Below, in pieces: positions 1-64,000 of a stretch of DNA of 64,000 nt (the first letter of the stretch is position 1; each line of letters begins with the position of its first letter). The DNA is from Kaiparowitsia implicata GSE-PSE-MK54-09C. GTDB taxonomy: Bacteria; Cyanobacteriota; Cyanobacteriia; Elainellales; Elainellaceae. The translations under genes and the position numbers were made by a program. Under the pieces are notes generated by a model. It made no database searches and was not told where the DNA came from. It saw nothing but the letters and a program-made list of their open reading frames with translations. The stretch spans positions 1-64,000 of the forward strand of contig JAHHHI010000080.1 of the NCBI GenBank assembly GCA_019359435.1, in the 5' to 3' direction.

Positions 1-165
1 AAACGGCTGCTTGGTCATGCGATGTCAACAATGCCCAGCGCGGGGTTGACTGGCAGATGAAGGTAGACGACGCACGCTGTAAGCTCGCGTCTGTCTACCC
101 TAAAATTAAGTCTTGACGCTGCACTAGAGCAATGTTAGAAAATACAACCTTTTCTGAAAATCCTC
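1..165. other. Window edge, no gene supported
   Basis: No reading frame with a believable start or family resemblance is seen here. A minus-strand ATG at 16-18 (MTKQPF) could open a gene leaving the window, but only six codons are visible. The stretch AAATTAAGTCT near 104 recurs near 1677, in both cases next to ACTAG, so a small decayed repeat may be present. Confidence 0.4.
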
Positions 166-936
166 TTACTTCACTAGGCCAAAGGGGTCGGGCGCCGCGT
201 GGCCATTGGCGTTATTCCAGAAATTTTGCAGCACAAAGCCATACTCCGACAGGTTTTGCGTAAACGGCGTCAGCATGGCGTTGGCGGTGGGGCGCTTCCA
301 GTCGGCCTGGAGTTCGCAGGCCAGGGCAAAGGTGGTCACCAGCTCAGCCCCCGCATGGGCCATTCGCAGCATGGCGGCTTCCGCCTCGTAGTGGCTCCAC
401 GCGCCGCAGGCATCCACCACCGGAAACACCCGGTAGCCATCGTGGAGCATCGACAGCGTGGGGAAGGCGCAGCAGGTGCCAATGGTGACGGCGGCAATGA
501 TCAGGTGGCGTCGCCCCGTGGTCGCAACTAAATCCTCCAGCGCTCTGCGAAAGCTGGGGTCTTCGTAGGCGTTGATAATGCCGGTGCGGCGGTAGATTGG
601 CTGGTCGGCGAAGAGGTCTTTGATCTCGGGTAGGGTGTCGCCGTTTTGCCACTGGGCATTGGACGAAGTGATCAGGGTAGGAATATTCAGAGCCTTTGCC
701 ACCTGGGCCAGGCCCACTACATTGCTCTTGTACTCCGCCAAAGCGCTGAAGTCGCGCACCCCGGCCATCAGGCCAATCTAGTGATCGATCAGCAGCACAA
801 TGCTGTTGTCGGGGGTGGGCTTGGTGTAGCCAAAGTTGCCCGCCATGCGAGCCTGTTCTGGGGAGAGTTTGAGGGACAGCACGCCGTCAGCGATGGGGCT
901 GACGATATCGGCGGGCCGTTGGAATGAGTCGGTCAT
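166..936 (-). pseudogene. Isochorismatase-like cysteine hydrolase broken by an in-frame TAG
   Basis: Two minus-strand reading frames lie in the same frame and are separated only by a TAG at 778-780. Read through it, they form one hydrolase of about 256 residues of the isochorismatase/YcaC-like family. The first part, starting with MTDSFQRP at 936, ends in LLIDH; the second resumes IGLMAGVRDFS and carries the likely nucleophile Cys in TIGTCCAFP. In this family the motif is normally DHQ, so the TAG most simply reflects CAG to TAG at a Gln codon. The downstream part has a Met (MAGVRDFS, 768) but would lack the catalytic Asp of LLIDH. It is the last gene of a minus-strand redox cluster. A sequencing error or suppression cannot be excluded. 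Confidence 0.75.
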
Positions 937-1060
937 GGGAAAAACGGGTTGGGTGGGGGACGAAAGAGAGCACTGATCTGTATTTTGGGATTGGCAATAA
1001 AAGTCCCTCGGAAAACGAGGGACAGTTGTGCGAAGGAAACGTGGGAAAATCTGCGGTGCC

Positions 1061-1537
1061 CTACCGGGTGGGGCGCAGCCGCTGGGTGAGGCCAAAGGCT
1101 CCATCGCCCAGCAAAAACTGCACAATGGTGGCTACGGTAAAGAAGGCCGGAAATTCCCAGCCGCCGCCCTCGTTGGTGAACAGCCAGCCGCTGGAGAGGT
1201 GGGTAAAGGTGGCCACCAGCATCACTGGGAACAGGGCCAGGGCCACCCAGCGGCTAAACAGCCCGGCGATCAGCATGACCCCGCCGATGATCTGCATGGG
1301 GGCCACGATATAGGCCATAAAGCCCGGCAGGCCAATGCTGGCGAAGAACTGGGCCGTGCCCGGCAGGGTAAAGGTAAACACTTTGAGCAGACCGTGGGCC
1401 AAAAACAGCAGCCCCAGGCTAACCCGCAACAGCGTGATGGCGTAGGGGGCGGTGTCGAGGTCGATGACAGGTTTGGCCAGGCGTGGGTTGCGGGGGGCCG
1501 CAGCGGCGGTGTCGATGTCGCGGATGGTGAGTTTCAT
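1061..1537 (-). CDS. DoxX family membrane protein
   Basis: A 158-residue integral membrane protein of the DoxX family. Four hydrophobic segments follow a hydrophilic N-terminus; the first is LLRVSLGLLFLAHGLLKV, the usual DoxX start, and the glycine-rich second is PMQIIGGVMLIAGLF. The start is taken at MKLTIRDID because AAGAGGA lies 7-8 bases upstream; the frame is open further upstream but without a ribosome site. DoxX proteins in Bacillus and Staphylococcus sit in MarR- or DUF24-controlled quinone/thiol-stress operons. Here the gene lies between a type II NADH dehydrogenase and a broken hydrolase, downstream of a MarR gene, which suggests a similar role. The substrate is unknown. Confidence 0.85.
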   Translation of the reverse strand: MKLTIRDIDTAAAAPRNPRLAKPVIDLDTAPYAITLLRVSLGLLFLAHGLLKVFTFTLPGTAQFFASIGLPGFMAYIVAPMQIIGGVMLIAGLFSRWVALALFPVMLVATFTHLSSGWLFTNEGGGWEFPAFFTVATIVQFLLGDGAFGLTQRLRPTR

Positions 1538-1634
1538 GGGAAAAGTCCTCTTGTTGGGGGAAAACCTGAAAAACGAAGATCGAAAATCGAAAGCGAAAAT
1601 TGTCGGGCTGTGCTTGTGAGAAGCGTGGTTCTTG

Positions 1635-1665
1635 AGCGGTGCATTGCTGCGCCAATGCACCCTGC
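1635..1665. repeat. Short palindromic repeat in the DoxX leader
   Basis: GGTGCATTG and CAATGCACC face each other over a CTGCGC loop, in the 160-bp gap between the NADH dehydrogenase and DoxX. A related, perfect version lies at 8503-8534. Such hairpins are common intergenic repeats in cyanobacteria; no terminator T-tract follows. Confidence 0.55.
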
Positions 1666-1696
1666 GCGGACCCTCAAAATTAAGTCTGATAAAACA

Positions 1697-3019
1697 CTAG
1701 CGACCTTGTTTAATTAGAGACACGGGCTTTTCTACCGGGGCGGGCTGCCACAGCACCTGGGAGACCCGCTCGCGGAAGCAGTAGCTCAGGCCCCAGTGCA
1801 GCAGGGTGAGAAAGCGGTGGCGCAGGCCGCGCAGCAGCACTACATGCACCCCCAGCCAAAGCACCCAGGCGACGAAGCCGGTGGCGCTAAAGCAGCCTAT
1901 CTGTACCACGGCGGCGTGGCGACTGAGAATGGCCATTGCCCCTATGGACTGATGCTTGAAGGGTAGTAGTGGCTGCCCCCTCACCTGACGCTGAATGTTG
2001 CGGGCGACGGTGCGCCCCTGCTGCGCCGCGACGGACGCCAGCATGGGTAGCGGAGACTGGCGATCGCCCGCCACATCTCCTAGGGCATAGACTTGAGGGT
2101 CAGACTCTAGCTGTAGGGTAGGCAGCACCGGGAGTCGTGGGCCTGTGTCCCTAGAGGGCAGATTAGCTTCTACCCCCGCCGTCCAGATCACAGTTTGGGT
2201 AAAAATGTCGGTGCCGTCGGTGAGATGCACGGCCGTGGGGCTCACCTCGCGCACTCGGGTTTCTAGATACACGTCAACCCCGAGCTTTTGCAAATGCCGC
2301 AGGGCATAGCGCTGGAGGTGGGGCTTAAAACCAGGCAGCAGCGCGGGGCCAGAGTGCAGCAGCACCAGCCGAATCTGCTGACAGTTGAGCTGACTGTAGT
2401 CCTTAACCAACGAGTGCTGAATCCATTCAGCCATGGCTCCGGCTAGTTCTACGCCCGTAGTGCCGCCACCGGCGATCGCCACCGTCAGGCATCCCTGGCG
2501 CTGATCAGGGTCAGCAGTTTGCAGCGCCCGCTCAAAGCAGCGCAACACCTGATGGTGAATCGCTACCGCATCGCTGACGGTTTTGAGGGCAAAGGCGTAG
2601 TGTTCGGCACCGGGCACCAGAGACAGCCGGGGTTTGCTGCCCGTGGCCACCACCAAAATGTCGTACAAAAACCGACCGGCGGAGGTCTCAACCCAAGACT
2701 GCGTAGACTGGGTGTCGATAACGTCAGCCAGCACAAACTGCACATTGGGTGCCCGGCGCAAGGTCCAGCGAATGGGGTAGGCAATCTGGCTAGGTTCTAG
2801 CTCAGCGGTGGCTACCTGGTGCAGCATGGGCTGAAAAGTGTGATGATTTTGGCGGTCAATCAGCACCACATCTAAGGCGGTATTGGCCAGCCGCAGAGCC
2901 ACCTCTAGGCCCGCGAATCCGGCTCCTAAAATGACGATTCGCGGGGGCTTATGGAACTGGGCATGAGCTTGGGGCTTGACTTGCTGGGCAAGACGAATCC
3001 GGCGCCATCGTGTTTTCAT
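1697..3019 (-). CDS. Type II NADH dehydrogenase (NDH-2)
   Basis: A 440-residue FAD-dependent pyridine nucleotide oxidoreductase that oxidises NAD(P)H and reduces membrane quinone without proton pumping. The FAD fingerprint GAGFAGLEVALRL is at about residues 32-44, a second Rossmann motif IAGGGTTGVELAGAM at about 180, and the late FAD motif YALGDVA near 315. The C-terminal 100 residues contain hydrophobic stretches (FVAWVLWLGVHVVLL) and amphipathic sequence ending near RERVSQVLW, as expected for membrane anchoring. It starts 37 bp after the CDGSH gene, so the two are probably cotranscribed. Cyanobacterial NDH-2 proteins are thought to sense or adjust plastoquinone redox state; that role here is inference. 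Confidence 0.9.
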   Translation of the reverse strand: MKTRWRRIRLAQQVKPQAHAQFHKPPRIVILGAGFAGLEVALRLANTALDVVLIDRQNHHTFQPMLHQVATAELEPSQIAYPIRWTLRRAPNVQFVLADVIDTQSTQSWVETSAGRFLYDILVVATGSKPRLSLVPGAEHYAFALKTVSDAVAIHHQVLRCFERALQTADPDQRQGCLTVAIAGGGTTGVELAGAMAEWIQHSLVKDYSQLNCQQIRLVLLHSGPALLPGFKPHLQRYALRHLQKLGVDVYLETRVREVSPTAVHLTDGTDIFTQTVIWTAGVEANLPSRDTGPRLPVLPTLQLESDPQVYALGDVAGDRQSPLPMLASVAAQQGRTVARNIQRQVRGQPLLPFKHQSIGAMAILSRHAAVVQIGCFSATGFVAWVLWLGVHVVLLRGLRHRFLTLLHWGLSYCFRERVSQVLWQPAPVEKPVSLIKQGR

Positions 3020-3056
3020 TGGGCGTCCTAGGTGAGGGGCTAAATCAGGGACTGAC

Positions 3057-3230
3057 CTAGCGGGTAATTTCGACCTGTTTAGCGGTATCGAGTTCTAGGG
3101 CTAGGGGCGTAAACGGAGTGCCCTTGTGCCTGCCGTCGCAGTAGGGTTTATTTTTTGATTGGTCACAGGTGCAAAGCCAGTAGCTACCAGCTTGAAGGGT
3201 GACCACGTGGGGAGAGAGTTTTTGGTTCAC
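3057..3230 (-). CDS. CDGSH-type iron-sulfur protein, 57 residues
   Basis: A short gene with a GTG start. The translation contains WLCTCDQSKNKPYCDGRH, matching the CDGSH pattern (C-x-C, then six residues, P-x-C-D-G-x-H), which binds a redox-active, pH-labile 2Fe-2S cluster through three Cys and one His. AGGAG lies 8 bases before the GTG, and the stop is 37 bp before the NADH dehydrogenase start. Length and motif fit single-domain CDGSH proteins, which act as small electron or cluster carriers. Pairing with NDH-2 suggests a redox partner role, but nothing in the sequence proves it. Confidence 0.85.
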   Translation of the reverse strand: MNQKLSPHVVTLQAGSYWLCTCDQSKNKPYCDGRHKGTPFTPLALELDTAKQVEITR

Positions 3231-3436
3231 AAGAGTAACTCCTAGTTAGAATTGCAGCGGCAAGATCGTCTGCTGCAGGCTAACCACAGTGGGCTTACTG
3301 CAGCGGGTTGACTGCAGCGGGTTGACTGCGCCGGGAGAAAAACCGTTGAACAAAGAGTAGGAGGTTTCTGCGATCGCCGCCTTAACCGCGGTCAAGTTTG
3401 CAGAATTTGGCAAAATTTTCGAACACAGGGGTGAAG

Positions 3437-3462
3437 CAAAAAACAGGCCGGAACGCCGGCCT
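3437..3462 (-). terminator. Intrinsic terminator of the marR gene
   Basis: Read on the minus strand, AGGCCGG-CGTT-CCGGCCT forms a 7-bp GC stem with a 4-base loop, followed by G and six T. It lies 66 bp downstream of the marR stop and separates that gene from the CDGSH-NDH-2 unit. Confidence 0.8.
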
Positions 3463-3527
3463 AGCGGTTAGCCTAGCGTTCTGGACTGTCTTCATCATCT
3501 CGTCGATTGCAATAGCTGAAACCCTGG

Positions 3528-3977
3528 CTAAAACAGGGTCTGGAGGCGGTTAAGCAAGACGCGCAGCAATTCCATCTCTGAGGCATCTAACGGTTCTAAA
3601 CGCTGTTTAATATCGCCAATGTGGGCCGGAAACACCCGCTCAAACAGCGCCTGCCCCTCGGTCGTGAGCTGAACGATCACGCTGCGGCGATTTTCTGGCG
3701 GAGTCTCTCGAGTCACAAAACCTTTCCGCTCTAGGCGATCGACTACCCCGGTGAGAGTTCCTTTGGCGATCAGCGTTTTTTCGCCAATGTCGCCCATACT
3801 CAGCCCCTGGGTGTTGCCCAGGGTGGCAATGACATCAAACTGGGCTGGGGTCAGGTCGTACTGCCGCACAAAAGCTTCTGAATAGCTAGAAAATGCCTGA
3901 TAGGCTCTGACCACCGCCCTAACGGTAGCGAGGCTAGGCTCTTGGGCCGCTGTCTGAGGCAGATCGGGAATAGACAT
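3528..3977 (-). CDS. MarR family transcriptional regulator
   Basis: A 149-residue winged-helix repressor-type protein. Helices around residues 25-60 lead into the DNA-binding region: LTPAQFDVIATLGNTQGLSM, then IAKGTLTGVVDRLERKGFV (recognition helix), and the wing Arg/Asp-type motif PPENRRSVIVQLT. MarR proteins bind palindromes and release DNA on contact with phenolics, quinones or oxidants. The gene lies at the head of a minus-strand redox cluster (CDGSH, NDH-2, DoxX, isochorismatase-like) but has its own terminator. Its promoter region near 4000-4020 holds a loose inverted repeat (AGTACTATT...GACT) that could be an autoregulatory operator; this is weak. Confidence 0.9.
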   Translation of the reverse strand: MSIPDLPQTAAQEPSLATVRAVVRAYQAFSSYSEAFVRQYDLTPAQFDVIATLGNTQGLSMGDIGEKTLIAKGTLTGVVDRLERKGFVTRETPPENRRSVIVQLTTEGQALFERVFPAHIGDIKQRLEPLDASEMELLRVLLNRLQTLF

Positions 3978-4160
3978 GGCAAAGAAGAGCGCATAGACTG
4001 TTTGAACCAGTACTATTCTAATGGACTATGGCACCCATAGAAGACCGAGTTAACCAAGTTTAGGGTATCTGAACGAACCGATCCAGAATTGGGTGCTGGC
4101 TTAATGATCCTCTACAACCATTGACGCTGGGCTGCCTGTTTGCGAATAACGTCGGGATAG

Positions 4161-4360
4161 ATTAGCCCCGCGGAACCAGCCTTTGCGGAGGTGATTGAGC
4201 AATCTGCCCAGCGTTTGAATCTGGCCTTTCAGCAGGCTATCCAAGCCGGACAGGCTAAAGGCGAAATTTTGACTCACCAGGATGCAGCAGATTTGGCTAA
4301 ACATGCGATCGCCGTAGGAGACGGTGCCCTACTTCACAATCCAGCCAGCGGCGTCCAAGC
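4161..4360 (+). pseudogene. Remnant of a TetR-type regulator, C-terminal part
   Basis: The frame open from 4161 encodes FQQAIQAGQAKGEI followed by DAADLAKHAIAVGDGALL. This resembles the end of TetR/AcrR regulators, where an (A)Q-x-G-E-I/L segment precedes a D-x-x-x-L-A helix and a W/G-x-GAL motif. The DNA-binding half is absent, and after about 4340 the resemblance stops. It precedes a MITE and a hydrolase gene, so the hydrolase may once have had a linked regulator. Confidence 0.45.
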
Positions 4361-4592
4361 ATCAGGAGGCGGCTTTTCGGTTGTTTTCAAGCTCAATTGA
4401 GCAGTAGGTCCATCGGCTAAAGGAGTTGGGGAACAAAGCCTTTATTCTTCTACCCATTTTGCGAATTCTAATTCACTAATCTAATTCACTAATTAGTTTC
4501 GCGATTAGCTGTCTAAGCTTGGCTGGCTTTTCAAGTTTGGGTTGATGAGAGTGTCTAGCCTCGGCGTAAGGGAGCTTTTATGTTTTCGGTCT

Positions 4593-4723
4593 CTAGGGCG
4601 CGTCATCAATTACAACCAAAACCCTTGTGGGATAAGCCCTGTCGCGCCCGCCCCAAACAACAGGCTGGGGGCTGCAACCTTTGATTCTTGGACCATACGT
4701 GACTAATTGATGACAGCCCCTAG
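4593..4723. mobile_element. MITE family 1, copy a
   Basis: A 131-bp element bounded by CTAG on both sides. The left end is GGCGCGTCATCAATTA and the right end, read inward, is GGGCTGTCATCAATTAG, giving terminal inverted repeats of about 16 bp. Close relatives lie at 39654, 47215 and 60174; this copy is most similar to the one at 60174. It carries no coding capacity. The 4-bp YTAG duplication is typical of IS5-group transposases. It lies 42 bp upstream of the hydrolase gene. Confidence 0.85.
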
Positions 4724-4764
4724 TTAATTGCTCATTTATCACACTGAATCCATGGAGAACGGCA

Positions 4765-5640
4765 ATGCAACCAAATTGGACCAATTGGCAAGACTTTAAG
4801 GCCAACCAGCACGAATTGGTGTTGGCTGCGGGTACCGCTGCCCATATTCCGGTGACGATTCGCTACATCGACCGGGGTGAGGCCCGGCTTGGCACTGTGC
4901 TGCTCATGCACGGCATTCCCACCTGGGGCTATCTGTACCATGCGGTGATCCCCCCCCTGGTGGCGGCGGGCTATCGGGTGCTCGCCCCCGACTTTTTGGG
5001 CCATGGCTGGTCTGATCGGCGCGATCGCTTCGACCGCTCTTTCCAAGACCAGGCAAGGATGATTGTCGCTTTTCTGGCCGCCCTGGGGCTAGAGCAGGTG
5101 GATGTATTGGGTCACGATACCGGCGGCGCGGTGGCGCTGATCTTGGCTATCGAACACGCTGCGTTGGTGAACCGCCTAGTGATCACCAACTCGGTCTGCT
5201 ACGACCGCTTTGACGACGACATGCTCGACTTTGGCCATCCCCTGCGCTGGAAGCCCCGTCCCGTTACCGACTTAGTCGCCGCGTTAGAAGAAAGCCTGGC
5301 AGCGGGGCTGTCGAACCCCGACCACCTCACCCCCGAGTTTCGCGCGGGCATCATCGCCCCTTGGGCCAGCGAGGAGGGCAAGCTCAGCCTGCTGCGCAAT
5401 GCCTCGGCGCTGAACGCCAACCAGACCATGGCCCTGGTCGATCGCCATGGCACCATCACCGCCCCTACTCTGGTGCTCTGGGGCATGGATGATCCCTGGC
5501 AAAAGGCCGAGGACGGTCGGCAACTGGCCAGCGAAATTCCGGGGGCGCAGTTCTGGGCGCTCGAGGGGGCATCCCACTGGATTCAGCAGGATGCGCCGGA
5601 GCAATTTGCCGAGGCGGTGCTGACGTTCTTGGCGGGTTAG
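4765..5640 (+). CDS. Alpha/beta hydrolase of the haloalkane dehalogenase-like group
   Basis: A 291-residue alpha/beta-fold hydrolase. The oxyanion-hole motif HGIPTWGYLY is near residue 50. The nucleophile elbow is GHDTGG near residue 115, with Asp rather than Ser, as in haloalkane dehalogenases, fluoroacetate dehalogenases and epoxide hydrolases. A second acidic residue in WGMDDPW (near 240) and the catalytic His in GASHW (near 271) complete the triad. The cap region after residue 135 is shorter in aromatic residues than in proven dehalogenases, so the substrate cannot be named. GGAG lies 8 bases before the ATG. It stands alone, with a family 1 MITE just upstream and decayed genes downstream. 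Confidence 0.85.
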   Translation: MQPNWTNWQDFKANQHELVLAAGTAAHIPVTIRYIDRGEARLGTVLLMHGIPTWGYLYHAVIPPLVAAGYRVLAPDFLGHGWSDRRDRFDRSFQDQARMIVAFLAALGLEQVDVLGHDTGGAVALILAIEHAALVNRLVITNSVCYDRFDDDMLDFGHPLRWKPRPVTDLVAALEESLAAGLSNPDHLTPEFRAGIIAPWASEEGKLSLLRNASALNANQTMALVDRHGTITAPTLVLWGMDDPWQKAEDGRQLASEIPGAQFWALEGASHWIQQDAPEQFAEAVLTFLAG

Positions 5641-5821
5641 TGGCTTCTCATGGTCTTCTTAAGTTGACCTTACCAGAGCTTCAGGTGGGCCGAGTCTACT
5701 GGGTCCGGTGCTCTGCTACGGTGCGATCGCCCCACTGCCTCTGGTGCGGCCATCTCTCGTCCGCCAGCTGACACTTTCACCTCCTGATCAGGTGCTGTCG
5801 CTGTAGTTCTCCAAGGTTGTT

Positions 5822-6977
<1,156 letters not shown>

Positions 6978-7031
6978 GAGCTTTGGGGAAATCGCTCTTG
7001 TGTAGTTGAGAAGCCTATCAGCCCATGGGGT

Positions 7032-7077
7032 TAAAACCAAGCGTCGTGGCGCACCTTCAGGGTTTGCGCCACGACGC
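7032..7077 (-). terminator. Terminator of the TetR-SRPBCC-DUF2892 unit
   Basis: GCGTCGTGGCGCA and TGCGCCACGACGC form a perfect 13-bp stem with an 11-base loop. On the minus strand the stem is followed by TTGGTTTTAA. It starts 14 bp after the DUF2892 stop codon, so it should end that transcript. Confidence 0.75.
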
Positions 7078-7090
7078 GACTCAGGCTGAC

Positions 7091-7339
7091 TTAACGCCGG
7101 GGCGATTTTTGCTTGCCACTGATCGGACAGGTGGAGAAGCCGAGCATGTAGTAGATGCTGCAAGAGCCCAGTAGGCTGGTCACTAGCAGCATTCCAGCAC
7201 CGATCGCCAGGATGACCGCCAGCCCTCCGGCGATCCAACCGCTGTACCAGGCAATGCCCACGGCGATCGCAGGCAGTATGCGAACAATACGATCCACAGT
7301 GCCGACATTGCGGGTCGTCAACGCTTTGAGAATAGACAT
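7091..7339 (-). CDS. DUF2892 family membrane protein
   Basis: An 82-residue protein with a conserved N-terminus (NVGTVDRIVRILPAIAVGIAW), one long hydrophobic hairpin (AGGLAVILAIGAGMLLVTSLLG) and the family end CSIYYMLGFSTCP. DUF2892 proteins are small inner-membrane proteins, sometimes fused to rhodanese domains as in YgaP; their role is unclear. AAGGAAG precedes the ATG by 8 bases. The gene starts 13 bp after the SRPBCC stop, so both are in one operon. Confidence 0.85.
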   Translation of the reverse strand: MSILKALTTRNVGTVDRIVRILPAIAVGIAWYSGWIAGGLAVILAIGAGMLLVTSLLGSCSIYYMLGFSTCPISGKQKSPRR

Positions 7340-7352
7340 CTTGGGTACTTCC

Positions 7353-7784
7353 TTACGCTAATACGCGGCAGTGGTCTTCGAGGGCCTGAATGCCCTGGGC
7401 GTAGAGGCTACCCAGAGTTTGGTCAACAATGTCAAGGTAGGCCTCTTCGACGGTATAGTCAGCCCCCCAGCGAATTTCTGTCTTGTCATCTCCGAGATCC
7501 GCCACCTCAATGGTGGCTACTACATCTGTGGCGGGCAGTGGGTGCTGGTCGATCGCATAGCAGAACCGTCTGGCATCATGATCGGCCTCAATGATCCGCT
7601 CCCTCAGCTCAGCGCCATTGGCCATAGTGCAGAAGCGCTCGGCCCCGGCCCCGGCGCCCTTGAGTTCGCAGGCGGTGATCACGGTGCCAAACCACTGGTG
7701 GACGCCACCGCCTGCGGCGATCGTGGCCCAGATTTTGTCTGCGGGTGCGCTAGCGATCGCCACCACACTTGTTTGCTTTTTCAT
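7353..7784 (-). CDS. SRPBCC (START-like) domain protein
   Basis: A 143-residue protein of the polyketide cyclase/START-like fold (helix-grip hydrophobic pocket). It begins SVVAIASAPADKIWATIA, has VHQWFGTVITACEL near residue 33, and ends with a helix VDQTLGSLYAQGIQALEDHC, as usual for the family. The start is set at MKKQTSVV because AAGGAGA stands 8 bases upstream; the frame is open for 42 codons more but without such a site. It lies between a TetR gene and a DUF2892 gene on the same strand. The ligand is not predictable. Confidence 0.85.
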   Translation of the reverse strand: MKKQTSVVAIASAPADKIWATIAAGGGVHQWFGTVITACELKGAGAGAERFCTMANGAELRERIIEADHDARRFCYAIDQHPLPATDVVATIEVADLGDDKTEIRWGADYTVEEAYLDIVDQTLGSLYAQGIQALEDHCRVLA

Positions 7785-7833
7785 GGATAAGTCTCCTTTT
7801 TTACAATGATCGTTGTCATTTTGCCTAAAAAAA

Positions 7834-8418
7834 TCAGCTGAGGCGTTTAATCGCCCCGCTGACAACGTCTTCCAGGGTTTTTCTGGGATGGTTGGCACGA
7901 CCCAGCACACAGAGACTCTGGATCACGCCCAGAAAGAAATTGGCCTCCTGGGATATCTCTTCAGGGGTCAGCGCAATCTGCCCCTTCGATACTGCCCCTT
8001 GTAGGGCATTTAGCATCGCCGCCCGAATTTGGGCGAAGTAGGCGTCAACCTGCCGTGCCGCCGCGGGCATGTCTTGACCCAGCTCAACCGCCGTGTTGCA
8101 GATCAAGCAGCCCATGCCCCCCTCTGGCGTGCCCCCGAGGCTGGCCAGTTGGTGCAGCAGCGCCTCAATGTCGTCGAGATCGGCGTCTTCCTCCAGCAGA
8201 GGAGCGAGGTTCTCTGCTGCCATCAAGCGCCGGTAGTTGCCGAGCGCGGCAAGAAAGAGGTCTTCCTTGTCGCGAAAGGTGCGATAGAGGCTTTTGCGAC
8301 CGACACCGGTTCCAGCCTCTAGATCGGCCACAGATGTCCGCTCAAAGCCCTTCTGCCAGAAGACCATCATGGCCTTCTGCACAGCTTCGCTCGGCTCAAA
8401 CTCTAATCTGCGGCCCAC
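7834..8418 (-). CDS. TetR/AcrR family regulator
   Basis: A 194-residue regulator. The N-terminal helix-turn-helix is FWQKGFERTSVADLEAGTGVGRKSLYRTFRDKEDLF. The C-terminal half includes GMGCLICNTAVELG, a signature of one TetR subgroup with a conserved Cys in the ligand domain. The likely start is the GTG at 8416-8418 (MGRRLEFEPSEAV), preceded by AAGGGGG; the longer frame would add a 77-residue non-homologous tail. It is the first gene of a unit with SRPBCC and DUF2892 genes and probably controls that unit in response to a small hydrophobic or reactive ligand (inference). Confidence 0.85.
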   Translation of the reverse strand: MGRRLEFEPSEAVQKAMMVFWQKGFERTSVADLEAGTGVGRKSLYRTFRDKEDLFLAALGNYRRLMAAENLAPLLEEDADLDDIEALLHQLASLGGTPEGGMGCLICNTAVELGQDMPAAARQVDAYFAQIRAAMLNALQGAVSKGQIALTPEEISQEANFFLGVIQSLCVLGRANHPRKTLEDVVSGAIKRLS

Positions 8419-8443
8419 GGTGAACCCCCTTTTGACACCTACT

Positions 8444-8492
8444 GTTGTAGTATAGGCCAGCTTTTGGGATACGACAATAGGCGTTGTAGTAT
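8444..8492. promoter_or_regulatory. Paired direct repeat upstream of tetR, candidate operator
   Basis: GTTGTAGTAT occurs twice, at 8444-8453 and 8483-8492, 39 bp apart, in the promoter region of the tetR gene. Equal orientation and a spacing near four helical turns would suit cooperative binding by the regulator. No palindrome is obvious, so this is only a candidate. Confidence 0.35.
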
Positions 8493-8502
8493 TCTCAGCA
8501 CT

Positions 8503-8534
8503 GTAGGGCGCATTGCTGCAGCAATGCGCCCTAC
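8503..8534. repeat. Perfect 32-bp palindrome
   Basis: GTAGGGCGCATTGCTG is followed directly by its reverse complement. It is a perfect inverted repeat without a loop, of a kind often seen between cyanobacterial genes. No T-tract follows in either direction. Confidence 0.8.
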
Positions 8535-8778
8535 GCAGGCTATGCCAAGAAAAGCCCGTCACCTCCAGCCAAGTTGCCCTAAGGCGACAGGAACTATTGT
8601 CCCCTCTTTGGAGGGTGCCGGAGGGCGGGGTGGGTCTTTTCGCGCCCATGCTGGCCCACCCACGCCCCTAGCAAATTTCTAGCTGCTGGCAATTGTGATC
8701 GCACGATTCAGTTTTTCGGTGTCCCCAAGGACAAATTTATATAAACGTCTGCCGCAAGGTGCAGTCCGGAGAGCTTTG

Positions 8779-8813
8779 ATTCTAAATGGCTGGCAGTGCC
8801 AGCCATTTAGAAT
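8779..8813. repeat. 35-bp palindrome upstream of the ParA-glutaminase promoter
   Basis: ATTCTAAATGGCTGGCA and its exact complement are separated by a single G: 17-bp arms. It lies 46 bp upstream of the NtcA site. A cruciform, a dimeric-regulator site or an insulator are all possible; a T-tract is missing. Confidence 0.7.
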
Positions 8814-8859
8814 TTAGCTGCCGAGGTGCATGAGTGATTAGGTTAAGAATGCTTTTTGA

Positions 8860-8902
8860 GTATAGTCATATACAAAATACAAGAATTATCTATAGGTAGA
8901 TT
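8860..8902 (+). promoter_or_regulatory. NtcA-activated promoter of the ParA-glsA-PAS unit
   Basis: GTATAGTCATATAC at 8860-8873 is an exact GTA-N8-TAC NtcA site. After 23 bases comes TAGATT at 8897-8902, matching the TAN3T -10 element. NtcA-activated cyanobacterial promoters have precisely this arrangement, with 20-24 bases between the two elements. The inferred transcript would start near 8909, giving a leader of about 46 bases before the ATG at 8955. Control of a glutaminase operon by the nitrogen regulator is biologically coherent. Confidence 0.75.
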
Positions 8903-8954
8903 AGCAGCATCATCTTTGATAGATTTTCCAACCAAACCTAATGAATAATTAGCT

Positions 8955-9710
8955 ATGCCAAAAGTGATTGCAATCCACTCCTATCGAGGAGGAACTGGCA
9001 AGTCTAATTTAACTGCTAATCTAGCCACCATGGTGGCCCAGCAGGGATACCGGGTGGGGGTGGTCGATACTGACCTGCCTTCGCCGGGGATTCACAATAT
9101 TTTTGGCCTAGAGCCAGAGATGATGACTAAAACCCTGAACAGCTACCTGTGGGGAGAGGCAGAGCTAGCCGATGCAGCCTATGACGTGAGCAAAAGCCTC
9201 GACATTGCCGGTGCTGGGCAGCTCTTTTTGGTGCCCTCTAGCTGCAAAGCCAACGACATTGCCCGCGTTCTCAAAGATGGCTACGATGTGCGGCTGCTCA
9301 ATGACGGCTTTCGGCAGCTGGTGAAAACCCTGGAGCTAGATTACTTGTTTATTGACACCCATCCAGGGTTGTCGAAAGAAACCTTTCTTACTATTGCTAT
9401 TTCTCACTGTTTATTGCTAATTGTGCGGCCTGACAAGCAAGACTACCAGGGCACCGCCGTCACCCTCGATGTGGCCCGCCAGCTTAATGTGCGCCATGTG
9501 CAGTTGGTCATCAATAAGGCTCTGTCGTCTGTAGAACCCCAAGCGCTACGCCAAAAGGTAGAAGAAACCTACAGCGTGCCAGTGGCGGGGCTGTTTCCTC
9601 TGTCTGAAGACATTGTGCAGTTGGCGAGCGAGGGAGTGTTTTGCGCCCGCTACCCCAAGCACCCAATTACCCAAGAGTTTCAGGCGGTGGCCCGCCGGAT
9701 TATGGAGTAG
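8955..9710 (+). CDS. ParA/MinD-type P-loop ATPase
   Basis: A 251-residue ATPase of the deviant Walker A class: YRGGTGKSNLTANLA near residue 10, switch I VVDTDLPSPGIH near 36, and Walker B FIDTHPGL near 132. It keeps both lysine positions expected only partly: the signature Lys is replaced by Arg (RGGTGKS). Such proteins dimerise on ATP and position cargo, form gradients on membrane or nucleoid, or act as regulators. It is an orphan, with no ParB or MinE nearby. The glutaminase start lies only 3-6 bp after its stop, so translation is probably coupled. No Shine-Dalgarno sequence is visible before the ATG. Confidence 0.85.
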   Translation: MPKVIAIHSYRGGTGKSNLTANLATMVAQQGYRVGVVDTDLPSPGIHNIFGLEPEMMTKTLNSYLWGEAELADAAYDVSKSLDIAGAGQLFLVPSSCKANDIARVLKDGYDVRLLNDGFRQLVKTLELDYLFIDTHPGLSKETFLTIAISHCLLLIVRPDKQDYQGTAVTLDVARQLNVRHVQLVINKALSSVEPQALRQKVEETYSVPVAGLFPLSEDIVQLASEGVFCARYPKHPITQEFQAVARRIME

Positions 9711-9713
9711 ACA

Positions 9714-10748
9714 GTGATGACCAATACCGGCGAGTTGAAAGCGTTTGCAGATTCGATTACGGCGGCGACCTCGCCCTTTCGCAACTACCTCAGCGACCTG
9801 CACCGCAAGTATTTGCCCCTGACCGACGGAGCCGTGGCTGACTACATTCCAGAGCTGGCCTTGGCTGACCCTAGCTGGTTTGGCGTTGCGGTTGCGACGG
9901 TCGATGGCCAGGTGTTTGATGTCGGTGACTGCGATCGCACCTTTACCATTCAGTCGATCTCTAAGGCGTTTGTCTATGGCTTAGCCCTCGAAGACAACGG
10001 GCGCGACTATGTGAACAGCAAAGTCGGCGTCGAGCCGACCGGGGAAGCGTTTAACGCCATTGTGCTGGATGAGACCACCAACCGGCCCTATAACCCGATG
10101 GTGAATGCCGGGGCGATCGCCACCGCCGACCTGATCAAGGGCAAAGACGGCACCGAACGCCTCAAGCGCATGCTGGATATGTTTCGTCGCTACACCGGAC
10201 GCGACCACGACATCAACGTGCCGGTGTTTCTGTCAGAAAAATCGACCGGCAATCGCAATCGGGCGATCGCTTACCTGATGCTCAACTTTGGCATGGTGGG
10301 CGATCGCATCGATGAAACCCTCGATCTCTACTTTCAGCAGTGCTCGATTTTGGTCAACGCCCGCGACCTCAGCCTGATGGCGGCGACCCTGGCCAACGGC
10401 GGCGTAAACCCCATAACGGGCGATCGCGCTCTCGATCAGCGCTACGTGCAGGATGTGGTCAGCATCATGCTCACCTGCGGCATGTACGACTCATCGGGCG
10501 ACTGGGCCTACCGGGTGGGCATGCCCGCCAAAAGCGGCGTCGGCGGCGGCATTACCGCCGTTTCCCCCGGCAAGCTGGGCATCGGCACCTTTTCGCCCCC
10601 CCTCGACGCCAAGGGCAACAGCCTGCGCGGCATTCAGGTCTGCCAGCAGCTCTCCCAAGAATTTGGCCTCCACCCTTTTAATGTGGCCGCTCCGCCCAAA
10701 GACCTCGCAACCTGGATCAAAGGTGGCGAGGGCCTCGATAGCTGGTAG
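9714..10748 (+). CDS. glsA: Glutaminase A
   Basis: A beta-lactamase-fold glutaminase that hydrolyses L-glutamine to glutamate and ammonia. The Ser-x-x-Lys catalytic pair is in [10 protein letters not shown] near residue 80, and the conserved NPMVNAGAI is near 124; [19 protein letters not shown] near 275 is also typical. At 344 residues it is slightly longer than the usual 305-330 and has no STAS or ankyrin addition. Start codons GTG (9714) and ATG (9717) are adjacent, immediately after the ParA stop. With the NtcA promoter this points to nitrogen-regulated glutamine turnover, and the neighbours suggest the enzyme may be localised or sensed. Confidence 0.9.
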
Positions 10749-10836
10749 GCCGGCTCAGACAGACGACCCGGAGTTTGTCAGCCCGAGATGGGGCTAGCCT
10801 TGTATTTCACCATTCTCACAGAGTTCCCAGCCCGTC

Positions 10837-12393
10837 ATGAAACGCTACCTGGCCCATTTCTTCCAGCTGTCTACAAATCGCCCCATTACCACCGTTGCCG
10901 TCGCTATTATCCTGACGCTGTCGCTCTTTCTGCCGCTGGGATGGAGCGCTTGGAGCGCCTACCAGACCTTTAACCGTGTCATCGTCAACGATTTTCGCTT
11001 GCAGTATCTGGTGGGCTCTATCATTCATCTCGATGAAGTGCTGACCATGTCGGCTCGAATGAATGCCGCTACGGGCGATACCCGTTGGGAAGATCGCTAC
11101 AGCCAATTTGAACCCCAGCTTGAGGCCGCCATTGAGGAAGCGATTCAGATTGCTCCAGAGGCCTATGAAGGAGAAGGGGCCACCCAAACGGATCTGGCCA
11201 ACCAAAAGCTGGTAGCGATGGAACAGCAATCTTTTGAACTGGTGCGCAGCGGGCAGCAGCTAGCAGCGTCAAAACTATTATTTAGTGCTGAGTATGAACA
11301 ACAGAAAGACATTTATGCCCAGGGCATTCAGCGGGGGCTAGAGGCCACTCAAACGCGCATTCAGGAAAACCGAAACAACTTTGCTCAGCAGTTGATTTTG
11401 GCCAGTGCGATCGCGGTTCTCAGTTTGCTGATGCTGCTGCCGATCTGGCGGGTGGTTTTGCAGGTTTTGCAGCGCTACCTGGAAGCTCGAAACATTGCAG
11501 AACATGCCCTCAGCGCTGCCAAAGATCAGCTAGCAGCGGTACTCGATGCGGTACCAGGCCCAGTTTCCTGGATTGACTCGGGGGGCGTTTACATTGGCGT
11601 CAACCGCCACTTCGCCAATAGCTGGAGCATGTCCCAAGGAGCTTTCATTGGCAAAACGGTCAATTCCCTCAATGGCAATACCCACCTAGCCACGTTTCTC
11701 CAGGAGTTTATCAACAGCCCCCAGGAAGCCGACGCGCGCACCATTGAGGTAAAGGTAAAGGGCATACCGCGATACTATTTGGTTGCTGTCCAAAAATATC
11801 AGCAGGGCATGGCAGTTGTCTCCGTCGGCATTGACATTACCGAGCGCAAGCGGGCTGAAGAAGCGCTTCGCATTGCCGAAGAAAACTATCGCAGTATCTT
11901 TGAAAATGCCTTAGAAGGCATTTTTCAGTCTTCACCCCAGGGCTACTTTATCAACGTCAACCCCACCCTGGCTAGAATCTACGGCTACGCTTCTCCTCAA
12001 GAGATGATCGACAGCATTACCGATATCTCTAGTCAGCTCTACGTTGATGCCGATCGCCGGACTGAATTTATTAGGGCAATCGAACAACAGGGCACGGTCA
12101 AAGACTTTGAGTATCGCTGCCACTGCAAAGACGGCACCATCATCTGGACTCAGATTGATGCTCGTGTCGTCAGAGACGATAGCGGCAATGTGCTTTATTA
12201 CGAAGGCATTGTGCAAGACATCACCGAGCGTAAGCAGCGAGAAGAACAGCTCAGGCGGCAGCTAGAAGAATTGCAAATCGAAATCGACCACAAACAGCGA
12301 GAGGCAGAAGTCGCCACACTGACGAGCAGCAATTACTTTAAAGAAATACAGCAGGAGATGACAACCATTAATCTAGACGAATTTTGGAGATGA
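10837..12393 (+). CDS. Membrane-bound double-PAS sensor without an output domain
   Basis: A 518-residue protein. A first membrane helix (about residues 17-37) and a second (about 186-206, ASAIAVLSLLMLLPIW) bracket a mostly helical external sensor. Two PAS domains follow at about 230-335 and 345-465, each ending in the PAC-like DITERK motif. The last 50 residues form a charged coiled coil (LEELQIEIDHKQREAEV) and a short tail with SNYFKEIQQEM. There is no kinase, GGDEF or cyclase domain, so output must be protein-protein. I recall similar tails on proteins encoded beside ParA genes in cyanobacteria, which would make the ATPase the partner; this is inference. It starts 88 bp after glsA. Confidence 0.75.
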   Translation: MKRYLAHFFQLSTNRPITTVAVAIILTLSLFLPLGWSAWSAYQTFNRVIVNDFRLQYLVGSIIHLDEVLTMSARMNAATGDTRWEDRYSQFEPQLEAAIEEAIQIAPEAYEGEGATQTDLANQKLVAMEQQSFELVRSGQQLAASKLLFSAEYEQQKDIYAQGIQRGLEATQTRIQENRNNFAQQLILASAIAVLSLLMLLPIWRVVLQVLQRYLEARNIAEHALSAAKDQLAAVLDAVPGPVSWIDSGGVYIGVNRHFANSWSMSQGAFIGKTVNSLNGNTHLATFLQEFINSPQEADARTIEVKVKGIPRYYLVAVQKYQQGMAVVSVGIDITERKRAEEALRIAEENYRSIFENALEGIFQSSPQGYFINVNPTLARIYGYASPQEMIDSITDISSQLYVDADRRTEFIRAIEQQGTVKDFEYRCHCKDGTIIWTQIDARVVRDDSGNVLYYEGIVQDITERKQREEQLRRQLEELQIEIDHKQREAEVATLTSSNYFKEIQQEMTTINLDEFWR

Positions 12394-12578
12394 GATTTGA
12401 CATCTCACGAGGGCTGTGCAGTGAACTAATGAACAATGAACCGAAAAATCTGTAGAGGTTCAGTAGATCGAAAACAGGCTTTCCTGTGGTCATTCAGCCC
12501 TTACCCAAAAGCCCTCTCCCGCCCTGGGCTACTGCTTATACACATCTCAGCTATGACTCAATGACCAGCCTTCAAAGT

Positions 12579-13735
12579 AAGGCTGATTCACTGTGATGAG
12601 ATAGAAATTAAGCTATAGAGACACCCCTTAAACGCTGGTGTCGCGATGAATCTCATTGAAGCTTTACAGACCGTCCCCGATTATCGTAGTGCTCGCGGGA
12701 AACGCCACCCGTTGTGGATTCTGTTGGTGTTCATTGTGATGGGGAACTTGGCTGGTTATCACGGCGATCGCCCGTTGGGGGAGTTTGCCACCCGCTACGG
12801 TTGGCAGATAGCTCACCGATTACAGATTGAGATCAACGCGGTACCGTCTTTTTCGACGTTCCGTCGAGCGCATCTCGGGCTTAACTTTACGGCATTGAGC
12901 GATGCCTTTGCTCAATGGATGCATCAGCCTATCGCAGTGGATGAGGAGATGGATGCCATTGACGGGAAGCGGATTCGGCAACCGCTTGTGGATGACGAGG
13001 GCAAAACCCGCTTTGTGGGCCTCGTCAGCATCTTTGCTCATACCCAAGGAATCACGGTCGATTTAGCCCCGCTGACCACCGCCGACAACAGCGAGTCGAA
13101 GGGGGTGCAATACCTGCTGGAGACCCTTCAACTCACGGGCGTAGTCTTCAGCTTGGATGCCCTTCATGCCCAAAAAAACGCTGTCGCTCATTGTTGAGCG
13201 GGGCAATGACTATCTGGTGGCGCTCAAAGAGAATCAGGGAAAGCTGTATCCTCAAATTGAGGATCTCATTCACTATCGCCCACCTCAACAAACGGCAACA
13301 ACGCCCGTAGAGTACCAGCATGGCCGCCATGAACAGCGTTGGGTCACCGCGTATTCAGCCGACGGGATTGATCCTCAACGCTGGCGTGGAGCGAAAACCA
13401 TTCTCTGTGTTGAACGACGGCGATGCACTCCCAACAAATGTTCCATCCATCAGAGTTACTATCTCAGTTCAATCGCCACCACTGCCACCTTGTGGAACGA
13501 CATGGTGCGCGGGCATTGGAGCATTGAGAATCGATTGCACTGGCCGAAAGATGTGGTCCTACACGAAGATGAGACCTATGGCCGAGACTCCAACGCCCTA
13601 CTCAATGCCTCGCTATTTCGAACCATTACTATCAATGTGCTCCGGCTCAATGGATTTCATTCGCTGACGTCCGCTCTACGAACGCTTGCCAACCAAGTTG
13701 ACCAGATTTTTCACCTCTTACATTGAATTAGCCTT
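12579..13735 (+). mobile_element. ISAs1-family insertion sequence
   Basis: Terminal inverted repeats AAGGCTGATTCACTGTGA (left) and AAGGCTAATTCAATGTAA (right, read inward) bound a 1157-bp element containing a split transposase. No matching 8-10-bp flanking duplication is seen, and the right end abuts a truncated IS5-type element, so a deletion followed or accompanied insertion. Confidence 0.8.
12646..13726 (+). pseudogene. ISAs1-family transposase, frameshifted at a run of seven A
   Basis: The first frame (12646-13197) carries the ISAs1 N-terminus, PDYRSARGKRHPLW, and the middle part with AIDGKRIRQP. At LDALHAQK (about 13172-13180, CCCAAAAAAACG) homology leaves this frame and continues in the +1 frame as KTLSLIVERGNDYLVALKENQ up to RGHWSIENRLHW and the end at 13726. 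ISAs1 elements usually encode one continuous DDE transposase, so this is most likely an indel in the A-run. Polymerase slippage on seven A could still make some full-length protein. Confidence 0.75.
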
Positions 13736-14200
13736 GGCTTGGCAACATCAAAGCCGTAGACCTCCCCCTTTTTTCCGTCGTCTTCACCGACTGCGAATCA
13801 ATCATGCCCGCTGTTGATTGTGGCTGCTTGCCCATGGCTTGGCGCAGTTGAATTCGTAAAACATCGTGGATCTGTTGCCAGATGCCCAGTTTCTGCCACA
13901 GCCTCAGGTAGCCATACACCGTTTGCCAAGCTGGAAAATCGCCCGGTAGTGCCCGCCAAGTGCAGCCTTCTCGCTGCACATAAAAAATCGCATCCACGAC
14001 GTCTCGCAGTCGGACATCTCGAGGATGACCCACGGTAGATTTAGCAGGCAGTAACGGTTCAATCAGTTGCCATTCTGCATCATTTAGGTCACTTAGATAG
14101 GCCTTACGCATCGTCTTGATTCAAGGACAATCACACTTCTATCCTCGCTCCAGCATTAATTGAACTTCCATCAACTTAATACTTCTTTAAAAACAGGCTC
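13736..14200 (-). mobile_element. IS5-family (IS427-like) element, truncated
   Basis: The minus-strand frame from 14111 begins MRKAYLSDLNDAEWQLIEPLLP, the usual start of IS427-group transposases, with GMIDSQSVKTTEKRG further on (first catalytic Asp in IDSQ). In the A6G5 run at about 13774-13784 the homology changes frame to EVYGFDVAK; such A/G runs are known programmed frameshift sites in this group. The rest of the gene is missing at the ISAs1 boundary. The left terminal repeat GAGCCTGTTTTTAAAG is at 14185-14200. Confidence 0.75.
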
Positions 14201-14221
14201 TTAGACTTTGTTTCTTAGAAA

Positions 14222-14275
14222 ATCGGGCTAAGCTCAAACCCTTGATGCACTGTGCGCGTTGCACACAGCGCACAG
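14222..14275. repeat. Decayed family 2 repeat fragment
   Basis: CGGGCTAAGCTCAAACCCTT followed by GATGCACTGTGCGCG and a GC palindrome matches the terminal segment and second hairpin of family 2 (compare 30940-30990 reversed). The other terminus is absent. Confidence 0.5.
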
Positions 14276-14303
14276 GCTTGGCGCAATGCACGCCATTCTT
14301 TCT

Positions 14304-15335
14304 TTATCTGCCTTCGAGCTGTAGCCGCTGTTCTACCTCACCGTGCGCCTTGAGCAGGGCCGTCAGCTTACGCCGCATGATAATGCCGGGCTGATCAGAG
14401 GGCATATGCTGCTCAGCGCTGACATCGAGCGGAGTGTCCCAATTGGTGGTTTCTAGCACTGCCTTATCTTCTCCCGTGACCTGACGGTCAAACGCAATAA
14501 TGTCGGCTGCTTTGGCGTCGGCTTCGGTGTCGTTGCGAATGCAAAACTGCACTATCTGAGAGGTGCGATCGCTCACCGGCGTAGCTGCCGTAAAGATCAA
14601 ATGCATCAAGCCATTGGGGTAGGTAATCTTTAACGTGCGGCTAAACGGCATGTACCACGTTGACACCACATGACGCAGCGTCATCTCGTCGTCCAAATTG
14701 AGGTTTTTGCGCTGACTGGGCGGATTCACAACCGGAATGGTCGCTCGAAACTGAAGCCCATACTCTAGGGGGCTCAGCTCCGCAGTTACCGGCTCAGGCT
14801 GTTGCTGATTGCCAAAAGACTCGGCATGGACAAAGCTAAAATGCGCATTGTCGAAGGAATTCTCCATGAGGCGCAGGCCACTGCACTGCCACGGTTCATA
14901 AAACTGAGGGATGAGTCGATGGGCTGCATCCTCTGCTTCAGCAATATAGGGAATCGGCAGCAGCGGCTCTGGATCGAGGCACACCCACCCATAGCCATAG
15001 CGCTCCGCACACTTATAAGATGGCACCTGATAGCTAGCGGGAATACGCTGGCTAGGTTCAAACTGGGGCACATCCACACAGGTGCCGTCTCGGTCATAGG
15101 CCCAGCCGTGATACGGGCAGCGAACACAGCCGTTGCGGATGATCCCGTTAGAAAGCTGAGCCGAGCGGTGGCAGCACTGATCTGCGACGGCAGCGGGATG
15201 TCCGTCGGCATCGAGCCAGAGCGCTAGGGCTTGCCCCAATAGCTGAAACGGTTGGGGGCGATCGCTCGATAACTGATCCATCGGCATCACGGGATACCAA
15301 AAACGCTTAAGAACGGGTTGTTGGGTGACAAGCAT
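14304..15335 (-). CDS. Rieske non-heme iron oxygenase
   Basis: A 343-residue ring-hydroxylating-type oxygenase alpha subunit. The Rieske 2Fe-2S ligands are in CCHRSAQLSNG (near residue 54) and CVRCPYHGW (near 73). The mononuclear iron site is NSFDNAHFSFVHAESFG near 158-174, with the D-x2-H-x4-H spacing of the family. The C-terminal half is a helix-grip domain. The protein resembles the cyanobacterial and plastid group (PaO/vanillate demethylase-like), whose substrates range from aromatics to pigments and sterols, so no substrate is assigned. Electrons would come from ferredoxin. It stands alone. Confidence 0.85.
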   Translation of the reverse strand: MLVTQQPVLKRFWYPVMPMDQLSSDRPQPFQLLGQALALWLDADGHPAAVADQCCHRSAQLSNGIIRNGCVRCPYHGWAYDRDGTCVDVPQFEPSQRIPASYQVPSYKCAERYGYGWVCLDPEPLLPIPYIAEAEDAAHRLIPQFYEPWQCSGLRLMENSFDNAHFSFVHAESFGNQQQPEPVTAELSPLEYGLQFRATIPVVNPPSQRKNLNLDDEMTLRHVVSTWYMPFSRTLKITYPNGLMHLIFTAATPVSDRTSQIVQFCIRNDTEADAKAADIIAFDRQVTGEDKAVLETTNWDTPLDVSAEQHMPSDQPGIIMRRKLTALLKAHGEVEQRLQLEGR

Positions 15336-15657
15336 CAGCAGTGTTCTCTAGAGTATGGGTTGTCGAGTAGCCAGCATTTGGAATTCCCCAATGATGGGGA
15401 TCGAATAATGAGAAGCGAACAATTGGGACGATTTCTCCGATATGGATTTCTCCGATATGGATGGGTGGATTTGCACTTTCCAGCGTGGCAGGACGAGCGA
15501 TCGCCCACTGTATCCACCGTTATCGATCCACAATTCTTAAATTCGCAATGTTGCAGAAGGAACTGGCGCGGCCAGTTAGTGCGGCCAGTGGGTACAGTTT
15601 GATAGAAGACCCATGATTTGAGAAGCAGGCTGTTTCAGCGCAGCGCAGAAACAACGC
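15336..15657. other. Intergenic region with small repeats
   Basis: No gene is seen. GATTTCTCCGATATG is repeated in tandem near 15428-15458. An imperfect hairpin TGTTTC...GAAACA lies at 15631-15653. Confidence 0.5.
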
Positions 15658-15694
15658 AAAACCGTTCTGCTCGCATCGCGAGCAGAACGGTTTT
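15658..15694. terminator. Bidirectional intrinsic terminator
   Basis: AAAACCGTTCTGCTCGC and its exact complement enclose an ATC loop: a 17-bp stem with four A on one side and four T on the other. It lies about 95 bp downstream of the kinase/cyclase gene and should stop its transcript before the Rieske gene. A decayed relative of this stretch is at about 27668-27700. Confidence 0.85.
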
Positions 15695-15788
15695 AGGCAG
15701 GATTTGGTTTTAGGTAAAGGATGCCACACGCCCATGAGTCCCAATTGCCGCTTTGAGCGCGACCCAATGGCTCACCACCGAGTTGGCA

Positions 15789-18700
15789 CTAATCTGGGTG
15801 AATTTGAAACGTGAGCACCGTTTCATCCACGCCTTTGAGTTCGAGCGGGCTGAACTTGGTGATCGTATCTTGGTCGAGATAGTCGGCCACGGCAGCAGAG
15901 ACCAAAATGGTGTTGGCTTCTGCCACTTCTTGAATGCGGGCTGCAATATTGACGCTGGGGCCAATCGCGGTGTAATCGGCTCGCTCTTTGCCTCCAAACA
16001 TGCCCACGACCGCCGTACCCTGGTGGATGCCACAGCGGAATTTAACGCGGTAGTCTTCTGTAATGATGCCCCGCCCAATCCAGCGCTCGTTGAGGATGTG
16101 CAGGGTGCGATACATTTGCCGTGCGGCGGCGATCGCCCGACGCACTTGCTCATTTGGGCTGATCTCTTCTGGCGCACCAAAGATTGCCAGAATCGCGTCG
16201 CCCATGAACTTATCCACCGTGCCACCATGTTCAAAAATGGCGTGGGTCATCTCTGTTAGGTATTCATTGAGAAGTTCTGCCACCCGGCGCGATCGCAGCG
16301 TGTTAGACAGTTGCGTAAACCCAATGATGTCGCTGAATAAAATCGTGATCATCTTGGGTTCAGGGCGCAGATCCAGCGAGAGATCACCCTGAGCCGCCTT
16401 TTCTACGAGCTGCGGTGGCAAAAACCGCCCCAGCACAGACTCAGTGAGATACACATTGAGCTCCGCCACTCGCCGCTCACTCGCCTTCAGCGCCAGCAAG
16501 TTACGCACTTCGGCCAATAGCTCGCGCGCATTAAACGGCTTTGATAGATAGCCATCTGCCCCTTGTTCCACACCTTCTAACCGAGTTTCTTCATCGGCCT
16601 TTGCGGTGACTAGCACAATCGGCGTGCCCCGTAGCGCCTCCTGATGACGAATCATGCGAATCATTTCTAAGCCAGACACCATCGGCATCATCAAATCCGT
16701 GACCACCAAGTGGGGCCGATGGGTTTGCACCAGATGGAAGCCCTCAGCCCCGTTACGGGCCGTTAGCACTTGGTAGCCTGCCTGCTGCAAAATGCTGGCA
16801 ATATAGGCTCGCATGTCGGTGTTGTCGTCTACGACTAGGAGCGTGGTGGTATCTGCCGCAGCGCCCGTTTTAGCAGAGGCCGCTGGATTTGATGAAGCGT
16901 TGCCTGCATGGGCGATCGCCCCCTGTTGCTCTACCAATGCAGGGGGCTGCTCCGAGTCATCCCCAGCTTCTACATCAGCCAGTTCTACGGTGGCGCGGCT
17001 CTGTTCTACCTCTGTGGGCACTTCAATCACCTGCTCAGCCGGCAGATGAGCGATGCCCGTTTGCAGCCAGATGGTAAACGTCGTGCCGTTGCCATAGTCC
17101 GACTCGACTGAAACCTTGCCGCCGTGCATATCCACGAGTTCCTTCACCAGCGCTAGCCCGAGACCACTGCCCTCATAGCTGCGGTTGGTAGAGCCATCAG
17201 CCTGCCGGAACCGCTCAAACAGATGCGGAATTTGGTCTTTGCGAATGCCAATGCCGGTATCTGTTACTTTGATCTGACAGTGATCGCCTGCTGGCGTGAC
17301 GGTGACAGTAATCGTGCCACCCGCCGGGGTAAACTTCATCGCGTTCGACAGCAGGTTATAGAGCACCTTGTCGAACTTCTCCCCATCAAGATAAACAGAG
17401 GGGCACGGATCAATGCGGGTATTCAGCGCAATTTGCTTGCGATCGCAATAGGCGCGGAAGGATTCCACCACCATCAAGACAAACTCTTGCAGGTTGCAGG
17501 GGCGGAAGGTGGGCTGCATCCGCCCGGCATCTAGCCGCTGCAAGTCTAACAGTTGGTTCACCAAGCGCAACAGCCGCCGCGAGTTGCGCAGGGCAATGAC
17601 GGATTGGTCATGACTGAGCCCCTGCTGCTGTGTGACCGCCGACTCTAGCGGGCCAATGGTGAGGGTCAGCGGCGTACGAAACTCATGGGATACATTCTGA
17701 AAAAACTCAGTTTTTTGCCGATCAAGTTCCAAGAGCTGTTCTGCTTGCTGCCGCATTTTTTGATAGAGCCGCGACTGCTGCACGGCGATCGCCGCTTGAG
17801 ACGCCACCGCCTGCGCCAGATCGATTTCCTCGGGTTGCCACTGGCGCGGTCGATGCACCTGCCGGAGCGAAATGCTGCCGATGATCTTGCCATCCGAGAG
17901 GAGCGGCACCACCAGCAGTGACCGAGCGGGCGATCGCAGCGGCAAATCCGGCACATTCAGATCAGGGTGCTGCAATACATCCTCAATCACCACCGGGGTC
18001 TGGGTTTCCATCAACCGTTGCAGCACGGGATTGCCTTCAATCGGCACCAGTGACTGGGGCAGTTGCCGATTGGGTTGGCTGTCGTCCCACAGCGTATTAA
18101 TCGACTGTTGCAGAGAGGTATCAAGCAAATCTCCCCAGGATTCTGTCCCATCTTCTAGGGGATTTGAAACAGGAAATTGCAGAGCCATCGGAGCCATCGG
18201 AGCAAACGAACCGCTCGATTCAGCAAACCCGACTGAATTCTCTGGGTCTCCGGGCTGTCGCAGATGGCTGGTGTCATGCAGTCCCACACACTGCACATAT
18301 TCATCATCTTCCGTCCAGAGTGACAGAGCACAACCATCCACATGCAGCGCCCGCCCCAACTGCTCGGTAATCGCCGCAAATATTTCTTGCGGGTCAAGGC
18401 TAGAGCGAATTGCCGTGGTGATGGTGTTGACTAACCCCTCGCGCCGCGCCAGCGCCCGCACCTGTTCGTAGGATTGCGCCTGCGCCAGCGTCAAGGCAGC
18501 CTGATCCGCCACCATGATCACCAGCTGCACTTCATCGCCCTGCCAGGAGCGGTTAGCGTCAAACTGATGCAGCGCCAAGACTGCAATCAACTCCTGTCGA
18601 CACAGCAGCGGCACGACTAAGCTAGAGCGAATCCGCGCTTGCTGAAACGCAGCCAAGCTAGCCGGTTGATCCAGCAAGCGGTCATCATGCTGAGCGTCTT

Positions 18701-19412
18701 CGAGCAGCAGCACGTCTTGCACAGGCCATACAGTCTGCATCAGCAACGCTTCACAAGGCTCAAATCTGGACTCGACCTCGTCTGCTGCGGCTGCTTCTGC
18801 AAGCTGCTTAGAGCGGTAGATAAACCCCTCTGCGGCAAGCTGCCCCCGATGCACTGGGCGGATGATGCAGCAGTCTACCTCGAACATTTGCCCCATCGTT
18901 TCTACGATGGTTTGGAGGATCTGGCGATAATTGAGCGCGCTACGAATTGTATTAGTGACGGCGTTGAGCAATGACTCTTGACGCAGCGTGCGGCGCAGTT
19001 CGTGGGTGCGGGTGCGCAGTACGTTATGGGTATCGACCGCTTGGCGCACCACGGTTCTCAGTTCTTCATCATCCCAGGGCTTGGTGACATATTTGAACAC
19101 CTTTCCCGAGTTAATGGCTTCTACTAGATCTTCGACATCCGTGTAGCCTGTGAGAATGATGCGGATGATGTCGGGATATTGGGTTGCCGTGAGACTGAGG
19201 AACTCCGTCCCGCTCATGTGGGGCATGCGCTGGTCAGAAATAATGACCGCAATCTCGCTGCCTTGCTCTTCTAGAATTTTTAGCGCATCGGGGCCGTTTT
19301 CAGCGCGCAGCACTTTGTACTCGCGGTGGAAGGTGCGATACAGCAGGTCGAGGTTGTCTGGCTCGTCGTCTACGACCAGAATGCGAGGTTTGACTTGACT
19401 CATGCCTGCCAT
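15789..19412 (-). CDS. Hybrid histidine kinase fused to a class III adenylate cyclase
   Basis: A 1207-residue cytosolic protein without membrane helices. Order: receiver (phospho-Asp in IISDQRMP, near 60), GAF (about 150-315), GAF (about 335-565), HisKA with SHEFRTPLTLTIGPLE, HATPase with LLSNAMKFTPAGG and GSGLGLALVKEL, a Gln/Glu/Ala-rich linker, a second receiver (VVTDLMMPMVSG), and a nucleotide cyclase at the C-terminus. The cyclase keeps both metal Asp residues (LFSDIIGFT, KFMGDA), the Lys before MGD and Thr in DYTAIGPSVNIAARI, the pair that selects ATP, and the transition-state Arg. It should therefore make cAMP under control of phosphorelay and GAF ligands. GGAGAG precedes the ATG. All catalytic motifs look intact. 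Confidence 0.9.
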   Translation of the reverse strand: MAGMSQVKPRILVVDDEPDNLDLLYRTFHREYKVLRAENGPDALKILEEQGSEIAVIISDQRMPHMSGTEFLSLTATQYPDIIRIILTGYTDVEDLVEAINSGKVFKYVTKPWDDEELRTVVRQAVDTHNVLRTRTHELRRTLRQESLLNAVTNTIRSALNYRQILQTIVETMGQMFEVDCCIIRPVHRGQLAAEGFIYRSKQLAEAAAADEVESRFEPCEALLMQTVWPVQDVLLLEDAQHDDRLLDQPASLAAFQQARIRSSLVVPLLCRQELIAVLALHQFDANRSWQGDEVQLVIMVADQAALTLAQAQSYEQVRALARREGLVNTITTAIRSSLDPQEIFAAITEQLGRALHVDGCALSLWTEDDEYVQCVGLHDTSHLRQPGDPENSVGFAESSGSFAPMAPMALQFPVSNPLEDGTESWGDLLDTSLQQSINTLWDDSQPNRQLPQSLVPIEGNPVLQRLMETQTPVVIEDVLQHPDLNVPDLPLRSPARSLLVVPLLSDGKIIGSISLRQVHRPRQWQPEEIDLAQAVASQAAIAVQQSRLYQKMRQQAEQLLELDRQKTEFFQNVSHEFRTPLTLTIGPLESAVTQQQGLSHDQSVIALRNSRRLLRLVNQLLDLQRLDAGRMQPTFRPCNLQEFVLMVVESFRAYCDRKQIALNTRIDPCPSVYLDGEKFDKVLYNLLSNAMKFTPAGGTITVTVTPAGDHCQIKVTDTGIGIRKDQIPHLFERFRQADGSTNRSYEGSGLGLALVKELVDMHGGKVSVESDYGNGTTFTIWLQTGIAHLPAEQVIEVPTEVEQSRATVELADVEAGDDSEQPPALVEQQGAIAHAGNASSNPAASAKTGAAADTTTLLVVDDNTDMRAYIASILQQAGYQVLTARNGAEGFHLVQTHRPHLVVTDLMMPMVSGLEMIRMIRHQEALRGTPIVLVTAKADEETRLEGVEQGADGYLSKPFNARELLAEVRNLLALKASERRVAELNVYLTESVLGRFLPPQLVEKAAQGDLSLDLRPEPKMITILFSDIIGFTQLSNTLRSRRVAELLNEYLTEMTHAIFEHGGTVDKFMGDAILAIFGAPEEISPNEQVRRAIAAARQMYRTLHILNERWIGRGIITEDYRVKFRCGIHQGTAVVGMFGGKERADYTAIGPSVNIAARIQEVAEANTILVSAAVADYLDQDTITKFSPLELKGVDETVLTFQIHPD

Positions 19413-19866
19413 AGTCTGCTCTCCATTGGCGCACGCAACTCAACGTTGCACCCAGAGCGTAGTTCTGGCCGCTGGTGTGGAGCGATCGCCTCCTGATCAC
19501 GGGTTGGGCGATCGCCCAGGTGACCTCGCTGGCAGCCCAGCGCCCAGCGACTGCCCAAGTCCCTAGGTGGGATGGCAGCCGTGCCGGCAGCATTGTAGTA
19601 CGACATGGGGCTTACCATCGGTTCTGTCGCCGTGTCCTAATTCTGTGAACGGAGTGTGGGTCGTATGTGTGGCGCATTGTAGCCAGACTGGCCCTGCACC
19701 GTGGCGAATGCACCGCTGCTATAGGATGCCCAGAATCGTAAAGCATTTAACCAGCGTTGATGTGCTCAACATGCACTATTCAAGCGTCGGTCGGTCTGCT
19801 GAGTGGGGGCTGAGGTTCTCGCGCTGCCGCGACCCTCTGTTTTAGGCAGGTCATTGAGGCGCTGCA
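19413..19866. other. Intergenic region, nothing recognised
   Basis: About 450 bp between the kinase/cyclase start and the thiE stop. I see no gene, RNA family or clear hairpin in it. Confidence 0.5.
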
Positions 19867-20931
19867 CTAATCTGCACTGAATGGTAAATGCGAGAGGAGT
19901 TGACGAGTCGCGTTCGCGGGGTCGGGGGCTTCCATCAGTGCTCGCACGACGGCGACTCGGGTGGCCCCTGCCGCAGTCACGTCGGCCAGGTGGGTGGAGT
20001 CGATGCCGCCGATGGCATACCAGGGGATGGGGCAGTGTTCGGCTGCATAACGCACATAGTCTAACCCGACAGCGGCCCGCCCGGCTTTGGTGGGGGTTGC
20101 ATAAACGGGGCCGATGCCCACGTAGTCGGCCCCTTCGGCGATCGCCCGCTGCAACTCGTCGGGGCAATGGGTTGAGCGCCCAATCAAAGCCTGTGGCCCC
20201 AGCAGATGCCGCGCTACCGCAATGGGGGCGTCCTCTTGCCCCAGATGCACGCCATCTGCTTGAACCGCCAACGCGAGGTCAATCCGGTCGTTCACGATAA
20301 ACAGGGCATTGTAGCGCTCACATAGGTGGCGCAGTGCTTGGGCCAAGGAGAGCCGCGCTCCATCTGGGGTGTGCTTGTCGCGATATTGCACTAGCGTCAG
20401 ACCGCCTTGAAGCGCGGCTTCCACGGTGGTGAGCAGGGTATCGCTCGGGGTGGTCACTAGGTATAGGGGCGATCGCCGTAGCTTCTCCTGGCGGGGATTT
20501 GCGGCAGCGGCTAGCAGTTTGCTCTCTAGTCCGTAGACGCGGTAGCGCAGCTGCTTGCAGTCTGTCGCCAAGTCAGGATGGACAAGTTTGCCGTATTCTT
20601 CCAACACGCGCAGGGCTTCTTGAATGCGGCTGAGGTTGACCTGCAAGATGTCAGAGACGCTGGTGCGCTGGGTTTCATTTGCATGGCTGAGAGCGGTGCC
20701 CACATCGCCAGGGGTATCTCGCGCGGCGCGGATGTCGGCACTGTGCCAATGGGCGATCGCCTGTCGCAAATCCTTGCACTCTGCCGCGAGTTCGGCATTG
20801 TTTAGACCAAAGCGGCACCATTCTTCGACAATCCGCACTCCTTCACGCGCGCGGTCTAAGTTAGCATCCAAAATGCGGTTTACGGCAACTGCTGCTGGGG
20901 TTCTCTCTCCGTCCATGGTCTCTCGATTCAT
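19867..20931 (-). CDS. thiE: Thiamine-phosphate synthase, long cyanobacterial form
   Basis: Condenses the hydroxymethylpyrimidine and thiazole phosphates to thiamine phosphate. The C-terminal half (about 150-350) is a TIM barrel: [26 protein letters not shown] (pyrophosphate/pyrimidine site), [21 protein letters not shown], and [14 protein letters not shown]. The N-terminal 140 residues ([20 protein letters not shown]) are the helical extension found on cyanobacterial ThiE proteins. A 16-bp direct repeat, GATTCATCAGTCTCTT-like, spans the start region, so the exact start (20931, or the next in-frame Met of DGERTP) is uncertain. It is monocistronic. Confidence 0.9.
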
Positions 20932-20957
20932 CAGTCTCTTGATTCATCAGTCTGGGG

Positions 20958-21163
20958 ATCTGTCGGCACGTCGGTGTGATAGACCGCTCTGTTCAAGTAT
21001 GACCTGTTGTTGGCAGGGACGCGCTTCTAGGCAGGCGGTGAATAAAGACGGAATATTGGGGTAAAGGGCGATCGCTCAACCACATACCCATCCTCTCTTG
21101 TTCACTAATGCTTGTTCACCAATGGTGACCTACACGTCAATGTTGGCCTCAGCCTATCAGCGG
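20958..21163. other. Intergenic region upstream of thiE
   Basis: No gene is recognised. No THI-box (TPP riboswitch) consensus is visible ahead of thiE. Confidence 0.4.
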
Positions 21164-21207
21164 GTTGACTGACAGTTGACTGACAGTTGACTGACAGTTG
21201 ACTGACA
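21164..21207. repeat. Four tandem copies of GTTGACTGACA
   Basis: The 11-bp unit GTTGACTGACA repeats four times without interruption. Its first copy is preceded by CAGCGG; a related CAGCGGGTTGACTG doublet occurs at about 3300-3327. Eleven bases is close to one helical turn, so all copies face the same side of the helix. Confidence 0.85.
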
Positions 21208-21504
21208 AACGTTTTATTGCTCTCGCGCTGCCTCATTCTTTCTGCTGCTGTGATACTTCCTCAAACAAGTTGGAAAACCCCTCTGAGAGCAGCCTGCCGG
21301 GGGCGTTCTAAATAAAGGGGATGAAGGCTTCATTAAGCTGACAGACTGTTCTAAGTTGACCCTGGCAATCCGTTGAAAAAAAAGTGACGCACATTCTGGT
21401 AAATCCGCTATGATGATCGGCCAAATGGAACCTAAAAAAAGGGCGCATTGATCGCAGATTGACAACGAGTTGCTGGGCGCATCCTACGTTAGTAACCCTT
21501 ACCC

Positions 21505-21540
21505 TAAATCCCCCTCACAGGATGGAGGAGGGGCTTTTAT
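21505..21540 (+). terminator. Possible terminator-like hairpin
   Basis: CCCCTC and GAGGGG pair over an 11-base loop and are followed by CTTTTATT. No plus-strand gene ends nearby, so its purpose is unclear; the CCCCTC/GAGGGG theme is also common in cyanobacterial intergenic repeats. Confidence 0.3.
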
Positions 21541-21710
21541 TCGGCTGCTTTCCTCCTGTTTTGAGAGAAGGGGAGGGGGATAAGGATAACTGAACAACGC
21601 TGGAATGCACTCAAGTTATTCGTCAGCAATGTTGGCATATTTCTAAATGATGAAATGTGCATAATCAATGATCGACACCTGGTTTTAGCGTGCAAAAAGG
21701 GAGAACAGGC

Positions 21711-22985
21711 ATGGCTTGGTGTAGCGTTAAAAAAACATCGACTCGTTCAACCTGGATGTCGATCCGGTTAACTTCAATTCACTCAAAGTTTGTTCAATTT
21801 ATTAGCCTTCAACACTCAATGGTTTGGGGGCAGTTCATGTTAGCCACGTTGCTTTTGGGCAGCGCTGCACCAGCGGTGGCAACTCCCTGGTCAGAACGTC
21901 CCAACAGGGTTGTCGAAGCGCAGTATCTTGCGCAGGCTTCGCCGTCGGTGAGCTATCGGCTGCTGTTTGTGAATCCCTTGGTAGGCGATGATGCAGGCGA
22001 TGGCAGCTTGCGATCGCCCCTGCGCTCCATTACCCGAGCGTTGCAGCAGGCAGAACCCGGCACGGTGATCTTACTCAGCGGCGGCACCTATAGCAGCGCC
22101 AGCGGTGAGCAGTTTCCCCTAATGGTGCCGTCGGGAGTCACGTTGGTAGAAGACCCCAGTGCTGTCGGGCAGAGTGTGGTGATTCAGGGCGAGGTGCAGG
22201 GCAGTGATGTGGGAGTACAGCGGGCGATCGCCCCGCCTGCTCCTAGATTTGCACGCCCTGGTGAGGGTGGCGGAACCGGATCTGCCGCACCCGCCCGAGC
22301 AGCGGCTCCCCAGCGGCAGTTCTCAGCGCCTCGGCGGGCTTCTAGTGCTCCTCCAACCACGGACGTTTCCACCATTGCGCCAGCGGCGGCAGCACCCCAG
22401 CGACAGTTCTCAGCAGCACGACGGCAGGCCGCCGCTGCGCCAGCGCCAGCCGTGGCAGTAACCCCGCGCCAGCCTGATTTCAGCACCCCGATTGAGATTC
22501 CGGTTCCACGCCCCGAGAACCCCGGAGTGGCCCGGCCTATGCCGATTCCACCGCCTGCACCTGCAACAGCATCGCGCCCAGATGGGTTGCCCCAGTTGGC
22601 GCCATCGCCCCTACCCGACTTTGATCGCTTGCCTGTGCCCAGCCAGCCAGCACCCACTGGCTTTGTAGGCGATACCCCCACCGTGTCAGTGCCGCGCGTC
22701 ATGGCAAATTCTGCCACGATGCCCCAGATGCCTGTGCCCAGTCGTGCAACCAGCTTGGGTTTGCGCTATCGAGTGGTAGTGCGCACCCGAGATGAGGCGG
22801 AGCAGATTCAGGTACGGCGCGTTGTGCCAGATGCATTTCCGAGCTATTCCGGTGGGGCTGTGGTGATGCAGATTGGGGTCTTCAACAGCCGCAGTAACGC
22901 GCAAGAGGCCGTCAATCAACTGGCCCGTAGCGGTGTTGGTGCCACGATTGAAGACCTGTTTGAGGGTGGACAAGGCGGTTTATAG
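21711..22985 (+). CDS. Secreted DUF1565 protein with Pro/Ala linker and SPOR-like C-terminus
   Basis: A 424-residue exported protein. A long basic N-region leads to a hydrophobic signal core (FMLATLLLGSAAPAVA, about residues 43-58). Next is a DUF1565/right-handed-helix segment: FVNPLVGDDAGDGSLRSP and GTVILLSGGTY, ending VIQGEVQG. About 170 residues of Pro/Ala-rich, low-complexity linker follow, with the motif APQRQFSA repeated twice. The C-terminal 75 residues (RYRVVVRTR to QIGVFNSRSNAQEAVNQLARSG) resemble a SPOR domain, which binds denuded septal peptidoglycan. The start is taken at the ATG preceded by AGGGAGA; an in-frame GTG lies 21 bases upstream. A cell-wall role is likely. Confidence 0.8.
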   Translation: MAWCSVKKTSTRSTWMSIRLTSIHSKFVQFISLQHSMVWGQFMLATLLLGSAAPAVATPWSERPNRVVEAQYLAQASPSVSYRLLFVNPLVGDDAGDGSLRSPLRSITRALQQAEPGTVILLSGGTYSSASGEQFPLMVPSGVTLVEDPSAVGQSVVIQGEVQGSDVGVQRAIAPPAPRFARPGEGGGTGSAAPARAAAPQRQFSAPRRASSAPPTTDVSTIAPAAAAPQRQFSAARRQAAAAPAPAVAVTPRQPDFSTPIEIPVPRPENPGVARPMPIPPPAPATASRPDGLPQLAPSPLPDFDRLPVPSQPAPTGFVGDTPTVSVPRVMANSATMPQMPVPSRATSLGLRYRVVVRTRDEAEQIQVRRVVPDAFPSYSGGAVVMQIGVFNSRSNAQEAVNQLARSGVGATIEDLFEGGQGGL

Positions 22986-22996
22986 TGCTATTGGGG

Positions 22997-23148
22997 GGAT
23001 GACTTGGGTAAAGCAAGGGGGCGAACGATTCCCCGATGCTGACCGACTCTATAGGTAGGAGAACTCGACGTAGCTTACTTCCCAAAGGGTATTGGAACCC
23101 TTTGTCGGCTTAAACAAATAGGGTTTAGCTATGGATGGCCGTTGACTG
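22997..23148 (+). mobile_element. Highly decayed IS1 fragment
   Basis: ATGACTTGGGTAAAGC, then CCCCGATGC and TTTAGCTATGGATGGCC, align in order with the ITWVKPVGELLPDA to LWTAVDH region of the IS1 copies at 30170 and 33431. Many indels have destroyed the frame. Like those copies it has TAG where the family has a Trp codon (TTTAGCTATGG). A family 2 repeat lies directly at its end. Confidence 0.6.
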
Positions 23149-23152
23149 TTTT

Positions 23153-23200
23153 AACGTCAGTTCGAGTTAAGAGGGTTTGAGCTTATCCCGAACTCAGGTT
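23153..23200. mobile_element. Family 2 repeat, short form, copy A
   Basis: 48 bp: AACGTCAGTTCGAGTTAA joined almost directly to TTATCCCGAACTCAGGTT. The flanks GTTTT and ATTTT are a near-perfect 5-bp duplication. Members of the same family are at 30872, 37138, 42824, 56343 and 57938. Confidence 0.8.
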
Positions 23201-23252
23201 ATTTTAGAACAGGGATTGTAGAAGGTTCATCCCTTGTTCAGCAACGCTAAGT

Positions 23253-26200
23253 TCAGCCCATGGGATAAGGCGTGGCGCTTTGGAGCAGAACGGTTGCGGA
23301 CTCTGCGGGAATGGGTTTGGAGAATAGATAACCTTGCCCATATTCGCAGCCAAACTGTTGGAGAAAGGAAAGCTGTTCAGAGGTTTCGATGCCCTCGGCG
23401 ATCGCCTCTAATCCCAACCGATTGCTGAGTTGCACAATGGTTTCGGTGATTCTGTAGTTTTTGCCCTCGCGAGTCATGTGGCCCACAAACGAGCGATCGA
23501 CTTTGAGGGTGTCGATGGGCAGGTCGTGGAGATAGCTCATCGACGAATAGCCGGTGCCAAAGTCATCGATGCTGACGGCAATGCCCCGCTCTTTGATGCG
23601 CGACAGCAGATCAATCGTTGCGGAGACATTCTCAATCAAAATGCTTTCGGTGATTTCTAGGGTGAGCCCGCCAAAGTTGACCAGGGGTGTGTCAGCAAGA
23701 ATGCTGTCGAGGGTTTCTACCAGAGGCGCATCCCAAATGTCGCGGGCGGAGAGGTTGACGCTGATTTTGAGCAAGGGGTGCTGAGGAAACTGCTGCTGCC
23801 AAACCGCCAGCTGAGTGCAGGCCTGGCGCAGCACCCAGGTGTCGATGGCCTGGATGAGCCCTGTTTCTTCGGCGATCGCCACAAATTGCCCTGGCGGGAT
23901 GAGCCCCCGTTTCGGATTTTGCCAGCGCACCAGCGCCTCAAACCCGATAATTTTCCCAGAGCTAAGGGACACAATCGGCTGATAATGCACCACAAATTCT
24001 TGATTGCGGATGGCGCGGCGCAGGTCGTGCTCTATATCTAGCCGTTTGAGGGCCTGGGTATGCATGTCGGCATCAAAGATTGCGTAGGTGGCTCTGCCAT
24101 TGCCCTTGGCTCGATACATGGCGATATCGGCATCGCGGAGGAGATCGGGCGGATGGTGGTAGCTGCGATCGCCCAACACAATGCCAATGCTGGTGGATAG
24201 GCAGAGCTCTCGACCATCCACCTCAAACACAGTGCGAAACTGCCGCAAAATGCGCTCGGCGGCGCGCACTGCATCTTGGATGCCGCCAATTTCATCAAGC
24301 AAAATCACAAACTCGTCGCCCCCCAAGCGGGCTGCTAAATCAGTGGGGCGAATCGTGCCCAGAAGCCGATGGGCGATCGCCACCAGCAGTTCATCTCCGG
24401 CCAGATGTCCCAGGCTGTCGTTGATTACCTTAAATCGGTCGAGATCCAGAAACAGCACCGCAAAGTGATAGTCCTCAATCTGCCGAGCCCAGTTGATAGA
24501 TAGCTCTAGTCGCTCCATTAAGAGGTTGCGATTGGGCAAATCGGTTAGGGTATCGTGCAGGGCATTGTAGACGAGCTGCTCTTGAGAGCGTTTGCGATCG
24601 CTAATGTCTTGAAACGCGACAACAGAATACATAATGCGATCGTCTTGATCAAAAATGGGAGAGGCCGACACCTCTATCGGTATCGTGCCTTTCTCTAACC
24701 GCAGTTCTAAATCGTCTGTCTGCAACACTTCGCCGTTGAGCGCGCGCAGGGCGGGCATATGTTCCTGTGCGTAAAGATCGGGTGTGCCGGCTCGGTAGAT
24801 TTGGAAGGCGATCGCCAAATTCTCTAGCTCGACAGGCTGAAACACCTCAATTTGTAGCAAAAGCTGGGCCAACTCATTGGTATAAATCAGCTGACCCGTT
24901 GCATCGTGGATGGCGATACCCACTGGCACCGCGTCCAAAAACTGCCGCAGTTGATTTTCGCTGTTCGCTAGGGCTTGATTGAGATCGCGTTGTTCTGTCA
25001 GCGCCGACTGCAACTGCATCGTCATTTGGTTAAACGAATGGCTAAGCTCATCGACTTCGCGAATCCGCGGCGTCACCACGGTTTGGTGCAAGTTGCCCTT
25101 AGCAATTTCTTTAGTGGCTTGGTTCAGCGCCACCAACGGCTGCGCCAGCCATCGGGCCGTCACAATGCCCGACGCCACCGACAGCAGCAGCGCACCAGCA
25201 CAGAGGGCAATGGTGACGCGCGTGTTGGCGTTGATTTGGGCCATAAAGTCTGACTCGGGCACCACCACCACAATCAGCCAGTCCAGCCCCCACTCATCCC
25301 GGTAGGGAATGGCTTCAACAAACTGGCGATCGCCCTCCAAATCAAACTCCAACTGCGTGGGCTGCCTAATCTGCGAGAGATGCCCAAACTCCTGCACTAA
25401 AACGGCTGCTGTTCCCCGCAACAGGTCATTGTCTGACTGCTGCACCCGCTGGCGCTGGGGTTGCCCCTCCTCCATCCATAACAACGGCTCATCGGTCGAA
25501 CTTGCCACAAGCAAGCCCGATGGTTCCACCACAAAGGCCTGTCCATGCTCACCAATGGTTAAGGATTGCAGAAATTCGCTAATCTGGCTCATGAAAAAAT
25601 TGCTGCCTACCACACCCACCAAGTTACCCTCGGCGTCGTAGATCGGAGCCGAAGCTGGCAACGCCAGCAGAGGATAGGCGTGATACACAAATACATCGCT
25701 CCAAGTCGGCTGCTTTGCAGCTACTGCAGCGGTATACCAAGGCCGTGTGATCGTCTCAAAGCCAGGTGTCTCATTAGTCAGAGTGTTGGGATTGCCCGCC
25801 AAATCGACGTCATAAAACCGGATCGCTCCCCCTTCTGATGGCCCTGCAGTCATGTATCGGTCAAAGCCTTGATCGAATCGGCCATTGCCAATAAACTCCC
25901 CATCGGGACGACCCCAAAATATCGACTCCATGGTGGGAAAGTCGATCATCAACTGCCGCAAATAGCGGTAGGTGGCTCGCTTGTCCGTTGGGTCAATAAA
26001 CCCCTGGCGGATAGCATCGGCGCTCAACCGATTAACTAGGTGCGGCGTCTCCAAAAAATCATCTAGGGTGTGAGAGATGCGATCGCCCGTCTCTTGTCGC
26101 AGTTGACCCGCCACCTCGTTTACAGCGTGCTGCCCATTGCGAATGGCTAGCCAGCCCGTCAACCACACGGCTCCTACGGTTTGCACCACAAACGGCACAA

Positions 26201-26279
26201 TCAGCACTAATCGAAGGGGCATTCGCCGCACAGGCCAGCCGTCTGCAACCCTTTGTTTGCGAACCATCTTGCTTATCAA
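23253..26279 (-). CDS. Membrane GGDEF-EAL protein with double-Cache sensor, HAMP and PAS
   Basis: A 1008-residue cyclic-di-GMP enzyme. One membrane helix near 25-45, a periplasmic double-Cache domain to about 345, a second helix near 350-372, HAMP (RWLAQPLVALNQATKEIAKG), PAS with PAC end VVAFQDISDRKRS, GGDEF near 575-735 and EAL near 745-1000. The cyclase signature GGDEF is intact, and the EAL domain keeps EALVRW, the Glu in LEITESIL, and DDFGTGYSS. Both synthesis and hydrolysis are thus possible. An external small molecule sensed by Cache is the likely input. It follows a GST gene on the same strand, with a hairpin between them. Confidence 0.9.
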   Translation of the reverse strand: MISKMVRKQRVADGWPVRRMPLRLVLIVPFVVQTVGAVWLTGWLAIRNGQHAVNEVAGQLRQETGDRISHTLDDFLETPHLVNRLSADAIRQGFIDPTDKRATYRYLRQLMIDFPTMESIFWGRPDGEFIGNGRFDQGFDRYMTAGPSEGGAIRFYDVDLAGNPNTLTNETPGFETITRPWYTAAVAAKQPTWSDVFVYHAYPLLALPASAPIYDAEGNLVGVVGSNFFMSQISEFLQSLTIGEHGQAFVVEPSGLLVASSTDEPLLWMEEGQPQRQRVQQSDNDLLRGTAAVLVQEFGHLSQIRQPTQLEFDLEGDRQFVEAIPYRDEWGLDWLIVVVVPESDFMAQINANTRVTIALCAGALLLSVASGIVTARWLAQPLVALNQATKEIAKGNLHQTVVTPRIREVDELSHSFNQMTMQLQSALTEQRDLNQALANSENQLRQFLDAVPVGIAIHDATGQLIYTNELAQLLLQIEVFQPVELENLAIAFQIYRAGTPDLYAQEHMPALRALNGEVLQTDDLELRLEKGTIPIEVSASPIFDQDDRIMYSVVAFQDISDRKRSQEQLVYNALHDTLTDLPNRNLLMERLELSINWARQIEDYHFAVLFLDLDRFKVINDSLGHLAGDELLVAIAHRLLGTIRPTDLAARLGGDEFVILLDEIGGIQDAVRAAERILRQFRTVFEVDGRELCLSTSIGIVLGDRSYHHPPDLLRDADIAMYRAKGNGRATYAIFDADMHTQALKRLDIEHDLRRAIRNQEFVVHYQPIVSLSSGKIIGFEALVRWQNPKRGLIPPGQFVAIAEETGLIQAIDTWVLRQACTQLAVWQQQFPQHPLLKISVNLSARDIWDAPLVETLDSILADTPLVNFGGLTLEITESILIENVSATIDLLSRIKERGIAVSIDDFGTGYSSMSYLHDLPIDTLKVDRSFVGHMTREGKNYRITETIVQLSNRLGLEAIAEGIETSEQLSFLQQFGCEYGQGYLFSKPIPAESATVLLQSATPYPMG

Positions 26280-26330
26280 CCAGTAGAACGTGAGAGGGAC
26301 ACCTAGAGTACTGCCCTCAGTATGCCCCTA

Positions 26331-26372
26331 TCATCCTGATGGTGTAATGGTGCGCTCCATTACATCCTCTTG
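26331..26372. repeat. Hairpin between GST and GGDEF-EAL genes
   Basis: TGTAATGG and CCATTACA face each other over a six-base loop, flanked by partly matching GATG/CATC. There is no T-run on the minus strand, so termination is doubtful. Confidence 0.4.
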
Positions 26373-26382
26373 AAGTTTTTCG

Positions 26383-27084
26383 TTAAGGAGAATTTTTCAA
26401 CGAGGCAGACGATTGGCCAAACAGAATCTTGCGACTTTCGTCGGTCATAGCTGAGGGCTGAGAAAACGCCTTGCCTTTGGCATAGGCGCGAACCACCGCC
26501 GGACGTTGCTGAATGGACTCAAACCATCGCTTTAGATGAGGAAAATCGTCTAGGTTTTGCTGCTGCCGTTCGTAGGGCACCACCCAGGGATAGGAGGCCA
26601 TATCGGCAATGGAATAGCCCCCCGCTAAGTACTCATGCCGGGCCAACTGCCGATCCATCACGCCGTAGAGCCGATTCGTTTCGTTGACGTATCGGGTGAT
26701 GGCGTAGGGGATTTTTTCTGGCGCATATTGCCCAAAGTGGTGGTTTTGCCCAGCCATGGGGCCAAGCCCTCCCACCTGCCAAAACAGCCATTCTAAAACC
26801 CGGGTGCGATCGCCCCCTGACCCTAAAAACTGCCCTGTCTTTTCGGCCAAATAAAGCAAAATCGCGCCCGATTCAAACACCGATACGGCATCGCCACCGT
26901 CCGCGGGTTGCGGATCGACAACGGCGGGCATGCGATTGTTGGGCGATAGTTTCAGAAACTCTGGCTTAAACTGATCGCCCGCGCCAATATTGATGGGAAT
27001 GATGCGATATTCTAGCCCGGCTTCTTCGAGAAAGATGGTGATTTTGTGGCCGTTGGGCGTGGGCCAATAGTAGAGGTCAATCAT
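26383..27084 (-). CDS. Glutathione S-transferase, YfcG/YghU-like
   Basis: A 233-residue GST. The N-terminal thioredoxin-like domain begins YYWPTPNGHKITIFLEEAGL, with the Thr/Asn region typical of nu-class GSTs, NNRMPAVVDP (cis-Pro) near 53, and FESGAILLYLAEKTG near 75. The C-terminal helical domain has YLAGGYSIADMASYPWV. Nu-class members have glutathione-dependent disulfide reductase or peroxidase activity. It starts about 30 bp downstream of a small conserved gene on the same strand. Confidence 0.85.
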   Translation of the reverse strand: MIDLYYWPTPNGHKITIFLEEAGLEYRIIPINIGAGDQFKPEFLKLSPNNRMPAVVDPQPADGGDAVSVFESGAILLYLAEKTGQFLGSGGDRTRVLEWLFWQVGGLGPMAGQNHHFGQYAPEKIPYAITRYVNETNRLYGVMDRQLARHEYLAGGYSIADMASYPWVVPYERQQQNLDDFPHLKRWFESIQQRPAVVRAYAKGKAFSQPSAMTDESRKILFGQSSASLKNSP

Positions 27085-27116
27085 GGGGGTAGGGGAGTGA
27101 ATTAATTAGGTAGACG

Positions 27117-27533
27117 TTAGGAATCGGCGGTTAGCAAGTCTTTCATCTGTTGGTGCATGACGGCTATATCGGGGTCGCGCTGAATCGCTCGAAAGTAGCC
27201 CCGCTCTAGTTCGGTGCCATATTCAGCGGGTTGCACCAGCACCCTGGCCTGCTGCAAAAGGCGGTCGGCAGCGGCGGCGGGCACGGGCTCTTTTGAAAGC
27301 AGCACATCGTCCATTTCAACAATAAATTGAGACATGGGACGCAGCCAGGCAAACCATTCGTGCCCAACAACCAACTGCAAGAACTCTCCGGGCGACTGAA
27401 TCGGGCCATGAAATTGCTCATAGGCGTAGCGCTCGGAGTTGAGCAGCGCCTTGTGCAGGGCGAGCAGCGCCTTTCGAATTTGCCGGAGCTGCTGAAAGGA
27501 TGGATTGGGATCTGATTTGGGAGATATCATCAA
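27117..27533 (-). CDS. Conserved hypothetical protein, all-helical
   Basis: A 138-residue soluble protein of unknown function. The sequence is mostly helical, with IRKALLALHKALLNSERYAYEQ and SPGEFLQLVVGHEWFAWLRPMSQFIVEMDD. I recall similar uncharacterised proteins in other bacteria, with the same SPGEFLQL...WFAWLRP core, but no function. It is probably cotranscribed with the GST (gap of 32 bp). Confidence 0.65.
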   Translation of the reverse strand: MMISPKSDPNPSFQQLRQIRKALLALHKALLNSERYAYEQFHGPIQSPGEFLQLVVGHEWFAWLRPMSQFIVEMDDVLLSKEPVPAAAADRLLQQARVLVQPAEYGTELERGYFRAIQRDPDIAVMHQQMKDLLTADS

Positions 27534-27860
27534 ACCATAGCCATAAATACCCTATCCATCTTGTCACATACCAGGGGTGGCATTCGTTAGCTATGGATCT
27601 AATCAGACTCGCGCCAAGCCTTCTCTTGCTAAAGCCACTTTAATACGTTCTCAAGGCGTTGCTGTCCGCAACGCGAGCAGCTAGGTTTTACGTTGTTTCA
27701 GCCCTGTAGTACGAAACTGAAACAACACTATCCAACTCACGTCTAGCTATGCCTAAAGTGTGAGGCCTGGCGCGATCGCCCAATCAACGCAAAAACCCTG
27801 AGAGATTACATTTGGGATGGGAATACTGGGTATCATCACCCGCCTGAATGTTTCAACTGT
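27534..27860. other. Intergenic region with a decayed hairpin repeat
   Basis: At about 27668-27715 the sequence GCGAGCAG..GGTTTT.CGTTGTTTC matches, with few changes, the reverse complement of the terminator/hairpin region at 15631-15694. GTTTCAG and CTGAAAC form a hairpin at about 27693-27724. No gene is seen. Confidence 0.5.
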
Positions 27861-28301
27861 ATGTGGCAACGGATTATCAACCTTATTCCAAGCCTTGAAG
27901 CCTATGGACTTTTGAGTCCTGACTTGGCGATGCGGCGGCGGGTGAATCGGCTATTGGGCGATCGCCCAGTTCTAAGTTTAGACACTTGGTATGAGCGCCA
28001 CTGTGCGCCAAGTTGCATTGCGTTTGCAGTGGCTGAGTTTGTATACCAAAAATTGCCCGACTATTCTGGTGTTGACATCGGGCGCGTGGTGCCGAGCGAT
28101 CGCCTTGAGGACGACCTCTGCTGGACAGATATTTGCTGGTTTGATTGGTATTTGGCGCTCTGTGATGATTTTGGCGATCGCTTCGACATTTCACTCAGCC
28201 CGTATCTAGAAGAGTTAGATCTAGAAACCGTGCAGGACTTACTGCTCTACCTCAACGATCAATTTCAGCGTCATACCCCAAACTCCGTAGTTCACTCCTA
28301 A
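27861..28301 (+). CDS. Hypothetical protein, possibly acyl-carrier-like (DUF1493-like)
   Basis: A 146-residue acidic protein. The middle, VVPSDRLEDDLCWTDICWFDWYLALCDDFGDRF, resembles the DUF1493/acyl-carrier-like layout in which a D-x-LEEDL segment precedes a helix and a second helix FxxxF. There is no Asp-Ser-Leu phosphopantetheine site. The resemblance is weak and function unknown. Confidence 0.5.
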   Translation: MWQRIINLIPSLEAYGLLSPDLAMRRRVNRLLGDRPVLSLDTWYERHCAPSCIAFAVAEFVYQKLPDYSGVDIGRVVPSDRLEDDLCWTDICWFDWYLALCDDFGDRFDISLSPYLEELDLETVQDLLLYLNDQFQRHTPNSVVHS

Positions 28302-28949
28302 CTCTATCCTCAGCACGCGGATGGGCAGCTTGAGGATAGCGGTCTGCGAATCGGTTTGCATTGGGCCTCAGTGCATCGGTCATATTTTTTTGGACGCAGC
28401 GTAACGTGGGCGAGTCTTGGACTGCCTGTCAAAATCAAACATTCAAGACCACAAATCAGGGTGTGCCAATCGCAACACTGTTGCAAACCCTTTTCAAAAG
28501 GGTCGGTTATGAGTTATTTTTAATGAAGCAGCTTATTGAAGATCATTTTCAATAAGTAAGCTAATTGAATTGGGTTTGTCAGGTTACACATGTGAGCTTT
28601 GGCCCACGCTTTCAAGGAAATCTAACCAGATTGAACCTCACGTAAACAGATTTAACGTTTTCAGACGGGTTTAGAACGTGGGAGGCTGCCTTCGAGCGAT
28701 CGCCTTAAACGCCCCGGCAAACGACGCTTGCGTCATCCTTAGGCGATAGTCATGCAGCATTCAACTCTTGATGTCTCCCCAATCCGTCTCTCTGATGCCC
28801 CTGTCTCTAGTCTCATCCTCTAGCCGGGTTGTGTGATGTGCCCCGGCGATCGCCCGCTCATCTCCCTTAGCCTTGTCTTAATCAACTAAGAAAGACTTTC
28901 ATTAGCTATCTCCTTTTGTTCCGTCGTCCCTTATTTTCATGTCTGCTGA
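28302..28949. other. Intergenic region, 650 bp
   Basis: No convincing gene. Two hairpins are visible: CCCTTTTCAAAAGGG near 28494-28508, and CTTATTGAA..TTTCAATAAG near 28530-28557. Confidence 0.45.
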
Positions 28950-29240
28950 ATGAACTATTCTTTTTCTGAATCGCTGGCCTCTTCTGCTGCGGCAACTGCC
29001 GACAGCCTTGCCGATACGACTGCCGACTACATCGTTCAGGTTGATCGCAGCGATCGCTGGTTGGTTTACCACCGGCTTCAGGAGTTGGGGATTGAGTGCG
29101 AATGCTCCGCAGATGGCCGTCTCGGTGCTCGTCTAGCGTCTGCCCACGACGCCATCCAAATTTGGAGTGTTGTGCAGCAGCTAACGCAGCCTCGCCGCTG
29201 GCAGCTTGATTGGTTAGAGCGCTGCTGGTGCGCAGACTAG
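28950..29240 (+). CDS. Small conserved cyanobacterial protein
   Basis: A 96-residue protein. After a Ser/Ala-rich N-terminus it reads YIVQVDRSDRWLVYHRLQEL, CECSADGRL, and AIQIWSVVQQLTQPRR, ending DWLERCW. I recall small cyanobacterial hypotheticals with the same RW-x-VYxRLQEL and IQxWSVV pattern. Function is unknown; the size and alternation of helices and strands suggest a small alpha/beta domain. Confidence 0.6.
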   Translation: MNYSFSESLASSAAATADSLADTTADYIVQVDRSDRWLVYHRLQELGIECECSADGRLGARLASAHDAIQIWSVVQQLTQPRRWQLDWLERCWCAD

Positions 29241-29403
29241 TGGCCTGCGCTGACGCCGTACATCGCACTATAGTTTTTAGTCGCTGTTGCGCTTCTCCTC
29301 CGATGACTAGAACGAGAATCAAACCTTAGATAATCCAACTCATTCAACCTAATTTAATAGTCGATTCACACTCCACTGCTCACGCCTACTAACATCACAG
29401 ATC

Positions 29404-30033
29404 ATGGGAAAATCCTACAGCACCAAAACCTCCTTTCAGCTTGAAGGCCGCTTGCTAGAGTTGGTCGTTAAAGACGGTTATAAAATCAAAGGCTTGCGCC
29501 TTGCCACTGCCACGGGTGAGCATTATATTAAGCTGACCAAGGAAGTTCGGGCCAGCTGTCGGCAAACCCTAACCCCAGGAGACTGGGTCTATGTGCGCGG
29601 GCAACAAACCGTCGAAATGGATGGCACTATCACTAAGCTGAAGGCTCTAGTTTTAAACAAAGGTACGCTCGATCTGACGACGACAGCGGCGTTGCCTCTG
29701 CCCATGATGGCTGTTGCGTCTGCACCGAGTCAGTCGACCGCCGCGTCCCCGGCTAAGCCAGCACCTGCGCAAAAAGCATGTATTTTAGTTTGCCAAAAGT
29801 CTGACTGCTGCAAGCGGGGCGGCAGTGCAGTGGTGGCGGCGTTGCAGCAAGAGTTGAGCGATCGCCAGTTAGATCACCATGTCACCATCAAGGGCACCGG
29901 CTGCATGAAGCGCTGCAAAGCTGGCCCCAATGTGGTCATGCCCGACAAAACTCGCTATACGCGCATTCGCCCAGACGACATCACCCAAGTCGTCGATCGC
30001 CACTTCCCCACCTCTACTGCGTCTGCTATCTAG
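29404..30033 (+). CDS. Thioredoxin-like 2Fe-2S ferredoxin with N-terminal OB-like domain
   Basis: A 209-residue protein. Residues 1-90 form a beta-rich, OB-like domain (FQLEGRLLELVVKDGYKIKG to WVYVRGQQTVEMDG). After an Ala/Pro linker, residues 125-200 form a thioredoxin-like 2Fe-2S ferredoxin domain: ILVCQKSDCCKRGG, then GTGCMKRCKAGPNVVM. Four Cys suited to cluster binding are present (first and second group each contribute two). The same two-domain arrangement is known in cyanobacterial proteins annotated as (2Fe-2S) ferredoxin domain proteins. Its electron partner is not known. Confidence 0.8.
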   Translation: MGKSYSTKTSFQLEGRLLELVVKDGYKIKGLRLATATGEHYIKLTKEVRASCRQTLTPGDWVYVRGQQTVEMDGTITKLKALVLNKGTLDLTTTAALPLPMMAVASAPSQSTAASPAKPAPAQKACILVCQKSDCCKRGGSAVVAALQQELSDRQLDHHVTIKGTGCMKRCKAGPNVVMPDKTRYTRIRPDDITQVVDRHFPTSTASAI

Positions 30034-30077
30034 GTCGCTGAATGGACGGCGATCGAAGCGGTGAGCTATGGAATTTG

Positions 30078-30169
30078 GGCGTTGCTGAATTGAGGTATGA
30101 ACTTCCAAAAACAGCAACCTCGCTCGGCCCCCTAAATCCCCCAACATTGGGGGCCTTGGAAGACTTTTG
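30078..30169. repeat. Family 4 repeat, copy a
   Basis: GGCGTTGCTGAATTGAGG, then AAAAACAGCAACCTC, and a CCCCCAACATTGGGGG hairpin. About 80 percent of it matches 33181-33253. It abuts the left end of IS1 copy 1, whose own terminal repeat begins with the same GGCGTTGC. Confidence 0.65.
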
Positions 30170-30856
30170 GGCGTTGCATAATTAAGAGATGAGTTAGGGA
30201 AATCTGCGATGCAATGTCCAGAGTGTGGCGCCACTCATTGATGCCTACAAGCCCCACCGAGGGTACTCAGACGAGGTCAGGCGCGAGTGCCTCAAGCTGT
30301 ACCGTCAATGGCTGTGGGTTTCGAGCAATAGAACGGGTCAAAGGGGTGCATCATACCACCGTGATTACCTGGGTCAAGCCAGTGGGTGAATTGCTCCCCG
30401 ATGCGTCCGACCCTGACACGACCCCAGCGGTCGGTGAACTGGACGAGCTAGAAACCTTTGTGGGCTCAAAAAACAAGATTTAGCTGTGGACGGCCGTTGA
30501 CCACTTCAGGCAAGGGATTGTGGGTTGGGTCTTGGGAGACCACAGTGCCAAGACATTTCAACCGCTTTGGTCGCGGGTGGTTCGCTGGCAGTGCTGCTTC
30601 TATGTCACTGACAGGTGGACGGTGTATCCCAACTTTATTCCAGACGGCGATCAGATTGTCAGTAAAACCTACCTGGCTCGGGTTGAAGGAGAGAACACTC
30701 GGTTACGGCACTATCTCGCTCGGTTGCATCGCAAAACGCTTTGCTGCTCCAAGTCCGTAGAAATGCTAGCTCACTCTATCCGACTGCTACTGCACTCCCT
30801 CAAGTTCGACGATATCCCTGTCCCTCCCAGGTTTATCTCTTGATTCTGCAATGCCC
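30170..30856 (+). mobile_element. IS1-family element, defective copy 1
   Basis: Ends GGCGTTGCATAATTAAGAGA and, reversed, GGGCATTGCAGAATCAAGAGA. The transposase is broken in three ways: MQCPECGATH is followed by a stop where the second zinc-finger half is deleted; one extra C near 30300 shifts the frame within the helix-turn-helix; and a TAG at 30481-30483 replaces the Trp codon before LWTAVDH. The catalytic end (VTDRWTVYP, TRLRHYLARLHRKTLC) is otherwise intact. No flanking duplication is found. The copy at 33431 shares the deletion and the TAG. Confidence 0.85.
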
Positions 30857-30871
30857 TCCAGGGCAATAAAT

Positions 30872-30995
30872 AACGTCAGTTCGGGTTAAAAGGGTTTTGG
30901 GGCATCGTGCGTCGCGCGATGCCCCAAAATCCTTAATGTGCTGTGCGCGTCGCGCACAGCACATTAAGGGTTTGAGCTTATCCCGAACTCAGGTT
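30872..30995. mobile_element. Family 2 repeat, long form, copy B
   Basis: 124 bp: terminus AACGTCAGTTCGGGTTAA, hairpin TTTTGGGGCATCG..CGATGCCCCAAAA, hairpin CTTAATGTGCTGTGCGCG..CACATTAAG, terminus TTATCCCGAACTCAGGTT. The 5-bp flanks TAAAT and GAATA do not match well. Confidence 0.85.
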
Positions 30996-31006
30996 GAATA
31001 CAATGA

Positions 31007-31054
31007 TGCCGGATAAGACTAGTCACGTCTCGACTGGTCTACCCGGCACGGCAC
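31007..31054. repeat. Interrupted palindrome downstream of thf1
   Basis: GCCGG...AGACTAGTC and GACTGGTCT...CCGGC pair around a short centre. It lies 38 bp past the thf1 stop and may act in transcript 3' end formation, although a T-tract is absent. Confidence 0.4.
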
Positions 31055-31091
31055 CATTCAAACCGATGGAACGCAGCTATTTTCAGCTCAC

Positions 31092-31811
31092 TTATTGAGA
31101 CGACTCTGCCGGAGCAGATGGCGGCGTAGCGGCATCTTGCTCTTCTTTCGCTTTAAGCCGCTCTGCTTTTTTCTTGCGATCGGCTTCCAACATATCTTGC
31201 AGCACGATCTGCGCCTGAATTAACTTATCCAGATTGCTGCGATACAAATCCACATCTTTCTTGGCTTTTTCTGCGGAAATATTGATGGCAGTGCTGAGCG
31301 ACTCGATGGCATCAGCGCTGGCCTTCTCATCCTTGAGAATGTCGGGATTAATGCGCTCTAGCAAGGTGCATAGTCCTACGACAAACAGCCGACTGTATTT
31401 GAAATTTTCGGCTTGGGCGATCGCCCTTAACGTCGAAAACAGGGTGCTGTCTTGCCCCTCTGGGTCTTTTGCCTTCGCCAAAAAATCATCCATAGACCAG
31501 TGGCTAACGTCATTTGCCACGGTCTCGGCATCTCGCCGATACTGCTCGGGGTCAGCTTGTATCCCACTGCAAAGGGCGTTAAAAATTGACTGCTTATCGC
31601 GCTCAGGGCGATAGCCTTCCATAAAGTTGTCGAACGTCGTTACTACACCCAGGGCATAAATTGGGTCGTAATGAAAGTCAGCATTGACAGAGAGCAAATG
31701 CATTTCCACCATTAGCTCTTCTACCACGCGACGGTAGATGGAGTTAATGGGACGCGTATGCGACGAGTAAAATGCCCGTTTGGTATCTGATACGGTACGA
31801 ACGTCGTTCAC
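31092..31811 (-). CDS. thf1: Thylakoid formation protein Thf1/Psb29
   Basis: A 239-residue protein conserved in oxygenic phototrophs. It begins TVSDTKRAFYSSHTRPINSIYRRVVEELMVEMHLL and has DPIYALGVVTTFDNFMEGY, the family signature. The C-terminus is a charged coiled coil rich in Lys, Glu and Ala. Thf1 supports photosystem II repair and FtsH protease complex stability and controls photosystem I level in cyanobacteria. The start is a GTG preceded by AAGG. The gene and the next SDR gene lie between two inverted IS1 copies. Confidence 0.95.
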   Translation of the reverse strand: MNDVRTVSDTKRAFYSSHTRPINSIYRRVVEELMVEMHLLSVNADFHYDPIYALGVVTTFDNFMEGYRPERDKQSIFNALCSGIQADPEQYRRDAETVANDVSHWSMDDFLAKAKDPEGQDSTLFSTLRAIAQAENFKYSRLFVVGLCTLLERINPDILKDEKASADAIESLSTAINISAEKAKKDVDLYRSNLDKLIQAQIVLQDMLEADRKKKAERLKAKEEQDAATPPSAPAESSQ

Positions 31812-31893
31812 AGCAGAGCCTTAAGAATTTGTGAATCCATCTCTTATATTAACTTGTTCGTAGCGCACTGTAGGACAAAACCCTAGGAGGTCT

Positions 31894-32847
31894 TCACACG
31901 GCCAGTTCACGGATCACGGCCTCGGGCGATCGCGGTGTCCAGTCAAGGTCGCGCATGGCCTTGCTGCCATCAACCCGGACACAGCGGTCATACAGATAAT
32001 GCACCCGCTCGCGGCTGATGGGGGGTTGCCACCCCACCAGGCGACCAATGGGGTCGAGCAGAGCACCTATAAACCGCACCAAGGGCTTGGGCATTTCTGT
32101 CGGCATGGGCACGCCTGCCTGGCTGCTCACAATCTGAAACATCTGATGGGTGGTCATTTCTCCGGCAGAGGCAATGTAGTGCTGGCCGGGTGGCGCTTTT
32201 TCGATGGCGAGCAGCATCAGTTCTACTAAATCATCAACATGCACAATGCCCGTGACGCGATCGCCCCCGGCCCATACCTTAAGCTTGCCCTGACGAAAGC
32301 TATGCAGCACCGGGCCAAAGTGGGGATCGTCTGCCCCAAAAATACCAGATGGCATCAGGCTAACGACCGGAAATCCGCTGCTAGCCGCTTGATCAACCAA
32401 CTGCTGGGCTTCGTACTTAGTCACGTCATAGGCAGACGAAAACCCTTTTTGCGCGCGCTCAAAGGTTTCGTCGATGATTTGCCCTTGGGTGTCACCATAG
32501 ATGCCGATGGTGCTGCAATACAGCATTTTTTGCACATTGGCGGCGATCGCCCCTTCGAGCACGTTGCGGGTGCCCTCGACGTTGACCCGCCGCATCCGTT
32601 CAGCGTCTACAATCCCCAATTCTACATAAGCAGCGGTATGGAACACCCAATCTACCCCGGCGATCGCCGCCTTAACGGCTGCGGTGTCGGTAATGTCACC
32701 ATAGGCCAGTTGCACGGGTAAACCGGCTAGGCGCGTGCGATCGCTCGACTCTCGCACCAGAGCCATCACCTCGTGCCCTTGCTGAAGCAACGCTCGGACT
32801 AAATGCGATCCTGTGAACCCAGTTGCTCCTGTAACCAGCGCTTTCAT
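31894..32847 (-). CDS. NAD-dependent epimerase/dehydratase (extended SDR)
   Basis: A 317-residue extended short-chain dehydrogenase. The nucleotide-binding motif TGATGFTGSHLVRALL is at residues 7-22, DITDTAAV near 52, the active-site Tyr-x3-Lys in SAYDVTKYEAQQLV near 140, and Ser in YCSTIGIYG near 111. It resembles dihydroflavonol-reductase-like and hopanoid-associated sugar epimerase (HpnA-like) proteins; the substrate is not clear. AGGAAT precedes the ATG. It starts 82 bp upstream of thf1's GTG on the same strand and may be cotranscribed. Confidence 0.85.
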   Translation of the reverse strand: MKALVTGATGFTGSHLVRALLQQGHEVMALVRESSDRTRLAGLPVQLAYGDITDTAAVKAAIAGVDWVFHTAAYVELGIVDAERMRRVNVEGTRNVLEGAIAANVQKMLYCSTIGIYGDTQGQIIDETFERAQKGFSSAYDVTKYEAQQLVDQAASSGFPVVSLMPSGIFGADDPHFGPVLHSFRQGKLKVWAGGDRVTGIVHVDDLVELMLLAIEKAPPGQHYIASAGEMTTHQMFQIVSSQAGVPMPTEMPKPLVRFIGALLDPIGRLVGWQPPISRERVHYLYDRCVRVDGSKAMRDLDWTPRSPEAVIRELAV

Positions 32848-33180
32848 GGTGTATTCCTAACAATCGTTCACTTATTTTAGGAGGCAGCGGTACATTCGCG
32901 AGATATCGCTGTGCGACCAGAGTCGCGCCTTGCAAACGCTCAGGCAAAACACTGCGCTGCAGAGTGCTTTGATCAAAGGCAGACTAACGGGATAGGCGGC
33001 TGGGGTTAAGTCGCACCTCAACAGCACGATCGCTCGATAATATGACTCCAGTAATAGGACTTTAGTTGGTTCTGAGTAGAGAACTGCGGCAATTTGATAT
33101 GAAAACCATCACAGGCATGCATGCATTGAATCAAACCTAAGTCTCCAATGCCAGGGGACAGAAAAGTACAAAGAACCAAA
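32848..33180. other. Intergenic region, nothing recognised
   Basis: No gene or clear structure apart from the alternating ATGCATGCATGC-type stretch near 33114-33125. Confidence 0.4.
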
Positions 33181-33253
33181 GGCGTTGCTGAATTGAGGAA
33201 CGAACTTTCAAAAACAACAACCTCACATAGCCCCCTTAAGTCCCCCAATACTG
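33181..33253. repeat. Family 4 repeat, copy b
   Basis: GGCGTTGCTGAATTGAGG and CCCCCAATACTGGGGA correspond to the copy at 30078-30169. Between it and IS1 copy 2 lies about 180 bp of unassigned sequence; part of that (ACTGCCAACACAGACGACC reversed) resembles sequence just beyond the other IS1 end. Confidence 0.6.
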
Positions 33254-33430
33254 GGGACCCTTGCGTGCATCGGACAGGCGGACAATCTCTGGCTTCGTTT
33301 TAATGTAATCTGCCGCTGCTGATTTGAGCTGTTAGCTGGCTCTTACCGAGGTCTTGCACTTGTGCTTGCAGGTTGTCGGTGAGTCTGAAAGCACTCAGGA
33401 GGTCGTCTGTGTTGGCAGTGGTTCGAGAGG

Positions 33431-34118
33431 GGGCATTGCAGAATCAAGAGATAGACCTGAGAGGGACAAGGATATCGTCGAACTTGAGGGAGTGCAGTAG
33501 CAGTCGGATAGAGTGAGCTAGCATTTCTACAGACTTGGAGCAGCAAAGCGTTTTGCGATGCAACCGAGCGAGATAGTGCCGTAACCGAGTGTTTTCTCCT
33601 TCAACCCGAGTCAGGTAGGTTTTACTGACAATCTGATCGCCGTCTGGAATAAAGCTGGGATACACCGTCCACCTGTCAGTGACATAGAAGCAGCCCTGCC
33701 AGCGAGCCACCCGCGACCAAAGCGGTTGAAACGCCTTGGCACTGTGGTTACCCAAGACCCAACCCACAATCCCTTGACTGAAGTGGTCAACGGCCGTCCA
33801 CAGCTAAATCTTGTTTTTTGAGCCCACAAAGGTTTCTAGCTCGTCCAGTTCACCGACCGCTGGGGTCGTGTCAGGGTCGGACGCATCGGGGAGCAATTCA
33901 CCCACTGGCTTGACCCAGGTAATCACGGTGGTATGATGCACCCCTTTGACCCGCTCAATGGCTCGAAACCCAGAGCCATTGACGTACATCTTGAGGCACT
34001 CTCGCGCCTGACCTCGTCTGAGTGCCCTCGGTGGGGCTCGTAGGCATCAATGAGTGGCGCCACACTCTGGACATTGCATCGCAGATTTCCCTAACTCATC
34101 TCTTAATTATGCAACGCC
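33431..34118 (-). mobile_element. IS1-family element, defective copy 2
   Basis: Inverted relative to copy 1 and nearly the same length (688 versus 687 bp). It shares the zinc-finger deletion after MQCPECGATH and the TAG (33804-33806) in place of Trp, but has its own frameshift, an extra AG near 34000, and keeps MYVNGSGFRAIERVKG intact. The catalytic end runs to 33444. No flanking duplication is seen. Confidence 0.85.
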
Positions 34119-34530
34119 AAAAAGGGTTTGTGGTGTTTCAAAGCACTCAGGGGGCGATCAGTGGGGGCGGTCGTGAGACGCGATCGCGGATTGAGAGCGG
34201 TTGGGTGGTTGAGGGGGGATCGGTGAGGAGAGCCAGCTAACAACCCGGCTGGAGCGGTCTGTTGAGAGATCTGGAATAATGCGGCAAAGGTGAGTGGCAG
34301 CCGCTCAGCCGGAACGTTATGCGGCTTAGGGCGATTCTAGCAAACGAATCCCTACTGGCTTCAACTCCGCTCAGCAAGCTTGTGCCCAAAGCGAACTCGG
34401 AGGAATTGACAACCCTAAAGGGGCTAGGGTGATGTTAAAAGGTATAACCTTTTCTAGGAATTTCTTAGCGCTTGTTCAACCCCATGCAGCAGCCAGTCAC
34501 CCCGCCCCTGCCCCTGAGATTACTCAGAAA
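34119..34530. other. Intergenic region, 410 bp
   Basis: No gene is supported; the only long frames are without family resemblance or ribosome sites. Confidence 0.4.
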
Positions 34531-34989
34531 TTACTTCAAATCCTTGCGGAACACGATTTTATCTTGCCCTGGGGCGTAGAAGTCGCGAATGCGGGCTTCT
34601 TCTTCAAAGCCGTTCTTGAGGTAGAAGGCTCGCGCCTGGTCAAAGCTGGCCAGGGTTTCTACCATCAGCAGACGCCCTCCGCGAGCCTTTAGGGTTGCTT
34701 CGACATGGTGCAGCAGTTGACCGCCTCGCCCCTGCCCCTGGTGGTCGGGGTGCATGGCGATCAGCTGGAGGTTCCAGGTTTGGTCGGTCATGCGCTCAGG
34801 TTCGCAGTAGGCGACCCCCACGGGGCCGTGGTGTTCGTCATCGTCGGCAAGGCAGAGGGAGGCGCTATCATCGCTGAAGCCATCGTTCAGCAGTTGGTGA
34901 AGCAGGTTCAATTCTGCAGGCTCAAAGCCGATCACAGCGGCGATCGCAAGTAGAGCTGTGGTGTCAGCCAGGGTAGTGGGTCGAATCAT
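34531..34989 (-). CDS. GNAT family N-acetyltransferase
   Basis: A 152-residue acyl-CoA-dependent acetyltransferase. Motif A, which binds the CoA pyrophosphate, is LIAMHPDHQGQGRGGQLLHH near residue 80; motif B is FYLKNGFEEEARIRDFY near 128. The N-terminal MIRPTTLADTTALLAIA is typical. The acceptor substrate is unknown. It stands alone. Confidence 0.9.
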   Translation of the reverse strand: MIRPTTLADTTALLAIAAVIGFEPAELNLLHQLLNDGFSDDSASLCLADDDEHHGPVGVAYCEPERMTDQTWNLQLIAMHPDHQGQGRGGQLLHHVEATLKARGGRLLMVETLASFDQARAFYLKNGFEEEARIRDFYAPGQDKIVFRKDLK

Positions 34990-35067
34990 AGAATCTAGCC
35001 ATGCCTAAGCGCTGGACGATCATTGCCAAGGGCAGAGTATAACATCGAGCCGAAAATTTGGGCTACA

Positions 35068-35118
35068 AATGGGGGCAAGGGGGCAAAGCCCCCTTGTGGG
35101 GAACGCAGTTCCCCACCC
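35068..35118. repeat. Double GC hairpin
   Basis: AAGGGGGC-AAA-GCCCCCTT is followed directly by GTGGGGAA..TTCCCCAC. Two adjacent stems of this kind are characteristic of repeated intergenic elements in cyanobacteria. It lies just before repeat 3a and may belong to the same unit. Confidence 0.6.
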
Positions 35119-35152
35119 CCCTCCTCAAACAATCCGTTGTTCTGATTTAGAG

Positions 35153-35248
35153 AATTGGTATTACGCAATTGGGCGATTTTAGAGAGGCTAAGCCTCCTTA
35201 AAATCACTCAAGATTTCTAGGATGCCGCATAAAGTGTGTAAGTCCTGA
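35153..35248. repeat. Family 3 repeat, copy a
   Basis: ATTACGCAATTGGGCGATTTT, hairpin GGCTAAGCC extended by AGAG/CTCCT, then ATGCCGCATAAAGTG and TAAGTCCTG. The same order is found at 42721-42812, where the hairpin is perfect. Neither copy has coding capacity. Confidence 0.7.
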
Positions 35249-35555
35249 CCCACTTAACGAGAGAACTCGCAACAATTTCTCTGTGCTGTGCGAAATACGG
35301 GTGGATTTCTATGTAGATCTGCGTATCACTCCTCAAAAATCCTGACAGTATCAGTAGTCTCTCGTAAATTTTTAGCAAGAGAGAAACTTCTCAATTTCCC
35401 TTGTATTCGGGTCTCTACCTCTTGAGGAGTAATCGTTCTATGTAACGGAACTCCTACATTCCTGAGCAGTCTTGATTACTTAGTTCTGATCCGAGGGAAT
35501 ACTAGCCCCAAGCAGGACACTGGTCGCCCCCTTTATCTGGAGCAACGAAGACGAA
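35249..35555. other. Upstream region of sigC
   Basis: About 300 bp likely to hold the sigC promoter and leader. TCTCTC...GAGAGA pair over a 15-base AT-rich loop near 35362-35392. No known operator consensus is recognised. Confidence 0.4.
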
Positions 35556-36830
35556 ATGAAGCCGTCCAATCTGCACTACGCCGATAGTGATTTCGAAGAG
35601 GCCTCCCAGGAGTTTGGGGTACAGGAAAACGATGCGCCTACCGATACCGAGATCGAAAAAGATATCGAGAAGGACATCGAAACCGAACTTGTCAGCCTAG
35701 ATATCGACGAACCTCTAGATGGGCCATTCAGTAAAGACAGAGGGCGTCGGACAACTGACCTGGTGCGGCTCTACCTTCAAGAAATTGGGCGTGTGCCCCT
35801 GTTAGGGCGCGACGAAGAAGTCACCGAAGCGCAGCGTGTACAGCGCTATATGGCGCTGATGGAGCAATGCTACGCTGCTGCGACAGATGGCGATGCGGTG
35901 ATGCAGCAATATACTCGACTGATGGAAGCGCGAGCACGGCTAACCTCACTTTTGGGGCACCGCCCCTCATTAGAGCGCTGGGCGACTGAGGCCGGAGTTG
36001 ATATCAGTGACTTGAAGCCTTTGCTGGCAGAGGGCAAGCGCTGCTGGGCCACACTCTCTGGCAAAACCGTTGAGGAGCTGGAGCGCATTCAAACGGAAGG
36101 GGTTGCGGCCAAAAACCACATGATTAAAGCCAACCTGCGGTTGGTGGTGTCTGTGGCGAAGAAGTACCAAAATCGCGGATTAGAACTGCTGGACTTGATT
36201 CAGGAGGGAACTCTGGGATTAGAGCGGGCTGTAGAAAAGTTTGACCCCACCAAGGGTTATCGGTTTAGTACCTATGCATATTGGTGGATTCGTCAAGGCA
36301 TTACACGAGCGATCGCCACTCAGAGCCGCACCATCCGCCTACCCGTCCACATCACCGAAAAGCTCAACAAAATCAAAAAGGCTCAGCGCAAAATCTCTCA
36401 GGAGAAAGGGCACACCGCCACCATCGAAGACGTTGCAAAAGAGCTAGATATGACGGCTCCGCAAGTGCGAGAAGTCCTCCTACGCGTGCCCCAAGCGGTG
36501 TCGCTTGAAACTAAAGTCGGCAAAGAGCGCGATACCGAGCTAGGTGATTTGGTGTCTGAGGATGGGTTAACCCCGGAAGACCTGCTAACGCGGGAATCGC
36601 TAGCCTATGATCTGCAACAACTGCTGACAGACCTCACCACCCGCGAGCGGGACGTGATTCAGATGCGGTTTGGGCTAGGGAATGGGCACCCCTACTCTCT
36701 GGCTGAAATTGGCCGAGCATTGGATCTGTCTCGAGAGCGCGTGCGCCAAATCGAGGCTAAGGCGCTACAAAAGCTCCGCCAGCCCAAGCGGCGCAACCGC
36801 GTCCGCGACTATCTAGATGCATTGACCTGA
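35556..36830 (+). CDS. sigC: Group 2 RNA polymerase sigma factor SigC
   Basis: A 424-residue primary-like, nonessential sigma factor. After an acidic N-terminus, region 1.2 is TTDLVRLYLQEIGRVPLLG; region 2 includes NLRLVVSVAKKYQNRGLEL and YRFSTYAYWWIRQGITRAI (-10 melting and recognition); region 3 is about 250-320; region 4.2 is LAEIGRALDLSRERVRQIEA. The insertion between regions 1.2 and 2 (QRVQRYMALMEQCYAAATDG onward) is typical of SigC, the member linked to stationary phase, heat and nitrogen or carbon status. GGAG stands 13 bases before the ATG. The transcript probably ends at the hairpin beginning at 36904. Confidence 0.9.
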   Translation: MKPSNLHYADSDFEEASQEFGVQENDAPTDTEIEKDIEKDIETELVSLDIDEPLDGPFSKDRGRRTTDLVRLYLQEIGRVPLLGRDEEVTEAQRVQRYMALMEQCYAAATDGDAVMQQYTRLMEARARLTSLLGHRPSLERWATEAGVDISDLKPLLAEGKRCWATLSGKTVEELERIQTEGVAAKNHMIKANLRLVVSVAKKYQNRGLELLDLIQEGTLGLERAVEKFDPTKGYRFSTYAYWWIRQGITRAIATQSRTIRLPVHITEKLNKIKKAQRKISQEKGHTATIEDVAKELDMTAPQVREVLLRVPQAVSLETKVGKERDTELGDLVSEDGLTPEDLLTRESLAYDLQQLLTDLTTRERDVIQMRFGLGNGHPYSLAEIGRALDLSRERVRQIEAKALQKLRQPKRRNRVRDYLDALT

Positions 36831-36903
36831 TCCACTGTTGTAGGAAGGGCGATCGCCAAAGGCCCTTAATACAGTAGTCGGCAGTCCTAAATAGGACATG
36901 ATG

Positions 36904-36945
36904 GGGTGGAGTAAGGATTTAGCCCTTGCTCCGCCCTATCGTTTT
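36904..36945 (+). terminator. Terminator of sigC
   Basis: GGGTGGAGTAAGG and CCCTTGCTCCGCCC pair (with G-U pairs) over a short ATTTAG loop, followed by TATCGTTTTC. It starts 74 bp past the sigC stop. Confidence 0.65.
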
Positions 36946-37013
36946 CTGAATTCCACTCTGAACCCTACTATCCATAACCCATCAGCTCTCCAGGTTCTAC
37001 TGCAACGCAAGAC

Positions 37014-37064
37014 AAAAACGATAGGGCCGATTACTCCTAAGGAGTAATCGGCCCTATCGTTTTT
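37014..37064. terminator. 51-bp palindrome, bidirectional terminator
   Basis: Arms of 25 bp match perfectly around a single A. Each arm ends in A5/T5, so it would terminate transcription from both sides. The outer part CCCTATCGTTTT repeats the end of the sigC terminator 75 bp upstream, suggesting local duplication. Confidence 0.8.
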
Positions 37065-37103
37065 GATGCCTATTCTGAGCGTGAAACGTCTGTTGATGAA
37101 TGG

Positions 37104-37137
37104 AGTGATGTGGAACATCATACAACCGTGATTACCT
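37104..37137 (+). mobile_element. Short IS1 remnant interrupted by family 2
   Basis: CATCATACAACCGTGATTACCT matches the HHTTVITW part of the IS1 transposase. The sequence resumes as ACCTAGGTGAACGTGAG after the repeat at 37138-37247, so ACCT is duplicated and the repeat has inserted into an old IS1 fragment. Confidence 0.55.
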
Positions 37138-37247
37138 AACCTGAGTTCGGGATAAGCTCAAACCCTCAATGTGCTGGGCACATTGAGGGTTTTGGGGCAC
37201 CGCGCGTCGCGCGGTGCCCCAAAACCTCTTTAACCCGAACTGACGTT
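37138..37247. mobile_element. Family 2 repeat, long form, copy C (inverted)
   Basis: 110 bp: AACCTGAGTTCGGGATAAG, a short hairpin CCCTCAATGTGC-TGG-GCACATTGAGGG, the GGGGCACCGCGCG..GGTGCCCC hairpin, then TTAACCCGAACTGACGTT. The second hairpin is shorter than in copies B and E. ACCT is present at both flanks. Confidence 0.85.
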
Positions 37248-37459
37248 ACCTAGGTGAACGTGAGTTCGACAGCTAGAAAGCAGCTTGGAGAAGGTCTTTA
37301 AGCTCATCATTCGGGATACCCAGCGAGGGCTTATCGGGGTGGAGGTGGAGGCGCTCAGGTCTGAGATCAGGTGGACAAGGAAATTGAAGGGACTGCGGTG
37401 ACGCAAATGTTTGCCTTCGGCACGCTTTGCGAACGATCTGGCAGCGGTTTTTGAGTTGG
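37248..37459. other. Unassigned region with a minus-strand frame
   Basis: A minus-strand frame of about 65 codons (DQLKNRCQIVRKACRR to GIPNDELKDLLQAAF) precedes the IS1 remnant. It has no recognised family and looks like a fragment rather than a gene. Confidence 0.3.
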
Positions 37460-38011
37460 TCATTGATTGGGGCGATCGCCCCCACGCCGCATCGGTCGGC
37501 GCTCTTGCAATTGCTGCTGCTGGTCTGGGGTGAGCACTGCCAGGCTTTGCTCGCGGGCAGTTTGCATTAGGTCGCGCATTTGCTGCCGCTGGGTGTCGTT
37601 CAGGTCGATCTCACGCCACATCTCGCGACGGCTTCCCTGCTGATCCCGTCGAGCAGCACGCCATTCTTGAACCTGTTGGCGCTGCGCGTCTGTCAGGCTT
37701 TCTACGCCTTGTTCGCGCACTTGCTGCCACAGTTGGCGCTGTTCAGACGTGAGTTGCATCCCTTGCCGTTGACCACGAATCTGCTGGAGCTGCTGCCGCT
37801 GAGCCTCTGTCAGCACTGCGTCCATTTGACTGCGGGTGTCCTCGCGAATTTGGGCCAGTTGGTTGCGCTGCTGCTCCGTTAGATCAAGTTGCTCAAGTGC
37901 AGCGGGGCCTCTGCCCCAGCCATTGGGTCGAGATTGGGCTGCAAGCGGGCTAGCGACGAGTACCAATGCCGCCAACCCAGCCAGAATCATGAATCGCCGA
38001 TTCATCGCCAT
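37460..38011 (-). CDS. Spy/CpxP-like periplasmic protein with LTxxQ repeats
   Basis: A 183-residue exported protein. The signal peptide (FMILAGLAALVLVASPLAAQ) is cleaved near residue 25. The mature part is helical and Gln/Arg-rich, with six spaced motifs of the LTxxQ type: LTEQQRNQL, LTEAQRQQL, LTSEQRQLW, LTDAQRQQV, LNDTQRQQM, LTPDQQQQL. Spy and CpxP have two such motifs and act as envelope chaperones or stress-sensor inhibitors; the expanded repeat number suggests a longer cradle. In cyanobacteria LTxxQ proteins are often copper- or stress-induced (family knowledge, not shown here). Confidence 0.8.
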   Translation of the reverse strand: MAMNRRFMILAGLAALVLVASPLAAQSRPNGWGRGPAALEQLDLTEQQRNQLAQIREDTRSQMDAVLTEAQRQQLQQIRGQRQGMQLTSEQRQLWQQVREQGVESLTDAQRQQVQEWRAARRDQQGSRREMWREIDLNDTQRQQMRDLMQTAREQSLAVLTPDQQQQLQERRPMRRGGDRPNQ

Positions 38012-38154
38012 ACTATTTATCCTCTAAGCGCTAATGGTTGTATCGTAGTTTTCAGTTTGGGGCGATCGCCTGAGGCTGAAGTCATTTCTAAATCGTGACT
38101 TCGGTCATGCTCTATCCACAGTTAGCAGGCGATGTATCAGAATAAGGAGCAGTC

Positions 38155-38337
38155 ATGAGCTATTTCGCTCATGATTGGAATCCTGATTGGAATGCCTCAA
38201 ACTTAGCGGGTGTAGCCTGGTTCACACCACAGGTTTCAAACTTTCACAGGCTGCAAACCATAAATTTCAAATTGTGGAACGAAAGGCTGTCCGGTGTGGC
38301 CTCAGAATTCAACGAATTCAACAGAAACAGAATTTGA
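38155..38337 (+). CDS. Possible small protein with strong ribosome site
   Basis: A 60-codon frame starts MSYFAHDWNPDWNASN, and an excellent AAGGAG stands 6 bases before the ATG. Composition is rich in Asn, Trp and Phe, and the DNA contains GATTGGAAT twice near the start. There is no family resemblance. It may be a real small gene or a chance frame. Confidence 0.3.
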   Translation: MSYFAHDWNPDWNASNLAGVAWFTPQVSNFHRLQTINFKLWNERLSGVASEFNEFNRNRI

Positions 38338-38403
38338 AGTTTGGCATCCTTTTGTGACAGCGGTCTTAGCCACCTTTGGTTGTTCTCGATACCCCTTTAA
38401 GAC

Positions 38404-39657
38404 TTGCTTAATGTGACTGATCCAAGGCGATTTACGAGTCTACGGAACCATCCATTCCCCATCCTGCTGTATCTGGAATGGGTGCTGGTGGGAGCGGCGC
38501 TGTTGTTTGAGCTGCTGCCGCTGCCATTTCCGCGGATGCGATCGACTGTTTCAGTCATACGGCTGCTGAGCATTATGGGGTTTGGGCTGATGGGGCTGCG
38601 CCTGCCCTTACCCACTCAGCGACGCAGGTCTGCGGTGCTCTATACAATGCTCGAGTTCGCGCTGGTGCTGCTGGCAACGCCTGCGGGCAATCGGCGCGTG
38701 CTCATGTTTCCCTTTTTGTATGTGGTATTGGTGGTTCGCAGTTGCCTAATTTTTAGAATGTCGGGGCGTCTGGTGGTGACTGTGGCATCGTTTTTTACAT
38801 TTTTAGGGTTGGTGAATGTCCGGCTGATTCAGATTGAGCTACAGATGCCGGAAGGAGTGGGCGATCGCTTCAAGTCGCTGCTATTTGGGCTGGCCTTTAA
38901 CTCAACATTACTGTTTGGGCTGGCGCTGCTGTTTGTGCTGCTGCTGGTGAATGCTCTGATGTCCGAGCGTGAGAGCCGCGAGAAGCTAGCCGCCGCTAAT
39001 GAACAATTGCGCGATTATGCTCTGCGCGTTGAAACCCTGGCTATGGAGCAAGAGCGCAGCCGTATTGCCCGTGACATTCACGACTCGCTGGGGCATGCCT
39101 TAACCGCGCTTAACTTACAGCTTGAGGGGGCGCTGCGGCTGTGGCAAACCAACACATCCCAAGCGCTTGAGTTTTTGAAGCAAGCAAAACGGCTGGGATC
39201 GATGGCGCTGCAAGAGGTGCGGGAGTCGGTTTCGGCCATGCGGACTGATCCCTGGCAAGGCCGTATGCTAGATGAGGCGATCGCCCTTTTGTTAAGCGAC
39301 TTTCAGCAGCTGACCCACATCCACCCTACCTGCGACATTCAGCTGCACCAAACGCTTTCTAGCGATGTGAACACCAGCCTCTATCGCATTGTGCAAGAGG
39401 CGCTGACGAATATCGCCAAACATGCCAACGCCACCCAGGTCACCGTGGGATTGCACGCCACCGAAACCACGCTATATCTAACCATTCAAGACAACGGCAG
39501 CGGGTTTGAGGTGACTCAGAATCAGAGCGGGTTCGGCTTGCAAAGTATGCGAGAACGGACGCTAGCGTTGGGAGGACGGTTCGATATCCTTAGCCGGAGC
39601 GGGGAGGGGTGCCGCCTCAGCATCACCCTTCCCGTTTCGCCTTTAGAACCCTCCTAG
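38404..39657 (+). CDS. NarL-type sensor histidine kinase
   Basis: A 417-residue membrane kinase. Several hydrophobic segments fill residues 20-190, followed by a coiled coil (ESREKLAAANEQLRDYALRV), a HisKA_3 dimerisation domain with the phosphoacceptor in ARDIHDSLGHALTAL, and a short HATPase (LTNIAKHANATQVTV, DNGSGF, GFGLQSMRERTLALGG). The start is uncertain: TTG at 38404 or GTG at 38413. Its stop TAG is part of the CTAG target of a family 1 MITE. The response regulator 500 bp downstream is the expected partner; this layout matches DesK/LiaS-type pairs. Confidence 0.85.
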   Translation: MLNVTDPRRFTSLRNHPFPILLYLEWVLVGAALLFELLPLPFPRMRSTVSVIRLLSIMGFGLMGLRLPLPTQRRRSAVLYTMLEFALVLLATPAGNRRVLMFPFLYVVLVVRSCLIFRMSGRLVVTVASFFTFLGLVNVRLIQIELQMPEGVGDRFKSLLFGLAFNSTLLFGLALLFVLLLVNALMSERESREKLAAANEQLRDYALRVETLAMEQERSRIARDIHDSLGHALTALNLQLEGALRLWQTNTSQALEFLKQAKRLGSMALQEVRESVSAMRTDPWQGRMLDEAIALLLSDFQQLTHIHPTCDIQLHQTLSSDVNTSLYRIVQEALTNIAKHANATQVTVGLHATETTLYLTIQDNGSGFEVTQNQSGFGLQSMRERTLALGGRFDILSRSGEGCRLSITLPVSPLEPS

Positions 39658-39782
39658 GCGTGTCATCAATTCCGACCAAACGCTTTTGCTATGAGCGTTG
39701 CCACGCCCGGCCCAAAAACCAGGCTAGGGGCTGTGACCGTTGATTTCTGGGACATCAGAGGCTAATTGATGACAGCCCTTAG
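39654..39782. mobile_element. MITE family 1, copy b
   Basis: Flanks CTAG and TTAG; ends GCGTGTCATCAATTC and, reversed, GGGCTGTCATCAATTAG. This copy and copy c form one subgroup (GATTTCTGGGA and ATCAGAGGCTAATT inside). It overlaps the kinase stop codon and separates the kinase from its response regulator. Confidence 0.85.
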
Positions 39783-40156
39783 GGCTGCGAATCCTATGTT
39801 TTTTTGAACAAGAGGATGGAGTGACTCCTCCTCCTAAACCGAAGCAGTGGCGGCAGTGTCAGAAGCCAACGTGGTCACAGTCCTTAGAAAAAGCAAGATA
39901 AGCTAGGGCTGTACTGGGCTAATTGGGCGATCGCCCGCATCCAAATCAATGAGGGCTGTCGTATAGGCATGGGTTCTATGCATTCGCCCTACTCGCGCCC
40001 ACTGCCGTGCCTCACTGCATCAGCCTGATGAACCTGCAATCAACCGTTGAATGAATTGATCCAGCAGACCAGCCCGCAGCAGACCGCTCGGTTAACGACT
40101 CAATGCTCCTCACTCAATCACTCATTTACTCAATATAGACAGGCAAACCGTATCCC
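39783..40156. other. Gap between kinase and response regulator
   Basis: No gene is recognised. The gap presumably contains a promoter for the response regulator, since the MITE would disturb readthrough. Confidence 0.4.
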
Positions 40157-40840
40157 ATGATCCGTGTGCTAATTGTGGACAACCAGCAGTTGATTCGGCA
40201 GGGATTGCGAACACTGCTGGAACTAGAACCTGACATTCAGATTGTTGGCGAAGCAGAACATGGGCAGGCGGCGATCGCCCAAATGGATATACTTCAGGCC
40301 GAGTCTCAAGAGCCCGATGTGGTTCTTATGGATATCCGCATGCCCATTATGGATGGAGTCGCTGCCACCCAAGCCATCTGCCAGCGGCATATTGCAGCTG
40401 AGGTGCGGCGGTTTCCTCATACAAAGGTGCTCGTGCTAACCACGTTTGACGACCAGAGCTATGTGGTGGCAGCGTTGCAACAGGGCGCTGCGGGCTACCT
40501 GCTCAAAGACACGCCCACTGAAGAACTGGCGGCAGCCATTCGCGCCGCACACAAAGGCTATACCCAACTCAGCCCTGGCATTCTGCCTAAACTCACGGCT
40601 GGGCTAACAGCCCCTGCAGCCATCACCCAACCCCCACCAGAACTGCTGGAACTCACCCGCCGAGAGCGCGAAGTGCTGATGATGATTGCCCAGGGCGCAA
40701 ATAACCGAGAAATTGCTCAAGCCCTTTACATCTCAGAAGGCACAGTCAAAAACCACGTGACCAACATTCTTAGCCGACTTAGTCTGCGCGATCGCACCCA
40801 AGCCGCCCTCTTTGCTAACACCCACCTACATCATCTATAA
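40157..40840 (+). CDS. NarL/LuxR-type response regulator
   Basis: A 227-residue regulator. The receiver domain has VLIVDNQQLIRQGL, phospho-Asp in VVLMDIRMPIMDG, Thr in VLVLTTFDD and Lys in GYLLKDTP. The C-terminal LuxR helix-turn-helix is LTRREREVLMMIAQGANNREIAQALYISEGTVKNHV. An insertion of about 8 residues (AQMDILQAESQEP) lies before the phospho-Asp, as in many cyanobacterial relatives. Its cognate kinase is very likely the upstream HisKA_3 protein. Confidence 0.9.
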   Translation: MIRVLIVDNQQLIRQGLRTLLELEPDIQIVGEAEHGQAAIAQMDILQAESQEPDVVLMDIRMPIMDGVAATQAICQRHIAAEVRRFPHTKVLVLTTFDDQSYVVAALQQGAAGYLLKDTPTEELAAAIRAAHKGYTQLSPGILPKLTAGLTAPAAITQPPPELLELTRREREVLMMIAQGANNREIAQALYISEGTVKNHVTNILSRLSLRDRTQAALFANTHLHHL

Positions 40841-40916
40841 CCACACTCCAGCACCCAGTTTCTCCCCCGATCCGTTCTGTTGAAATCGTTGATTTAGTTG
40901 GGGCAAACTCAAATAA

Positions 40917-40982
40917 TGGAATGGGTTTTGGACGGGTTTGGAGCCGCGGTGCCCCAAACCCGTCCTAACCCGAACGAAGGTT
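40917..40982. repeat. Half of a family 2 repeat
   Basis: GGAGCCGCGGTGCCCCAAAC and TAACCCGAACGAAGGTT correspond to the first hairpin and one terminus of family 2; the other terminus is missing. Confidence 0.5.
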
Positions 40983-41123
40983 GAACCTGCACTTCAAGCG
41001 CTGTACCCTCTCGTCCTTAAGACAGAATTTCGCTTCATGTCTCACTGTTGACAGATGAGTCATGCGTCTAGTGCTCCTTAAGCTATAGGGCATAACCGAT
41101 CGCCGAATTCTTTGAGGGTTTCC

Positions 41124-42650
41124 ATGGTATACACCGATAAGCCGTCCTCCTTTTGGATTGAATCTACGCCAAAAGGGCAATTTCCGCCGTTTCTGCCCGA
41201 ATCGCTTCCTGACCTGCGGGTAGACGTCGCGATTGTGGGAGGGGGGATTGCGGGCATTACCGCAGCAATGCGGTTGAAGCAGGCAGGCAAGACTGTGGCC
41301 GTGGTTGAGGCCGATCAGATTGGCACAGGCGTCACAGGTCACACGACTGCCAAAGTGACCTCGCAACATCACTTGATCTATGCATCACTGGTTAAAGACC
41401 TGGGGGAGGAAAAGGCAAAACTGTATGCTGAATCAAACCAAGCGGCGATCGCCCAAGTCTTTCAATGGGTGCAGACGCAAAATATCGACTGCGACTTTAG
41501 TCGGCGCACTGCCTATGTGTTTGCAGAACAGCCTGAGCAACTGACCAAAGTAAAGGACGAAGTTGAAGCCGCTCAAACAGTGGGACTGCCGGCCTCCTTT
41601 ACGACCGATTTATCGCTTCCGTTTCCTGTGCTGGGCGCCGTAGCCTTTGAAGGGCAAGCGCAGTTCCATCCCCGCAAGTACCTATTGCATCTGGCAAAAA
41701 TGATTGCCGATGAGGGCAGCTACGTCTTTGAGCAGACGCGCGTGACCAGCGTAGATGAGGGCACCCCCTGCAAAATTGTGACGGAGCGCGGCAACCTCTA
41801 TGCCCAGGATGTGCTGATCACGACCAATTTACCTATCCTTGACCAGGGACTGTATTTTGCTAAGGCCTACCCGCGCCGCTCTTACATTGTGGCTGCTGAA
41901 ATCAGCCCTGAGCAGGCTCCAGACGGCATGTATATTGGCACGGGCGACAGCTACCGCTCCTTGCGCACCACGCCCGAGGGCGATCGCCTTCTGCTGCTGA
42001 TTGGGGGCGAGGGGCACAAAGTTGGTGCTGTCACCAACACAGCCGAGCGGTTTGCCAATCTCGAAGCCTATGGGCGTGAGCGCTTTGGCATCACCGACTA
42101 TGCCTACCGCTGGTCAAGTCAGGATGTGAAATCGTTTGACAATGTGCCGTATATCGGCAAACTTACCCCAGCCAATACTCACATTTTTGTGGCGACAGGC
42201 TTTGGCCTGTGGGGCATGAGCAATGGCACCCTAGCGGGAATGCTGTTATCAGATCTGGTGCAAGGCAAAGACAACCCCTGGGCAGACCTTTACGACTCGC
42301 TACGGGCAACACCGTTCCTCACTTCCACATCGCTTCAAGAAAATCTGGATGTGGGTAAGCGCTGGGTGGGCGATCGCCTCAAAGGACTCACTGACAACTC
42401 CATCAATGATGTGGTCACAGGCGAAGGCAAGCTGCTCACCATCGAAGGCAAAAAAGTAGCCGCCTATCGAGACGACGAAGGCCAAGTTCATGCCGTATCA
42501 GCTACCTGCACCCACCTAGGCTGCATCGTCAACTGGAACAACGCCGAGAAGAGCTGGGATTGCCCCTGTCACGGTGCTCGCTTCGACTGCCAAGGCAAGA
42601 TTCTGCATGGCCCTGCTGTCACACCTTTAGAGCAAATTAAAACATCGTAA
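41124..42650 (+). CDS. FAD-dependent oxidoreductase with C-terminal Rieske domain
   Basis: A 508-residue protein joining a DAO-type flavoprotein to a Rieske 2Fe-2S domain. The FAD site is VAIVGGGIAGITAAMRLKQ near residue 36; the late FAD loop is FVATGFGLWGMSNGTLAG near 360. The Rieske domain at the end has CTHLGCIVNW and CPCHGARFDCQG with all four ligands. Similar fused proteins occur in many bacteria; substrate and physiological reaction are not established. The start is the ATG preceded by GAGG; an in-frame TTG lies 12 bases upstream. Confidence 0.85.
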   Translation: MVYTDKPSSFWIESTPKGQFPPFLPESLPDLRVDVAIVGGGIAGITAAMRLKQAGKTVAVVEADQIGTGVTGHTTAKVTSQHHLIYASLVKDLGEEKAKLYAESNQAAIAQVFQWVQTQNIDCDFSRRTAYVFAEQPEQLTKVKDEVEAAQTVGLPASFTTDLSLPFPVLGAVAFEGQAQFHPRKYLLHLAKMIADEGSYVFEQTRVTSVDEGTPCKIVTERGNLYAQDVLITTNLPILDQGLYFAKAYPRRSYIVAAEISPEQAPDGMYIGTGDSYRSLRTTPEGDRLLLLIGGEGHKVGAVTNTAERFANLEAYGRERFGITDYAYRWSSQDVKSFDNVPYIGKLTPANTHIFVATGFGLWGMSNGTLAGMLLSDLVQGKDNPWADLYDSLRATPFLTSTSLQENLDVGKRWVGDRLKGLTDNSINDVVTGEGKLLTIEGKKVAAYRDDEGQVHAVSATCTHLGCIVNWNNAEKSWDCPCHGARFDCQGKILHGPAVTPLEQIKTS

Positions 42651-42720
42651 CTCTTGCAAGACGTTAGGAGTTGCTGAATTGGCCTGAATCCGACCACAGT
42701 TTAGAGCAACGCCTGGATCA

Positions 42721-42812
42721 TAGCAATTACATAATGGACGATTTTGGGGAGGCTAAGCCTCCCCAAAATCGTCCAAGATTCCAGAACGCCGCATGAAGTG
42801 CATAAGTCCTGC
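42721..42812. repeat. Family 3 repeat, copy b
   Basis: The core is a perfect 39-bp palindrome at 42736-42774 (arms GGACGATTTTGGGGAGGCT around a single A), followed by AACGCCGCATGAAGTGCAT and AAGTCCTG, as in the copy at 35153. It is directly followed by a family 2 short repeat. Confidence 0.75.
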
Positions 42813-42823
42813 AGATGTAAAAC

Positions 42824-42871
42824 AACGTCAGTTCGAGTTAAGAGGGTTTGAGCTTATCCCGAACTCGGGTT
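42824..42871. mobile_element. Family 2 repeat, short form, copy D
   Basis: 48 bp, AACGTCAGTTCGAGTTAA to TTATCCCGAACTCGGGTT, with exact 5-bp duplications AAAAC at 42819-42823 and 42872-42876. The element's last bases, with the duplication, form the TAA stop of dinB. Confidence 0.9.
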
Positions 42872-44021
42872 AAAACAGGGTCAATTGTTGATAAATGGGG
42901 TGGCTTGCGCGATCTGAGGGGGTGGAGGGGGCTGAAATAGTTAGATTGGCGATCGCCAGTCCCAATAGTCGAACGGGTTTCTGGGGTCGCAGTGGGGTAT
43001 CGCCAACGGAATCGAGCAGGGTGTCGAGCAGGGCTGTGGCCAAGGGCAAAATTTGGGCCGTTGTGGCGATCGCCTCCGGGAGGGTGCGGCTGCGGGTCAC
43101 CTGCTGATAGTCGGCATATTTCACTTTGAGAGTAAGGGTGCGACCTGAGGTATCCTTATCGGCCATCCGCTGTTGAAGTTCTGTGGCGATCTGTTCGAGC
43201 GCTTGGTGCATGGCAGGGCGATCGCACACATCATCGGCAAAGCTAGTTTCTACCCCAATGGACTTGCGCATGCGGTTGGGTTCAACCAGGCGATCGTCGA
43301 TAGCGCGGGCGATGCGGTAATAGTGCCGCCCCACTTTACCAAAGGCCGCGACCAGATCGACCTCTGCCCATTCCTTTAGGTCTGCCCCTGTTTGAATGCC
43401 CAAGCGATGCATTTTGGCGGCAGTCACTTCTCCTACACCGTGGAATTTTTCAATTGGCAGATTTGCTACAAAGGCTTCTGCCGCTTCTGGGCGAATCAGG
43501 TACAACCCATCGGGCTTATCCATGCCCGAGGCAATTTTGGCAAGGAACTTGTTGATAGACACGCCTGCCGACGCGGTGAGCTGAGTTTCGGCCAGGATGT
43601 CGGCCTTGATGGCGTGGGCGATCGCCGTTGCTGAGCGTCTAGATTGCAGCTCTACAAAAGAATCTTGAGACGGGTCATCCCCGGCTTGCTCCGTTACATC
43701 CAGATACGCCTCATCCAGCGCCAGCGGCTCGACCAAATCGGTATAGCGATAAAAAATGTCGCGAATTTGCTGCGACACCGCGCCATAGACCTCAAACCGA
43801 GGCTGCACAAAAATCAGATGGGGACACTTCTGCACCGCCGTGCGCGAGGGCATCGCAGAATGCACCCCAAACTGCCGCGCTTCGTAGCTGGCCGCCGCTA
43901 CTGCCCCGCGCTTATCCGGGCTGCCGCCCACCGCCACTGGCTTACCGCGACACTCTGGGCGATCGCGCTGTTCCACAGAGGCATAAAACGCATCCATATC
44001 AACATGGATAATTTTCCGCAT
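42870..44021 (-). CDS. dinB: DNA polymerase IV (Y-family)
   Basis: A 383-residue translesion polymerase. Catalytic acidic residues are in HVDMDAFYASVEQ at the start and LALDEAYLDVTE near 100; the helix-hairpin-helix GVGEVTAAKMHRLGI is near 195. It ends with QLTLF, a beta-clamp binding motif, directly before TAA. That stop codon spans the end of a family 2 repeat, so the insertion fixed the present C-terminus. No clear LexA box is seen upstream. Confidence 0.95.
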   Translation of the reverse strand: MRKIIHVDMDAFYASVEQRDRPECRGKPVAVGGSPDKRGAVAAASYEARQFGVHSAMPSRTAVQKCPHLIFVQPRFEVYGAVSQQIRDIFYRYTDLVEPLALDEAYLDVTEQAGDDPSQDSFVELQSRRSATAIAHAIKADILAETQLTASAGVSINKFLAKIASGMDKPDGLYLIRPEAAEAFVANLPIEKFHGVGEVTAAKMHRLGIQTGADLKEWAEVDLVAAFGKVGRHYYRIARAIDDRLVEPNRMRKSIGVETSFADDVCDRPAMHQALEQIATELQQRMADKDTSGRTLTLKVKYADYQQVTRSRTLPEAIATTAQILPLATALLDTLLDSVGDTPLRPQKPVRLLGLAIANLTISAPSTPSDRASHPIYQQLTLF

Positions 44022-44418
44022 ACGGTCTGAGCCATGACCCGTTAATTTTTAGTTAATAGTACTGTGATAAAAATCAATCCAAAGGCGTAACAAACTGCAC
44101 TAGCATTCAAACCGGATTCGTTTTAGAGTAACGGCAATAGACCAGCAATCATCATTGTTATCCAAAACTACGTTAGTGCAAAGACGAGAAATTAAGCTCT
44201 AGAGGTAAATCATTGAAAATTCTCGATGCTTAGATTTAGATTGTATTCGTCAATGATTAGACGACGTTGAAACAGAGTTTAGGCAATCCTTCATAGCACA
44301 AGCTTCTAGATGCCTTTCAATGTTAGACCTGTATCAACAAGGATCATTCTCAATCCCTTGAATTGCAGATTGTTTTTAATGCTTATGCTATTGGCATCCC
44401 TATGACTGAGTAGTCTTA
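44022..44418. other. AT-rich intergenic region upstream of phosphoketolase
   Basis: About 400 bp, more AT-rich than surrounding genes. It should contain the dinB promoter and one or more promoters reading toward phosphoketolase. No gene is recognised. Confidence 0.4.
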
Positions 44419-44556
44419 ATGCAGAATCAACACACAATCAACCAGTGGGAAAGCCTGATAATGGCATTGCCATTGCCTTCCATTCTAATCCTGTTGCTAT
44501 TTCCCCTTGTTGAAGTTGTGGTTGAAATCATGCCCAGCCTCATGCCGAATCATTGA
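44419..44556 (+). CDS. Possible small membrane protein upstream of phosphoketolase
   Basis: A 45-codon frame begins MQNQHTINQWESLIMALPL and ends with EIMPSLMPNH. The middle, LPSILILLLFPLVEVVVEI, is one continuous hydrophobic segment, long enough for a membrane helix. An internal ATG at 44461 would give 31 residues. Ribosome sites are weak in both cases. A strong intrinsic terminator begins 112 bp past its stop, suggesting a separate short transcript. It could be a small protein, a leader peptide or chance. Confidence 0.35.
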   Translation: MQNQHTINQWESLIMALPLPSILILLLFPLVEVVVEIMPSLMPNH

Positions 44557-44667
44557 TATTTATTGATGATAACCCGTTGAGATTTGCTGAAGTTCTACAG
44601 GATGCAATGATGAATCTCAAATTCACCACTCGACTTGTACCGCTCAACTTAAACGATGTCGCTCGGC

Positions 44668-44700
44668 ATTAATTTACCCTGACGGGTGAATTAATTTTTT
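44668..44700 (+). terminator. Intrinsic terminator or attenuator before phosphoketolase
   Basis: ATTAATTTACCC-TGAC-GGGTGAATTAAT, a 12-bp stem with one G-U pair and a four-base loop, is followed by a run of T to 44700. It lies 68 bp upstream of the phosphoketolase ATG on the same strand, so it must either end an upstream transcript or attenuate the phosphoketolase transcript. Confidence 0.75.
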
Positions 44701-44768
44701 GCTCATCATTTTTTCATTTTCCTCTCTCTCTTAGCCTTCTTTCTGCATATTTTTAGTATTGAGAGTCT

Positions 44769-47183
44769 ATGACCATGGTAGCAACTCCAGAAAAGCCCAC
44801 GATCACCTCAAAGCCTCTAAATGACGACGAACTCTATAAAATGGATGCCTACTGGCGTGCCTGCAATTATCTAGCCGTCGGCATGATTTATCTGCGAGAT
44901 AACCCCCTCCTGCGGAATCAGCTTCAGGCTAAGCATGTGAAGCCGCGTCTACTGGGGCATTGGGGATCAAGTCCTGGGCTTAGCTTCATCTATGTTCACC
45001 TCAATCGCATCATCAAAAAATATCAGCAGCAAATGGTGTACGTAGCAGGACCAGGGCACGGTGCACCCGGAGTGCTGGGGCCAGTCTATTTAGAAGGCAC
45101 TTATTCGGAGGTCTATCCCGATAAAAGCGAAGACGCTGACGGGATGCTCCGCTTCTTTAAACAGTTCTCGTTTCCCGGTGGCATTGGCAGCCATTGCACC
45201 CCAGAAACGCCGGGATCAATTCATGAGGGCGGGGAGCTGGGCTACAGTCTGTCTCACGCTTATGGCATTGCCTTTGACAATCCTGATGTTATTGTGGCGG
45301 CGGTGGTGGGCGATGGCGAAGCCGAAACGGGGCCACTGGCAACGTCGTGGCACGCCAACAAGTTTCTCAACCCCATTCACGATGGTGCGGTGCTGCCGAT
45401 TCTGCATCTGAATGGCTACAAGATTGCCAACCCTACTATCCTGGCGCGCATTAGCCATGAAGAGCTAGAAAGCCTGTTTCGAGGCTATGGCTATAAGCCG
45501 TACTTCGTCGAAGGTTCTGAGCCAGACTATATGCACCAGGCAATGGCAGCAACGCTGGATACGGCGATCGCCGAAATTAAAGAAATTCAGGAAGAATGCC
45601 GGAGTTCAGGACAAGCCCGACGCCCCCGCTGGCCCATGATTGTGCTGCGATCGCCCAAGGGCTGGACAGGGCCAAAAGACGTCGATGGGCGCAAGACCGA
45701 AGACTTTTGGCGATCGCACCAAGTGCCCCTTTCCGGCATTCACGACAACCCCGAGCACCTGCAACTGCTCGAAGACTGGATGCGCAGCTACCGCCCAGAC
45801 GAGCTGTTTGACGACAACGGCAGCCTCAAGCCCGAGCTCAAAGCCCTTGCCCCCAAAGGCCACCTGCGCATGGGTGCAACCCCCATCGCCAACGGCGGCT
45901 TGCTGCGGCGAGAACTGCGAATGCCCGACTTTAAGCACTACGCCGTTGAAATTCCCAAGCCAGGCTCCATAGAAGCTGGCAATACCCTGCCGCTAGGCAA
46001 TTTTTTGCGCGATGTCATGCGCTTTAACCTGCATAACTTCCGCATGTTTGGCCCTGATGAAACCGCATCGAACCGCCTACAGGCCGTCTACGAAGTTTCT
46101 AAAAAAACCTGGATGGCAGACATGCTGCCAGAAGATTTAGACGGCACCGAGCTATCGATGGACGGGCGCGTGATGGAGATGCTGAGCGAGCACACGCTGC
46201 TGGGCTGGATGGAAGGCTATCTGCTCTCGGGCCGCCACGGCTTCTTCCACACCTACGAAGCCTTTGCCCATGTGATTGACTCAATGTTTAACCAGCATGC
46301 CAAGTGGCTCGACATCTGCAAGCATGAAGTGCCCTGGCGCGCCCCTGTGTCATCGTGGAATGTGCTGCTCTCGTCAACCGTGTGGCGGCAAGATCACAAC
46401 GGCTTCTCCCACCAAGATCCCGGTTTTGTGGATGTGGTGTTGAACAAGAACCCTGACGTTGTGCGCGTCTACTTCCCACCCGATGCCAACTGCCTGCTGT
46501 CAGTCGCCGATCACTGTCTGCGCAGCACCAACTACACCAATGTCATCGTGGCAGACAAACAAAAGCACCTGCAATACCTCAGCATGGAGGAGGCGGTCAA
46601 GCACTGCACCAAGGGCATTGGCATTTGGGACTGGGCCTCTAACGACGACTGTGGCGTCGAGCCCGATGAGCCCGATGTGGTGATGGCCTGCTGTGGCGAT
46701 ATTCCTACCAAGGAAGCTCTAGCCGCTACCGCCATGCTGCGAGAAGAATTCCCCTTCCTTAAGGTGCGGTTTATCAACGTGGTGGATTTGCTCACACTGC
46801 TGCCCGATACAGAGCATCCCCACGGCCTCTCAAACCGAGAGTTTGATACGCTGTTTACCCCCGACAAACCGGTGATCTTCAACTTCCACGGCTATCCTTA
46901 CCTGATTCATAAGCTGGCCTACCGCCGCACCAATCAGGAGCGCATCCACGTGCGGGGGTACAAAGAAAAAGGCAATATCAATACGCCGCTAGAATTGGCG
47001 ATCAACAACGAGATCGACCGCTTTAGCCTGGTGATCGACGTGATTGATCGGGTGGCTAAGCTGGGGTCGGCGGGGGCGCATGTGCGCGAACGCATGAAGA
47101 ACGCTCTCATTGACAACTGCAACTTTGCCCACGAATACGGCATGGATCGCGACGAAATCGTTCACTGGACTTGGCCCTACTAG
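44769..47183 (+). CDS. xfp: Xylulose-5-phosphate/fructose-6-phosphate phosphoketolase
   Basis: An 804-residue thiamine-diphosphate enzyme that splits xylulose 5-phosphate or fructose 6-phosphate with phosphate to acetyl phosphate and an aldose phosphate. Family motifs are [52 protein letters not shown], and the diphosphate-binding [19 protein letters not shown]. Later, [20 protein letters not shown] and [14 protein letters not shown] are conserved. Length is normal. It is followed by genes for an ACT-domain protein and D-lactate dehydrogenase, which suggests a sugar-fermenting or dark-metabolism cluster. Transcription may be attenuated by the hairpin at 44668. Confidence 0.95.
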
Positions 47184-47214
47184 GGGATTCCAATGGGGTG
47201 TATGGGGGCATAAC

Positions 47215-47351
47215 CTAGGGCGTGTCATCAATTCCAACCAAACGCCTGATGCTATGAGCGTTGCGACGCCCGACCCACAAACTAGGCTAGGGGCTGGGAC
47301 TGGGACTGTTGATTTCTGGGATATCAGAGGCTAATTAATGACAGCCCCTAG
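47215..47351. mobile_element. MITE family 1, copy c
   Basis: 137 bp with CTAG on both sides; ends GGCGTGTCATCAATTCC and, reversed, GGGCTGTCATTAATTAG. Internal GGGACTGGGACTG is a small duplication that explains the extra length. It lies between phosphoketolase and the ACT-domain gene. Confidence 0.85.
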
Positions 47352-47356
47352 CCCCC

Positions 47357-47839
47357 ATGCAACACCTCACAGGGTCTGTTGCTATGAATAGAAGCGAGTC
47401 TGTGACGGTCTCTTCTCGACAGTTGGATTGCGCCATGACGGGTGAAACGAATCTCACTACTCTGCTGCGGTCTATGCGGCCTGTTCTCCAACCGGGAGAC
47501 GCTGTGTTTTGTACCGTGGCAACTCTAGATTCGTCACGTCTTGCGCTCGACCCTGTTGGGCTGTTTAGAGAAGCCGAAGGCTGGACGCTGATTCTCGACC
47601 CGGTTCAGGCAGAGGCCGCGCGGTTGCCCTATGATGCCATCTTTCGCCAAATTACGCTGTCCGTTCATTCCAGTCTGGAGGCGGTAGGGTTCTTGGCGGC
47701 TGTGACTCACCATTTGGCTGCCCATGGAATTAGCGTCAATCCTGTGTCTGCGTACTACCATGACCACTTGTTTGTTCCTGCTGATTGCGCTCATAGGGTG
47801 ATGAATCTATTGCAGGATCTTTCTCGGTGTTCTCAGTAA
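47357..47839 (+). CDS. ACT-domain protein
   Basis: Up to 160 residues; the family core starts at MTGETNLTTLLRSMRPVLQPGDAVFCTVA (ATG near 47435). Two ACT-like halves follow: GLFREAEGWTLILDPVQAE and ITLSVHSSLEAVGFLAAVTHHLAAHGI. Such stand-alone ACT proteins may bind amino acids. The long start at 47357 lies 6 bp from the MITE end and is less likely; 47384 (MNRSES) is another choice. Cotranscription with phosphoketolase or ldhA is possible. Confidence 0.75.
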   Translation: MQHLTGSVAMNRSESVTVSSRQLDCAMTGETNLTTLLRSMRPVLQPGDAVFCTVATLDSSRLALDPVGLFREAEGWTLILDPVQAEAARLPYDAIFRQITLSVHSSLEAVGFLAAVTHHLAAHGISVNPVSAYYHDHLFVPADCAHRVMNLLQDLSRCSQ

Positions 47840-47954
47840 TCGGCGTTTTCAGTAACTAGATGCGGGCAGGGAAACTGCGGCGCTGTGAGACGATTGCCGC
47901 AGTCATTCGGAATGTTGTTGAGTGAGTTGTTGAGTGAATGGATGGAGCGATCGC

Positions 47955-48947
47955 ATGAAAGTTGCTGTTTTTAGCACAAAGAAATACGATTGCCAGTCTT
48001 TCAAGGAGGCGAACGAAACCTATGATCATGAGCTGTCATTTTTGGAAGCGCGACTGACGCAGCAAACCGCAGAACTGGCGGCAGGTTTTCCGGCGATTTG
48101 CCTGTTTATTAACGACCTAGCAGACCGAACTGTGTTAAAACAACTGGCGCGGGGAGGAACCCGGGCGATCGCCCTGCGATGTGCGGGCTACAACAATGTT
48201 GATGTAGACGCCGCCACAGAATTGGGAATCACGGTCGTGCGAGTGCCTGCGTATTCTCCCTACGCGGTGGCAGAGCATGCGGTGGGCCTCGTGCTCATGC
48301 TGAACCGCAAGCTGTACCGCGCTTATAACCGCGTGCGCGAAGACAACTTTGCCCTGGATGGGCTGCTGGGGTTTGACATTCACGGCACCACCGTAGGCGT
48401 TGTGGGGACGGGCAAAATTGGGCAGTGCTTTGCTCAAATCATGAGCGGATTTGGCTGCACGCTGCTGGGCTATGATCTGTATCCCAATGAAGACTGCAAA
48501 GCTATCGGAATTCACTATGTAGGGCTAGCGGAACTCTTTGCACAAGCCGATATTATTTCACTGCACTGCCCGTTATTGCCTGCCACCCATCACCTGGTGA
48601 ATGAACAGGCGATCGCCCAGATGAAACCCGGCGTGATGCTAATTAACACCAGTCGCGGCGGTCTGGTGGATACAAGGGCAGTGATTGAAGGAATCAAATC
48701 GGGACAGATTGGGTACTTTGGCACGGATGTCTATGAGGATGAAGCCGATTTATTCTTTGAGGATTTATCCGATCAAGTCATCAGAGACGATACATTTCAA
48801 CTGTTGCAGTCTTTTTCAAACGTAGTGATCACGGCACATCAGGCGTTTTTTACTCGCAATGCGCTAGGGGCGATCGCCCACACCACCCTAGGCAATCTCA
48901 CTGAGGTAGAACAGGGGCGGCCTCTCAAAAACCAAGTGACAGCCTAA
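47955..48947 (+). CDS. ldhA: D-lactate dehydrogenase (fermentative)
   Basis: A 330-residue D-2-hydroxyacid dehydrogenase reducing pyruvate to D-lactate with NADH. It starts [16 protein letters not shown], as in LdhA proteins; the NAD site is [18 protein letters not shown] near 150; the catalytic Arg is in NTSRGGLVD near 233; and the His in [11 protein letters not shown] near 296. The start was moved to 47955 because the 7 codons upstream are not conserved. Next to phosphoketolase it would regenerate NAD during dark fermentation. Confidence 0.9.
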
Positions 48948-49148
48948 CCGTTCTGTCTAACAGGCCTACTGAATCACCCAGCAAAACGCTGTCCTACCTG
49001 CCTCTCACTGGCACAATTTGCTATCACAATCGTTAAAACATGCTGTAAGAAGCTGCCGAAATTTAGAGCGCTGTTGCTTCTCTTAAACAGCGCAACCCTA
49101 GGCTAGCTCTGCTGTGCTGAAGATGCGAAGGCAGGGAGGGCGATCGCC
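48948..49148. other. Region between ldhA and the Pho box
   Basis: About 200 bp without a recognised gene or terminator. Confidence 0.4.
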
Positions 49149-49214
49149 CTTAACCTTCATTTATTTAAGGCTTAATTTATCTACTGCATTCCCATAACCT
49201 TACTTCTCTAAAAT
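49149..49214 (+). promoter_or_regulatory. Pho-box promoter of phoX
   Basis: CTTAACCT (49149), TTTATTTA (49160) and CTTAATTT (49171) are octamers in strict 11-bp register with 3-base spacers. A further CATAACCT at 49193 is in the same register. This is the direct-repeat pattern bound by the cyanobacterial PhoB-type regulator (SphR). TAAAAT at 49209-49214 is a suitable -10 element 8 bases after the last repeat. It places the phosphatase under phosphate control. Confidence 0.75.
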
Positions 49215-49376
49215 CAGTCGGTATTTTGTTTGCTTTTACAGGGCAAACTCTCACCGTGTTTCTACTCACCCAGATGCAGCGCCAGAGCGGCAAGCTCACT
49301 TGTCTGGATGTTGATGCGCGATGTCAGTTCACCCATGAGCAGCCATTTACCGGAATACTTTGAGAGGAGCTTAATT

Positions 49377-51464
49377 GTGGCTAGCAAACGTGATCTGAGA
49401 CAAAAATATGCCCGCCTAATGCAAGGCGCCATCCCCGCAGAGGAGATCGAGCATGGCGACGAGCCCATGTGCAATCACTCTAAGAACCCATTCTTTGGAG
49501 ACATCCTCAACAGCCGCTTGCAGCGCCGTCAGGTGCTCAAGGGAAGCCTAGCGCTGGCCGTTACATCTATGTTCACCGCTCCGGTGCTCAGCAACCTGCG
49601 CACCCGCGCTGCAACTGCCGCCACCACCAGCATGATGGGCTTTAAGGCCGTGCCCATCAGCGCTGCCGACAGCGTGGTCGTGCCCGAAGGCTATACCGCA
49701 CGCATCCTCATGCCCTGGGGCGAGCCCATCACCGGCAGTTATCCCGCCTACAGCGTAGAAAACACCGGCGCTGAGCAAAGCATGCAGGTCGGCTCACACC
49801 ACGACGGCATGCACTTCTTCCCCATCGAAGGACAATCGCCCTACGAAGGCAGTTCTGAAGATGGCCTGCTAGTCATGAACCACGAGTATGTTGAACCGCG
49901 CTACATGCACGCTGCCGCTACTGGCACTGCGCTAACCCGCAGCAACGTGCCTATGCTGGATGACAATACGCGCGATGCCGACCAAGTCCTGAAGGAAATC
50001 AACGGTCATGGCGTATCCATTGCCCGAATTCGCAAGCAGGCTGATGGCTCGTGGGCCGTAGAGCGTGACCCCCGCAACCGCCGCGTAACAGGACTCACCG
50101 CCATGGAGATCAGTGGCCCTGTGCGCGGCAGTGACTTAGTGCAAACAAAGTATAGCCCCGACGGCACCCGCACCCGTGGTACCGTCAACAATTGTGCTCA
50201 CGGCGTCACGCCTTGGAACACCTACATGGCCTCTGAAGAAAACTGGGCCGGCTACTTCGTCAACAAAGATATGACTCCGGCCAACGAACCCAACCAAGCC
50301 CGAGAGCATAGCCGCTATGGTGTAGCGACCGAAAAAGGGCGCTATGGCTGGGAAATGGCTAACAACGGTGCAGATGAGTTTGTGCGATTTGATGCATCGA
50401 CTAAGGCAGCCAGCGCTACCGAAGATTATCGCAATGAACCCAACACCTTTGGTTGGATGGTCGAAATTGACCCCTTTGACCCCAATAGCACACCTCAAAA
50501 ACGGACAGCCCTAGGTCGGTTTGCGCACGAAGGCATCGTGTTTCAGCCAGCAGTTGAAGGGCAGCCCGTGGTGGCCTACTCCGGGGATGACGCTCGGTTT
50601 GAATACATCTACAAGTATGTGTCGGCGCAGCCTTATCAGGCAGCAACGGCCAGTGGCGCCCTGCTAGATGACGGCACTCTCTATGTCGCCAAGTTTAACG
50701 AAGATGGCAGTGGCGAATGGCTAGCGCTAGAGTTTGGGCAAAACGGTCTGACTCCAGAAAATGGCTTTAGCAGTCAAGCGGATGTGCTCGTGAACACCCG
50801 CACCGCTGCTGACTTCGTCGGAGCCACCAAGATGGATCGTCCTGAGTGGGGTGCAGTTGACCCGGCGAATGGGCAAGTGTACTTTACCCTGACCAATAAC
50901 ACCCGCCGCACGCCTGAGCAGGTGGACTCACCTAATCCCCGCCCCGAAAACCAATGGGGACATATCATTCGCTGGAACGAGACAGGCAATCCTACTGCCA
51001 CCACATTCCAATGGGATTTGTTTGTGATTGCTGGCCCTGAAGATGACAGCCAGAAACTGTCGGGACAACCTCTCGATGCTGACAGCATGTTTTGCTGCCC
51101 AGATGGTTTGTGGATTGATGCCAGCAGCCGTATGTGGATTCAGACCGACATCAGCGAGAGTGTAGTAAATACGGGTGACTTTGAGCAGTTTGGCAATAAC
51201 CAGATGCTGGTCGCAAATCCTGAAACGGGTGAAATTCGTCGGTTCTATACAGGCCCCATTGGTCAAGAAACAACGGGTGTGGTTACCACGCCAGATCAGC
51301 GCACGATGTTCATTAACGTACAGCATCCTGGTGCGACCACAACGGAGGAGGAGTTTGCAGCTGGCCAGTTGATATCTCGCTGGCCTGACCAAAACCCAGC
51401 CCTATATCCGCGCTCGGCAACGGTGGTCATCACTAAAGACGACGGCGGCATTATCGGCAGCTAA
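49377..51464 (+). CDS. phoX: PhoX-type alkaline phosphatase
   Basis: A 695-residue calcium/iron phosphatase of the PhoX (DUF839) family, releasing phosphate from phosphoesters outside the cytoplasm. A Tat signal with RRQVLKG (Arg pair near residues 50-51) follows the PhoX lead MCNHSKNPFFGDIL. Metal- and substrate-site motifs include MNHEYVEPRYM, NNCAHGVTPWNTYMASEENW, GRFAHEGIVFQP, YSGDDARFEYIYKYV and FCCPDGLWID. The start is the GTG preceded by GAGAGGAGC with an 8-base gap; the open frame runs 49 codons further upstream without homology. A Pho box lies 177-228 bp upstream. Confidence 0.9.
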   Translation: MASKRDLRQKYARLMQGAIPAEEIEHGDEPMCNHSKNPFFGDILNSRLQRRQVLKGSLALAVTSMFTAPVLSNLRTRAATAATTSMMGFKAVPISAADSVVVPEGYTARILMPWGEPITGSYPAYSVENTGAEQSMQVGSHHDGMHFFPIEGQSPYEGSSEDGLLVMNHEYVEPRYMHAAATGTALTRSNVPMLDDNTRDADQVLKEINGHGVSIARIRKQADGSWAVERDPRNRRVTGLTAMEISGPVRGSDLVQTKYSPDGTRTRGTVNNCAHGVTPWNTYMASEENWAGYFVNKDMTPANEPNQAREHSRYGVATEKGRYGWEMANNGADEFVRFDASTKAASATEDYRNEPNTFGWMVEIDPFDPNSTPQKRTALGRFAHEGIVFQPAVEGQPVVAYSGDDARFEYIYKYVSAQPYQAATASGALLDDGTLYVAKFNEDGSGEWLALEFGQNGLTPENGFSSQADVLVNTRTAADFVGATKMDRPEWGAVDPANGQVYFTLTNNTRRTPEQVDSPNPRPENQWGHIIRWNETGNPTATTFQWDLFVIAGPEDDSQKLSGQPLDADSMFCCPDGLWIDASSRMWIQTDISESVVNTGDFEQFGNNQMLVANPETGEIRRFYTGPIGQETTGVVTTPDQRTMFINVQHPGATTTEEEFAAGQLISRWPDQNPALYPRSATVVITKDDGGIIGS

Positions 51465-51485
51465 GGGGCGATCGCCCTTTTACCC

Positions 51486-51530
51486 TAGTCTTTCTCGTGA
51501 AACCCAGCATGAGGTTCATGAGAAAGGCTA
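51486..51530 (+). terminator. Hairpin after phoX
   Basis: AGTCTTTCTCGTGAAACC and GGTTCATGAGAAAGGCT form a long stem. There is no T-tract, so it is a terminator candidate only, or protects the transcript end. Confidence 0.45.
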
Positions 51531-51559
51531 AGGATTTAGAGCCATAAGCTTCCCTTCCT

Positions 51560-51596
51560 ACACAGTCGCGCCTGCACTCCGCAAGCGCGACTGTGT
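51560..51596. repeat. 12-bp inverted repeat
   Basis: ACACAGTCGCGC and GCGCGACTGTGT face each other over 13 bases in the phoX downstream region. No T-tract. Confidence 0.55.
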
Positions 51597-51738
51597 GCTA
51601 TCTGCGGTGTCTTAAAATCTTCCCAATACCAAATCCGAATCCTATGCTCTGGTTGCACAACCGTCGGCCTGTAGGGACGAATGGTATGTGCCCTGCCAAA
51701 CCCAGGGCAACTCAATAGGATTGGGTATGAACCGAAAT

Positions 51739-51775
51739 CCCCCCTCAGAATCATGGATCATGATTTTGAGGGGGG
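51739..51775. repeat. 17-bp hairpin downstream of the 61-residue gene
   Basis: CCCCCCTCAGAATCATG and CATGATTTTGAGGGGGG pair with one G-U over GAT. It lies about 80 bp beyond the stop of the minus-strand small gene and may mark its transcript end. Confidence 0.5.
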
Positions 51776-51852
51776 ATGGCGATCGCTCAGCAATAGTTAG
51801 GGACGACCTAATGCAAGCAATCGACTGAGATTTAGATGATTAGAGGCTCAGC

Positions 51853-52038
51853 TTAGAAAAAGTAAGCGCGTGCCTTCGCTTGGCTCATGCGCACCAGCTT
51901 TGCCGTAGTCCACACATCTTGTCCTGCGCCAGATTCTGATTGGCTAAGGCCCAGGCCATAGCCTTGCGAGAGGCCATTGCTCAGGTCAACAAGCTGCTTC
52001 GTGGTCCAAGATTGGGAGTTAGATTGGTTGCGTTTCAT
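51853..52038 (-). CDS. 61-residue protein with an internal repeat, unknown family
   Basis: Starts MKRNQSNSQSWTTKQLVDLS and ends MSQAKARAYFF. The segment WTTKQLVDLSNG returns as WTTAKLVRMSQA, so two similar 12-residue units flank a Gly/Ser/Gln-rich centre (LSQGYGLGLSQSESGAGQD). AAAGGAAA lies about 6 bases before the ATG. There are no Cys and no membrane segment. It stands alone in a large gap. The composition would suit a small structural or regulatory protein, or a peptide precursor, but no modifying enzyme is nearby. Function unknown. Confidence 0.5.
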   Translation of the reverse strand: MKRNQSNSQSWTTKQLVDLSNGLSQGYGLGLSQSESGAGQDVWTTAKLVRMSQAKARAYFF

Positions 52039-52935
52039 AGGAGTTTCCTTTAAGGGATAACATGTACTCTTGCTTTATCTATAAGGTAGCAATTCGTAGC
52101 CTTTGTTACAAAAACCAGGCTGCATTCCGTGCATGAGCAGATTCGATGTAATGAGATCGACTGAGCTGAGTGAAGTCGGCGAGTCCGCATTACGCCTTGC
52201 AACTGTGAAATATATGAAAGATAGCTGCGTAAGGTTGCGTAGTATTTTGGCGTCAGCACGACGGTCATGGCTTAGAATCATCGAAGAACCAACACGTTTC
52301 TTGGTAAGGTGGCACCGGCCATAAGCCCTTACGTCACAGTCCTTCAGCCAAAGCCCTAGGGATGAAGCCTATACGATGGAACCCTTACACCAGCTCATGT
52401 GTGCGATCATCCCGTCCACGTCAATGGGAATGGCAAACTCCCCTTGATTGGGATGTAGACTTGGGGTTTTGTGTTGTAAGCTCGGCTTAAATCAAAGCTG
52501 CTGCGGCTGATCAGGATCTCGTTAGCTTTACGTAGTCATCTACGAACTTACTCAGTTCTGAATTGAATGCTCTGAGCGAGGATCTTATTGGTGTTGTCCA
52601 TGTTGAAGTATGGGCAGTCAACAGCGGCATTCGGGCCGCCATGTGAGGCGGGCTGCGCCTCCATTAGGTTCAAACTAGGATGGCTTCAAGTAAGGACAGA
52701 TCAGGCTGGATTAAGAGAACCAAGGCGTGAGCGCCTATGGGTTGGTCTTGGTAGCCCAATCTCCGTTAGCTTCATGTTGTGAGTATGGGGCGTAACCATA
52801 GATTGAGGCCGATCGAGGCTTTCTGGGTGGGTACTCTTAGGGCCAAGACGTCATCTTCTACTCAGCCACTTTAACGCTGTGGATTGAAGGGGGAGAGATG
52901 AACGGGGCGATCGCCCCAAGCCCTATCTAGCGATT
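52039..52935. other. 900-bp gap without recognised gene
   Basis: Several short frames exist but none has a family match or a good ribosome site. The sequence near 52380-52480 read on the minus strand gives EFAIPIDVDGMIAHMSWCK before a stop, which looks protein-like but is unidentified. The region may hold a decayed gene or an RNA gene. Confidence 0.4.
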
Positions 52936-55359
52936 ATGCTTGAGCACAATGTATTGAACGTGTTTGGAGTGATGTGTGTGAACAGCGGTGATGGCAGCCA
53001 ACAACCCCAGCCCCCTGCTCTGATGGATATCGACGCAGCGGATGAAGGTCGTGAGGATGAAGCGGGTCTGGAAAGCCTTGCTCATACTGCCCATGCATCT
53101 ACGGCCCATTCATCGCCTCCCCTAGCCCCGTTATCCTCAAATAACGACAACAACGACGGTTTGCAGTCTCTCTATCAAACGCTGTTTGAAGACGCGCCCC
53201 AAGGCTGTTTAGTCACTGATGACTGTGGCGTCATCCAAATGGTCAACCATGCAGCCGCAGCATTGTTAGAAACGCCGCCCGAGGAAATCGGCGGCACAAC
53301 CCTATTCAGTTATATACAGATCGAGGCTCTGTCAACAATGCAGGCGGCGCTGGCCCAACTCAATCAAGGGCATTCCATGGTAGAACTAGAGCTAACACTT
53401 AAACCTGGCAGCCAAGGGGCGCGGCACCTCGCCATTAGCGGCAGAGCCGTGCCGTCGTCAACCCAGGTGCTGGCAGCCGTGCAGTGGAGCCTGCATGACA
53501 TTACCCCGCTCAAGCAGCGAGAGTATTCCTTGCAGCAGCGGTTGCAGCAGGGGCAGGTAATTAGTAGCGTGGTGCAGCGCATTCGCCAATCGCTTGACCC
53601 CCATGAAATTTTGACCAACACTGTGGATGAGGTAAAGCAAGCGCTGCAGGCCGATCGCGCCTTGATCTATGGCTTTGACGCCATGCAGGGTGCGGTAGTG
53701 GTGGCAGAAGCCGTGACGGCTGACTATTCTCCGCTCTTGGGTACTCACATGATCCAAGCTGGGGTGAACTATCTGCAGAGTCGCTATCGCACCCGCGAGG
53801 CGATCGCCCTGCATGATATTGACCAGGCAGATTGCGCAGCCAGCCTGCTGACGATGCTGCGGCAGCAACAGGTCAAAGCGGCGATCGCCCTACCCATTCT
53901 GCGCGAAGATCAACTGCTGGGATTGCTGGCCGTGCATCAGTGTCAGGCAGTGCGGCACTGGCAACCCTTTGAAGTAGACCTGCTGCATCAATTGGCGGAG
54001 CAGGTGTCCATTGCCCTGCAACAGTCGCAGCTCTATCAACAGTCGCAGCAGCTTAATGCCGACCTAGAAGAGCAGGTGCGGAAGCGAACAGAGCAGATGG
54101 AGCGGGTGCTCACCTATGAGTCGATGTTGAAGCGCATCACCGACAAGGTGCGCGACTCTCTCGACGAAGCCCAAATTTTGCAAGCGGCTGTGCAAGAGTT
54201 GACGATTGTCATGGGTTTGGCGGGCTGCAATGCGGCTCTCTACGACCTAGACCAAAACACCTCCACCATTCTGTATGAATACACCCACACCCTGCCCGCC
54301 TTCTTTGGCAAAGTGGCTCGCATGGAAGACTCGCCCGACCTCTACCGCCAGCTTCAGCAGGGCAACTACTTTCAATTTTGCTCCCTTTACCCCAACCCGG
54401 CGCGGGGGCGAGTGGCGATGCTGGCCTGCCCTATTTTTGTCGATTCCAGTTCGCAATATGGCATTGAGCAGGCGATTTTGGGCGATCTATGGCTGATCAA
54501 CCACAAAGACCATGTGTTTAACGAGTCAGAAATTCGCTTGGCGCAGCAGGTGGCCAATCAATGTGCGATCGCCATTCGCCAAGCTCGGCTCTATCGCGCC
54601 GCCCAGGTGCAGGTGCAAGAACTAGAACGGTTAAACCAGCTAAAAGACCAGTTTCTAAGCACCGTATCGCACGAACTTCGCACCCCCATCTCAAACGTAA
54701 AAATGGCGGTGTACATGCTCAAAACCACCACCAGTGAGGCCAAGCGGCAGCAATATCTCGGTATTTTAGAAAGTGAACTCGCGCGCGAAGCTGAATTAAT
54801 CAACGACCTGCTCGATTTACAGCGCCTCGAAGAAAATGCCTTTCCGCTCAATTTAGAGCCCATTCACCTATCGCAGTGGATTCTCGACGTGCTGAACCCC
54901 TTCCGCACGCGCACTCAAGAATCCAAACAAACGGTGCGAGTCCAATGCCCAGCACGGCTGCGGCCTATCGTGTCTGACGGCACGCTGCTGAAGCGGGTAT
55001 TGGCAGAACTGCTCAACAACGCCTGCAAATATACCCCGAAGGGTGCCACGATTGAATTAACCGTGACCCAAGACCAACGCGCGACGCCCGCCATCACGCG
55101 GTTTACACTGCGTAACCAAGCCGACATCCCCCATGGCGAACTGCCCCATATTTTTGAAAAGTTTTATCGCGTCCTCCAAGTCGATCGCTATAAACATGGG
55201 GGCACAGGGTTAGGGCTAGCGCTGGTTAAGCGTTTGGTAGAACAACTCGATGGCACTATTGAGGCTCAGAGCATGGATGGATGGACGACGTTTACGGTAA
55301 CTCTGCCCATTACGCTACAGGCTAAAACAGCGGAAACAGACAGCGAAACGCTAGAATAA
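52936..55359 (+). CDS. PAS-GAF-GAF sensor histidine kinase
   Basis: An 807-residue soluble kinase. After a low-complexity N-terminus: PAS (about 75-190), GAF (about 205-370), a coiled coil (LEEQVRKRTEQMERVL), a second GAF (about 400-555), HisKA with DQFLSTVSHELRTPISNVK, and HATPase with ELLNNACKYTPKG and HGGTGLGLALVKRL. The first GAF ends LLAVHQCQAVRHWQPFE, phytochrome-GAF-like, but lacks a bilin-binding Cys-His pair in the usual place, so chromophore binding is not predicted. No response regulator is adjacent. The start could also be the ATG 12 codons further on. Confidence 0.85.
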   Translation: MLEHNVLNVFGVMCVNSGDGSQQPQPPALMDIDAADEGREDEAGLESLAHTAHASTAHSSPPLAPLSSNNDNNDGLQSLYQTLFEDAPQGCLVTDDCGVIQMVNHAAAALLETPPEEIGGTTLFSYIQIEALSTMQAALAQLNQGHSMVELELTLKPGSQGARHLAISGRAVPSSTQVLAAVQWSLHDITPLKQREYSLQQRLQQGQVISSVVQRIRQSLDPHEILTNTVDEVKQALQADRALIYGFDAMQGAVVVAEAVTADYSPLLGTHMIQAGVNYLQSRYRTREAIALHDIDQADCAASLLTMLRQQQVKAAIALPILREDQLLGLLAVHQCQAVRHWQPFEVDLLHQLAEQVSIALQQSQLYQQSQQLNADLEEQVRKRTEQMERVLTYESMLKRITDKVRDSLDEAQILQAAVQELTIVMGLAGCNAALYDLDQNTSTILYEYTHTLPAFFGKVARMEDSPDLYRQLQQGNYFQFCSLYPNPARGRVAMLACPIFVDSSSQYGIEQAILGDLWLINHKDHVFNESEIRLAQQVANQCAIAIRQARLYRAAQVQVQELERLNQLKDQFLSTVSHELRTPISNVKMAVYMLKTTTSEAKRQQYLGILESELAREAELINDLLDLQRLEENAFPLNLEPIHLSQWILDVLNPFRTRTQESKQTVRVQCPARLRPIVSDGTLLKRVLAELLNNACKYTPKGATIELTVTQDQRATPAITRFTLRNQADIPHGELPHIFEKFYRVLQVDRYKHGGTGLGLALVKRLVEQLDGTIEAQSMDGWTTFTVTLPITLQAKTAETDSETLE

Positions 55360-55401
55360 CGCCGAGCAAATGTTTCAACATTCTCTATCCCCCGCTGCAG
55401 C

Positions 55402-56313
55402 ATGAGGTATTGGCGCTTTTGGCACTTTTGGCTCAACATTACGCCCAGAACGCTGGGCAAAACAATTCAGCGCGCAGGTCAGTATCGCCTGCCTGGGCTG
55501 GCCGCAGAGATGGCCTACAACACAATGCTGGCATTGTTTCCCGCTATTTTGGCAATGATTACGGCGATTGGCATTTTTCAACCGCTTCAACGCACATTTC
55601 AGGGATTGGTTGGGAATGTAAGCGAGGTCGTGCCGCTGCAGGCAATGGCGTTGATTCAAGAGTTTGCAGACGAGATTAGCACCAGTCGAGATACTGGGCT
55701 ATTTTCTGTCAGTTTTGCGATCGCCATTTGGGCATCGTCGGGCGCGCTCAGTGCAGCAATGAATGCACTCGATCAAATTCATCAAATTCCACCCAATCTG
55801 CGGCGACCCTTTTGGAAGGCGAAGTTGATCTCGCTGTTGCTCACCGTCGGGACGCTGCTGCTACTGCTGGTTGCCATTTTTCTGGTCTTTGTTAGCGATT
55901 TGATCATTCGCAACGTTGCAGGGCAAAGCGATGCCCTGCAACACTGGGTGTTAACAGGCTGGCGATTGCTGAGTTTCCCCCTGTCATTGGGGATTATGGC
56001 GCTCGCGTTTGGCTTTATCTATCGGTTTGGCTGTAGCCGTTGGGAAAAAGGGTGGCCGCTGATGCCCGGTGCAATTGTGGCGGCGGTCTTTTGGGCGATC
56101 GCCTCCAATGGGTTTCGCGTTTACGTCGCTAACTTTGCGGACTACAATCGCACCTACGGTGCCGTTGGCGCGGTGATTGTGCTCATGCTATGGCTCTATC
56201 TCACGTCGCTGGTGCTTCTGTTTGCTAGTGCCCTCAACGTATCAGTGGGGGAATCCATGATGGCTAAAGCCTCTGATCGCGCCCTTCGAGACAACGCCCA
56301 ACCCCAGCCTTAG
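55402..56313 (+). CDS. YihY/BrkB family membrane protein
   Basis: A 303-residue polytopic protein with about six membrane helices. Conserved segments: AAEMAYNTMLALFPAILAMI near residue 35, FAIAIWASSGALSAAMNALDQIH near 110, and YNRTYGAVGAVIVLMLWLYLTSL near 248. The family was once called ribonuclease BN in error; its function is unknown, possibly envelope transport. It follows the PAS/GAF kinase by 43 bp, so cotranscription is likely. A family 2 long repeat lies 30 bp after its stop. Confidence 0.9.
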   Translation: MRYWRFWHFWLNITPRTLGKTIQRAGQYRLPGLAAEMAYNTMLALFPAILAMITAIGIFQPLQRTFQGLVGNVSEVVPLQAMALIQEFADEISTSRDTGLFSVSFAIAIWASSGALSAAMNALDQIHQIPPNLRRPFWKAKLISLLLTVGTLLLLLVAIFLVFVSDLIIRNVAGQSDALQHWVLTGWRLLSFPLSLGIMALAFGFIYRFGCSRWEKGWPLMPGAIVAAVFWAIASNGFRVYVANFADYNRTYGAVGAVIVLMLWLYLTSLVLLFASALNVSVGESMMAKASDRALRDNAQPQP

Positions 56314-56342
56314 CTGCCAGTACTCTAGATAAGCCCTGCATT

Positions 56343-56466
56343 AACGTCAGTTCGGGTTAAGGGGGTTTTGGGGCACCGCGCGACGCGCGGTGCCCCAAAA
56401 CCCTCAATGTGTCGTGCGCGTCGCGCACGACACATTGAGGGTTTGAGCTTATCCCGAACTCAGGTT
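56343..56466. mobile_element. Family 2 repeat, long form, copy E
   Basis: 124 bp with exact GCATT duplications at 56338-56342 and 56467-56471. The two hairpins are perfect: GGGGCACCGCGCG..CGCGCGGTGCCCC and CCTCAATGTGTCGTGCGCG..CACATTGAGG. This is the best-preserved long copy. Confidence 0.9.
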
Positions 56467-56576
56467 GCATTACGACCGTCCTTCTTCCACATCGGGATAG
56501 GCACCTCGGGATCGACACTTCGGGATAGGCTCTGCCTGCTCCAGTAATGCAATCCGGCGATGAGATCCCGGAATGG

Positions 56577-56608
56577 AAAAAGGAAGCCGCTCAGCAATAA
56601 GCTTCCCC
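56577..56608 (-). terminator. Terminator of argC
   Basis: On the minus strand GGGGAAGC and GCTTCC enclose a 13-base loop, followed by TTTTTCC. It lies about 40 bp past the argC stop. Confidence 0.7.
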
Positions 56609-56649
56609 TAAACAGGATGCTCAGCTCAGAATGACTGGAGAGCCGCCGG

Positions 56650-57714
56650 TTAAGGATAAAAGGACAACTGCGGTAGACCTAGCGTTTCATCCCAGCCCAT
56701 CATGATATTGAGGCACTGCACCGCTTGCCCTGCCTGCCCTTTCATCAAATTGTCGATTGCTGAAATCACAATGACACGCCCCGTGCGGGGGTCGATTTCT
56801 ACCCCGATGTAGCACAGGTTCGTGTGGCAGGCCCATTTGGTTTGGGGATAGATCCCGCTGGGCAGCACCTGCACCCAAGGTGCATTGCGATAAAACGCTT
56901 GGTAAATGGTGAGTAAATCATCGCGCACCAGTCCGGGATCGCGCATGGTGGCGTAGATAGTCGCAAGGATGCCCCGCACCATCGGCACGAGATGGGGCGT
57001 GAACTGCATCAGCACTTCATGCCCAGCCAGGTCGCTGCAAATTTCTTCAATTTCGGGGGTGTGGCGGTGGCGTCCACCAATGCCATAGGCGCCAAACGAG
57101 TTATCGGCTTCGGCCAGCAGCATGCCCGTTTTGGGCGGTTGCCGTCCCCCCCCAGAGGTGCCTGATTTTGCGTCGATGATGGCGGTTTCAGACAAAATTA
57201 GCCCTTGCTTGAGAAGGGGCGCAATGCCTAGCAAACTAGCAGTGGGGTAGCAGCCAGGGCAGCCGATGAGCTGAGCATCGACGATGCGATCGCGATATAG
57301 CTCGGGCAATCCGTAGACGGCAGTGCTGGCGATCGCCCCATCTTGCCGATCGACCCCATACCAACTTGTGTAGGTTTCGAGGTTGCTAAAGCGAAAATCG
57401 GCAGAGAGATCGAGCACTTTGCAGCCCTTCTCAAGCAGGCGGGGTGCCATCTTATAGGCAAGCCCATTAGGTAACGACAGAAAAACGACTTGGCAGCGAT
57501 CGCCAATTACCTCCAGATCGACCGATTCTACTTTTAAGCTAACCCGATGCCCCAAGTGAGGATAAATTTCGCCAATAGCCTTGCCAGCCGTGCTTTCACC
57601 CCCCAGATACACCAACTCCAGTAGGGGATGATCGAGCAGCAGCCGCACCAACTGAACGCCGCCATAGCCTGACGCGCCCACAATGCCTACCGGGATCTTG
57701 TTTGCATCACCCAT
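56650..57714 (-). CDS. argC: N-acetyl-gamma-glutamyl-phosphate reductase
   Basis: A 354-residue enzyme of arginine biosynthesis, reducing N-acetylglutamyl phosphate with NADPH. The nucleotide motif is [18 protein letters not shown] at residues 9-26; the catalytic Cys is in [14 protein letters not shown] near 150; [14 protein letters not shown] near 183 and the His of [13 protein letters not shown] near 217 are conserved. Length is typical for the 350-residue type. It is monocistronic and divergent from ribBA. Confidence 0.95.
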
Positions 57715-57937
57715 GACGGCTGATTCTGCACTCCGATGAATGAACCATACTTGAAACTATACCTAAACAGATAATAGTGGGTTTACCCTATCGGGCTAGC
57801 GCCACCGCAACAGCCGTAACCATAACAATTTGTAGGAATACAATAAACCAACCTGTCAGAATCCGCTATCTGCGGCAGTACCTATTTGGCCCTTAACTAT
57901 TTATCCCTTAACGAAGACAACGACCAGCACGGGTCAA

Positions 57938-58057
57938 ATTGCGGATTCGGGTTAAAAGGGTGTGGGACATCGCGTGACGCGCAGTGTTCCACACCCTTTG
58001 CTGTGCATAATGTACACGGCGCATCTGGGGGTTTAGCGTATCCTGAACTCAGGTTGA
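57938..58057. mobile_element. Family 2 repeat, degraded long form, copy F
   Basis: GATTCGGGTTAAAAGGGTGTG, a mismatched hairpin GGACATCGCG..CAGTGTTCC, and CCTGAACTCAGGTTGA. GTCAA flanks both sides (57933 and 58058). Many substitutions show it is older than copies B and E. It lies in the argC-ribBA divergent region. Confidence 0.7.
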
Positions 58058-58132
58058 GTCAAAGTCGATACAATAAAAGCACGCTTCAAAGCTCATTACA
58101 TTGTCGTTGATTGAACCCTTGAGACTGCCTCT

Positions 58133-59911
58133 GTGGAACCGCTACACCAACCTTCAAGCTCGTTGTCCGAGATGCCCTCCGTCGGCTCTGAGTTGCCATC
58201 ATCTGAATCGTTGTCGCTCAATTTTCAATTTGACTCCATCGATGCCGCCCTGGATGATCTCAAAGCCGGGCGCATGCTGGTCGTGGTGGATGATGAAAAC
58301 CGCGAAAACGAAGGCGACCTGATCGGCGCAGCGCAGTTTGCGACACCAGACATGATCAACTTTATGGCGGTGGAAGCGCGGGGGCTGATTTGTCTGGCGA
58401 TGACGGGCGATCGCCTCGACCAGCTCGAACTGCCGCTGATGGTGAGCCCCAGTGCCTTCGAAGACAGCAACGAACAAACCGCCTTTACCGTCAGCATTGA
58501 CGGGGCGCTGCACTTGGGCGTGACCACGGGCATTTCTGCCGACGATCGCGCCAAAACCATTCAGCTCGCCATTCAGCCTAACAGCAAACCCAGCGACCTA
58601 CGCCGACCGGGGCACATCTTTCCCCTGCGCGCGCGCGAAGGCGGCGTGTTGAAGCGGGCCGGGCACACTGAGGCCGGGGTCGATCTCGCACGCCTAGCAG
58701 GGCTATATCCGTCATCCGTCATCTGCGAAATTCAGAACCCTGACGGATCAATGGCACGCCTGCCAGAGCTGATTGACTACGCCCAGCAGCACCAGCTCAA
58801 AATCATTAGCATTGCCGATTTGATTAGCTATCGCCTGCAGCACGAGCGATTTGTGCGGCGCGAGGCTGTGGCAGATATGCCCACCCAGTTTGGCCATTTC
58901 CAAATTTACGCCTATCGCAATCTGCTGGATAATTCAGAACACATTGCCATGGTGAAGGGCGACCCAGCCACCTTTGCTGACCATCCCGTGCTGGTGCGGG
59001 TGCATTCAGAATGCCTAACCGGAGATGCGCTTGGCTCGCTACGCTGCGACTGCCGCATGCAGCTGCAAGCCGCGCTAAAAATGATCAGTAGTGCTGGCGC
59101 GGGGGTGGTGGTATATCTGAGGCAAGAGGGGCGCGGCATTGGCTTGGTTAACAAGCTTAAAGCCTATTCGCTGCAAGATATGGGGCTAGATACGGTAGAA
59201 GCCAACCAGCGGCTGGGTTTTCCGGCAGATCAGCGCAACTATGGCATGGGTGCACAGATTTTGAATGATCTGGGTGTGGGGCAGTTTCGGCTGATTACCA
59301 ACAATCCCCGCAAGATTGCGGGCATTAAGGGCTATGGGTTAGACATGGTGGATCGGGTGCCGCTGCTCATTGAAGCCACGCCCTACAATGCTGACTATTT
59401 GGCAACCAAGGCCGAAAAGCTGGGCCATCTGCTGCTGCAAACTTACCTGGTAACGGTGGCAATTCAATGGCAAGACCAGCCGACACCAGCGCAAAAGTAT
59501 GAGCGACTTGAGAAGCTGCGCCATCTCGCCAGTGCCCATGACCTGCTGGTGCAAGAAGAAATGCGCCCGGTGGCGATCGCCCTCTTTAACCGCGCCTCGC
59601 TGATCATCCATCTCGGGGTCGAGCAGGCCCCCGCGCTAAACCCCGATTGGTATCAGCAGCCTGATCTGCCCATCACGCGGGCGATCGCCCAACTATTAGA
59701 CAGTCTGGCTCAGTGGCCGACCTTAGAGCAGCTTGAGTTTTTAGTTTCTCCCGGCAGCGACCCCATGCTCAACCTGCAAGTGCAGATTGACCGGCAGCTA
59801 TTTTCTTTATCGGCAGACCCAACCGGGAAAACGCTGCAGCCGTCGGATCTGTTTAATCAGCTTAAAACCCAGCATATCTACGGTTTTTCGCGGCATCTGC
59901 CAAGCGATTAG
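58133..59911 (+). CDS. ribBA: Bifunctional RibBA, riboflavin biosynthesis
   Basis: A 592-residue bifunctional protein: 3,4-dihydroxy-2-butanone-4-phosphate synthase (about 35-235) and GTP cyclohydrolase II (about 240-430). The first keeps DDENRENEGDLIGAAQ and RRPGHIFPLRAREGG; the second has zinc Cys in HSECLTGDALGSLRCDCR, the RQEGRGIGL motif, and GMGAQILNDLGV. The last 160 residues (from about LATKAEKLGHLL) are an added domain found on cyanobacterial RibBA proteins, of unknown role. The start is a GTG; the next choice is ATG at codon 14. Confidence 0.9.
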   Translation: MEPLHQPSSSLSEMPSVGSELPSSESLSLNFQFDSIDAALDDLKAGRMLVVVDDENRENEGDLIGAAQFATPDMINFMAVEARGLICLAMTGDRLDQLELPLMVSPSAFEDSNEQTAFTVSIDGALHLGVTTGISADDRAKTIQLAIQPNSKPSDLRRPGHIFPLRAREGGVLKRAGHTEAGVDLARLAGLYPSSVICEIQNPDGSMARLPELIDYAQQHQLKIISIADLISYRLQHERFVRREAVADMPTQFGHFQIYAYRNLLDNSEHIAMVKGDPATFADHPVLVRVHSECLTGDALGSLRCDCRMQLQAALKMISSAGAGVVVYLRQEGRGIGLVNKLKAYSLQDMGLDTVEANQRLGFPADQRNYGMGAQILNDLGVGQFRLITNNPRKIAGIKGYGLDMVDRVPLLIEATPYNADYLATKAEKLGHLLLQTYLVTVAIQWQDQPTPAQKYERLEKLRHLASAHDLLVQEEMRPVAIALFNRASLIIHLGVEQAPALNPDWYQQPDLPITRAIAQLLDSLAQWPTLEQLEFLVSPGSDPMLNLQVQIDRQLFSLSADPTGKTLQPSDLFNQLKTQHIYGFSRHLPSD

Positions 59912-60173
59912 GGCAGATCTCACGGGCTGGGGACTGGTCTGGCTCGCTCCACTGCGACTGAGGATTGAACCTGAGCGTTGCACTAGCGAACCTGCGCCTA
60001 AATGCACGCAAATCCAATGCGATTCGAGTCACCACAGGGGCGATCGCCCCTGGCATTCAGGGATAAGCTCGACAGCATTGGTAGAACTCGCGTCGCCAAA
60101 ATCGGCTTAATCCAAACAGAGGCAACCTGACGTAACCCAAGCTTTGTAATGGAATTTGCGCACCACCCTGCGC
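59912..60173. other. Gap after ribBA
   Basis: No gene is seen. AGGGGCGATCGCCCCT at about 60036-60051 is a HIP1 site extended to a 16-bp palindrome. Confidence 0.4.
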
Positions 60174-60305
60174 CTTAGGGCGCGTCATCAATTACAACCA
60201 AAACCCTTGTGGGACAAGCCCTGCCGCGCCCGCCCCAAACAACAGGCTAGGGGCTGTAGCCTTTGATTCTTGGACCATACGCGACTAATTGATGACAGCC
60301 CCTAG
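60174..60305. mobile_element. MITE family 1, copy d
   Basis: Flanks TTAG and CTAG; ends GGCGCGTCATCAATTAC and, reversed, GGGCTGTCATCAATTAG. Nearly identical to copy a at 4593. The right end lies 65 bp upstream of the ArsC-like start and supplies an in-frame but spurious ATG (60289). Confidence 0.85.
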
Positions 60306-60369
60306 GGTTTTACAGGGCGGTGAATCACTCGAGCATTACGATGGGGATGGTGTTTCGATTAAATTCAGC

Positions 60370-60729
60370 ATGGCAACGTTGCATGTGTATGGCATTCCGA
60401 CCTGTAGCACCTGCAAAAAGGCGCTGAAATGGCTAGACGAGCAGGGCTATGCCTATACCTTCGTCAACACGAAAGAGGCACCGCCCAGCCGTGACATGGT
60501 TGAGGCCTGGGTGGCGGTGCTGGGGGCAAAGCCCATGCGCAATACCTCGGGGCACGCCTATAGAGCGTTGGGGTCAGACAAAGCTGATTGGGCAGATGCG
60601 CAGTGGGTAGAGGCATTTGCGGCAGATGCCATGCTGCTCAAGCGACCGCTATTTGTGAGGGATGGGCAAGCCGTGATGGTGGGCTTTCGTGGAACCGATG
60701 CAGAGGTGAAGGCCCACTTGGGGGGATAA
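60370..60729 (+). CDS. ArsC/Spx-family reductase-like protein
   Basis: A 119-residue thioredoxin-fold protein of the ArsC/Spx/YffB family. It starts MATLHVYGIPTCSTCKKALKWLDEQGY, with the Cys-x2-Cys motif of the Spx/YffB type, and ends LLKRPLFVRDGQAVMVGF, the family cis-Pro region. The start is chosen at MATLHV because family members begin there; the longer frame runs into a MITE. YffB-type proteins may use glutathione; arsenate reduction is not established. Confidence 0.85.
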   Translation: MATLHVYGIPTCSTCKKALKWLDEQGYAYTFVNTKEAPPSRDMVEAWVAVLGAKPMRNTSGHAYRALGSDKADWADAQWVEAFAADAMLLKRPLFVRDGQAVMVGFRGTDAEVKAHLGG

Positions 60730-60835
60730 CGAATGGGGAGATCTCCCTATACGCTGGCTATCTCTATCCACTTTTATGTATCGTTAAACGCATTGTCAGA
60801 TCCCGTTATGTGCTGTTTTTTGAACGGCTAGCGCT

Positions 60836-61870
60836 GTGATTCATCGCATCATTTATTGGGTTCGCCTGCAAGTGCATGAGCTCCGAAAGGGCAATAGCGG
60901 CGATTGGGCTTGGATGAATACCAAACCAACGCCGCTCGCCAGCATGAGCCGCAACCTGTGGCGAGCAGCCGATCCGTCCTTTACCTACTATTTCTTGCTG
61001 ATGCTGTCGGTGGTGATTGCCACCTTTGGCCTGCTGTCAAATAGTGCCGCCACAATCATCGGTGCAATGATCGTGGCACCGTTGATGGGGCCGATCATCG
61101 GTATTGCATTTTCTATTGTGCTGAATAATCGACGTTTGCTGCGGCGATCGCTCCTTGGCATTTTGACTGGCTGTCTCATGTCGGTCGCGGTGGCCTTTTT
61201 GATCACCTGGCTGATTGGCATCGAAACGGCAACGACTGAAATGCTGGCGCGCACCAGCCCAACGCTGCTGGATCTAGGCGTGGCGTTGGCGGCGGGTGCG
61301 GCGGGCTCCTATGCCAAATCACGGCGCGATGTGGCAGATGCACTGCCCGGGGTGGCGATCGCCGTGGCCCTAGTGCCGCCACTTGCGGTGGTGGGCATTG
61401 GGATGGGCATGCGTTCTGCCGACATCACTCAAGGGTCGCTGCTGCTATTTGCCACTAACTTAGTGGGGATTGTGTTCAGCGGTGCGCTAGTCTTTTTGTT
61501 TCAGCGCTATGGGTCAGTCGCAAAGGCGCAGCGAGGATTGGCGATCGCCGTCACGGCATTGGTTGCATTGGGGATTCCCCTCGGCCTATCATTTCAAGAT
61601 TTGGTGATTCGTGAGCGCACCCGCTCTGCCGTAAACCGCCTCATCCGCCAACAAACCTTAACATTTGGCGACCGCGATATTCGTAGCCTGACGGTGCAGC
61701 GGCGTGGACGAGATCTAATCGTTAACTTAGAAGTCGCAGCTCTAGCGGGCTCGATTTCTGCGGAGCAAGTTGAGTTGGTGCAAGCGTTTTTGCAAGACAA
61801 CTTAGATCGCCCCCTATCGCTGAATGTGACGGTGGTGCCGGTTGAATTATTCAACGCACCTGCGCCCTGA
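60836..61870 (+). CDS. DUF389 family membrane protein
   Basis: A 344-residue protein with about six or seven membrane helices from residue 48 on. The family core is SVVIATFGLLSNSAATIIGAMIVAPLMGPIIG, then SYAKSRRDVADALPGVAIAVALVPPLAVVGIG. The C-terminal 90 residues form a soluble domain. DUF389 proteins are uncharacterised, possibly transporters. The start is a GTG; an ATG at codon 27 is possible. Confidence 0.85.
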   Translation: MIHRIIYWVRLQVHELRKGNSGDWAWMNTKPTPLASMSRNLWRAADPSFTYYFLLMLSVVIATFGLLSNSAATIIGAMIVAPLMGPIIGIAFSIVLNNRRLLRRSLLGILTGCLMSVAVAFLITWLIGIETATTEMLARTSPTLLDLGVALAAGAAGSYAKSRRDVADALPGVAIAVALVPPLAVVGIGMGMRSADITQGSLLLFATNLVGIVFSGALVFLFQRYGSVAKAQRGLAIAVTALVALGIPLGLSFQDLVIRERTRSAVNRLIRQQTLTFGDRDIRSLTVQRRGRDLIVNLEVAALAGSISAEQVELVQAFLQDNLDRPLSLNVTVVPVELFNAPAP

Positions 61871-61901
61871 ACCCACTAGGTTGCTGCAGGATGCCTGGCG
61901 C

Positions 61902-62273
61902 TCACTCAGGCGGCTGGCCCAAAAGTACCGCACAGAAGCCGAGCAGCGTATCAATGCGATCGCCCATTTGCGTTAGCCGCTGCTGCTGCGTTGCTGATTT
62001 TTTAGCCGCGTAGAGAAACATGGCATCCATCCCTAACAGCCGCAGGGTGCGGTTAATTTCGGTGTGAATCGATCGCACTTGGTTGGCCGCCAGAGGACTA
62101 GCAGCCGACAGGTCTGCGGTGAGCACCTGAGTTTGAAAGTAGTGCTGCGTGGCCGCCAGAGCAGTGCGGAGCTGGGTCACATCCAAATCGGGTTGCTGAG
62201 CGATCGCCCGCAAGGCTTGAGCTTGCTGCTGCAACACTTGGGTGGGGTGGGGGTTAGGTTCTGGGGGCTGCAT
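61902..62273 (-). CDS. patD: PatD-like protein
   Basis: A 123-residue helical protein. The C-terminal two thirds match the cyanobacterial PatD pattern: VRSIHTEINRTLRLLGMDAMFLYAAKKSATQQQRLTQMGDRI. In Anabaena PatD affects heterocyst frequency and interacts with FtsZ, but homologues occur in strains without heterocysts. The assignment rests on recall of this motif. Its stop is 31 bp from the end of the convergent DUF389 gene. Confidence 0.6.
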   Translation of the reverse strand: MQPPEPNPHPTQVLQQQAQALRAIAQQPDLDVTQLRTALAATQHYFQTQVLTADLSAASPLAANQVRSIHTEINRTLRLLGMDAMFLYAAKKSATQQQRLTQMGDRIDTLLGFCAVLLGQPPE

Positions 62274-63136
62274 GGGGTCTGACTATACCGAGTCTGGCTG
62301 TATCGAGTCTGGCTGCTGAGTCTGCATGGTTATCGGCTTCACTCCCTCAGTGTTTACTGGACGGTTGCGACTCAAGAGGGCGATCGCCCCGCCGATGGCC
62401 GAGCACTCCGGTTAACGGGCCATACGCAGAACTCACAACATCGGTTGCGGGGGCTTGGGTATGGTTCAACCGGTTCAACCGCGTTAGTCTAGCGAACCCT
62501 TCAATCAGAATGAGTAACATCGGGATCTACACCCCCGATGGAGTTGCGCTATGAACTGTAACGAAGTTTGTAATACTAATAAAAATAAGACCACATATTC
62601 GGCAGCATTTGGGAGCCAACCTGCTAGAGTAATAAGCCAAACGGGGCGTTCCCCAGCCGCTCGCTTACTCAGCGTCGGGCAACATCGCTAACGGAGAATT
62701 GGCCGGGTGGCTTATACCTAGCCCCAACCACCCGCAATGCGCTTCCTCCTGAAATCTGCAGATGTTGCTTGGTCTTCTGAACCCGATTCCCTGGGCATGT
62801 TTCCCAGGTCATGCTCTCCATCGCATCCATTGCGTCTACCCCATCAATGCTGGGCTGATGCCAGACCTGTCTTAACCCGAGTTTGGGATTCATCCGAAAT
62901 CTCGCCCTCACGATCGCACCCTCCCGCTGCTGATTAAACTTGCTAACTCGGCGCTGCGTCTAGTCATTCAGACGCAGGTTGTCGTACTTCATGATTTTCC
63001 CTTTATGACGTTCTTTTTTATGGTGTTCCTCGTAGCACAGCCCTAATATTGTCTTAATTCTTGATCTAGCGTCTCAATTCGCTTCCCTACCTACGCTCAG
63101 TCTTGCTCGCACCTACTCACCTGAAGGAGTCACCCC
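62274..63136. other. 860-bp gap upstream of the RelA/SpoT gene
   Basis: No gene is supported. GGTTCAACC occurs twice in tandem near 62464-62481. CTGCGTCT and AGACGCAG form a hairpin near 62957-62980. The region may include an RNA gene or a long leader; none is recognised. Confidence 0.4.
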
Positions 63137-64000
63137 ATGCACATTACTGCTCCTGCCCTACCCAACGATATCGAACTCCCCACCTGGTTGCGAGACTGTT
63201 TGCTATCAGAGCGATCGCCCGTAGAAGGTGACGACGCCAGCAGCGTTACATCAGCGCACCTCGTGTGCAGTGCCTTTGAGTTTGCCTATCGGCTGCACGA
63301 AGATCAGCGTCGGGCCTCAGGAGAACCCTACATCGCCCATCCCGTGGCCGTAGCAGGGCTACTGCGCGATCTCGGAGGCAGCAGCGAGATGATTGCAGCG
63401 GGCTTTTTGCACGACGTGGTCGAAGACACCGACGTCACCCCAGAGGAAATTGAGCAGCGCTTTGGCGCAGACGTGCGCCACCTCGTAGAAGGGGTAACCA
63501 AGCTGTCAAAGTTTAACTTTTCCAGCAAGACCGAGCGCGCAGCAGAAAACTTTCGCCGCATGTTCTTGGCCATGGCCAAAGATATTCGGGTGATTGTGGT
63601 GAAGCTAGCCGATCGCCTGCACAACATGCGCACCCTAGAGCATCTGCCCGACGAAAAGCGTCGCCGCATTGCTCAAGAAACCTTAGAAATTTTTGCACCC
63701 CTGGCAAACCGCCTGGGGATCGGTCGGTTTAAGTGGGAATTGGAGGATCTGGCCTTTAAGTATCTTGATCCCACCGCCTACAGCGAGATGCGAACCTTCG
63801 TGACCGAAAAACGCACCAATCGCGAGGCGTTTTTAGCCGAAGCGGTTGCCCTGATCCAGCCAGAGTTAGAGCAGGCGGGCATCTGCGTGGCAGAAATTAG
63901 CGGACGCCCCAAACATCTGCATGGCATTTACCAAAAAATGCAGCGCCAGCACAAAGAGTTTCATGAAATTCTGGATGTGGCTGCCATCCGCATCATCGTT
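63137..64000 (+). CDS. RelA/SpoT-type (p)ppGpp synthetase/hydrolase, N-terminal part
   Basis: The first 288 codons of a RelA/SpoT homologue; the gene continues beyond the window. GGAG lies 8 bases before the ATG. The hydrolase HD domain is intact: YIAHPVAVAGLL, FLHDVVEDTDVT and VVKLADRLHNMRTL. The synthetase domain begins at GRPKHLHGIYQKMQR and DVAAIRIIV. A complete hydrolase domain indicates a bifunctional Rel enzyme of the stringent response, the usual single long RSH of cyanobacteria. Confidence 0.95.
   Translation, partial: MHITAPALPNDIELPTWLRDCLLSERSPVEGDDASSVTSAHLVCSAFEFAYRLHEDQRRASGEPYIAHPVAVAGLLRDLGGSSEMIAAGFLHDVVEDTDVTPEEIEQRFGADVRHLVEGVTKLSKFNFSSKTERAAENFRRMFLAMAKDIRVIVVKLADRLHNMRTLEHLPDEKRRRIAQETLEIFAPLANRLGIGRFKWELEDLAFKYLDPTAYSEMRTFVTEKRTNREAFLAEAVALIQPELEQAGICVAEISGRPKHLHGIYQKMQRQHKEFHEILDVAAIRIIV

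Follow-up and report, generated by a model that had tools for sequence, protein, structure and literature searches.

The gap between a dinB-like gene and the divergently transcribed phosphoketolase gene xfp of Kaiparowitsia implicata GSE-PSE-MK54-09C contains a hairpin directly followed by a T-run on the xfp strand. We tentatively read this element, at a probability of about 45%, as a lineage-specific and moderately strong intrinsic terminator that would end a short plus-strand RNA and shield xfp. The window (the whole 64,000-nucleotide stretch of DNA that was analysed) has the following features in this neighbourhood.

42870-44021, minus strand: dinB-like gene for a Y-family DNA polymerase, divergent from xfp (Pfam IMS, IMS_C and IMS_HHH)
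44022-44774: divergent dinB-xfp intergenic region, 753 nt, 38% G+C against 54% for the contig
44668-44695, plus strand: 12-pair hairpin ATTAATTTACCC-TGAC-GGGTGAATTAAT, from sequence, fold and shuffles
44696-44700, plus strand: T-run TTTTT, then G, immediately 3' of the stem
44696-44760, plus strand: pyrimidine-rich tract of 65 nt by composition, 58% T and 81% pyrimidine, with the T-run as its first part
44759-44765, plus strand: TTGAGAG, probable ribosome-binding region of xfp
44775-47183, plus strand: xfp (phosphoketolase; Pfam XFP_N, XFP and XFP_C), probably starting at the second ATG

As the sequence-only reading had remarked, this terminator-like element has no same-strand gene just upstream. 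On that side of the gap the nearest plus-strand gene lies beyond dinB; it encodes a Rieske-domain FAD oxidoreductase and ends at 42650. No tRNA or tmRNA was detected in 42000-48000. On the far side, xfp is followed on the same strand by genes for an ACT-domain protein and a D-2-hydroxyacid dehydrogenase. The xfp frame has two in-frame ATGs, at 44769 and 44775. Because xfp in relatives begins at ATGGTAGCAAC or close variants, which corresponds to 44775 here, and because the TTGAGAG motif keeps its position 8-11 nt ahead of the start both here and in L003, L087, L088, L096, L097 and L102, the second ATG is probably the true start. The hairpin would therefore end 79 nt upstream of xfp; the 68 nt first reported is correct for the ATG at 44769 but not for the conserved start. 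An xfp annotation opening at 44769 would be two codons too long. TTGAGAG recurs before xfp in the family relatives where a plain GGAG would stand.

The arms of the hairpin, ATTAATTTACCC (44668-44679) and GGGTGAATTAAT (44684-44695), pair through three G-C, eight A-U and one G-U pairs around the TGAC loop, and the 12-bp stem, loop and T-run lie in the xfp direction at 44668-44700(+) exactly as originally described. The folding energy of the 46-nt hairpin segment is -15.3 kcal/mol (z -4.3), a stability that none of its shuffles attains; it is below the threshold of about -10 kcal/mol used for intrinsic terminators, and the U-tract directly after the stem, TTTTTGCT, has at least 4 U in 8 nt. In a fold of 233 nt of context, 10 of the 12 pairs have a pairing probability above 0.95. 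The plus-strand RNA folds better than the minus-strand RNA (-15.3 against -12.4 kcal/mol), the source of the difference being the G-U pair. A terminator on the minus strand was ruled out, as the T-run is absent on that side. In our own TransTermHP-like scoring the stem receives -12.8 and the tail -3.98. When the 753-nt gap was shuffled 3000 times with its dinucleotide content preserved, a plus-strand combination of stem ≤ -12.8 with tail ≤ -3.9 arose only once. Stem and tail are thus jointly beyond chance for the local composition, a result that weakens if the presence of the pyrimidine tract is presupposed. This 81% pyrimidine tract lies between the hairpin and the xfp ribosome site.

To place the element within its genome we used terminator statistics that cover 850 kb of the 6.7 Mb. 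Requiring a stem of ≤ -11.5 and a tail of ≤ -3.5 gave 33 elements in the 850 kb, and since 18 of them occupy gaps after a same-strand gene, the combined signature tracks terminators in this genome. With the stem cut at -11, the hairpin upstream of xfp comes 23rd of 36 by summed score, while the top hairpins in the same 850 kb have stems of -20 to -27. Its strength is therefore middling and, with three G-C pairs only, the earlier description of the terminator as strong was an overstatement. The hairpin is single-copy in the 6.7-Mb genome; the idea of a repeat or mobile palindrome was rejected on this ground and because phage and plasmid collections returned 0 matches.

The sequence-only reading had also drawn attention to a small open frame with one membrane-length hydrophobic segment. 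Two plus-strand frames in the gap require consideration, both of which are probably chance products.

44419-44556, plus strand: 45-codon frame with one hydrophobic stretch, assessed by shuffles, codon usage and homology searches
44607-44672, plus strand: 21-codon ATG frame with AGGA at 44599-44602 and its stop within the 5' arm of the hairpin

The 45-codon frame does exist, but it stops 111 nt ahead of the stem rather than just before it, and a plus-strand frame of that length is present in 76% of gap shuffles. A frame of this kind with a membrane-like segment occurs in 19% of gap shuffles at KD19 ≥ 1.6, a cut that is looser than the frame's own value of 2.58. Its codon log-likelihood is neutral (-0.08 per codon, against +0.32 for xfp and +0.39 for dinB). 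There is no Pfam match, no homologue at E < 0.2 in 35 family genomes (the best match has E 0.24) and nothing related in the xfp upstream regions of relatives. On the strength of the shuffle frequency, the neutral codons and the lack of a Pfam match or homologue, we rejected the frame as a gene for a small membrane protein.

Conservation, which the sequence-only reading had proposed as a check, favours neither the hairpin nor the 45-codon frame, as neither is retained ahead of xfp in related genomes. The family sample comprised 36 genomes, all with an xfp-like sequence and none of the same genus, and the nearest xfp orthologues differ by ~16-17% in protein; in these genomes the gap is without counterpart, except for the xfp start region in one of them. 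Among 105 xfp upstream regions of 300 nt each (the window's own included), five carry a plus-strand terminator-like hairpin, compared with 2.35 (sd 1.3) in shuffles, which means that xfp has no general attenuator. Searches of 60 relatives and 292 genomes of the phylum recovered no homologue of the gap RNA apart from one 35-nt low-complexity match, which adjoins an unrelated gene and not xfp, and Rfam at both gathering and relaxed thresholds returned nothing credible. The 126 nt ahead of the hairpin are not unusual in structure (z -0.98), and a structured RNA there was rejected since significance was lost once the hairpin was removed. The absence of the hairpin from relatives limits its general meaning.

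How such an element might operate can be sketched as follows. RNA polymerase would start within 44022-44668, or enter the gap from pervasive transcription; it would transcribe the hairpin, pause at the T-run and release a short RNA that does not code for protein. A separate start downstream of the hairpin would give the xfp transcript, on a short leader bearing the TTGAGAG ribosome site, and as an outcome the small transcript would be ended and xfp shielded from read-through. Termination, an upstream transcript and a downstream xfp start are all predicted steps. Of the two options that the sequence-only reading offered, the end of a hidden transcript and an attenuator of xfp, we prefer the first solely because of base rates in other cyanobacteria. 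The 5' UTRs of S. elongatus have a median length of 30 nt, and just 12% of them are longer than 100 nt (PMC3219970), so an xfp leader reaching the hairpin, at least 107 nt long, would be out of the ordinary. Of the 3364 terminators predicted in Nostoc PCC 7120, 356 lie 45-350 nt downstream of an intergenic start site (PMC4734099), and lone terminators after small RNAs are therefore common. Since the T-run is one-sided, relatively few S. elongatus leaders exceed 100 nt and lone terminators are common in Nostoc, we favour a terminator of a short RNA. Against it stand the lack of an outstanding promoter (one weak sigma-70-like match upstream, at 44213-44242, against 3.5 expected by chance), the lack of conservation of the RNA and the ordinary structure of the sequence preceding the hairpin. 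Moreover, canonical intrinsic terminators account for the ends of only 22% of the transcription units of S. elongatus (PMC13289151), and structures resembling terminators are also present within transcripts and in untranscribed regions (PMC3219970), so the sequence signature alone is no proof of function.

The same hairpin could instead act within the xfp transcript. If the xfp promoter lay upstream of 44668, some polymerases would stop at the hairpin and xfp expression would be lowered or regulated; we regard this as unlikely. The hairpin faces in the xfp direction just ahead of the start, and no good -10/-35 pair lies downstream of it, where bare TANNNT sequences at 44732, 44748 and 44754 are the only matches. 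Such an attenuator would, however, require a leader longer than 107 nt, relatives do not share its hairpin ahead of xfp (five of 105 regions, as above), and in the leader fold the terminator pairs with a probability near 1.0 and faces no competing antiterminator. The 21-codon frame lends this idea a particular form, because a ribosome translating it from the AGGA would run into the 5' arm and block the hairpin; translation of the leader at 44607-44672 would then let transcription pass into xfp, linking carbon flux to translation capacity or to light and dark. We hold this translation-coupled version to be very improbable: frames of the type (AGGA, stop in the 5' arm) arise in about 4% of shuffles and the codon usage of this one is slightly non-coding.

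That the hairpin has no function at all, and is a product of an AT-rich, T-rich gap that happens to adjoin a pyrimidine tract, also seems unlikely to us. An equally good stem is found in 17 of 500 gap shuffles (3.4%) when the tail is ignored, the T-run belongs to a tract of 58% T where as good a tail score is reached at 2 of 49 positions, and the hairpin is not conserved; it is the rarity of stem and tail together in the shuffles that speaks against pure accident. The near-perfect symmetry of ATTAATTTACCC-N4-GGGTGAATTAAT would suit a putative regulator binding site in the DNA, and its distance from xfp is compatible with a leader of usual length (median as cited above from PMC3219970): were xfp transcription to start near 44744, served by the bare -10-like TAGCCT at 44732, the centre of the repeat would fall near -62, a position suited to an activator. 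We nevertheless think an operator quite improbable. A search of the 6.7-Mb genome that allowed up to 3 mismatches gave no second copy of the inverted repeat, none was seen upstream of xfp in relatives, the sole difference between the arms forms a G-U pair, which suits RNA, and the T-run immediately adjoins just one of the arms.

A terminator of a short RNA, the reading that we prefer, has close parallels. Like the cyanobacterial intrinsic terminators recognised by TransTermHP-type rules or mapped in S. elongatus PCC 7942 (PMC3219970, PMC13289151), the element is a one-sided hairpin below -10 kcal/mol with at least 4 T in the next 8 nt; unlike them, it lacks a same-strand gene just upstream, its stem is A-U-rich, its score is middling and it is known from sequence. 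As a lone intergenic terminator it resembles those of the Nostoc PCC 7120 intergenic small RNAs, which have a start site and a predicted terminator (PMC4734099), yet Yfr1 and ncl0160 are conserved whereas the gap RNA has no homologue in other cyanobacteria. In the titles and abstracts covered by our literature search, no attenuator or small RNA is reported for cyanobacterial xfp. Translation-coupled transcription attenuators are of the pyrBI or amino-acid operon type. These share with the present case a terminator-like hairpin before a metabolic gene and a short frame that runs into the 5' arm and stops there, but here the fold offers no antiterminator, there is no regulatory codon run and there is no conservation. 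The element is thus of an ordinary kind, of uncertain use and confined to one lineage. To our knowledge the cyanobacterial phylum is without Rho and most of its transcript ends are unexplained; if the hairpin terminates, it would mark a further short transcript that is unannotated, or a further insulated promoter, in cyanobacteria. Phosphoketolase is an ATP-sensitive enzyme, and if the hairpin attenuates xfp, an RNA layer would be added to the control of this carbon-diverting enzyme.

Two further observations concern other hairpins. In another cyanobacterium, L015, a 22-bp perfect palindrome, TCTCCGAGGCATGCCTCGGAGA, lies ~60-85 nt before xfp and has no T-run. The window itself contains very stable long intergenic hairpins at 37017-37061, 15655-15697 and 56401-56441 with scores of -24 to -34; the first two score as terminators on both strands, and the one at 37017-37061 is situated downstream of a primary-sigma-like gene.
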